A stretch of 30,259 nt of DNA, taken from a virus. A program made the translations under genes and the position numbers. Positions 1 to 30,259 of this stretch are shown here, one piece after another (the first letter of the stretch is position 1; the number at the start of each line of letters is the position of its first letter). The DNA is taken from the IMG/VR virus record IMGVR_UViG_3300046007_007096, positions 1 through 30,259 of that record; one strand, written 5' to 3'. The notes beneath the pieces are model-generated. The model was not told where the DNA came from. It was given only the letters and a program-made list of their open reading frames with translations, and searched no databases.

Positions 1-126
1 CTTAATAAAAGCCTAAACGCTCAAAACCAAAGCTATAATGAGTTAACAACGGCGGTAAATGCTGCAAAAGCAAGGTTAAAAGAGTTACCAATTGACCAAA
101 CTAGCGAAGAATTTAGGCAATTACAG
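1..126. repeat. Left copy of the 126-bp terminal direct repeat
   Basis: These 126 bases recur without mismatch at 30131-30256. The repeat lies inside the tape measure reading frame. Joining the right copy to the left one keeps the frame open, which is what an assembly overlap from a circular or circularly permuted genome would give. A genuine terminal repeat placed inside a coding region is possible but less likely. Confidence 0.95.
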
Positions 127-2397
127 CAATTTGTGGCACAAGGAACTGCCAAATTAAAGGACTTCGATAAGACAGTTGGAGATAATCAAAGGAATGTGGG
201 TAATTATCCGACCACATTTAACCTTGCAACGGCTTCAATTCGGGAAATGGAAGCTGAAATCGTTAGGCTAAAAAATGTAGCAGCTGATTTGGATATTAAT
301 TCAGATGAATTTAAAAATACAACCATAGCAGCCCAAGAATTAGAAACGGCGGTTTTAAAAGCAACAGGGAAAATTGACGAGTTCGGAAATCGGGAACCAA
401 AGAACGCAACGAAAAAAGCCTTGGACGATGCGACCGATGCGGCGGCGGGTGCAGTTGCAGCTATTCAATTAGTTACCTTAGCTTTAGGCGATGAAGAAAC
501 GGCAGAAAAAGCAACAGCAGCAGCAACTAAGGCAAGTGCAATTGCTACGAACTTCATGCTACTCTTGAAAGCAAAAGAGGCATTAGTTGATACGGCAGCA
601 GTAGCAATAAAGAGGATTAAGATATTCTTGTTTGGCGAAGAATTGGCTGCAACAACGGCCTTAAATACTCAAACAGTCCTTTATGCACTTTATCAGAAAT
701 TAGCGGCGGCGGCTACATCAGTTGCAACGGCAGCAAGTACGGCTTTCGGAGTAAGTATCGGAGTGGCAACAGGCGGGTTGACTATTCTTACAGGTTTACT
801 TGCAACGGCAGCAGCCACGTTCTTCTCGTTTGGGGCAAGTGCGGCAAATAGTCAAAGCAAATTAAGCACCTCGACCGATGAATCAAATCAAAAATTAAAA
901 GAGCAACAAGGGCTAATTGATGGGTTGTCGGGTGCGACCAAAGAAATTAAGGTGGAGTTGATGGCAGAAGGGATAGTGAAAGACATGGCTAAACTTAATC
1001 AAGAAAGAGAAAAGGCCATGAAAGATTTTGAAGATAAAGCGAATGAGGCAATTGGCGCGACAATTAGAAAGCAATTGGATTTAGAAGGTAAAGCCGGTGA
1101 TGAAGCTAGAATACTCAAGGAGGAGGCGGCTAACGAAGAAAGAAAACTAAGGGCTGAAAAGAATCAAGGGCTAATTGATTTGGACGACCTTTACAACCAA
1201 AAAGAAGAGGATCTTAGAATGGCGTATTATAATAAACAAAAAGAGGAAGAAAAAAAGAAACTTGATAAACAAAAAGAACTAAACGAAAAAAGGGTTGAAG
1301 AGGAGAAAAAAACCCAAGAAAAAATTAACAAAGAATTCCAGGATCGTGCAGAAGAAATTCAAAAGGCATACGAAAAGGAGCGTGAGCAAGTTGCCAAAAC
1401 CGCAGCGATGCAAGTTGGTTTTGAAAATCAACGAAAAGCAGAAGAGGAAAACTTTTACAAACTTGCTCAAAAACTAAGGGTTGATGATACTAAACTTTAC
1501 TTTGAATATTTAGAAGGTAACTACAAAGATTTTGCAGAATTCGAAGCTAAAAAATTAGCAGCGCAACAGGCATTTGATAAAGACAATGCGGAAAGGGCTG
1601 CGGAAAGAACAGCAAAAGAAAAAGAGCAATTTGAAATAAATGAACAAGCTAAACAGGCTGCAGTAGATGCTACTTTTAAAATAATTCAAGCGGGCCTTGA
1701 TTTATTAAACCAAATGCAACAACAGCAATATCAAAGTGACATTGAAGCTATTGATGCCAAGACAGCCAAAGAACAAGCGGCAATAGATAATTCCAATAAA
1801 TCCGACGAAGAGAAGGCTAAACTTACAACAGCCTTAAAAAAGAAATCAGAAAAGGAAAAATACGAAATTGAATTAAAAGCATTCAAGGCTAATCAGCAAC
1901 TTCAAGCAATTCAAACAGTAATTGCAACAGCAAGGGCAGTAGCAGAGGCAATGGCGAATCCGTTTCCGTTGAACTTAGTTTTGGCCGCAAGTGCTGGTAT
2001 AATGGGAGGCATTCAATTAGCGGCAATTCTAGGAGCAAAACCACCGGCACCACCAGCTTTTGCAAGAGGCGGGTTAATTGAAGGGCCAGGAAGCGGCACA
2101 AGTGATTCCGTTCCAATCTTAGCAAGTAACGGCGAATCCGTTATGACCGCAAGAGCAACAAGTATGTTTGCGCCAATACTTTCAGCACTAAATGTTGCTG
2201 GAGGTGGAAGGGCTTTCGCATCAGGTGGAATCGTTTCGCCATCGACATTCAACCAACTATCAGCGATGCAGCAACAAGGTAACTCATTTGATGTTATTAA
2301 CGGAAGAATTGACCGAATGAAGGTTTACCAAGTTGAATCCGATGTAAGCCGTTCTCAATTAAGGGTTAGCACGATTGAAAGTGAAGCCACATGGTAA
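1..2397 (+). CDS. Tail tape measure protein, 3' part (continues from 29894)
   Basis: This is the C-terminal 798 residues of the tape measure protein, whose first 79 codons lie at 29894-30130. The frame is open from base 1, so the apparent ATG at 133 is internal. The protein sets tail length and is expected to lie inside the tail tube. Visible features are an Ala-rich hydrophobic stretch (about bases 690-850), a highly charged Lys/Glu coiled coil (about 1200-1480) and a second Ala-rich hydrophobic segment (1900-2030). The C-terminus has a Pro-rich stretch, then FARGGLIEGPGSGTSDSVP and SNGESVM, a pattern common at tape measure ends in Bacteroidota phages. At 877 residues in total, the usual rule of roughly 1.5 angstrom per residue predicts a tail near 130 nm. 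Family assignment is firm; tail length is inference. Confidence 0.9.
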   Translation, partial: LNKSLNAQNQSYNELTTAVNAAKARLKELPIDQTSEEFRQLQQFVAQGTAKLKDFDKTVGDNQRNVGNYPTTFNLATASIREMEAEIVRLKNVAADLDINSDEFKNTTIAAQELETAVLKATGKIDEFGNREPKNATKKALDDATDAAAGAVAAIQLVTLALGDEETAEKATAAATKASAIATNFMLLLKAKEALVDTAAVAIKRIKIFLFGEELAATTALNTQTVLYALYQKLAAAATSVATAASTAFGVSIGVATGGLTILTGLLATAAATFFSFGASAANSQSKLSTSTDESNQKLKEQQGLIDGLSGATKEIKVELMAEGIVKDMAKLNQEREKAMKDFEDKANEAIGATIRKQLDLEGKAGDEARILKEEAANEERKLRAEKNQGLIDLDDLYNQKEEDLRMAYYNKQKEEEKKKLDKQKELNEKRVEEEKKTQEKINKEFQDRAEEIQKAYEKEREQVAKTAAMQVGFENQRKAEEENFYKLAQKLRVDDTKLYFEYLEGNYKDFAEFEAKKLAAQQAFDKDNAERAAERTAKEKEQFEINEQAKQAAVDATFKIIQAGLDLLNQMQQQQYQSDIEAIDAKTAKEQAAIDNSNKSDEEKAKLTTALKKKSEKEKYEIELKAFKANQQLQAIQTVIATARAVAEAMANPFPLNLVLAASAGIMGGIQLAAILGAKPPAPPAFARGGLIEGPGSGTSDSVPILASNGESVMTARATSMFAPILSALNVAGGGRAFASGGIVSPSTFNQLSAMQQQGNSFDVINGRIDRMKVYQVESDVSRSQLRVSTIESEATW

Positions 2398-2618
2398 CTG
2401 AAAATAATGCTATATTTGCAAACCTAACTCAAGAGGATTTATCCAAGATGCAGCAACTTGTAAATATTACACGTTACACTAAGGCCGACCATTTCAGGCT
2501 ACTGCATAACTGTAATACGATTCTAGTCCGCAATAATCTTGGAGGCATACACGATTGCATAAGTTGTTCGTTTTTTTTAATTCAAAACCAATGCAGAGAC
2601 CTACTAAATCAGATTTAA
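2391..2618 (+). CDS. Small Cys-containing protein of unknown function
   Basis: A 75-residue frame whose ATG overlaps the tape measure stop (ATGGTAA), a coupling typical of phage operons. The C-terminal half holds four Cys residues, including a CISC pair, so a small metal-binding fold is possible. I do not recognise the family. A TATATTTGCA promoter-like box lies inside its first codons (2411-2420), so either the frame starts later (an in-frame Met occurs at 2448) or the box is not used. Its last 28 bases overlap the next gene in another frame. The stop-start overlap with the tape measure and its position in the late operon support it, but it is short. Confidence 0.5.
   Translation: MVTENNAIFANLTQEDLSKMQQLVNITRYTKADHFRLLHNCNTILVRNNLGGIHDCISCSFFLIQNQCRDLLNQI
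2411..2420 (+). promoter_or_regulatory. Bacteroidota-type -7 box TATATTTGCA
   Basis: A match to TAnnTTTG with the extension GCA... shortened here to GCA, as seen at the other boxes in this genome. It lies within the 5' end of a small gene just after the tape measure. No clear -33 TTTG is seen at the usual spacing. It could give internal transcription of the head genes, or be chance, since it is the one copy inside a coding frame. Confidence 0.35.
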
Positions 2619-2797
2619 TCGATACGGCCGAAAAAGGTTTGTATGATAAAGGAGTAAGGGAAAAAGCGGTCATCGCTTACTTCGAAAAAGAGTTAAGAAA
2701 ATCAGGCGGCGTTGCAGATACAGCCGTAAAGGAAACGGCAATTCGTTTCGGGATTTGCGAACGTACAATTTACAAGTACATTAAATTGTTTAGATAA
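2591..2797 (+). CDS. Small protein with HTH-like C-terminus
   Basis: A 68-residue protein if the ATG at 2591 is used; the frame is open back to a TTG at 2555 that lies within the preceding gene. The C-terminal third, with VKETAIRFGICERTIYKYIK, has the spacing of a helix-turn-helix (helix, small-residue turn, recognition helix) as in Hin- or terminase-small-subunit-type domains. It could be a late regulator or a DNA-binding packaging protein. It sits between the tape measure and the protease, an odd place for a small terminase, and a better small-terminase candidate lies next to TerL. The call of a DNA-binding helix-turn-helix is an inference from pattern only. Confidence 0.6.
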   Translation: MQRPTKSDLIDTAEKGLYDKGVREKAVIAYFEKELRKSGGVADTAVKETAIRFGICERTIYKYIKLFR

Positions 2798-2836
2798 TTT
2801 GAATGATTTGCTAAGTATAGGTAATTATTTTGCTTT

Positions 2837-2845
2837 TACTTTGCA
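2837..2845 (+). promoter_or_regulatory. Possible promoter before the protease gene
   Basis: TACTTTGCA resembles the TAnnTTTGCA boxes of this genome but is one base shorter. A TTTG lies at 2807-2810, about 26 bases upstream, slightly too far for a standard -33 box. If active, transcription would begin very close to the GTG at 2848 or upstream of the ATG at 2863. Weak evidence. Confidence 0.3.
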
Positions 2846-2847
2846 TT

Positions 2848-3939
2848 GTGAAAACTATCAATATGTTTGGCGAGATTGGTTGGGAGGTAACTCTCAATTC
2901 AGTTATGCAATCACTCGGTGATTACAAAGGCCAAGAACTCACTATTAATATTTCAGGTCCCGGTGGATACGTTGATGAGGCTTTTGCTATTTATGGATAC
3001 TTAGCCCAATGGAAGAAAGAAAACAACGCCAAAATCACATTTAACATTATAGGCACATGTGCAAGCTGCGATTCGTTTATACCAATGGTAGGCGATGAAA
3101 TCGTAGTAAACTCAGGAAGTAGAATGATGATTCACTTGGCTTCTGCATTTGCAGGTGGCAATGCTGAAGAACTTCGCAAAATGGCCGATGACCTTGAAAG
3201 CTATTCCAATCAAATCGCCGACATTTATTTAAAATCAAATAAGAAAGGCAAAACCTTAGACGAAATCAAAGATTGGATGAGCAAAGAAACTTATTTCAAT
3301 GCTCAGGAACTTATTGATTTCGGCTTTGCTACTAAGTTCGAGGATGTTCGTCCAACGGCTAAACTAAGACAGCACATTACTAATACAAATACCAATACAC
3401 AATTCACAATGGCAAATATTGTTGATGCAATTCGCAACGAGTTTAAAAAACTTATGGGCGCAAAAAATGAAGTAGTAAACCTAGCGGGAACCCTTGACGA
3501 TGGAACCGTAGTAACTATCACACCGGTTGACGAATCCCTTGGCGTTCCCGTTGTTGGTGATTCGGTTTCACCAGCACTTCCTGAAATGATGGTTGTTACC
3601 ATTGGTGAAGAGAAATACAATATCCAATCTGATGAAGTAGGGCTTATCATTTCTGTTTCTGAAGTTATGGAAGAAGAAGTGATGCCAGCTGACGAAGTTC
3701 AAGACATGATTGCTAAATTGAACGAAAAGCACGAGGCGGATCTTGCTGCTTTAAAAAACGAAATCGAAACCTTAAAGGCCAACAAGGAAAAAGAGTTGGC
3801 AGCCAAAGATGCCGAGATTGCCAATTTGAAACAATCAAACGTTCCGGCTATTGACAAGAAAAAGAAAAATGAAAGCAACCAGGATAAACCTAAGTCTGTA
3901 AAGGAAAAGGTTCTTAATGCCTTGGATGCAACAAAATAA
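2848..3939 (+). CDS. ClpP-like (S14) prohead protease fused to a scaffold-like tail
   Basis: The N-terminal ~170 residues are a ClpP-fold capsid maturation protease: GPGG at about 37-40, the nucleophile region GTCASCDS with Ser73 as the likely catalytic Ser, and catalytic His96 in MMIHLA. The third catalytic residue is not clearly assignable. A beta-rich linker follows, and then a Lys/Glu coiled coil (about 280-335) that looks like a capsid scaffold, so protease and scaffold are probably one polypeptide, self-cleaved after assembly. I chose the GTG at 2848 because it gives the start MKTINMFGEIG, the first beta strand of such proteases. The ATG at 2863 would trim that strand, and a TTG at 2830 lies upstream. 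The major capsid gene follows after 40 bases. Confidence 0.88.
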   Translation: MKTINMFGEIGWEVTLNSVMQSLGDYKGQELTINISGPGGYVDEAFAIYGYLAQWKKENNAKITFNIIGTCASCDSFIPMVGDEIVVNSGSRMMIHLASAFAGGNAEELRKMADDLESYSNQIADIYLKSNKKGKTLDEIKDWMSKETYFNAQELIDFGFATKFEDVRPTAKLRQHITNTNTNTQFTMANIVDAIRNEFKKLMGAKNEVVNLAGTLDDGTVVTITPVDESLGVPVVGDSVSPALPEMMVVTIGEEKYNIQSDEVGLIISVSEVMEEEVMPADEVQDMIAKLNEKHEADLAALKNEIETLKANKEKELAAKDAEIANLKQSNVPAIDKKKKNESNQDKPKSVKEKVLNALDATK

Positions 3940-3979
3940 TTTAACTCAATTTTAAAAACCTAAAAAACAATAAAACAAA

Positions 3980-5140
3980 ATGGCACTAACTTACTCCTCC
4001 CCTAGTTACGTTGGGGAAAAAGCAAGGGATTTCGTAGCAGACCTATTACTCGAAGGCAATACAATTGCATCGGGCAATATCATGGTTATCCCAAACATTA
4101 AACTTGCTACCAAAATTCAAGAAATTGAAACAAACGCTACTTTCCAAGCAAGAGCAGATGTGTTCAACGCATCAGGCGCAACAACCATTTCTGAGCGCAG
4201 CTTAACTCCAGCTAACTTGATGGTTCAGGACCAAGTTGGTGTAACAGTATTGTTATCTTCTTGGCAAGCGCAACAAATGATGCCAGGTGCGAACAACAAC
4301 GAGATGCCTGCCGATTTGGGCGATTTCTTGATTCAACGCAAAGCCGAAATCATCAAAAACCAAATTGACGAATTAATATGGAGAGGTGATACATCTTTGA
4401 CAGGTAACACTATCCGTAAATGGCACAATGGTATTGTAACTCTTGCCGAGGCTGATTCAGCTGTTTCAAAATACGATGCAGCCACAGGAGCATTAACACC
4501 TAACTCCGTTACAGTTGGCGCAACTACAACCATTGGATTTGCTGCCGCAGTTACTACCTTGAATGTTGGTGATCACGTATTTTGCAAAACATTCACAGGT
4601 GCAGATGCTGCAACTTTGAATAACCTTACATTTGAAGTGTTGTCCGTTAGCGGTTCTTCAATTGTGATTAATGTAGTTACAACAGGTTTGACCATCACAA
4701 CAGGTGCAAACACTCGTTTGAAATTCATCAACTCATCAAATGTTTTGACCTATTTTGCAAACATTTTCCGTTCAACTTCACAAGCAGTATTGAATGCACC
4801 TGACTTCCGTTTCTACGCTGGTGACCATGTATGCGATGCTTACATCGATGCAAACATTGCAGCAGGTTTGAGTGGTTCAACCTCTTGGGAAAAAGAAGGA
4901 ATTCTTTACTTCAAAGGAAAACAAATCGCACGTCAACACTACTTCCCTGAAAACACTATCTTGACATCAAGAGTTGGGAACTTGTGGTTCGGAACTGACC
5001 TTGTAAGCGACCAAAACGAGGTTTCTGCACTATACATGAAGCCACAAACTATGGATGATGTTTATCGCTACTCTGCGAAATTCTCATCTAGCGTTAACTA
5101 TGGTTACGCTTCTCAAATAAAAATGGTTCGTCCAGCATAA
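3980..5140 (+). CDS. Major capsid protein (HK97-fold, inferred)
   Basis: A 386-residue protein directly after the protease/scaffold gene, the usual place of the major capsid gene. The leader is A-rich, as for strongly expressed Bacteroidota genes. The N-terminal ~30 residues precede regular alternating strands and helices, and the stretch QIDELIWRGDTSLTG followed by NGIV resembles capsid proteins of other Bacteroidota phages. Residues about 170-250 form a Thr/Val/Ala-rich beta segment that looks like a small inserted domain; the capsid fold resumes at about 255. It shares its first four codons and surrounding bases (AAAATGGCACTAAC) with the next gene. The function rests on synteny and composition, since no catalytic motif exists for this family. 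Confidence 0.82.
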   Translation: MALTYSSPSYVGEKARDFVADLLLEGNTIASGNIMVIPNIKLATKIQEIETNATFQARADVFNASGATTISERSLTPANLMVQDQVGVTVLLSSWQAQQMMPGANNNEMPADLGDFLIQRKAEIIKNQIDELIWRGDTSLTGNTIRKWHNGIVTLAEADSAVSKYDAATGALTPNSVTVGATTTIGFAAAVTTLNVGDHVFCKTFTGADAATLNNLTFEVLSVSGSSIVINVVTTGLTITTGANTRLKFINSSNVLTYFANIFRSTSQAVLNAPDFRFYAGDHVCDAYIDANIAAGLSGSTSWEKEGILYFKGKQIARQHYFPENTILTSRVGNLWFGTDLVSDQNEVSALYMKPQTMDDVYRYSAKFSSSVNYGYASQIKMVRPA

Positions 5141-5153
5141 TATTAACCAAGAT

Positions 5154-5179
5154 AAGGGGGTAGAAATATCCCCTTTCTT
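5154..5179 (+). terminator. Hairpin between capsid and tail tube genes
   Basis: AAGGGG (5154-5159) pairs with CCCCTT (5170-5175) around a 10-base loop and is followed by TCTT. The stem is short and the T-run poor, so partial termination or mRNA 3'-end protection for the abundant capsid transcript is more likely than full termination. Confidence 0.5.
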
Positions 5180-5197
5180 CCAATACCAAATTAAAAA

Positions 5198-5806
5198 ATG
5201 GCACTAACAACAGGCGGCGGCGGTATTGATATTACTTGCGCCGAATTAAAGCAGTTCGGAGGAGTTAAAAAACTTTTCCTTGCAAAACAAGAAGACATAT
5301 TAAGTTGGACACCTAACTCTTCTTCTACTCACGCATACACCAACATCGTGTTTGCATCGGTAGGCGTTGGATTTGAGTTAATCGAATTCAAACCAGGCGA
5401 ATGCTCCGTAAAACAAGCCGAGGCAAAAGTGGATTCAGGAGCATTGGTTAATTCAGTAGCAATCGAATTTGCTGAACCCAAACTTTGGACAGCCAAGTTG
5501 AAAAAATTGGTTGAGATCCAAGACAATTGTAAAATCGTTGCAGTTTGCGAACTTTACGCCGATGCTGGAAATAAATTCTTAGTAGTTGGCTATGATGAAG
5601 TTTTCACAGATGAGGCTTTCTTGGAAGTTACCAAATCGGATTTCGATAGCGGTAAAAAGAAAGAGGACACCAATGGTTTTGTAATTACCTTGGAGGGTAA
5701 AATGGGTGAAAAAGCACGTCAATTGACAGGTATCTCAGGTGCAACTACACCGGCTACAACTGTTGCTCAAATCGAAGCTGAACTTGTTGCTGCAACATCA
5801 ATCTAA
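5198..5806 (+). CDS. Putative major tail tube protein
   Basis: A 202-residue beta-rich protein starting MALTTGGGG. The C-terminal part, DTNGFVITLEGKMGEKA, resembles the final strand of phage tail tube proteins, where a charged loop precedes a FxxTLEG-like strand. Its own strong-looking start region, nearly identical to that of the capsid gene, fits a product needed in many copies. It sits between capsid and portal, an unusual place for a tail tube gene, so a head decoration protein is the main alternative. No other gene in the genome is a better tail tube candidate. The call is an inference from fold pattern and elimination. Confidence 0.55.
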   Translation: MALTTGGGGIDITCAELKQFGGVKKLFLAKQEDILSWTPNSSSTHAYTNIVFASVGVGFELIEFKPGECSVKQAEAKVDSGALVNSVAIEFAEPKLWTAKLKKLVEIQDNCKIVAVCELYADAGNKFLVVGYDEVFTDEAFLEVTKSDFDSGKKKEDTNGFVITLEGKMGEKARQLTGISGATTPATTVAQIEAELVAATSI

Positions 5807-5808
5807 CC

Positions 5809-6009
5809 ATGTTGAAGGTTAAAGCAAAATACTTAGGGCAAACCCTATCAATACTTGAAGTAGGACTGATTGACATGGATAATGTCAATCAGCCTATCCT
5901 TCAGGTTTTAGAACAAAAATATCCAAACAAATTCACCGAGAAATCAGATGCAACAGAAGCCGAAGCAAAGCCAAATTCAAACAAAGGGAAAGGCAAGAGG
6001 GCTATTTGA
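5809..6009 (+). CDS. Small protein before the portal gene
   Basis: A 66-residue protein beginning two bases after the preceding stop. The first ~45 residues form a compact segment with LEVGLIDMDN and QPILQVLEQKYPNKF; the rest is a charged, disordered Lys/Asn/Glu tail. Small proteins of this kind occur next to capsid or tail tube genes in Bacteroidota phages, but I know no function. Its last 62 bases overlap the start of the portal gene in another frame, and the disordered tail coincides with that overlap. Confidence 0.65.
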   Translation: MLKVKAKYLGQTLSILEVGLIDMDNVNQPILQVLEQKYPNKFTEKSDATEAEAKPNSNKGKGKRAI

Positions 6010-7276
6010 TGTTGTAAACCTCGGTACTCCGGCTATTCCTTCGCCTATTGCTAATTTAAAAAAAGTTAGCACAAGTCATATCCCGTTTGGCGATAATAAC
6101 GATTTTCCTCAAAGAGTTACTGAATTATGCCGAGAATCTGCAACATTGGGTGCAATACTGCAATCAAAGGCCGAATTCGCTGCTGGAGATAGTTATGAAG
6201 TAAAAGGTTCTATTAACGTAGAAAATTATTTAAAACATGTAAATTCTAGGCAAAACATCATTGAACTTGCCGAACTAGTTTACATGGATTACTACATGAG
6301 TGGCAATGCTTACATTAGGGTAATAAGGCCAATTCAAAGTAAAATATTAGCTGAGTACTCCTTAGAGCACGTTGCTCAACATAAGATTCGTGTTTCAAAA
6401 AAACTTGACGGATTTTTTTACAACAACGATTGGACCACTAGAAATAATGATGGATTGTTTATCAATAAATTCCCATTTTTTAAAGAATTAGAAGGGGGCA
6501 TTTATGAAGAAGCAATGATTCATATCTACGATTATGCTCCAGGGTTTGAGTTTTACGGCCTACCAACGTACATGGGTGCAATGAGTTACGCCAAGTTAGA
6601 ATATCTTATTGGGCTTTACAACAACAACCAATTCGATAATCAAATGTTGCCTAGTGGAATATTGGAGGTTGTTACCTCTAATATGGAAGATGAAGATGCG
6701 GCAAGATTTATAAGAGATATTAAAGCCAAATACACCAACGTAGAAAAGGGAAACAACGGAAAAATCCTTGTAATTGCAAAAGATTCTGAGCAAAACAAGG
6801 CCAATTTCACACCGATAAGCCAAGAGCAAGAGGGTTCATTTAAGGAACTAAAACAAATCTGCACTGAAACAATTGTTACGGCTTGTCAATGGTTTCCATC
6901 ATTAGCTGGAATAGCGACAGAGGGTAAATTAGGAAGCAACCAACAATTATCGCAAGAATTTGAAATTGCTTCGAGATATGTTTCAAGGCAGCAAAAAAAG
7001 ATAATTGACGTAATTACTAAAATAGTTGCATTAACCAATTCGCCCGAGAATTTTACAATTACGTTTGTAAATAATAAACCAGGCAACGTTTCAAAATTAA
7101 CAGAGAAGGTAAATTCAGATCAAATCGTTATGTTTAGGGACTTGCTTTCTGCCGCAATTGCCGAGATTGACCCCATTAAAAAGAAAGCAATTATAAACTC
7201 CTTCATAATCCTCTTCGGATTCACAGAAAACGAAGCAAATTCAATGGTAAATGGCACAGACATTACTAGCAACTAG
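5948..7276 (+). CDS. Portal protein
   Basis: A 442-residue portal protein, the dodecameric ring at the capsid vertex through which DNA is packaged and to which the tail is joined. Visible portal features are the N-terminal SHIPFGDNNDFPQR, the early helices with AILQSKAEFAAG, and the YMDYYMSGNAYIRV strand. FYGLPTYMGAMSY and NQMLPSGILEV then lead into the long C-terminal helices. The length is normal for the HK97/SPP1-like family. The only good start, ATG 5948, overlaps the preceding gene by 62 bases. It ends 26 bases inside the connector gene. Confidence 0.88.
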   Translation: MQQKPKQSQIQTKGKARGLFDVVNLGTPAIPSPIANLKKVSTSHIPFGDNNDFPQRVTELCRESATLGAILQSKAEFAAGDSYEVKGSINVENYLKHVNSRQNIIELAELVYMDYYMSGNAYIRVIRPIQSKILAEYSLEHVAQHKIRVSKKLDGFFYNNDWTTRNNDGLFINKFPFFKELEGGIYEEAMIHIYDYAPGFEFYGLPTYMGAMSYAKLEYLIGLYNNNQFDNQMLPSGILEVVTSNMEDEDAARFIRDIKAKYTNVEKGNNGKILVIAKDSEQNKANFTPISQEQEGSFKELKQICTETIVTACQWFPSLAGIATEGKLGSNQQLSQEFEIASRYVSRQQKKIIDVITKIVALTNSPENFTITFVNNKPGNVSKLTEKVNSDQIVMFRDLLSAAIAEIDPIKKKAIINSFIILFGFTENEANSMVNGTDITSN

Positions 7277-7742
7277 CGCAGAAGTTGTGGCCGAGTGCTT
7301 CACCTTCACCAAGACTGACACATCTTTGGTTAAGAATACTCATATTGAGTTGGCTCAATTGAACAATATTAAACCAATCTTAGGCCAAGACCTCTACGAT
7401 TTAATTATCGCACACAAGGCAGCTAATACTTTAACAGCAAGCGAATTGATTTTGGTTAATGACTACATCAAGAGGCCGTTGTTTTGGTATTCTTATGCCA
7501 ATTCACTAATCAATGTATTTAATCAAACAGGATCGGGCGGCGTAGTTCAGCATTCAAATGAATTCGGAAACCAAGTAAGCCAAGGAAGTTATGCAAATAC
7601 CAAAGCAGAGGCAACAAGAACAGCCGATTCTTATGCTGAAATATTAAGGACTTATTTGAACGAAAATTCAACTACTTTCCCTCTATATCTTAGTGGGCAA
7701 AACACTAACAAGAAAATCGGTTTTGGAATTATTTTAGACTAA
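7251..7742 (+). CDS. Head-tail connector (adaptor) protein, putative
   Basis: A 163-residue, mainly helical protein directly after the portal and overlapping it by 26 bases. The segment PILGQDLYDLIIAHK followed by a helical hairpin and an aromatic helix (RPLFWYSYANSLINVF) resembles the small head-completion proteins (gp6/DUF6712-like) of Bacteroidota phages. These form the ring below the portal. The C-terminal part is polar and may contact the tail. Assignment relies on position and that pattern; no catalytic residues are expected. Confidence 0.6.
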   Translation: MAQTLLATSAEVVAECFTFTKTDTSLVKNTHIELAQLNNIKPILGQDLYDLIIAHKAANTLTASELILVNDYIKRPLFWYSYANSLINVFNQTGSGGVVQHSNEFGNQVSQGSYANTKAEATRTADSYAEILRTYLNENSTTFPLYLSGQNTNKKIGFGIILD

Positions 7743-7746
7743 GAAA

Positions 7747-8097
7747 ATGGGACTGCTTCACAAAGAACTACCTGACGACCAACTTCATAACCCAAAAGGG
7801 TTTGAAGGCGCATCCAATGACACTGTTCTTACCAAGAATTCAAGTGGTGCATTAACTTGGGCTACAAAAAAAGAGGTAACGGCAGCTACTCTTGGATTTA
7901 TAAGCGGAACTATTGTTGGAACACCCACAGAGATAACAGAAAGCGGACTAATTGGAACCTCTAAGGCCGTTCTGATTTTAGACAATATATTTAAGGGCGT
8001 GTTTACAATTTTAGACGATTTAAACACTATTGAGGGAAAAATTGAAGGACTTAGTGGACTTGAAGATGGACAAATCTACCTAATCATTGCAGTATGA
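7747..8097 (+). CDS. Small virion-associated protein, putative (fibre region)
   Basis: A 116-residue protein starting four bases after the connector gene and ending in an ATGA overlap with the fibre gene. The N-terminus, DQLHNPKGFEGASNDTVLTK followed by NSSGALTWA, resembles short modules found at the start of fibre-related proteins in Bacteroidota phages. The fibre gene just downstream has the analogous ILKSDASGNGSWV. The two may therefore share a particle-docking or fibre-associated role. Function beyond this is not known to me. Confidence 0.55.
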   Translation: MGLLHKELPDDQLHNPKGFEGASNDTVLTKNSSGALTWATKKEVTAATLGFISGTIVGTPTEITESGLIGTSKAVLILDNIFKGVFTILDDLNTIEGKIEGLSGLEDGQIYLIIAV

Positions 8098-9020
8098 AAA
8101 ACAAACTTACAATACTATTTTCAATTCTTTGCCTTGCTACATTTGGGCAGACATACAACTTCAACGGAACTCAAACTTTCAAAAGTAATGTAGGGATTGG
8201 GACTTTTTCCCCATCAAAAAAACTTCATGTAGTTGGGACGATTAAAGGCGATTCAATTCAAGGAAGTCAATTTAAGCTGTCAACCGGTGCGACAAACAAC
8301 TACATCCTTAAATCCGATGCCAGCGGAAATGGTTCATGGGTTTCGGCTGGAACATTTGGAGTAACAGGACCAACAGGACCAAGTGGTTCGAATGGAAGTA
8401 ATGGCGCAACAGGAGCAACAGGACCTACAGGAGCAACAGGACCTACAGGAACCGGTTCATCGGGCATCACCGTAGGCACTACAACCATCACATCAGGCAC
8501 ATCAGGTAGAGTACCATTTAACAATGCTGGAGTGTATGGAGAGGACGATGGCATAGTTTATTCCTCTGCCAACAAGCGATTAACACTAGGAGGTACAACG
8601 GGGGTTATCCCACTTATTGCAAGAAACTCCACTTGGTCGACTAATTTCCATGTAACGCAAAACAACGGAAGGAACTCAGGTGCAATTGGATTCTTCAATG
8701 ATGCTGGAACCGCTGCAATGCGAATGTCGATTCTTTATCGGACAGAGTTTTCGATCATGGACGACAATACGGGGAATATTAACGCCTACTTCTACCCGAC
8801 AAATAATTGGCTGATTCTGCCGACATCAGTTAAGACAAGCGCAGCACCAACAGCACACCTTCATATCGGTGCTGGAACGGCAACCGCAGGAACGGCACCT
8901 TTGAAATTAACATCAGGAACGAATTTAACCACTCCCGAAAATGGAGCATTTGAATTCGATGGTTCATTTCTGTATTTTACCCTTGGAGGCGTCAGATATA
9001 AAGTAACACTAACACCATAA
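8094..9020 (+). CDS. Collagen-repeat tail fibre-like protein with a Sec signal peptide
   Basis: A 308-residue protein. It starts with a classical Sec signal sequence (MKNK, a hydrophobic core, then ATFGQ as a cleavage region). A segment NVGIGTFSPSKKLHVVGTIKG follows, widespread in Bacteroidota fibre and adhesin-like proteins, often ahead of S74 chaperone domains. A collagen-like Gly-X-Y tract (about residues 93-120, rich in GPT/GAT) comes next, then a beta-rich C-terminus ending near GGVRYKVTLTP. No S74 autoprotease domain is visible. By position and the collagen tract it is a receptor-binding or fibre candidate. The signal peptide is odd for a virion component and suggests export to the periplasm or cell surface. 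Confidence 0.7.
   Translation: MKNKLTILFSILCLATFGQTYNFNGTQTFKSNVGIGTFSPSKKLHVVGTIKGDSIQGSQFKLSTGATNNYILKSDASGNGSWVSAGTFGVTGPTGPSGSNGSNGATGATGPTGATGPTGTGSSGITVGTTTITSGTSGRVPFNNAGVYGEDDGIVYSSANKRLTLGGTTGVIPLIARNSTWSTNFHVTQNNGRNSGAIGFFNDAGTAAMRMSILYRTEFSIMDDNTGNINAYFYPTNNWLILPTSVKTSAAPTAHLHIGAGTATAGTAPLKLTSGTNLTTPENGAFEFDGSFLYFTLGGVRYKVTLTP
8415..8450 (+). repeat. Two perfect 18-bp tandem repeats in the collagen tract
   Basis: GCAACAGGACCTACAGGA occurs twice in tandem (8415-8432 and 8433-8450) and related 9-bp units lie around it. They encode the Gly-X-Y repeats. Such tracts expand and contract by slippage or recombination, giving fibre length variation. Confidence 0.9.
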
Positions 9021-9025
9021 ACACC

Positions 9026-9292
9026 ATGAAAAAACTATTCACTTTAGCCGCAATTCTAGCAAGTTCGGCAGCATTTAGCCAAGTATCTTACATTGGCTAT
9101 ACTTACAACTACATTAAGCCCATTAGCAACGATTCGTTGAACGTAAATTTGACCACAAATTACCAAGTTGGCCAAAGTGTGTCCACAATTGAATGCAGCT
9201 TTAATGTTGGAAAAAACAAAACTTGGTTGCAATTAGAAGCGATTTTCGAGGAAAAAAGTCAAGGGTGCTATGATTTTTTAATTGGCAATTGA
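9026..9292 (+). CDS. Small exported protein of unknown function
   Basis: An 88-residue protein with a clear Sec signal peptide: MKK, a hydrophobic core, then SSAAFSQ as a typical Bacteroidota cleavage site. The mature part is about 68 residues, Tyr/Asn-rich and probably beta, with two Cys residues that could form a disulfide in the periplasm. It follows the signal-peptide fibre gene after five bases. Secretion fits a role in the envelope, for instance superinfection exclusion or help in lysis, but nothing in the sequence decides this. I do not recognise a family. Confidence 0.65.
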   Translation: MKKLFTLAAILASSAAFSQVSYIGYTYNYIKPISNDSLNVNLTTNYQVGQSVSTIECSFNVGKNKTWLQLEAIFEEKSQGCYDFLIGN

Positions 9293-9293
9293 A

Positions 9294-9485
9294 ATGACAG
9301 ATTACCACTACAATGTATCAGCTATCCTTAGCATCTTAACTGCCATCTTTGGTTACTTCATCCCAATGATAGTGGGAGTTTCAGCGGAAATTCTATCATG
9401 GTTTCAGTTATTTGCTTTCATTTTCTCAATAGCAGCATCATCAATTGTAATTTACAAATTCTTCAAAAATAAAGACAATGCTTAA
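9294..9485 (+). CDS. Two-TM small membrane protein, holin candidate
   Basis: A 63-residue protein starting one base after the preceding stop (ATG 9294; a TTG twelve bases upstream is possible). It has two hydrophobic segments, about residues 9-31 and 39-56, and a short charged end YKFFKNKDNA. Two membrane helices, small size and a position six genes from the fibre and close to the endolysin fit a class II holin. The next gene is a second membrane candidate, so which of the two makes the lesion is open. Confidence 0.6.
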   Translation: MTDYHYNVSAILSILTAIFGYFIPMIVGVSAEILSWFQLFAFIFSIAASSIVIYKFFKNKDNA

Positions 9486-9669
9486 AATAGACAAACCTTC
9501 ACCAAAATGGTATCGTATATTCAATACTATTTACCCAATCATTGAGAATGCAGTTATAGCTTGTGCAATGATTTATGATATCGAGGCTAACGCTAAAGGA
9601 TTACTCGTTTTCAAGTTACTCTCATCTACCATTAGGCAGGTAGTTGATTCCGTAATTAGCGAAGAATAA
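9478..9669 (+). CDS. Small hydrophobic protein, holin or holin partner candidate
   Basis: A 63-residue protein overlapping the previous gene by eight bases. It begins KPSPKWYRIFNTIYP and continues with a hydrophobic, weakly amphipathic segment and a second one (KGLLVFKLLSSTIRQVV). The start resembles small holin-like proteins of Bacteroidota phages, which open with a Pro-x-Pro-Lys-Trp motif ahead of two membrane helices. The membrane segments here are less hydrophobic than in the neighbour. It may be a holin, antiholin or membrane partner. Confidence 0.55.
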   Translation: MLKIDKPSPKWYRIFNTIYPIIENAVIACAMIYDIEANAKGLLVFKLLSSTIRQVVDSVISEE

Positions 9670-9670
9670 C

Positions 9671-10660
9671 ATGGCGTATAAAGCCCCTTATGTGGAAGCA
9701 GTTAAAGAGCATTTAACTTTATTCCCAAATGCTCCTTCTCGTACAATTGCTAAAATGATTGTTGAGAAAAATCCGCACTTTAATGTTGAAAACGTTAGAA
9801 GGTCTATAAGATATTACCGAGGAAATTCTGGTGCAGAACTTAAAATAAATGCTATGAATACTAATCCTCAATTCATAAGACCTTGGGATGGTAAGTTTGC
9901 AGTCAAACCAGTAAATATATCCACAGAAGATTACATTTTCAATCAAAACAAACCATTAATTCTATCCGATATACATCTACCATATCATGACATTGATGCT
10001 ATCTCTGTTGCTCTTGAGAAAGGATATAAGGATGATGTTGATAGCCTTTATCTTAATGGTGATATTCTCGATTTCTATCAGGCGTCAAGATTCACGAAGG
10101 ATGGAGGAGCGATGTCGGTAAAGGAGGAGAGAGATATGTTTTGGGAATTTATCAGATGGCTTAAATCTAATTTTAGCGTTCCAATTTACTTCAAGGCTGG
10201 AAATCACGAGGAGCGGCTAGAGAAATATGTCAATGAGAAATCGCCTGAGTTGGCTCAGTTGCCTGAACTTAATCTAAGGAATTTCCTTAAATTAGATGAG
10301 CATAATATTACTTACATTGAAGGTAGGCAAAAGGCAATTATGGGTAAGTTAATAGTAGTTCATGGACACGAATTTGGTGAATCTATTTTTAGTCCTGTAA
10401 ACCCGGCAAGAGGTTTATTTTTAAGAGCAAAGTCCTCTACATTAGCAGGACACAACCATCAGACATCTGAACATCATGAAAATAACCTAAAAAACGATTC
10501 TATGGCTTGTTTCTCCACAGGATGCCTATGTCAGTTAACTCCTAAGTATAGACCATTTGCCTATACTAAATGGAATCATGGATTCGCCATAGTTGAGATT
10601 GATGGCGATGGATCCTTTGAGGTAAATAATTACAGGATAATTGATGGTAAAGTAAGGTAG
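9671..10660 (+). CDS. Calcineurin-like metallophosphoesterase with N-terminal helical domain
   Basis: A 329-residue two-metal phosphoesterase. All core motifs are present: SDIH (Asp100, His102), NGDILD (Asp131), GNHEER (177-182), VHGHE (230-234) and AGHNH (259-263). This set is that of the DNA-exonuclease/protein-phosphatase superfamily; the substrate cannot be read from the sequence. Residues 1-60 form a small helical domain with a helix-turn-helix-like segment ending RRSIRYYRGNSG. I have seen similar N-terminal domains ahead of phage phosphoesterases in Bacteroidota phages, probably for nucleic-acid binding. It lies inside the lysis cluster, between membrane proteins and endolysin, far from the replication genes. 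A role in DNA degradation, phosphate removal or counter-defence is possible. Confidence 0.88.
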   Translation: MAYKAPYVEAVKEHLTLFPNAPSRTIAKMIVEKNPHFNVENVRRSIRYYRGNSGAELKINAMNTNPQFIRPWDGKFAVKPVNISTEDYIFNQNKPLILSDIHLPYHDIDAISVALEKGYKDDVDSLYLNGDILDFYQASRFTKDGGAMSVKEERDMFWEFIRWLKSNFSVPIYFKAGNHEERLEKYVNEKSPELAQLPELNLRNFLKLDEHNITYIEGRQKAIMGKLIVVHGHEFGESIFSPVNPARGLFLRAKSSTLAGHNHQTSEHHENNLKNDSMACFSTGCLCQLTPKYRPFAYTKWNHGFAIVEIDGDGSFEVNNYRIIDGKVR

Positions 10661-10662
10661 CA

Positions 10663-10878
10663 ATGCAAAAACAAATACATGAGTTCAAAAAAACAGGGCA
10701 AATCCCGGTGGATGAAATTGTAAAAATTGGCGGTTCTGTTTTGGCATTCTTAATTTCGCTTTTTAAAGAAAAAAGAAGCAAGGATGACAGGATTACTCAC
10801 CTGGAACAAATCAATCTATTACAGCAACAGGAAATTGACGAATTGAAAGTATTAGTAACAGAATTATTGAACCGATGA
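10663..10878 (+). CDS. Small membrane protein with coiled coil, spanin/holin-accessory candidate
   Basis: A 71-residue protein with a polar N-terminus (about 22 residues), one hydrophobic helix (GGSVLAFLISLF) and a charged C-terminal coiled coil (THLEQINLLQQQEIDELKVL). It overlaps the endolysin start by four bases (ATGA). One membrane helix plus a periplasmic coiled coil is the layout of an inner-membrane spanin, though no paired lipoprotein is seen. A holin-associated role is also possible. The lysis function is inferred from position. Confidence 0.55.
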   Translation: MQKQIHEFKKTGQIPVDEIVKIGGSVLAFLISLFKEKRSKDDRITHLEQINLLQQQEIDELKVLVTELLNR

Positions 10879-11306
10879 AAGTAAGTGAACATTTTGACAT
10901 AAGAGAGTTTATTTCCAAAGCAACTTGGGAACGCAATGGTGTAGATTCAATTAAGCTAATCGACAAAAGATTAATCGACCTTGCCGAGTTTTACAGGAAA
11001 TATTTTGGTTCAGCCGTTACTATCAACAATTGGCACACAGGCGGCAACTTCCAAAACAGAGGATTTCGGGATTTTGATTCACCGGTAGGTGGCAAAACAT
11101 CGATGCACAGGACCGGACAAGCGTTCGATTGTAATATTAAAGGTTACACCATTGCTGATCTTCATAAGGCAATATCGAAAGACCAAAATTCCTTCTACAA
11201 TGCAGGTCTTAGAAGAATTGAAGACATAAAGGATGCGCCGACTTGGTTGCATTCAGACCTAAAAGACGTTGGTTTCTTTGGGAAAATCTATATTTTCAAG
11301 ATATAA
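10875..11306 (+). CDS. Endolysin, M15-family peptidoglycan peptidase
   Basis: A 143-residue M15 metallopeptidase (D-Ala-D-Ala carboxypeptidase/L-Ala-D-Glu endopeptidase group). The zinc motif SMHRTGQAFDCN supplies His78 and Asp85, and TWLHSDLKD supplies His126 and Asp128. It cleaves peptide bonds in peptidoglycan to end infection. There is no signal peptide, so it depends on one of the upstream membrane proteins for access to the wall. It is the last gene of the late unit; a terminator follows within 55 bases. Confidence 0.9.
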   Translation: MKVSEHFDIREFISKATWERNGVDSIKLIDKRLIDLAEFYRKYFGSAVTINNWHTGGNFQNRGFRDFDSPVGGKTSMHRTGQAFDCNIKGYTIADLHKAISKDQNSFYNAGLRRIEDIKDAPTWLHSDLKDVGFFGKIYIFKI

Positions 11307-11310
11307 TTAC

Positions 11311-11320
11311 TACCTTTGCA
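11311..11320 (+). promoter_or_regulatory. Promoter-like box TACCTTTGCA after the endolysin
   Basis: A full TAnnTTTG match with the GCA extension used by the other boxes. It starts five bases after the endolysin stop and sits directly ahead of two hairpins and a T-run. Its 13-base context, TACTACCTTTGCA from 11308, differs by one base from the early box context at 22021. No -33 TTTG is evident. Confidence 0.5.
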
Positions 11321-11391
11321 TCTATTATTAAGAGTATTTATTGACATTTACACTCTTTTTACCCTTGGATTTCATTGCCCAAGGGTTTTTT
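11320..11391 (+). ncRNA. Candidate ~70-nt RNA ending at the late terminator
   Basis: If the box at 11311 is active, transcription would begin near 11320 and stop at the terminator near 11391. The RNA would hold two hairpins: AAGAGT (11330-11335)/ACTCTT (11352-11357), and the terminator stem. No open frame fits. It may be only the 3' UTR of the late operon. Confidence 0.35.
11361..11391 (+). terminator. Rho-independent terminator of the late unit
   Basis: ACCCTTGG (11361-11368) pairs perfectly with CCAAGGGT (11379-11386) around a 10-base loop, followed by a run of six Ts overlapping the stem end. A smaller hairpin (11330-11357) with its own T-run lies just upstream, making a tandem terminator. 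It separates late from early genes. Confidence 0.88.
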
Positions 11392-11432
11392 ATTGATTTT
11401 AATGTAAATTTATTTAATTAATTATCAATAAA

Positions 11433-11450
11433 TTACGTAATAAAACGTAA
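11433..11450. promoter_or_regulatory. Inverted repeat upstream of the early promoter
   Basis: TTACGT (11433-11438) and ACGTAA (11445-11450) are perfect inverted repeats with a 6-base spacer, and TTACGTAA (11433-11440) is itself palindromic. It lies about 40 bases upstream of the early -7 box in AT-rich DNA. It could bind a regulator or be chance. Confidence 0.35.
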
Positions 11451-11484
11451 AATTATTAAACTATTTTTTCGTAGTATCAATTCT

Positions 11485-11499
11485 TGTAGTACATTTGCT
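11485..11499 (+). promoter_or_regulatory. Early promoter with overlapping TGTAGTACA palindrome
   Basis: The -7 box TACATTTG (11490-11497) is overlapped by TGTAGTACA (11485-11493), a TGTAnTACA palindrome. The same arrangement, with one base changed, recurs at 22019-22031. No clear -33 TTTG is visible. The first early gene starts at 11528. A repressor or activator binding the palindrome would cover the box. Confidence 0.65.
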
Positions 11500-11527
11500 C
11501 ATCGAAACAATCAAAAAAAACAAAGCG

Positions 11528-11740
11528 ATGAAAACCACAACAACAAACCAACAAGCAATTAACCTAATAAACAGAGCATTTGACTCTGATGGTTACTTGG
11601 TAAACCCAAAGAGCCGCAAAAACCAACAAGAAGCCAAAGATTTATTGAATAATGGACTGGATTCTTACGACGGACTTGTTAATGGTTGCGACACGCACAA
11701 TTGTCTTTTAATTATTGCCTATCCAAATAAACAAATATGA
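11528..11740 (+). CDS. Small early protein, unknown
   Basis: The first early gene, 70 residues from the ATG at 11528. The frame extends back to a TTG at 11495, but that lies within the promoter. The leader just upstream (11505-11524) is the A-rich sequence repeated before the gene at 12203. The protein is polar, with NQQAINLINRAF and SYDGLVNGCDTHNCLLII, two Cys residues and no membrane segment. It overlaps the next gene by four bases. I do not recognise it; first-expressed phage genes often act against host functions, but nothing here shows that. Confidence 0.7.
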   Translation: MKTTTTNQQAINLINRAFDSDGYLVNPKSRKNQQEAKDLLNNGLDSYDGLVNGCDTHNCLLIIAYPNKQI

Positions 11741-12141
11741 AAAAATTAATTGATATTATAGACACATCCAACGAACCCAACATTTTGCAAATGAGTAGTT
11801 TAAACCAACACGTTATCGAATTTCATTCTCAACAAAAAAAAATTCAAACAGAGCAGCAATGGTTGTTAAAGATGGAAAAGAATATTATAGATAAATATTG
11901 TCAGTACAAAAAAGGCGATAAGGTTATCTATACAGAATGGTGGAGGGGTAATGGAAAAGATTATTTTGGAATTGTAAGCGATATTAGATTTAAAGGTACT
12001 TCAAGTGATGCAATTGACGGAATGTGGATTATTTGCGTTACGCCAACCACAAAAGACTTTAAAAAATCATTAGCAAATTACAACTCAGCATTTAAATACC
12101 TTGGGATTAATTCTAAGGACATTATAAGAAAAGCTAACTAA
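11737..12141 (+). CDS. Early protein with SH3-like segment, unknown
   Basis: A 134-residue protein. The first half is helical and Gln/Lys-rich. The second half contains YCQYKKGDKVIY, then EWWRGNGKDYFGIVSDI, a pattern typical of small SH3-like beta barrels (KGDKV followed by an aromatic and G-x-V strand). A conserved aromatic cluster follows. It overlaps the preceding gene by four bases. The role is unknown. Confidence 0.7.
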   Translation: MKKLIDIIDTSNEPNILQMSSLNQHVIEFHSQQKKIQTEQQWLLKMEKNIIDKYCQYKKGDKVIYTEWWRGNGKDYFGIVSDIRFKGTSSDAIDGMWIICVTPTTKDFKKSLANYNSAFKYLGINSKDIIRKAN

Positions 12142-12154
12142 CCCCCCAAGGGGT
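12141..12154 (+). other. Short GC hairpin after the second early gene
   Basis: ACCCC (12141-12145) pairs with GGGGT (12150-12154) around a CCAA tetraloop, starting on the last base of the stop codon. There is no T-run, so it is more likely an mRNA stability or processing element than a terminator. Confidence 0.45.
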
Positions 12155-12202
12155 GCAGCATCCTAACAACTGCAATAAATCAAACAATCAAAAAAAAACA
12201 AA

Positions 12203-12478
12203 ATGACAAACTTTAAAATCACAGCCACAGCCCCAACAACTTACCAATTACAATCATTAAGACTTTTTGGTTTAAATGTAAAATCCTATGCAAACGGCAG
12301 TCATGTTGGCGAAGAAGTATTTACCACAGAACAAGAAGCTAAGGATTTTTTAATTAAAAGAGCAGAGATGTACTTTGAGTCAGAAAATGAATTAAATGAG
12401 GCAATTTCTGATATTGAGAATTATGGTTCATTAAGACTTGATGCCGTATGTGGAAATATTGAAGAAGAAGAAATTTAA
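12203..12478 (+). CDS. Small early protein, unknown
   Basis: A 91-residue acidic protein. The leader (12182-12202) is nearly identical to that of the first early gene: AAACAATC, an A-run and CAAA. The protein has an N-terminal beta segment (FKITATAPTTYQL), a segment VGEEVFTTEQEAKDFLIKRA typical of small alpha/beta folds, and an Asp/Glu-rich C-terminus. Acidic small early proteins can mimic DNA, but this one is not strongly enough charged to argue that. Function unknown. Confidence 0.7.
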   Translation: MTNFKITATAPTTYQLQSLRLFGLNVKSYANGSHVGEEVFTTEQEAKDFLIKRAEMYFESENELNEAISDIENYGSLRLDAVCGNIEEEEI

Positions 12479-12497
12479 TTTTTAAAAAAACAAAGCA

Positions 12498-12722
12498 ATG
12501 AAACAAGTATCAGTTACCTTACAAATTGGAGATATTACATTCGAGTGTCCATTCCAATACTACTACTCTGAGAACGAGAAAATGTACATGACGAAGATGG
12601 CAGTACCGGAGTGCAGCGTTGATATGTACATGGACCTTAAATCACACCTATGGGAACTGCTTCAAGAGCAGCATCCAAATGTTTACCAACTAATCACTAT
12701 AAGCCATGAAAGTCAAACTTAA
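12498..12722 (+). CDS. Small early protein, unknown
   Basis: A 74-residue protein preceded by AAAAAAACAAAGCA, a variant of the same early leader. It contains TLQIGDITFECPFQYYY, then a central segment with two Met-rich motifs (MYMTKM, VDMYMDLKSH), and ends in a helical tail. There are two Cys residues. Its last 17 bases overlap the next gene. I do not recognise it. Confidence 0.65.
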   Translation: MKQVSVTLQIGDITFECPFQYYYSENEKMYMTKMAVPECSVDMYMDLKSHLWELLQEQHPNVYQLITISHESQT

Positions 12723-12888
12723 AAAGAATTACTACCTGATGATCCATAACGGCACAATGTACAATCGAACTGCCGAGATATGGCAGGAAGGTTTTAAATT
12801 CCCATTCAAAGAAGAATCATTTTCCCAATCCGTACCATTGCAAGAAATTGTCGAATGGGCCAATAATTTCATAAATACAAAATTTTAA
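12706..12888 (+). CDS. Small early protein, unknown
   Basis: A 60-residue protein overlapping the previous gene by 17 bases, a strong sign of translational coupling. It begins MKVKLKKNYYLMIHNGTMYN, a basic beta segment, followed by an aromatic region with GFKFPFKEESF and a short helix. No known motif is seen. Confidence 0.6.
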   Translation: MKVKLKKNYYLMIHNGTMYNRTAEIWQEGFKFPFKEESFSQSVPLQEIVEWANNFINTKF

Positions 12889-12890
12889 TC

Positions 12891-13121
12891 ATGCAGACAA
12901 GAACTATTTTACACCTTCACAAGAAAAAGAACAACCGGCACCGAATTTATGGCAGCGTTTCAGCGTTAATAAAAGGCGAAAAAGGACTTAATTTGAAAGC
13001 TAGGGAACTTTACCTTCATTTTAGTAACTCGCCTAAAAAACCATTTGTGAATCAATTTTGCGAAATTCGGAAGCTACCAATATTAACCTCCTCACAAATT
13101 AGCCATGAAGAAATTGAGTAA
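12891..13121 (+). CDS. Small basic early protein, unknown
   Basis: A 76-residue basic protein starting two bases after the previous stop. The pattern KNNRHRIYGSVSALIKGE, then a short helix and FCEIRKLPI, resembles small proteins I associate with Bacteroidota phages and conjugative elements (RIYGSxSAL... followed by an IxRxxxI strand). Their role is not established; a nucleic-acid-binding or regulatory role would fit the charge. It overlaps the next small gene by 17 bases. Confidence 0.6.
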   Translation: MQTRTILHLHKKKNNRHRIYGSVSALIKGEKGLNLKARELYLHFSNSPKKPFVNQFCEIRKLPILTSSQISHEEIE

Positions 13122-13218
13122 TATCGACATCGGATTAATCCTCGGGACCATTGCGTTTGGATTATACCTACTAATTCTAATTTACATAATATCAACCACT
13201 AACTTTTGTTTCGCATGA
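13105..13218 (+). CDS. 37-residue single-TM protein
   Basis: ATG at 13105, stop TGA at 13216-13218. The peptide begins MKKLSNIDIG and has one long hydrophobic helix (GLILGTIAFGLYLLILIYII) before a short tail. It overlaps the previous gene by 17 bases and the next by four (ATGA), which supports translation. A tiny inner-membrane protein of unknown role. Confidence 0.55.
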   Translation: MKKLSNIDIGLILGTIAFGLYLLILIYIISTTNFCFA

Positions 13219-13367
13219 AACTCCTCCTAACCTCAATCCTTCGCTTTCTTTACGAAGTGATAGGCACAAAAACTTTCCTATTCTGCTGCGGCATTGGAAT
13301 TTATTTTGTTTTTCGTGCATCATGGCCTTCAATTGAGAAGGTGGCACAATACTTTATTAATCATTAA
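13215..13367 (+). CDS. 50-residue membrane protein
   Basis: It starts in an ATGA overlap with the preceding small gene and stops at 13365-13367. It has two hydrophobic stretches (MKLLLTSILRFLY and FLFCCGIGIYFVF) and a charged C-terminus (WPSIEKVAQYF). A pair of tiny membrane proteins in an early region is a common place for superinfection-exclusion or membrane-targeting functions, but there is no direct evidence. Confidence 0.55.
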   Translation: MKLLLTSILRFLYEVIGTKTFLFCCGIGIYFVFRASWPSIEKVAQYFINH

Positions 13368-13376
13368 TTTCTAACC

Positions 13377-13856
13377 ATGCTTAACGATACTAATCCTTCC
13401 CGGCTGTTTCTTTACAATGCCGAAGACGCGAATAGGCTACTTAACAAAAAGCCGACCACAACCAAACGATTTGAACGAGTTTTTAATTTGTCCAACAGAA
13501 CACTAGGCTTTAAGTTCATTAATTTGTGTATCTCCTTAGATATAGGCTTCGAATATATCTTCATTGACTACTTCCATACCTTTATCGTTTCAGAGCGATT
13601 AGAGCGAATTAGACAGCTTGAATTGCTTTGGAATGGCAGCAAAGAAACCCCATCGACAATGAAGGACAGAGGTTTGGCAGTTCGTCCATACTTTGAAAGG
13701 GATTGTAAGCAAGCCGAGAGCGACATTGAAAGAGTTAAATCAATGGCACGACCTGTTAAGGTTCTTGTTAAATCAGCCAAATGGCAAAGATGTAACATTT
13801 GGGAAGAAGGGACTTCACTATTTACGATCGATGGAAGATTGATTTTAGGGGAATAA
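13377..13856 (+). CDS. Early protein, unknown (159 aa)
   Basis: A 159-residue protein starting nine bases after the small membrane gene. Two regions are visible: an N-terminal half with aromatic strands (FINLCISLDIGFEYIFIDYF) and a basic C-terminal half with ERDCKQAESDIERVKSMARP and KWQRCNIWEEG. It contains four Cys. The family is not recognised. A promoter-like region follows it, so it closes the first early block. Confidence 0.65.
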   Translation: MLNDTNPSRLFLYNAEDANRLLNKKPTTTKRFERVFNLSNRTLGFKFINLCISLDIGFEYIFIDYFHTFIVSERLERIRQLELLWNGSKETPSTMKDRGLAVRPYFERDCKQAESDIERVKSMARPVKVLVKSAKWQRCNIWEEGTSLFTIDGRLILGE

Positions 13857-13871
13857 ATTTATTTTTTTAAA

Positions 13872-13904
13872 TTTGTACTACAAACAAAATATTTACTATT
13901 TTTA
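13872..13904 (+). promoter_or_regulatory. Possible second early promoter with TTTGTACTACAAA palindrome
   Basis: TTTG (13872-13875) lies 21 bases ahead of TATTTTTA (13897-13904), which differs from TAnnTTTG at the last base only. This is the -33/-7 spacing of Bacteroidota promoters. The -33 box is part of TTTGTACTACAAA (13872-13884), a perfect odd palindrome containing the TGTAnTACA core found at the other early promoters. The gene at 13926 follows. Confidence 0.5.
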
Positions 13905-13925
13905 CACGTCAATAAAAATTTAGCG

Positions 13926-14237
13926 ATGAAATCAGAACAAATCAAGGCTGCAATTGCCGCAGCAAGTCAGGCCACGTTTGGCCGAACACCACAACGTAAG
14001 GACGAAACTATTACCATTTCGGTAACGATTGACCTTGAAGTAAGCTACAACCATCACGATTCAGAAACCGATGATGTAACAGGAGCGAGTTATCCAGCAT
14101 CCTATGAGATTATAGGGTTTGAATTATCTAATCCTGCCCAATTTATGGAAGAACTACAACAGGCTTTCGATGATGAAATTGGTGATGCGGAAAAGGATAG
14201 TATTAATGTTGTTATGTATGATGGGAGGGAAAAATAA
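13926..14237 (+). CDS. Acidic early protein, unknown
   Basis: A 103-residue acidic protein. The N-terminus is a helix rich in Ala (SEQIKAAIAAASQATFG). A strand region follows (ITISVTIDLEVSY), then a loop rich in Asp/Ser/His and an Asp/Glu-rich C-terminal helix. It begins 22 bases after the promoter-like box and shares one base with the next start (TAATG). A role in recombination or replication is suggested only by its position ahead of the recombination genes. Confidence 0.65.
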   Translation: MKSEQIKAAIAAASQATFGRTPQRKDETITISVTIDLEVSYNHHDSETDDVTGASYPASYEIIGFELSNPAQFMEELQQAFDDEIGDAEKDSINVVMYDGREK

Positions 14238-14449
14238 TGGAAAGCCTAAAAACATTAGCCACCTTTAAGGTAGAGATATTCTACGATTTAATTAACCAAG
14301 GCGATGAAGAAACGTTCTATGTCAGAAGTGTTGAACCTGTTAACCTTGATGATATTAAAACAGAACTTGAATCCTGTCTTGTATGCGAAAGAGGTAATCC
14401 CGAACTTGACCGAAGCCACGTTCTTTTCAATGAAAATGTAATCATTTAA
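14237..14449 (+). CDS. Small protein, unknown
   Basis: A 70-residue acidic protein coupled to its neighbour by TAATG. It is predicted to be alpha/beta: a strand TFKVEIFYDL, a strand ETFYVRSV and a helix DDIKTELESCLV. The single CLVC motif could bind metal with other residues, but only two Cys are present. Not recognised. Confidence 0.6.
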   Translation: MESLKTLATFKVEIFYDLINQGDEETFYVRSVEPVNLDDIKTELESCLVCERGNPELDRSHVLFNENVII

Positions 14450-14463
14450 AATCAATCATAAAA

Positions 14464-14733
14464 ATGGAAATCAAAGCACCATTAAAAAAAGCCTTCATCG
14501 AAAATTACGGCGAAGGCAAACAGAAACTGATAGCAGTTTTTGACACAAACGAACAATTCAAAGAAATCCTTGCCATAACATTTTACGGCGATAAGGTTGA
14601 AACATTTGAAAAGTTAAACGCAATTCCCGGCGATGTCTTGGAAGTAAAATGCAACGTTAAAAGCCGAGAAGCAAATGGACGTTATTACACCGAGGCCGTA
14701 GCTTGGTTTGTTAAAAAAGTAATTAATATCTAA
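14464..14733 (+). CDS. DUF3127-like OB-fold protein, probable ssDNA-binding
   Basis: An 89-residue protein similar in pattern to DUF3127, a single-strand-binding-like OB-fold family common in Bacteroidota and their phages. The matching parts are LAITFYGDKVE, the GDVLEVKCNVKSRE strand pair and NGRYYTEAVAWFV at the C-terminus. In DUF3127 proteins the last part is usually GREWNGKYF..LNAWRI, and the spacing is the same here. It lies just ahead of RecT and an exonuclease, where an SSB-like partner would coat or hand over single-stranded DNA. The fold is well supported; binding is inferred. Confidence 0.72.
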   Translation: MEIKAPLKKAFIENYGEGKQKLIAVFDTNEQFKEILAITFYGDKVETFEKLNAIPGDVLEVKCNVKSREANGRYYTEAVAWFVKKVINI

Positions 14734-14739
14734 AGACAA

Positions 14740-15645
14740 ATGTCAGAACTACAACTATCCACCAAAACACTTTTTGCCCGACAAGACGTTCGGGCTAAGT
14801 TTGAAGAGATGCTTGGCAGTAGAGCACCGCAATTCATAACTTCGGTGCTACAAATTGCTAACTCAAACGCTATGCTGCAAAATGCCGATCCAATGAGTAT
14901 TTATAACGCAGCAGCAACAGCCGCAACCTTAAACTTGCCAATTAATCAAAACCTAGGGTTTGCCTATATTTTACCTTATAACCAAAAGCAATCCGATGGA
15001 AGTTACAAATCGGTTGCACAATTCCAGCTTGGGTATAAAGGCTTTATTCAGTTAGCGCAACGAAGCGGTCAATTCCAAACTATTGCAGCAAGTCCGATTT
15101 TCGAAGGACAATTGGTTGAACAAAATCCTTTGACCGGTTTTGTTTTTGATTTCTCTAAAAAAGAAAGCGACAAGGTGATTGGATATGCGGCCTACTTCCG
15201 ATTGATTAACGGATTTGAAAAAACCTATTACATGAAAATCGAAGAGGTTGATAAACACGCCAAGAAGTACAGCCAAACTTTCAAAAAGGGTTATGGTTTA
15301 TGGAAGGACGAGTTTGATTCAATGGCGCAAAAGACTGTTATCAAATTACTTCTTTCCAAATTTGCACCATTATCAGTTGAAATGGAAAAAGCGGTAATAA
15401 TGGATCAATCGGTCATTAAGAATACCGAAACGATGGAGGTAGAGTATGTCGACAATAAGCCCGGTCAATTAGAAAGTCCAAAACTTTCCGATGAAGAAAT
15501 TAAAGAACAAAGGGTTTTAGAACTAATCAACACCTCCACATCAATAAAGGATCTTCAATCAGTTGTAAAAGGTCAAAAGTTAACAGAAAAAGCAAACGAT
15601 TTGTTTAAACAAAAAATGCAAGAACTAGATGGAAAAGCAAATTGA
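14740..15645 (+). CDS. recT: RecT-family single-strand annealing protein
   Basis: A 301-residue RecT/Redbeta-group recombinase, which anneals complementary single strands during phage recombination. Diagnostic segments are NAAATAATLNLPINQNLG, VAQFQLGYKGFIQLAQRSG, and the later KKYSQTFKKGYGLWKDEF with MAQKTVIKLLLSKFAPLS. These match the RecT core in order and spacing. The C-terminus is a charged helical tail (about residues 245-301). It is followed, with a 17-base overlap, by its presumed exonuclease partner. Confidence 0.93.
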   Translation: MSELQLSTKTLFARQDVRAKFEEMLGSRAPQFITSVLQIANSNAMLQNADPMSIYNAAATAATLNLPINQNLGFAYILPYNQKQSDGSYKSVAQFQLGYKGFIQLAQRSGQFQTIAASPIFEGQLVEQNPLTGFVFDFSKKESDKVIGYAAYFRLINGFEKTYYMKIEEVDKHAKKYSQTFKKGYGLWKDEFDSMAQKTVIKLLLSKFAPLSVEMEKAVIMDQSVIKNTETMEVEYVDNKPGQLESPKLSDEEIKEQRVLELINTSTSIKDLQSVVKGQKLTEKANDLFKQKMQELDGKAN

Positions 15646-16420
15646 TTTCGAAAAGGTTCTATTTAGGTGCTCCAGCTTGGGGCACCTAATGACCGAACCA
15701 AAGAAAAAAGGCGAAGTATTAAGCGAGACCGCCAAAACCCACATAAGGGATATTTATATCAGTTTGGTATTTGGAAGAAACACAGACATTTCAAACAAGT
15801 ACCTAATCAAAGGCGTAAACGTAGAGGACGATTCAATCACGCTTTACTCAACTTGTAAAAGGGTTTATTTTGAAAAAAATGAGGACCATTATTCCAATGG
15901 ATTTATCAAAGGAACTCCCGACATTAAAGCCTACGAAGGTATGACTGCGGATATAAAAAGCCGGTGGGATATTTACACTTTTATGAGGACCATTGGCGAA
16001 CCGATGGATAAAATGAACTTTTGGCAAATAAACGGTTACATGTGGCTTCAAAATTGCGAAAAAGGTTCAATCGTTAATACTTTGGTAAATAATCCATTTG
16101 TTCAAATCCAAAACGAACTAAGAAAGGAAAGCTATCAATGGACCGGTGGCACACCTACATGGAGGGAAATCGAAATTATCAAAAATTCTGTTTATGATTT
16201 CAAGACCTTCAATGACTATGTGAACATGGCTTGTCCACCTCAGACCGATGAGGATAAAGAAATGTTCGATTCGTTTGTAGAAATTGAACCAGCTAAACGA
16301 ATTAATGAGGTTACAATCGAAAGTTCATTGGAAAACATCGAAGCGATTAAAACGAAAATAATCGCAGCAAGGCAATACATGTCGGATTTTCATAACCTTG
16401 TTAACCTTAAAAAATTCTAA
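15629..16420 (+). CDS. PD-(D/E)XK exonuclease (RecE/YqaJ-like), RecT partner
   Basis: A 263-residue nuclease. The motifs are a helical acidic site near YLIKGVNVEDDSI (Glu66), GTPDI (Asp98) and DIKS (Asp108 and Lys110), the PD-(D/E)XK arrangement used by phage recombination exonucleases. A helix follows with WQINGYMWL, typical of the YqaJ/RecE group, where a Gln-x-x-x-Tyr pair contacts DNA. Its start overlaps recT by 17 bases, as with many exonuclease/annealase pairs. It is expected to chew one strand of double-stranded ends so that RecT can load. Confidence 0.85.
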   Translation: MEKQIDFEKVLFRCSSLGHLMTEPKKKGEVLSETAKTHIRDIYISLVFGRNTDISNKYLIKGVNVEDDSITLYSTCKRVYFEKNEDHYSNGFIKGTPDIKAYEGMTADIKSRWDIYTFMRTIGEPMDKMNFWQINGYMWLQNCEKGSIVNTLVNNPFVQIQNELRKESYQWTGGTPTWREIEIIKNSVYDFKTFNDYVNMACPPQTDEDKEMFDSFVEIEPAKRINEVTIESSLENIEAIKTKIIAARQYMSDFHNLVNLKKF

Positions 16421-16422
16421 CC

Positions 16423-16773
16423 ATGCAAAACTATCAAACCATATTGGAATATTCTATTGACCAAATCAATTCCTACCAAAAGCAAATCGAGATCCATTCG
16501 GCTAAAGCTAGGGAAGCGTTTAAGAAAATCGCAACCTACCAGGCAAATAAGTATGCGAACGAGAAGGGATTGCTTTACGGAAAAATGCACGAAGTTAAAT
16601 CAATGCCTTATAAGAAGCTGCGGTTTGTCAGAATGGAGGTGGAACAATTTTCGGCCAATTGCTTTGACTTGGATAAGGCGATTGTTTATGCCGTTTTTGA
16701 TGAACTTACCGAGGCTGGAAGGAAGCGGCCGAATGGTGAGGTGAGGTTGAATGTTGGCGTTTATACTTTGTAA
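16423..16773 (+). CDS. Small recombination-region protein, unknown
   Basis: A 116-residue protein two bases after the exonuclease gene. The N-terminal half is a long helix (DQINSYQKQIEIHSAKAREA). The C-terminal half is basic with KKLRFVRMEVEQF and ends in strands (RLNVGVYTL). It may be a small accessory factor for the recombination module. No family is recognised. Confidence 0.6.
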   Translation: MQNYQTILEYSIDQINSYQKQIEIHSAKAREAFKKIATYQANKYANEKGLLYGKMHEVKSMPYKKLRFVRMEVEQFSANCFDLDKAIVYAVFDELTEAGRKRPNGEVRLNVGVYTL

Positions 16774-16798
16774 AAGAAACACTTAATTTAATTTAGAA

Positions 16799-17023
16799 AT
16801 GAAAATAACCTTAGAGTTCGATACAATCGAAGAAGCACAATTAGCAATTAATGGCAGTAAGTATGCTGCGGCTATATTTGAGTATGACCAATATCTCAGA
16901 GGTAAGTTAAAGTATGAAACTCTGCCTGAAGATATGTATATTGCTTATGATGACAGCCGAGAGAAGCTGCGAAGCCACCTAAGTGAACATAATTTATTTA
17001 TTGATGATTGTATTAGTTTCTAA
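16799..17023 (+). CDS. Small conserved phage-type protein
   Basis: A 74-residue acidic protein. Its pattern, MKITLEFDTIEEAQLAINGS then FEYDQYLRGKLKYE and REKLRSHLSEHNL, resembles a small family found beside replication or recombination genes in many phages, in which a strand, a helix carrying a Trp or Gly-Ser, and a DQYLR helix are conserved. Its role is not established to my knowledge. It is the last gene before the 379-base noncoding region that carries the repeat array. Confidence 0.68.
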   Translation: MKITLEFDTIEEAQLAINGSKYAAAIFEYDQYLRGKLKYETLPEDMYIAYDDSREKLRSHLSEHNLFIDDCISF

Positions 17024-17034
17024 AAAAACGGCTT

Positions 17035-17262
17035 AATGGCACATTCAAATTTCCTAAAAAGCCATATTTTAGTAGGTTTTTTCAAAATGGCACATTAAAA
17101 CAGACTTTACCCTATATTTATAAAATGAAGTTTTTATTTTTTTTATTTTTCAATTTTCAGTCGTTTAATGTGCCACATGTGCCATATCCTAGTGTTTTCA
17201 ATGGTTTCAGCTATGTTCAATGTGCCATGGAAGTGCCATGAATGTGCCATGAATGTGCCATA
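17035..17262. repeat. Iteron array, 11-bp units with core ATGTGCCA
   Basis: Four 11-bp units stand in perfect tandem at 17219-17262. Units 1, 3 and 4 are AATGTGCCAT(G/A) and unit 2 is GAAGTGCCATG. Two more direct copies of the core are at 17168-17175 and 17177-17184. Two inverted copies, AATGGCACATT, are at 17035-17045 and 17086-17096 (first base of the second is part of an A-run). The 11-bp period is one helical turn, as in iterons bound by replication initiators. The AT-rich DNA between (17097-17160) would be the unwinding element. Confidence 0.75.
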
Positions 17263-17305
17263 TTTATTTATTTTTACTTTTTTACAATTAGTATTTAATT
17301 AAAAT

Positions 17306-17315
17306 TATCTTTGCA
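17306..17315 (+). promoter_or_regulatory. Promoter box TATCTTTGCA before the structured RNA
   Basis: A perfect TAnnTTTG match. The 11-mer TTATCTTTGCA (17305-17315) recurs exactly at the promoter of the HNH gene (20969-20979). Transcription should start a few bases downstream, right at the 5' arm of the long stem. No -33 TTTG is visible; the upstream DNA is AT-rich in both copies. Confidence 0.7.
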
Positions 17316-17375
17316 GAGGTGGAAACGGAGGCATCCGTTGGTAACTAAGTTGTCGGACTTATCCACCTCTTTTTA
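17315..17375 (+). ncRNA. Three-way-junction RNA (leader or small RNA) ahead of the primase gene
   Basis: The outer stem is AGAGGTGGA (17315-17323) with TCCACCTCT (17362-17370), nine perfect pairs. Inside are AACGGA/TCCGTT (17324-17329 with 17334-17339, GGCA loop) and TAAGT/ACTTA (17346-17350 with 17357-17361, six-base loop). Both inner helices abut the outer one, leaving only GGTAAC unpaired. A T-run follows immediately (TTTTT, 17370-17374), so the outer stem is placed like a terminator stem. It may be a short independent RNA or an attenuator for the primase. No hammerhead core is present. Confidence 0.68.
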
Positions 17376-17402
17376 TAACAACCGACACAAAACCGAAAAA
17401 CA

Positions 17403-19727
17403 ATGATAGCAACTATCTTTAAGGATTTAAGCAAAACGAACACCCCATTTTACAGGGATATTGATTTTATATTAGACAGGATCAAGAATGGTTCTTCAAA
17501 GGATTTAATTAATAGAATCCAAAAGGAAAATGATAAACAAAAAAGAAACGAATTAAAGTCATTGCTTCCAGCGATATGCTTTAGTGGACAATTTGCAAGA
17601 AGATCCGATGCTTCTATAGTTCAACATAGTGGATTAATTTGTTTGGATTTTGATAATTACGATACGAATGAAGAATTACTAGAGGATTTAAAAAAGATAA
17701 ACGGATGTGAATATACATTTGCATCATTTATATCACCAAGCGGAAACGGATTTAAGTTATTAATTAAGATACCTACCGAGACACCTAATCACAAGCTATA
17801 CTTCGATGCGTTAGCTGATTACTTTAGTAACTCTCATTTCGATACAACCTCAAAGAATATTAGCAGAATATGTTTTGAAAGCTATGATCCGAATATTTTT
17901 ATAAATAAAGGATCTAAATTATGGGATTCAAAAAAGGAATTTCAATCATACAGCTATATCGACAAGGCACCAACCGTCAAGCTAACTAATGAGAATGAGA
18001 TAATATCAAGGCTTTATAAATGGTTTACTAAAAACCATTCGTTTGCACCAGGCCAACGTAATAGCAGTTTATTTATTTTGGCATCTGCGTTTTCCGATTA
18101 CGGAATTAGTAAAATAGAGGCATCAAGGTTCTGCAATCAGTTTTCAAGTAGTGATTTTACAATTAACGAAATTGAACGAACCATCAATTCGGCATATTCA
18201 AAGTGCTTGGCTAACTTCGGGATGAAATATTTCGAAGACAATGAAAGTTTAGATTTTGTAAGGAAAGAAATTAAGGCAGGCAAAACACTAGAGGACTTAA
18301 AGAAAACATTGCCACAACTTGAAAAGTGGAGTTTTGATGAGATTAAAGAAACCGCAACTATCAACGATTTTTGGAAGCTATCAAAAAAAGGATTTGTAAT
18401 TATTGAATCCTACGCTTACAAACGATGGCTAGAATCGAATGGATTTTACAAGTATTACCCGGAAGGTGCTGAAGGTTTTATTTTCATCAGAGTTGAAAAT
18501 AACTTGATTGATAACACCTCTGAAGAAAAAATAAAGGATTTCGTTTTAAATGAACTGCTAAAAATATCCGAGTTTAAGGTTTACGAATATTTGGCCTCAA
18601 ATAGCAAATACTTTAAAGAGGATTACTTGAACTTGTTGGACAATATTGATGTCAGGTTTAAAGAAGATACGATTGACACCGGATATATTTACTTTCGGAA
18701 TTGTGCCGTAAAAGTAAATACCAAAGAAATTGAACTAATTGATTATATTGATTTGGATGGGTTTGTTTGGAAAAAACATATTATTGACTACGAATTCAGA
18801 AAATCAACAACTACCAAGTGCGATTTTCAAAAATTTATTTCTTTAGTGAGTTCGAATGACACAAATCGCATTAGGTCAATCACCTCTACTATTGGGTACC
18901 TAATGCACAGCTTTAAAACCAGCGCAAACAATAAAGCTATTATTTTGAATGACGAAACAATAAGCGAAAACCCAAATGGAGGAAGTGGGAAGGGTATATT
19001 TTGGAACGCGTTAAGTAAAGTGAAGAGGGTTTCCGATATTAATGGTAAAGGGTTCAGTTTTGAGAAAACATTTCCATATCAAACAGTTTCAGCTGATACA
19101 CAAGTTTTAGTTTTTGATGACGTAAACAAGAATTTCAAATTTGAAAATTTGTTTTCTGTAATTACCGAGGGCATCACACTTGAAAAAAAGAATAAGGATG
19201 CCATTAAGGTGCCGGTAAGTAAATCCCCTAAAATAATTATCACAACAAACTACACCATTGGTGGTATTGGTGGGAGTTTTGAAAGAAGAAAATGGGAATT
19301 GGAGTTCAGCAGTTACTTTAGCGAAAGATACACACCATTAAATGAATTTGGAAGGATGCTGTTTGACGAGTGGGATGATTCAGAATGGATACTATTCTAC
19401 AATTACATGATTAATTGTTTGCAATTTTATTTAAAAAATGGGTTAGTTAAAAATGATTTCCAAAATTTAGAAACTAGAAAATTTATTAAAGAAACCGCAT
19501 TTGAATTTTACGAGTGGATCAGCGACAATAAAAACATCCACTTTGATGTTAAACTTTACAAGTCAACTATCTTTAATGAATTTATAGAAGAATATCCTGA
19601 TTTCAAAAAATGGCTTAGTAATAAAAAGTTTTGGCAATGGATGGGGGTTTATATCAAGTCAACTAAGTTTGATATGGAAGAAGGAAAAGACATGATTGGA
19701 AGATATATTATAATCAAAAAGAAATAA
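17403..19727 (+). CDS. Primase-helicase (VirE-N/BT4734-like primase plus SF3 helicase)
   Basis: A 774-residue two-part replication protein. The N-terminus (about 1-190) is of the VirE-N/BT4734 type found in Bacteroidota elements: LICLDFDNY gives the acidic pair Asp82 and Asp84, and SPSGNGFKLLIKI (111-123) follows, as in archaeo-eukaryotic primase folds. A helical region with NSSLFILASAF and FTINEIERTINSAY looks like a primase C-terminal domain (around 215-265). The helicase part has Walker A NPNGGSGKG (about 523-531) and Walker B VLVFDDV (about 568-574), then SPKIIITTNY as the sensor/motif C of SF3 helicases. It lies just after the candidate origin and probably both opens and primes it. Confidence 0.85.
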   Translation: MIATIFKDLSKTNTPFYRDIDFILDRIKNGSSKDLINRIQKENDKQKRNELKSLLPAICFSGQFARRSDASIVQHSGLICLDFDNYDTNEELLEDLKKINGCEYTFASFISPSGNGFKLLIKIPTETPNHKLYFDALADYFSNSHFDTTSKNISRICFESYDPNIFINKGSKLWDSKKEFQSYSYIDKAPTVKLTNENEIISRLYKWFTKNHSFAPGQRNSSLFILASAFSDYGISKIEASRFCNQFSSSDFTINEIERTINSAYSKCLANFGMKYFEDNESLDFVRKEIKAGKTLEDLKKTLPQLEKWSFDEIKETATINDFWKLSKKGFVIIESYAYKRWLESNGFYKYYPEGAEGFIFIRVENNLIDNTSEEKIKDFVLNELLKISEFKVYEYLASNSKYFKEDYLNLLDNIDVRFKEDTIDTGYIYFRNCAVKVNTKEIELIDYIDLDGFVWKKHIIDYEFRKSTTTKCDFQKFISLVSSNDTNRIRSITSTIGYLMHSFKTSANNKAIILNDETISENPNGGSGKGIFWNALSKVKRVSDINGKGFSFEKTFPYQTVSADTQVLVFDDVNKNFKFENLFSVITEGITLEKKNKDAIKVPVSKSPKIIITTNYTIGGIGGSFERRKWELEFSSYFSERYTPLNEFGRMLFDEWDDSEWILFYNYMINCLQFYLKNGLVKNDFQNLETRKFIKETAFEFYEWISDNKNIHFDVKLYKSTIFNEFIEEYPDFKKWLSNKKFWQWMGVYIKSTKFDMEEGKDMIGRYIIIKKK

Positions 19728-20950
19728 TGAGACTTAGAGAATATCAAACCGAAATAGCTATCAAAGCAGCCGACAAACTTAGCCATTTGCATCTTGTTTA
19801 CCTGGCAATGGAAGTCCGGACAGGGAAAACTATAACAGCATTAGAAACGGCTAAACTTTATGGCGCAAAAAATGTATTGTTTATAACTAAAAAAAAAGCT
19901 ATACCATCAATAGAAAATGACTATAAGAACTTTGGCTATACTTTCAACCTTACGGTAATTAATAATGAATCCTTGCACTTAATTAGTGGTAAATTTGATT
20001 TGATAATAAGTGATGAGCACCACAGAAACGGAGCTTTTCCAAAGCCTAATAAAGTTACCAAATTAATAAGGTTAAAGTATAGTGGTTTACCTATGATTTT
20101 TTTATCAGGAACACCGCATCCTGAATCCTACTCACAAATTTACCATCAATTTTGGATTAGTAATTATTCGCCATTTAGCCAATACCAAAACTTCTATAAA
20201 TGGGCAAATAAATTTGTTACTGTTAAGCAAAAAAATTTAGGATATGGAATAATTAATGATTACTCTCTAGCAAACATTGAACTGATAAAACCAATAATTG
20301 ATAAGTATTTTATTCGATTTACGCAAAAAGAGGCGGGCTTTGAAACTTCTGTTTGCGAAAATGTATTGACTTGTAAAATGAAAGATAGCACCTACAACCT
20401 AATTAAAAGGCTATCAAAAGACAAAGTAGTGGAAGGTAAGTCAGAAGTTATCTTGGCCGATACTATGGTTAAGGAGATGACAAAACTGCATCAGCTTTAT
20501 AGTGGAACGGTCAAATTTGAAAGCGGCAATTCTATGATTATAGACAATTCAAAAGCGGTATTTATTAAGGATCACTTTAAAGACAAGATTGCTATTTTTT
20601 ACAAGTTCAAAGCTGAATACGACCTACTAAAGCAAACTTTTGGCGATATGCTTACAAATGACTTGTCAGAATTTAACAACTCTGATAAAAATATTGCACT
20701 TCAAATAGTTAGTGGCAGAGAAGGCATATCTTTGGCAAAGGCAAAATATTTAGTTTATTTCAACATAGATTTTAGTGCGGTAAGCTATCAACAATCAAAA
20801 GATAGGCTTACGACAATTGATAGAAAATCAAATGAAGTATTCTGGGTATTTTCAGAAGGTGGCATAGAGCAAAAAATACATAAATGCGTTATGAATAAAA
20901 AGCACTATACTGAAAGCGTGTTCCGTAAAGATTATAATGTAAAAAAATAG
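19727..20950 (+). CDS. SF2 (SNF2/DEAD-like) helicase
   Basis: A 407-residue SF2 helicase/translocase. Motif I is EVRTGKT (29-35) after a Q-motif-like REYQTEIA, motif II is DEHH (96-99), motif III is SGTP (127-130). The C-terminal domain shows YFNIDFSAVSYQQSKDR, in which motif VI would be QQSKDR rather than QxxGRxxR, as in phage SNF2-like helicases. It overlaps the primase stop by one base (TAATG). A likely role is branch migration, fork remodelling or displacement of proteins during replication. Confidence 0.88.
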   Translation: MRLREYQTEIAIKAADKLSHLHLVYLAMEVRTGKTITALETAKLYGAKNVLFITKKKAIPSIENDYKNFGYTFNLTVINNESLHLISGKFDLIISDEHHRNGAFPKPNKVTKLIRLKYSGLPMIFLSGTPHPESYSQIYHQFWISNYSPFSQYQNFYKWANKFVTVKQKNLGYGIINDYSLANIELIKPIIDKYFIRFTQKEAGFETSVCENVLTCKMKDSTYNLIKRLSKDKVVEGKSEVILADTMVKEMTKLHQLYSGTVKFESGNSMIIDNSKAVFIKDHFKDKIAIFYKFKAEYDLLKQTFGDMLTNDLSEFNNSDKNIALQIVSGREGISLAKAKYLVYFNIDFSAVSYQQSKDRLTTIDRKSNEVFWVFSEGGIEQKIHKCVMNKKHYTESVFRKDYNVKK

Positions 20951-20969
20951 GACATTTAAAATATTTAAT

Positions 20970-20979
20970 TATCTTTGCA
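20970..20979 (+). promoter_or_regulatory. Promoter box TATCTTTGCA before the HNH leader
   Basis: The same ten bases as at 17306, preceded by TATTTAATT as in that copy (there with six extra bases between). The start of transcription would fall at about 20981-20983, on the first base of the 10-bp stem. Confidence 0.68.
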
Positions 20980-20981
20980 AC

Positions 20982-21057
20982 GCTTGTCCACTAAAAAAAT
21001 TTTACAAATTCCATCCATTCACAATGCCATTAGTACATTCTGTACAAGTGGACAAGC
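20982..21057 (+). ncRNA. Structured leader RNA of the HNH endonuclease gene
   Basis: GCTTGTCCAC (20982-20991) pairs perfectly with GTGGACAAGC (21048-21057), ten pairs closing a 56-base loop. Inside, TAAAA/TTTTA (20992-20996 with 21000-21004) and GTACA/TGTAC (21033-21037 with 21041-21045) can pair. An in-frame ATG at 21024 lies in the loop and would extend the HNH protein by 20 residues. The structure may hide that start or delay expression. No T-run follows, so it is a leader rather than a terminated RNA. Confidence 0.6.
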
Positions 21058-21083
21058 CTTTGTGTTTGGGTGGTTTATTTAAA

Positions 21084-21605
21084 ATGGAAACATTCAAAGA
21101 TATTATTGGGTGGGAGGGTTTTTATCAAATAAGTAATTTAGGAAATGTTAAAAGTTTGCCAAGATTTTCAGATAACCATTCTGGCTTTAAAAAGAATTTA
21201 AAAGGAAAAATATTAAAGGCTCAAATATCTAAAACAGGGTATTATGTAGTTGACCTTAAGCATAACAGCAAAAGAAAAACTTTTAAACTTCATAGGTTAA
21301 TTGCTATTCATTTTATTGAAAATACATTTAATAAAGGATTTATAAATCATATTAATGGTATAAAAACAGATAACAGCATTGGCAATTTAGAATGGGTAAG
21401 TGTTGCAGAAAATAATAAACACGCTGTAATCATAGGGCTAAAAAATGATTATGGAGTTAATAATTCAAAATCTAAATTAAAAAAGGAAGATGTTTTATTT
21501 ATAAGAAATAGCAATTTAAAGTTAAGTGAATTGGCGGCTATTTTTAATATGAATCAATCTGGAATATCCAAAGTAAGATTGTATAAAACCTATAAAAATG
21601 ACTGA
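21084..21605 (+). CDS. Free-standing HNH homing-type endonuclease (NUMOD4-HNH)
   Basis: A 173-residue protein from the ATG at 21084. It starts with a NUMOD4 motif (FKDIIGWEGFYQISNLGNVK). The HNH core follows, with HRLIAIHF and NHINGIKTDNSIGNLEWVS, and it ends with a helix-turn-helix DNA-binding segment (LSELAAIFNMNQSGISKVR). This is the layout of phage homing endonucleases, which cut unoccupied genomes and spread by repair. The coding sequence is noticeably more AT-rich than the virion genes, which fits recent arrival. An upstream in-frame ATG at 21024 is less likely because it lies in the stem-loop leader. The gene overlaps the next by eight bases. Confidence 0.87.
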   Translation: METFKDIIGWEGFYQISNLGNVKSLPRFSDNHSGFKKNLKGKILKAQISKTGYYVVDLKHNSKRKTFKLHRLIAIHFIENTFNKGFINHINGIKTDNSIGNLEWVSVAENNKHAVIIGLKNDYGVNNSKSKLKKEDVLFIRNSNLKLSELAAIFNMNQSGISKVRLYKTYKND

Positions 21606-21840
21606 GCAACAATTTCAAACCAAACTTATTAAAGAGTATGAGGATAAAGGTTATTATGTTTTGAAACTGATTAAAACTAATAAGAACGGAATCCCTGACT
21701 TACTTTGCTTAAAACCTGGAGAGGTTTCTATTTTTGTAGAAGTTAAAGCAAAAGGCGGCAAGACTTCGCCATTGCAAGAATTTAGAATAAAAGAATTAAA
21801 TGAAATGGGGTTTATTGCATTTGTAAGTTATCCAAACTAA
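21598..21840 (+). CDS. VRR-NUC domain nuclease
   Basis: An 80-residue stand-alone VRR-NUC protein, a PD-(D/E)XK nuclease of the type that resolves or trims branched DNA. GIPDLL (the Asp), FVEVKAKGGKTSPLQ (the Glu-x-Lys) and the C-terminal GFIAFVSY strand match the family. Single-domain phage members are common and are thought to act as Holliday-junction-type nucleases. It overlaps the HNH gene by eight bases and the next gene by one. Confidence 0.88.
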   Translation: MTEQQFQTKLIKEYEDKGYYVLKLIKTNKNGIPDLLCLKPGEVSIFVEVKAKGGKTSPLQEFRIKELNEMGFIAFVSYPN

Positions 21841-21998
21841 TGATGATTCATTGTCCGAACTGCCTTCAATCAATCAGCCGATTTTCGGATGACGAATTGG
21901 TTAATTTTCGCAAGAATCACAAACGATGCAAACCGAACAAGGCCAAAGTTGTTGTGAAAGATTATTGGAAAAAGAAAAGCTGGGAAGTGGAGAATTAA
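21840..21998 (+). CDS. Small zinc-finger-like protein
   Basis: A 52-residue protein whose ATG overlaps the previous stop (TAATG). It begins MMIHCPNC and has a second pair HKRC near residue 30, so the ligands CPNC...HxxxC could hold zinc. The C-terminus is very basic (KAKVVVKDYWKKKSW), which suits nucleic acid contact. Too small for a clear family. Confidence 0.6.
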   Translation: MMIHCPNCLQSISRFSDDELVNFRKNHKRCKPNKAKVVVKDYWKKKSWEVEN

Positions 21999-22018
21999 AA
22001 AAAATAATTAAACACATT

Positions 22019-22033
22019 TGTACTACATTTGCA
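22019..22033 (+). promoter_or_regulatory. Promoter with overlapping TGTACTACA palindrome
   Basis: The -7 box TACATTTG (22024-22031) overlaps TGTACTACA (22019-22027). The sequence TTGTACTACATTTGC differs from that at 11484-11498 by one base in the middle of the palindrome. It drives the three small genes downstream. Confidence 0.65.
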
Positions 22034-22052
22034 AATAATAACAATTAAAAAG

Positions 22053-22109
22053 ATGAAAAAATCTAACCAAAAAGGGGTTCAAGTAACTTTGAAGGAGGAA
22101 AAACCATGA
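22053..22109 (+). CDS. 18-residue leader peptide, possible
   Basis: ATG 22053 to TGA 22107-22109, beginning MKKSNQKGVQ and ending in an ATGA overlap with the next start. It lies 22 bases after a good promoter. A purine-rich AAGGAGG inside it forms a Shine-Dalgarno for the next gene, so its translation could couple to that gene. Too short to call a functional protein. Confidence 0.35.
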   Translation: MKKSNQKGVQVTLKEEKP

Positions 22110-22249
22110 CCACCAAACAACCAAGAACCAAACGCATCCAAGTACGATGCCAACCTTGCCACTATGAGCAGATATTGAAGGTCGCGAAGATTGAAAGGGA
22201 TAGGCTGGAGAAGGAACAAATCATTAAAAAGGAGGTGGAAAATGGATAG
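22106..22249 (+). CDS. Small basic coiled-coil protein with CxxC
   Basis: A 47-residue protein, basic at the N-terminus (TTKQPRTKRIQ), with RCQPC and then a charged helix (ERDRLEKEQIIKKEVE). It follows a strong Shine-Dalgarno, AAGGAGG seven to eight bases before the ATG, unusual in this genome. Its stop overlaps the next gene by eight bases. Function unknown. Confidence 0.5.
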   Translation: MTTKQPRTKRIQVRCQPCHYEQILKVAKIERDRLEKEQIIKKEVENG

Positions 22250-22472
22250 TTCTTATAAACTCTTGTTAGGCATTTACATTGCAATTGGGTTTTTGATTTT
22301 GATGTGGATAGGAACTCTTTCCACAAAGAACCACTCGCAGCCAAAGCCAATCATAAACAACCAAATCCCAGTCGGCTACAACCTCGGTAAAGTTGGAAAG
22401 GATTCAGTCCTGACAATTAAGGGGCAGTTTGTAAGGCAGGTAGGTGATAGGGTTTATGTGAAGGTGAAGTAA
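22242..22472 (+). CDS. Small membrane-anchored protein
   Basis: A 76-residue protein. I place the start at the ATG at 22242, which follows AAGGAGGTGG at a good distance; the frame is open back to 22191. It has one N-terminal membrane helix (LLLGIYIAIGFLILMWIG) and a C-terminal beta-rich domain (PVGYNLGKVGKDSVLTIKGQ followed by RVYVKVK). The topology is probably N-in with the domain in the periplasm. No family is recognised. Confidence 0.65.
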   Translation: MDSSYKLLLGIYIAIGFLILMWIGTLSTKNHSQPKPIINNQIPVGYNLGKVGKDSVLTIKGQFVRQVGDRVYVKVK

Positions 22473-22517
22473 CGTTTTTGGGGCAGAGGCAGTAAGCGAT
22501 TTTACAGATAAAAGTTT

Positions 22518-22554
22518 ATTTGTAATTTACAAATGGATTTCATATTAAAATATG
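22518..22554. promoter_or_regulatory. Two adjacent inverted repeats
   Basis: ATTTGTA/TACAAAT (22518-22524 and 22528-22534, ATT between) is followed seven bases later by CATATT/AATATG (22541-22546 and 22549-22554, AA between). Both are perfect. They lie in the noncoding region between the last early gene and the terminator. They may be protein-binding sites or RNA hairpins. Otherwise 22473-22629 holds no supported gene. Confidence 0.4.
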
Positions 22555-22629
22555 CATTATGGCTTAAAGGTTACTAAATGCACAATATAATAATCATTAC
22601 AATAGGAGGAAATTAGGTAAACAGGACAT

Positions 22630-22661
22630 AGCCACTTTAATCGGTGGCTTTTGTTTTTTTT
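22630..22661 (+). terminator. Rho-independent terminator of the early unit
   Basis: AGCCAC (22630-22635) pairs with GTGGCT (22644-22649) around an eight-base loop, followed by a TTTTGTTTTTTTT tract. It lies just ahead of the late promoter box, so it should insulate late from early transcription. Confidence 0.87.
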
Positions 22662-22662
22662 G

Positions 22663-22672
22663 TATATTTGCA
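22663..22672 (+). promoter_or_regulatory. Late promoter box TATATTTGCA
   Basis: A TAnnTTTGCA match overlapping the end of the terminator T-run and 25 bases ahead of the small terminase candidate. It is well placed to start the late unit. No convincing -33 element: the only TTTG nearby is nine bases upstream. Confidence 0.65.
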
Positions 22673-22696
22673 AAAAACTATTGTAGATTTGATAGA

Positions 22697-22969
22697 ATGG
22701 CAAATTTAACAGGGCAAAAGTTCGGAGGAAGAACAAAAGGAACCCCGAATGCCGACAATAAACCAATAAAGGAAAAGTTTAATCAACTAATGGATGGTTA
22801 CTCAATTGAGCAAATGAAAATAGACCTTATGGCTATTGAAAAACCTGAAGAAAGATTAAAAATTATAATTGGACTTGCTGAGTATTTCCTTCCCAAAATG
22901 GCAAGAGTTGAATTGACCGGTGAAAATGGTAACGCAATTGAATATAAGTTATCCCTAAACCTTGGCTAA
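22697..22969 (+). CDS. Terminase small subunit candidate
   Basis: A 90-residue protein directly upstream of TerL. The N-terminus (GQKFGGRTKGTPNADNKPI) is the GRPKGTPN-type basic motif often found in small proteins next to Bacteroidota-phage large terminases. The C-terminal part (MDLMAIEKPEERLKIIIGLA region) is helical, as expected of a small terminase or an accessory packaging factor. It overlaps the TerL start by eight bases. Role inferred from position and motif. Confidence 0.6.
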   Translation: MANLTGQKFGGRTKGTPNADNKPIKEKFNQLMDGYSIEQMKIDLMAIEKPEERLKIIIGLAEYFLPKMARVELTGENGNAIEYKLSLNLG

Positions 22970-24182
22970 GATAAGCTACACTAGGCCGTTTTTGTATAAT
23001 TACCAAAGGGCTATTCTTAACTCCTCGGCAAGATATACAGTAACCGAGGCGGCAACTAAGGTAGGTAAGACCGCATCACACATTGTTTGGCTATTCGAGC
23101 AAGCATTAACATTAAAGATTAATCAGAGGGTTTGGTGGATAGCACCTACGATTGGACAGGCTAAAATTGCTTATGATCGAATGAAGGTCCAAATCACCGA
23201 CAGATCGGTATTTACTTCAAACGAAACCCATCGAACAATAACTTTAATAACAGGTGGAATAATTGAATTCAAAACGGCAGAGAAACCCGATAACCTCTAT
23301 GGCGATGACGTGTATGCAGCCGTTTTCGATGAGTTCACTAGGGCAAGGGAAGAGGCTTGGTATGCCTTGCGGTCAACCTTAACGGCAACAAGCGGAAAGT
23401 GTAAGTTCATTGGTAACGTAAAGGGGAAAAAGAATTGGGGCCACAAAATGGCAATGAAGGCTAAGGCGGGTGAACCGAATTTCGAATATTTCAAAATAAC
23501 GGCTTATGATGCCGCAAATGAAGGGATGAAAACCAAGGATGGGAGGCCGTTTATTGAAGAGATTGAAGACGCTAAAAGGGAACTACCCGAAGCTGTTTTC
23601 AATGAACTTTACTTGGCAATACCGAACGAAGATGGAAGCAATCCTTTTGGTATTGATTACATTAGGCGGTGCGTTAAAGAATATCAATTCAGCGAAGTAG
23701 ATTCTTATGGCATTGACTTAGCCAAGTCCTTCGATTATGCCGTAATTTGCGGCCTTGACAAACAAAGTAGAGTAAGCAAATTGGATAGGTGGCAAAGCGA
23801 TTGGGGCAGCACAAAAAGGCGAATCCTTGAAACCATTGGAAACAAACAAGCAACGATTGACAGCACCGGAGTGGGTGATCCAATCGTTGAAGAACTGCAA
23901 ACAACTAGACCAAATATAACAGGGCTAAAGTTTAGCCAAACAAGTAAGCAGCAGTTGATGGAGGGTTTGGCCGTTGCAATCCAAAACCAAGAAATATCGA
24001 TTCATCCTTCAATGACTTGGTTGATTGACGAATTGGAATCGTTTGAGTTTCTATACACCAGGACAGGAGTAAAGTATTCAGCACCTGAAGGGATGCACGA
24101 CGATGGGGTTTGCGCATTGGCATTGGCCTATAAGCAGAAACGAGAAGTAGTTAAGAAAGGGAAAGTTTTAATGTGGGCTTAA
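22962..24182 (+). CDS. terL: Terminase large subunit
   Basis: A 406-residue packaging ATPase-nuclease. The ATPase has Walker A ATKVGKT (31-37) and Walker B VFDEF (121-125), with GNVKG near 151-155 as the coupling motif. The nuclease has Asp252 in GIDLAKSFDYAV, Asp300 in IDSTGVGDP and Asp380/381 in HDDGVCALALA. It lacks any upstream ATG; the frame is closed by a stop two codons before the TTG at 22962, so TTG is almost certainly the start. It overlaps the previous gene by eight bases. Catalytic residues are complete. Confidence 0.93.
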   Translation: MAKISYTRPFLYNYQRAILNSSARYTVTEAATKVGKTASHIVWLFEQALTLKINQRVWWIAPTIGQAKIAYDRMKVQITDRSVFTSNETHRTITLITGGIIEFKTAEKPDNLYGDDVYAAVFDEFTRAREEAWYALRSTLTATSGKCKFIGNVKGKKNWGHKMAMKAKAGEPNFEYFKITAYDAANEGMKTKDGRPFIEEIEDAKRELPEAVFNELYLAIPNEDGSNPFGIDYIRRCVKEYQFSEVDSYGIDLAKSFDYAVICGLDKQSRVSKLDRWQSDWGSTKRRILETIGNKQATIDSTGVGDPIVEELQTTRPNITGLKFSQTSKQQLMEGLAVAIQNQEISIHPSMTWLIDELESFEFLYTRTGVKYSAPEGMHDDGVCALALAYKQKREVVKKGKVLMWA

Positions 24183-24187
24183 TGCCT

Positions 24188-24197
24188 TATATTTGCA
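24188..24197 (+). promoter_or_regulatory. Promoter box TATATTTGCA before the tail genes
   Basis: A full TAnnTTTGCA match six bases after the TerL stop. The following leader (about 33 bases) is A-rich. It would boost expression of the tail module. No -33 box is evident. Confidence 0.62.
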
Positions 24198-24230
24198 CAT
24201 AATTCAAATAAGAATTAATAATTTTGCACC

Positions 24231-24968
24231 ATGCAGTATTTCAGCATAACAACCCCAACAGGCAAAAAACAGATAAGTCTTCCATCAAGTTGGGCTGAAG
24301 TTACTTTGGCACAATTTCAAAGAATCGTTGCATTAAAAGATTTCAAAGAAGACGAGCAAAAGGCAATTGAATTATCAATTTTGTCGAGCGAAGATGTTGA
24401 ATTCATAAAATCACTACCGAAGTCAATCGTTGAACAAATGCTATCACATGTTGGTATGTTTTTGAATTTTCAAAGCGATTGGGATGAGGTAAAAGAATTC
24501 TCACACAACGGAACCGATTACTATTTTCCCGATTGGACCTATAACGAGATGACCTGGGGAGAGTGGATGGATGCGCAGACAATAAAGGCAATCAAAACTG
24601 AGATTGAAAATAACACATTTGAAAACGCCCACTTGCTTATGGCGGTTCTTTGCAGGAAAAAAGGCTTTCCCGTTTATAACTCGGATGAAGTGCAAGCGGT
24701 TGCAGAAGATTTCAAAACCTTACCGATGGACTTAGTGTTTCGGTTCGTTTCTTTTTTTTTGCAGCAGAGGAAAAACTGGTTGAAGAGTTTGGGTATTTTT
24801 TCAACCCTCCTATCAGGGGAGCAAACAAAGGAATCGACCACCTCACAAGGTTCGGATATTATGGATCGTTTGTCGACCTTGTTAGTTTCGGCGGGTTTTC
24901 CATTGCAGGACTTACAGCAAATCAGGCAGTTGAACGAGCAAAACTTAGAGAATGCCTTACCTACTTAG
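24231..24968 (+). CDS. Tail assembly chaperone candidate (short, frame-0 product)
   Basis: A 245-residue protein. It begins FSITTPTGKKQISLPSSW and is helical with Trp-rich loops (YYFPDWTYNEMTWGEWMD). A hydrophobic helix MDLVFRFVSFFL ends in nine T residues (24752-24760), where a -1 shift opens a different 92-codon tail. Tail assembly chaperones of many siphoviruses are made in two lengths by such a shift and lie upstream of the tape measure gene, as here, though with four genes between. The frame-0 tail (Ser/Thr/Gln-rich) looks less protein-like than the shifted one. Function inferred from the shift and position. Confidence 0.6.
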   Translation: MQYFSITTPTGKKQISLPSSWAEVTLAQFQRIVALKDFKEDEQKAIELSILSSEDVEFIKSLPKSIVEQMLSHVGMFLNFQSDWDEVKEFSHNGTDYYFPDWTYNEMTWGEWMDAQTIKAIKTEIENNTFENAHLLMAVLCRKKGFPVYNSDEVQAVAEDFKTLPMDLVFRFVSFFLQQRKNWLKSLGIFSTLLSGEQTKESTTSQGSDIMDRLSTLLVSAGFPLQDLQQIRQLNEQNLENALPT

Positions 24969-25036
24969 CCTATAAGAACGCACAGACTGCATTTAACCAA
25001 GCCAACGAACCTGAACCAATAAAAGCAAACCCATGA
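24758..25036 (+). CDS. C-terminal part reached by -1 frameshift at T9
   Basis: From the slippery run (frame-0 codons TTT TTT at 24753-24758, then TTT GCA in the -1 frame) the shifted frame is open for 92 codons. It includes AAEEKLVEEFGYFFNPPIRG, then HLTRFGYYGSFVDLVSFGGF and a C-terminal helix. Its TGA (25034-25036) overlaps the next ATG (25033) as ATGA, as if this were the real end of the gene. The full shifted product would be 268 residues. A missing T in a homopolymer would give the same picture and cannot be excluded. Confidence 0.65.
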   Translation, partial: FAAEEKLVEEFGYFFNPPIRGANKGIDHLTRFGYYGSFVDLVSFGGFSIAGLTANQAVERAKLRECLTYLAYKNAQTAFNQANEPEPIKANP

Positions 25037-25488
25037 CAATAGCACAGTTAAGAGATAAAATAAAAACTTCTATTCTAGGGGTTACACTTCAATCGCCGTT
25101 TGCTTCTTATGACTACATGGAAGGTTATCTGTTTGATATGAATACGCAGCATGATAGGGTTAATCCTTTGTGTATTATGAACATAATTAAGTCAACCAAT
25201 GACAGGATAAGACCGTTTACCGACCACGTTATTAGGCTTAACTTCATCTATAACGTTACAGAGGCAATGCAAACTGAAACATTGGCCGATTCACAAGATT
25301 ATTTGCATACACTTTTCAGCAAGTACGATACAGACATTAATGCTACTTTGATAGCAATATTTGCCAATGATGATTTGAATTGCAAATCTTCAATAACTAG
25401 AACACGAAGCCCCTATAATAGCACTCAGAGGCTATGGTTGATTCAGGTTGAATTTACACTTAACACCGCCTCAGAATGTTTACTATAA
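25033..25488 (+). CDS. Tail completion/terminator-like protein, putative
   Basis: A 151-residue alpha/beta protein starting within the ATGA overlap with the shifted frame. TIAQLRDKIKTSILG is an N-terminal helix; FIYNVTEAMQTETLADSQDYLHTLF and a final strand (RLWLIQVEFTLNTA) follow. Proteins with this layout (helix, strands, long helix, strand) in this position are usually tail terminators or neck proteins. It overlaps the next gene by 13 bases. The assignment is by position and predicted secondary structure. Confidence 0.5.
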   Translation: MTIAQLRDKIKTSILGVTLQSPFASYDYMEGYLFDMNTQHDRVNPLCIMNIIKSTNDRIRPFTDHVIRLNFIYNVTEAMQTETLADSQDYLHTLFSKYDTDINATLIAIFANDDLNCKSSITRTRSPYNSTQRLWLIQVEFTLNTASECLL

Positions 25489-25949
25489 CCGATGAACTTC
25501 AAGCTATTGGAAATAACCTTACTCAACGGATTAAGGACGAGTTGACTGCACAAGGACACGTTGCTACCGGTGGACTTCTTAATTCAATCAGGGCAGATGT
25601 TAGCGGTGCAGCGATAAAAGGTTTTGCTGAGGATTATTCTGTATTTGTGAACAACAGAAGCAGACCACATGGTTTTAATCGGCAAGGGATTGAAAATTTA
25701 AAAGCATGGCTAAGAGTAAAAGGTATAAGCCAAGATGCACTATGGCCGATAATTAAAACCATTCAGAAACAAGGAACACCAACATCGGGCAGTTACCGAT
25801 TTTCAAAGAACGGACGAAGAACCGATTTTGTTAGCCACGTTTTAAACGAAAAAAGGGAAGAACTTACTAAAGATGTAAACGAAAAATTACTTAATGCACT
25901 AGGTCGTTCGATTTCTGATATATTAGACAAACAAAAGATTCTAAGATAA
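25476..25949 (+). CDS. HK97 gp10-like neck/tail completion protein, putative
   Basis: A 157-residue protein. The N-terminus (ELQAIGNNLTQRIKDEL) is an amphipathic helix, and VATGGLLNSIRADVSG is the TG.L..SI pattern of the HK97 gp10/minor tail family, which joins tail to head. The rest is basic, with FNRQGIENLKAWLRVKGI and the charged KNGRRTDFVSHVLNEKREEL. It overlaps its neighbours by 13 bases and 1 base. The pattern supports the family moderately well. Confidence 0.6.
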   Translation: MFTITDELQAIGNNLTQRIKDELTAQGHVATGGLLNSIRADVSGAAIKGFAEDYSVFVNNRSRPHGFNRQGIENLKAWLRVKGISQDALWPIIKTIQKQGTPTSGSYRFSKNGRRTDFVSHVLNEKREELTKDVNEKLLNALGRSISDILDKQKILR

Positions 25950-27493
25950 TGGCAATTACAATCACTCAACAGCCCGATGATAATGCACACTTTTCGGCTT
26001 TTCATCCACTCCCCATTGTTTGTACATCAAACAGAAGCGGCATAGTTAATATTAAGTGCATAGTGGTTGACGAGGATACGTCTGTTACTTATGCAACCAT
26101 TAGGAAACCTCTTGACATTGGAACAAGCGATACATTCACAATTGACATTTATCCAATTCTTATTTCAATAGTTGGGTTTGATGACCCATTATTCGGCAAT
26201 CATCAAATATGCACCAATTCGAGTAAAAGGATTTCAGTTTATTTGACTGAAGAATATTTGAGTGGCGGGTTAATTGTAACCGGTTCATTCGAGCAATCTC
26301 ATATCTTCTACGTTCACAATTCAGCGGTTTATAATTTCGATCAATCAATCAATGGATTTTTTGCAGACATTCTGAATATTAGCTATGATGCTATGATTCC
26401 AATTGGGCCAAGCGATAACTTTTTTATTCAAGCAATTAAGACCGGGGACTTTGATAAGTTAAAGGTCAATGTAGTCTATGATGATGGTACGACCAATTCA
26501 TTTACAAGCACAATTCCTTGGTCAACAAATGAGAGGTGGAATATTTCCTGCGGAACTCATTTCATAGTCAATATTATGGGAGCGAATAGCAATATCGCTT
26601 CTTACTCAGTTGGTATAGCCGATTCTGGCAATGTTATAGTAAGCGAGTTGTATTATTTCAAGGTTGATTATTCTTGTTCAATTACAGAAGAAAGAATCGC
26701 TTATTTAAACCAACGAGGTGCATTTAATTATTTCACATTTAAGACAAAACAGATTATAGAATTCGATACAGAAAAAGAACTTTGGTCGAGGAAAAAGTAT
26801 ATCGGTTCCGGTTACTCGTTTCAAACCAATTATGCAGAAAGTGGACTATTCAAAGATAAATCAATTGAAATAAATAGAATTGAATCAAGACCTTTATCAC
26901 CACAATTGGCCTACTTCCTTCGTGAATTGCTTCAATCTAAGGCGGTATTTCTTGAAACTTATTATTCAATTCAAGGTACAACCGGTTCCAATTTAGTAGT
27001 TAATGGTGGATTTGCTTCGCCTTCAAATTGGGCCACGAGCATCGACCCTTGGGCTACGATGACAATAGCAAGCAATAAATTAAATGTAGCTGATACTACA
27101 ACAGGTAACGCCATTGGACTACTTACGCAATCAGGAATTTTGACGATTGGAAAAACATACAAAATAACTGCAAAAGTTACCAACAATAATAATGTGGAGA
27201 TAAATATTGATGGGGCGCAATTGGCAAACCTTGGAGTAAATGGGAACAACCTATACACCTACTTTACGGCTTCATCAGTTGACTTGGTAATTGAATTTAA
27301 TTGCGGTTCTGCACCTGCGGGAGTTGATTTTGACAATGTTACTGTCTATGAAGCAGCCGACTATCAAGGCACTATTCACGAACCTATCCTTATCAATGAT
27401 GGTAAGTTTACATTGATAGACCAAATTAAGCGGGAAAACAAACTTTCGATTTCATTCACCAAAGCAAATAAAAACTACAATGGTATTGGTTGA
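25949..27493 (+). CDS. Distal tail-like protein with carbohydrate-binding-like insert
   Basis: A 514-residue beta-rich virion protein, sharing one base with the previous stop. The first ~300 residues are repeated beta modules; about 250-320 contains RGAFNYFTFKTKQIIEFD and KELWSRKKYIGSGYSF, typical of tail tip proteins in Bacteroidota phages. Then comes a separate domain: NLVVNGGFASPSNWATS, a jelly-roll run of strands, and GVDFDNVTVYEA, the pattern of family 4/9 carbohydrate-binding modules. The scaffold resumes with GTIHEPILINDGKFTLIDQI. So the module is inserted near the C-terminus, and probably binds a host surface sugar. Confidence 0.65.
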   Translation: MAITITQQPDDNAHFSAFHPLPIVCTSNRSGIVNIKCIVVDEDTSVTYATIRKPLDIGTSDTFTIDIYPILISIVGFDDPLFGNHQICTNSSKRISVYLTEEYLSGGLIVTGSFEQSHIFYVHNSAVYNFDQSINGFFADILNISYDAMIPIGPSDNFFIQAIKTGDFDKLKVNVVYDDGTTNSFTSTIPWSTNERWNISCGTHFIVNIMGANSNIASYSVGIADSGNVIVSELYYFKVDYSCSITEERIAYLNQRGAFNYFTFKTKQIIEFDTEKELWSRKKYIGSGYSFQTNYAESGLFKDKSIEINRIESRPLSPQLAYFLRELLQSKAVFLETYYSIQGTTGSNLVVNGGFASPSNWATSIDPWATMTIASNKLNVADTTTGNAIGLLTQSGILTIGKTYKITAKVTNNNNVEINIDGAQLANLGVNGNNLYTYFTASSVDLVIEFNCGSAPAGVDFDNVTVYEAADYQGTIHEPILINDGKFTLIDQIKRENKLSISFTKANKNYNGIG

Positions 27494-29891
27494 GTTAATA
27501 TTGCTAATTAATGGGGTAAGATACTCTTTGCCTCTTCCTGAAGATGCGGAATTTCCTGTTTCGATTAATCGTTCAATAGTGGATTGGGAAAGTGTCGGGC
27601 AAAGAAGAGGTGATTTCTCTAAAACCATCAAGGTTCAGGGAAACCAAGAAACCAATATTGTTTTAAGACATTTATTTTTGGCCACGATTAGCCAAGACGA
27701 AAACAAAGTTAAGTCATTAAAAGGCGATACGATTAATGTGCCTTGTGAACTGAATGTCAACGGAATTCCTCACATAACAGGCTATTGCCTTATTCGTTCG
27801 GCAACTAGCACCGATTTGCCCGATTTTTATGAACTTGCTATATTCTCAGGCATGAATGATTGGGCAGATAGGTTAGCGAAGTTAAACCTAAGAGAATTGG
27901 GATTAGGCCGAACAACTTGGAGTTATCCGAACATTTTGGCCTCAAACCAACAAGATAAAAGCGAAGCATCAAACCTTTATAATCACGTTTACCCTTTAAT
28001 TGAATACGGCGATATAGGAAATAAACCCTATGCTGGTAATGCAATTATGGATTATGAACTAAGGGCCGCACCCTTTATTCGAGATATGGTGATTGCGGCC
28101 TTTACTAAGGTAGGCTACACAATTACATCCGATTTTTTTGACAATGACGATATTAGGCGATTGGTTTATCCTTTCACTTCAGGGAATTGGAAGAGGTCAG
28201 CAGCAGTTTACCAAGACTATTATTACCGGGCAAATTGGAACGCTACCCAAACAATTATTTCAAGTAGTTCACATTATACATTGCGGCCTAATACCGAGGT
28301 TTCGGATGTAAAAAACCAAGGAGTATTAAGTACGGCAATAACTGTTATACCTCCACCTCTATTCTCGTCCGCACCTACATCATTGACAGGGTTTAAATTT
28401 ACTGCGGCAGAAGGTGGAACGATGACTATCCGAATGACATTAAGCGTTACAATGGGCAACAACATCGCTCAGGTTTGGCTTCATCAGGGTACTCCTAACA
28501 TGTTCCCTCTACATAGGTTTAATGACATAAGTTATTTGGCTGGTTCAACGCAATCGGTGGTATTGGAGGCCGATGTTTACTTGACCGCAGGAGAAAATTA
28601 TTCCATTTGCTTTTGGCCGTTGAACAATAATGCTATCAATATTTTATCTGGTTCAAAAATAGAATTCATTGCAAGCGAAAATATTGAAATCGGGGGCGAG
28701 TATGACATAGCTAACACCTTACCTGATAGGCCAGCAATGGAGTTTATTCAGGGCTTAACCCAATTGTTCAACCTTGTTTTTGATACGGATCCACTTGCAA
28801 GAACGATTCGTATTGAATCAATGTTTAGTTGGGTAGATTCAACCGGTGCAAATGTGGATGGTTTTTATCTTGGTACTTCGGATGCGGTTGATTATTCGAA
28901 TAAGGTTCAACAACATGAAGAGTTTAAGATTGATTTTCTAAGCAGCTATAAACGAAGGTTAATTTGGAAGTACAAAGACGATTCAAGCGATGGGATTTTA
29001 GTCTTGCGAGGCGATAAAACACCACACATTTATGGCTCGTATTATCATGACCTTTATAAAAGATTTCAAAAAGGTGAGCAAAAATACGAGAATGCTCACT
29101 TTTCACCGACATACATGGGGTATCGAAAAATCGGAGGTGCCGGTGGATATACCCAAGTTTTGTTGGTTCCTGTAATCATGGGGCAAATGACCAGCGGTTA
29201 CGATCAACCTACCTACTCATGCGAACCTAGAATATTAATGCACAAGTATAGTGACCATGATTCTTTCTTTCCTGGTTCGTCAGGTTTGAAACATTATGAA
29301 TGGAAGTTGAAAGATTCGCTATTCGGTACGTCTTATGGGTTTTCAACGGACTGCCCAAGAGTATTTTCAGTTGATATTGATGGAGAAGTTAATTTCAGCC
29401 TAAACTTTGGCAATCTTGACGTTAATGGAGGCATTGATACCTATGGCTTATTTTGGAGGTTTTGGAGTAAGGTTCCGCCATTTTTAAATGAAGGAGTGAA
29501 AGCAACCGGCCAAATCAAATATCTTGAAATTGACAACCTTAACCTTAACTTTAGAAAGTTGTGGTATGTCAATGATGTTTATTGGATAGTGAACAAGGTG
29601 ATTGATTACAAACCTCAAACCTACAACTTTACCAAGGTTGAATTGTTACTTAAATCAGAACTTGGCAAAGCAAGTATGCAAACACAAGAAAATGGCATTG
29701 ATGGATGGGCAAACCCATTTGCGGCAGACACAAGTGGCGAGGTTTTGGATTTCAATATCGACCAGGACGAAGGCATTTTCACCACAACAGGCGATGTGAT
29801 AACAGTTATACTTGGTAAAGGTCCAAGCATTGGCAGCACAGTAACGCAGATTTCAACTACAAAAATAACTAGAACCAAAAAAGTTTTGTAA
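27480..29891 (+). CDS. Tail hub/baseplate-like protein
   Basis: An 803-residue protein overlapping the preceding gene by 14 bases. The start (LILLINGVRYSLPLPEDAEF and GQRRGDFSKTIKVQGN) and ITGYCLIRSATSTDLPDFYE resemble the Bacteroidota-phage tail proteins that hold the tail tip; the opening often reads R..DFSKTI.LPGT. A middle section of strands leads to LPDRPAMEFIQGLTQLFNLV and TIRIESMFSW, a helix-strand unit typical of hub proteins. It lies just before the tape measure, as hub proteins often lie beside it. No enzyme domain is seen. Confidence 0.65.
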   Translation: MVLVELILLINGVRYSLPLPEDAEFPVSINRSIVDWESVGQRRGDFSKTIKVQGNQETNIVLRHLFLATISQDENKVKSLKGDTINVPCELNVNGIPHITGYCLIRSATSTDLPDFYELAIFSGMNDWADRLAKLNLRELGLGRTTWSYPNILASNQQDKSEASNLYNHVYPLIEYGDIGNKPYAGNAIMDYELRAAPFIRDMVIAAFTKVGYTITSDFFDNDDIRRLVYPFTSGNWKRSAAVYQDYYYRANWNATQTIISSSSHYTLRPNTEVSDVKNQGVLSTAITVIPPPLFSSAPTSLTGFKFTAAEGGTMTIRMTLSVTMGNNIAQVWLHQGTPNMFPLHRFNDISYLAGSTQSVVLEADVYLTAGENYSICFWPLNNNAINILSGSKIEFIASENIEIGGEYDIANTLPDRPAMEFIQGLTQLFNLVFDTDPLARTIRIESMFSWVDSTGANVDGFYLGTSDAVDYSNKVQQHEEFKIDFLSSYKRRLIWKYKDDSSDGILVLRGDKTPHIYGSYYHDLYKRFQKGEQKYENAHFSPTYMGYRKIGGAGGYTQVLLVPVIMGQMTSGYDQPTYSCEPRILMHKYSDHDSFFPGSSGLKHYEWKLKDSLFGTSYGFSTDCPRVFSVDIDGEVNFSLNFGNLDVNGGIDTYGLFWRFWSKVPPFLNEGVKATGQIKYLEIDNLNLNFRKLWYVNDVYWIVNKVIDYKPQTYNFTKVELLLKSELGKASMQTQENGIDGWANPFAADTSGEVLDFNIDQDEGIFTTTGDVITVILGKGPSIGSTVTQISTTKITRTKKVL

Positions 29892-29893
29892 AA

Positions 29894-30259
29894 ATGGCAG
29901 AAGAACTAATTTACTCGATTGAATTTCTTGGCACCGACAAGAGTATTGATGCAATTTCCAAGTTGGATAAAGAAATTACCGACCTATCCTCATCGGTAGA
30001 GGCATTGAGAGCAAGGCAACAGGCAGGCCAAGACCTAACCGAGCAAGAAAACAGAAGTTTAATCGAGCAAACTGCCCAACTAAAAGCACTAAAAAGCGAA
30101 AGGCAGCAGCAAGAAAGGCAACTAATCAACCTTAATAAAAGCCTAAACGCTCAAAACCAAAGCTATAATGAGTTAACAACGGCGGTAAATGCTGCAAAAG
30201 CAAGGTTAAAAGAGTTACCAATTGACCAAACTAGCGAAGAATTTAGGCAATTACAGATC
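29894..30259 (+). CDS. Tail tape measure protein, 5' part (continues at base 1)
   Basis: The start of the tape measure gene, ATG two bases after the hub stop. It opens MAEELIYSIEFLGTDKSIDA, then long Glu/Gln-rich helices. Codon 79 ends at 30130 and the frame runs into the terminal repeat. Joined to base 1 it continues in frame without a stop, for 877 residues in all. The last three bases (ATC, 30257-30259) do not match the continuation at 127-129 (CAA). Confidence 0.88.
   Translation, partial: MAEELIYSIEFLGTDKSIDAISKLDKEITDLSSSVEALRARQQAGQDLTEQENRSLIEQTAQLKALKSERQQQERQLINLNKSLNAQNQSYNELTTAVNAAKARLKELPIDQTSEEFRQLQI
30131..30256. repeat. Right copy of the 126-bp terminal direct repeat
   Basis: Identical to 1-126. 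Three extra bases (30257-30259) diverge from the left copy. Probably an assembly overlap from a circular or permuted genome of about 30,130 bp. Confidence 0.95.

What the first reader, a model, noticed from the sequence alone, without database searches (positions are those of the whole stretch)
17315..17375. Compact three-way-junction RNA between a promoter and the primase gene
Seen: nine, six and five perfect base pairs form three helices that abut one another, with only six junction bases unpaired, followed at once by a T-run. The first base of the outer stem is the last base of the promoter box motif, so the RNA would begin almost with its stem. Chance formation of three nested perfect helices without gaps is unlikely. 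It does not match any RNA class I recognise. It may be a short terminated RNA controlling replication, an attenuator of the primase, or a 5' cap-like structure that stabilises the mRNA.
Basis: partly seen in the sequence, partly recalled or inferred. Interest (0 to 1): 0.8.

Follow-up and report, generated by a model that had tools for sequence, protein, structure and literature searches.

The report
Self-targeting leader RNA of phage replication genes
Just before its DNA-copying gene this bacterial virus encodes a small three-armed RNA whose loop can base-pair with two spots next to that gene's start site; the same device, with ever-changing loop codes, sits before many unrelated copying genes of related viruses and is probably a switch that limits, and keeps private, each virus's replication.

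Summary
In detail: 17315-17370 is the only perfect three-way junction of its kind in the window (9/6/5 bp, 6 junction bases), with none in 60 shuffled windows. It is a conserved RNA that no Rfam model matches. DNA-pattern and covariance-model searches found about 65-75 further distinct copies in IMG/VR phage contigs, with compensatory changes in all three stems (9 of 15 pairs). They lie between a TAnnTTTG promoter box and a replication gene, and those genes belong to several unrelated families.

The main new point: the P3 loop is complementary (usually 7-9 bp; 6 in the window) to a segment S just after the U-run, about 20 nt before the start codon, and again to a second copy, S2, about 9 nt before it. 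The pairing covaries through 31 different loops (0 of 5000 permutations).

Best explanation: a same-strand antisense leader that represses translation of its own replication gene, in cis or in trans after termination. It works like P1 c4 and P4 CI RNA but fails membership tests for both. Close primase relatives carry a second, kissing-loop leader class in the same slot. Function is inferred; no transcript data were available.

The parts
17035..17262 (.). Iteron-like repeats (TGTGCCAT / ATGGCACA, about 8 copies, three of them spaced 11 bp apart), putative replication origin
   Evidence: the repeat finder; repeated 9-mers upstream of the RNA in 52/71 homologous loci against 28/768 background pieces
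17306..17313 (+). Bacteroidota -7 promoter box TATCTTTG (TAnnTTTG)
   Evidence: sequence; a box of this form precedes the RNA at nearly fixed spacing in the homologues
17315..17323 (+). P1 5' strand (AGAGGTGGA)
   Evidence: P1 covaries in homologues
17324..17339 (+). P2 hairpin AACGGA-GGCA-TCCGTT; GGCA loop conserved (alternative UAGCU in relatives)
17346..17361 (+). P3 hairpin TAAGT-TGTCGG-ACTTA; its loop is the targeting loop
17362..17370 (+). P1 3' strand (TCCACCTCT)
17370..17374 (+). U-run, possible intrinsic termination point
   Evidence: sequence; longest T-run 4 or more in 65 of 66 homologues. The terminator scanner could not detect it because it allows only simple hairpins
17382..17387 (+). 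Target S (CCGACA), complementary to the P3 loop TGTCGG
   Evidence: same position relative to the ATG as in the homologues
17393..17396 (+). Target S2 (CCGA), partial second copy, 10 nt before the ATG
17403..19727 (+). Regulated gene: BT4734-like_N / PriCT_1 primase-helicase (phrog_28855)

Best explanation
The element is a leader RNA transcribed from its own promoter at the phage origin. It folds into a three-way junction whose P3 loop is antisense to two sites, S and S2, lying between the U-run and the start codon of the replication gene. Pairing of the loop with S and S2 covers the translation-initiation region and so limits synthesis of the primase or initiator. Part of the transcripts probably end at the U-run; the resulting ~55-nt RNA can then act in trans on read-through mRNAs from every genome copy in the cell, giving negative feedback on replication. 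Because loop and target sit in the same cassette they change together, so each phage type reads only its own code, as in c4 heteroimmunity or plasmid incompatibility. Shown: the fold, its covariation, the loop-target complementarity and its position. Inferred: transcription start, termination, repression, trans action, and the specificity/immunity role.
For: Stems covary (95.6% of cells paired; covariation score 0.281 against 0.092 in shuffles, 0/500; slid controls at most 0.10). P3 loop to S: own score 19.4, between-lineage 11.6, maximum of 5000 permutations 13.4; 31 distinct loops in 65 distinct loci; the second site also scores above shuffle (13.6 against 8.8 +/- 0.25). S at about -20 to -26 and S2 at about -8 to -12 from the ATG. 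S is essentially absent elsewhere in most contigs checked, so the target is the phage's own leader. No antisense-strand promoter box in 75 loci, so the regulator most likely comes from the same strand. One confident copy per phage record, 9/9. Downstream genes are unrelated to one another but are replication genes or candidates: BT4734_N/PriCT_1, DUF3987, Prim-Pol, VapE, DUF6291, DUF7833. The same loop code precedes different gene families and different codes precede the same family, so the code is not read by the downstream protein.
Against: No expression data: start site, termination and RNA abundance are untested. The U-run is short or interrupted in some members (T4 in 7 of 66), so termination may be weak there. 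In cis the same pairing would be a pseudoknot, which could activate rather than repress translation. In the window itself the pairing is only 6 bp with a 4-bp second site, and in L001 it is weaker still. The second leader class in the same slot has its target at the 5' end, not at the start codon, so one common mechanism is not proven.
Confidence: 0.55

Rival explanations
1. The loop-S pairing is a cis pseudoknot within the full-length mRNA that shapes the ribosome-binding region, for example by holding it open or as a stand-by structure. The RNA then acts only in cis, as in the repZ leader pseudoknot of IncI-type plasmids, and the U-run is just a linker.
For: The linker between P1 and S (about 7-12 nt) looks long enough for an intramolecular loop-S helix; the U-run is interrupted in several members; one loop with two competing targets suits a cis switch.
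Against: A P1 stem starting 2-3 nt after the promoter box plus a T-run is the form of a stable terminated small RNA; rapid code diversification is not needed for a purely cis helix; in IncI-type plasmids the regulator comes from the opposite strand, and no antisense promoter box was found here.
Confidence: 0.25
2. The RNA acts directly at the origin, as a replication primer, R-loop former or origin-activating transcript, and its effect on the gene is secondary.
For: It lies directly downstream of an iteron array (52/71 loci) and next to a replication gene.
Against: Does not explain the loop-S-S2 complementarity or its nearly fixed distance from the start codon.
Confidence: 0.1
3. The feature is a structure of single-stranded DNA (cruciform or single-strand initiation site) read by a replication protein.
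For: Covariation of stems alone does not separate RNA from ssDNA; location at a probable origin.
Against: Placed right after a promoter box and before a U-run in the sense of transcription; G-T pairs occur in the loop-S helices (16 cells), which suit RNA, though the helix finder allowed them; loop codes vary within one downstream protein family.
Confidence: 0.05
4. It is only a 5' stabiliser or ordinary terminator of the replication transcript.
For: 5' stem at the transcript start; U-run.
Against: Conserved P2 loop (GGCA or UAGCU), the covarying targeting loop and two target copies are unnecessary for that.
Confidence: 0.05

Closest known systems
c4 antisense RNA of phages P1/P7 (Rfam RF01695)
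   Same: Structured phage RNA with complementary sequences thought to lie in loops, targets around the ribosome-binding site of its mRNA, blocks translation, and code differences give heteroimmunity (PMC12197685). That c4 and its target are transcribed on the same strand from one promoter is from my own knowledge of Citron and Schuster 1990.
   Different: No Rfam match; Bacteroidota-type phages; starts at its own promoter and ends at a U-run, whereas c4 is cut out by RNase P (own knowledge); one loop with two tandem targets; target is a replication gene, not an antirepressor.
CI RNA of satellite phage P4
   Same: RNA from the leader of the phage replication operon that pairs with two complementary leader sites, seqA and seqC (PMC4825925).
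   Different: P4 CI acts by premature transcription termination, with sites upstream and downstream of CI; here both sites are downstream of the U-run and near the start codon.
Leader pseudoknot of IncI-type plasmid replication genes (repZ)
   Same: A leader hairpin loop pairs with a segment just upstream of a replication gene (own knowledge).
   Different: There the antisense RNA is made from the opposite strand; no such promoter box was found here.

Membership tests
c4 antisense RNA (RF01695) | Match to the Rfam covariance model | tested here: not met
   No hit at gathering score for the window or for L001/L009; evalue mode on the window leader and on L240 shows no c4
c4 antisense RNA (RF01695) | Complementary sequence in a loop, target at the ribosome-binding region of the same transcript | tested here: met
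   (complementarity and position only)
c4 antisense RNA (RF01695) | Processed from a longer transcript by RNase P | not testable with these tools
   needs RNA
c4 antisense RNA (RF01695) | Target gene controls an antirepressor | tested here: not met
   targets are primases or candidate initiators
P4 CI RNA | RNA encoded in the leader of a primase/replication operon with two complementary sites | tested here: met
P4 CI RNA | One complementary site upstream of the RNA, so that pairing can cause termination of the leader transcript | tested here: not met
   S and S2 both lie downstream of the U-run
IncI-type repZ leader control | Antisense RNA from the opposite strand | tested here: not met
   no TAnnTTTG on the opposite strand within about 150 nt in 75 loci or in the window; other promoter types not excluded
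Any family of Rfam 15 | Gathering-score match | tested here: not met
   (only tRNAs, in class B loci)

The most novel reading that the evidence does not exclude
Phages of Bacteroidota carry exchangeable RNA cassettes at the replication origin (the three-way-junction class described here and a kissing-loop class B in the same slot) that set replication-compatibility types: a self-encoded small RNA counts genome copies and shuts down replication-gene expression of any co-infecting phage bearing the same loop code. This would be an RNA incompatibility and superinfection system spread across otherwise unrelated replication modules.
Probability: 0.3. Interest if true: 0.92.

Novelty: new variant of a known kind. 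Interest (0 to 1): 0.82.

Why it matters
It appears to be an undescribed RNA family: none of 4227 Rfam models matches, and limited literature searches found no description. It is present in dozens of uncultured phages, tied to at least five replication-gene types, with a targeting loop that changes faster than the rest of the molecule while keeping its two targets. That makes RNA-based control and mutual exclusion of phage replication in Bacteroidota directly testable. For the sister class B, cultured Flavobacterium 'elemo' phages offer two natural alleles behind nearly identical upstream DNA.

Tried and rejected
Rfam at gathering and evalue thresholds: nothing credible. blastn of the window leader or of class A leaders against phage isolates and plasmids: no class A isolate or plasmid found. 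MAFFT alignment of all class A leaders mis-registers the stems, and RNAalifold on it is uninformative; replaced by structure-guided alignment. Pattern hits other than L006/L009, and L233/L260, judged chance (no promoter or gene in place). Covariance-model hits in about 795 Bacteroidota genomes: three weak hits without the promoter/gene context, judged chance; so not found in bacterial chromosomes at that sensitivity. The generic terminator scan misses the element because it allows only simple hairpins. Considered and set aside: an attenuator switched in cis by S (S is transcribed after the U-run), and recognition of S by the downstream initiator protein (codes and protein families do not follow one another).

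Full report
The observation. MFE -24.7 kcal/mol, z -3.0. A script that looks for perfect three-way junctions finds only this one in the 30,259-base window and none in 60 dinucleotide-preserving shuffles. The promoter box TATCTTTG ends at 17313, two bases before P1.

Surroundings. The window is a virus record. The gene at 17403-19727 is a BT4734-like_N/PriCT_1 primase-helicase (phrog_28855), followed by a helicase; upstream lie RecT and an exonuclease, and elsewhere terminase, portal, head protease and tape-measure genes. Between 17035 and 17262 lie about eight copies of TGTGCCAT/ATGGCACA, some at 11-bp spacing, which looks like an iteron origin. Repeated 9-mers occur upstream of the RNA in 52 of 71 homologous loci against 28 of 768 random pieces.

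Homologues. Primase relatives in IMG/VR and two DNA patterns gave about 65-75 distinct copies of the RNA; the count depends on how much flanking sequence is compared. Nearly all have TAnnTTTG, P1 starting 2-3 nt later, P2 with loop GGCA or UAGCU, P3, a U-run and then the start of a gene (L288 and L289 lack a perfect box). A covariance model built from four relatives, without the window, finds the window element at 17317-17371 as its best match there (17.1 bits, E 0.03 over 112 kb; E 0.16 over 590 kb). On the structure-guided alignment of 60 matches (52 distinct; the window itself was not in it) 95.6% of cells pair, 9 of 15 pairs show changes on both sides, and the covariation score is 0.281 against 0.092 for shuffles (0 of 500) and at most 0.10 for slid partners. 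That alignment was fitted to the structure, which leans in its favour; the independent hand segmentation of 17 relatives agrees. P3 stem pairs rarely vary; the evidence for P3 is mainly the loop pairing below.

The loop and its two targets. In the window the P3 loop UGUCGG (17351-17356) is complementary to CCGACA at 17382-17387 (S), and partly to CCGA at 17393-17396 (S2), before the ATG at 17403. In 65 distinct homologous loci the loop pairs with S, mostly by 8-9 bp, about 20-26 nt before the start codon, and with a second site about 8-12 nt before it. Exceptions in that table are L246 and L263, where the script took an early start codon and cut off most of the leader. Own-leader complementarity scores 19.4; loops against leaders of other loci 11.6; the best of 5000 permutations 13.4. 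The second site scores 13.6 against 8.8 +/- 0.25 for shuffled remainders. There are 31 distinct loops. In most of 14 loci checked the S sequence occurs only in the leader (a short 7-mer recurs in L268 and one further match lies in L240). For the window alone the complementarity is modest (6 bp, duplex -7.8 kcal/mol); its weight comes from lying where the other lineages have theirs.

Cassette behaviour. The downstream genes are not all homologous: BT4734_N primases, a DUF3987 helicase type, Prim-Pol, VapE, DUF6291, DUF7833 and unassigned small proteins; the small ones are called replication genes by position and by weak PHROG matches to primosomal protein and replisome organizer. One loop code (TACACTGTT) precedes three gene families; one family (MITKDYLKK...) carries at least six codes. 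The window's primase is 77% identical to that of L001, which has this RNA; 63-67% to those of L018, L019, L021-L027, L002 and L003, which have a different leader; and 49% to that of L009, which again has this RNA. The leader therefore appears to move independently of the gene.

A second leader class in the same slot. Leaders such as those of L018, L019, L045, L071 and L174 carry a 5' segment S1 complementary to a loop region inside a terminator-like hairpin that ends at or near the start codon. In 29 of them own complementarity is 20.6 against 13.2 between lineages, maximum of 5000 permutations 15.7. Cultured phages have it: Flavobacterium elemoA/B/D and elemoE/F have nearly identical DNA up to the promoter and then different, each self-consistent, leaders; Cellulophaga phi13:2 also has one. 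Neither class matches Rfam.

Mechanism. S and S2 lie after the U-run, so their pairing cannot affect termination there in cis. They cover the initiation region, so translation is the natural target. Whether the loop acts in cis, in trans after termination, or both cannot be told from sequence. The P1 stem at the transcript start and the U-run favour a free short RNA; interrupted U-runs in some members argue against strong termination everywhere. No opposite-strand promoter box is present in 75 loci. The closest working analogues are c4 RNA of P1/P7 (loops against the ribosome-binding site, heteroimmunity; PMC12197685, and listed as RF01695 in PMC2864571) and CI RNA of P4 (leader RNA with two targets in the replication operon; PMC4825925). 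It is a member of neither by the tests above.

Distribution. One confident copy per phage record in 9 of 9 positive controls. No credible hit in about 795 Bacteroidota genomes or, by blastn, in phage isolates and plasmids; short RNAs can be missed by blastn. No integrase or repressor was noticed among the window proteins examined, but not all were examined and the record may be incomplete, so whether these phages are temperate is open. That the hosts are Bacteroidota rests on the promoter type and on the relatives of the replication genes, not on a host record for this window.

Literature. Seven searches of the held library found no description of such an RNA. That is weak evidence of novelty, since most subscription papers are missing.

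Noticed in passing
L018, L019, L021, L024, L045, L047, L071, L174 and others, 100-150 nt upstream of the primase start: A second leader RNA class in the same slot: a 5' segment or hairpin loop kisses a loop inside a terminator-like hairpin that abuts the start codon; complementarity is lineage-specific across 29 leaders. Deserves its own study.
   Followed up: partly
L322, L330, L331 against L100, L329 (Flavobacterium elemo phages), upstream of the small gene before the replication protein: Two alleles of the class B leader, swapped right at the promoter, in cultured phages of one host.
   Followed up: partly
L028, about 130 nt before the primase: A class B-like pseudoknot without a U-run, which argues that termination is not essential in every member.
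   Followed up: no
window 17035-17262: Iteron-like repeats TGTGCCAT in both orientations, a likely replication origin; relatives have other repeat sequences at the same place.
   Followed up: partly
window 17330-17333 (P2 loop) and homologues: The P2 loop exists in only two main forms, GGCA or UAGCU, across otherwise divergent RNAs; a protein or tertiary contact is possible.
   Followed up: no
L025 and L003, about 110 nt before the primase: Long H-type pseudoknot (10 bp and 10 bp) just before the start codon, without a clear U-run.
   Followed up: no
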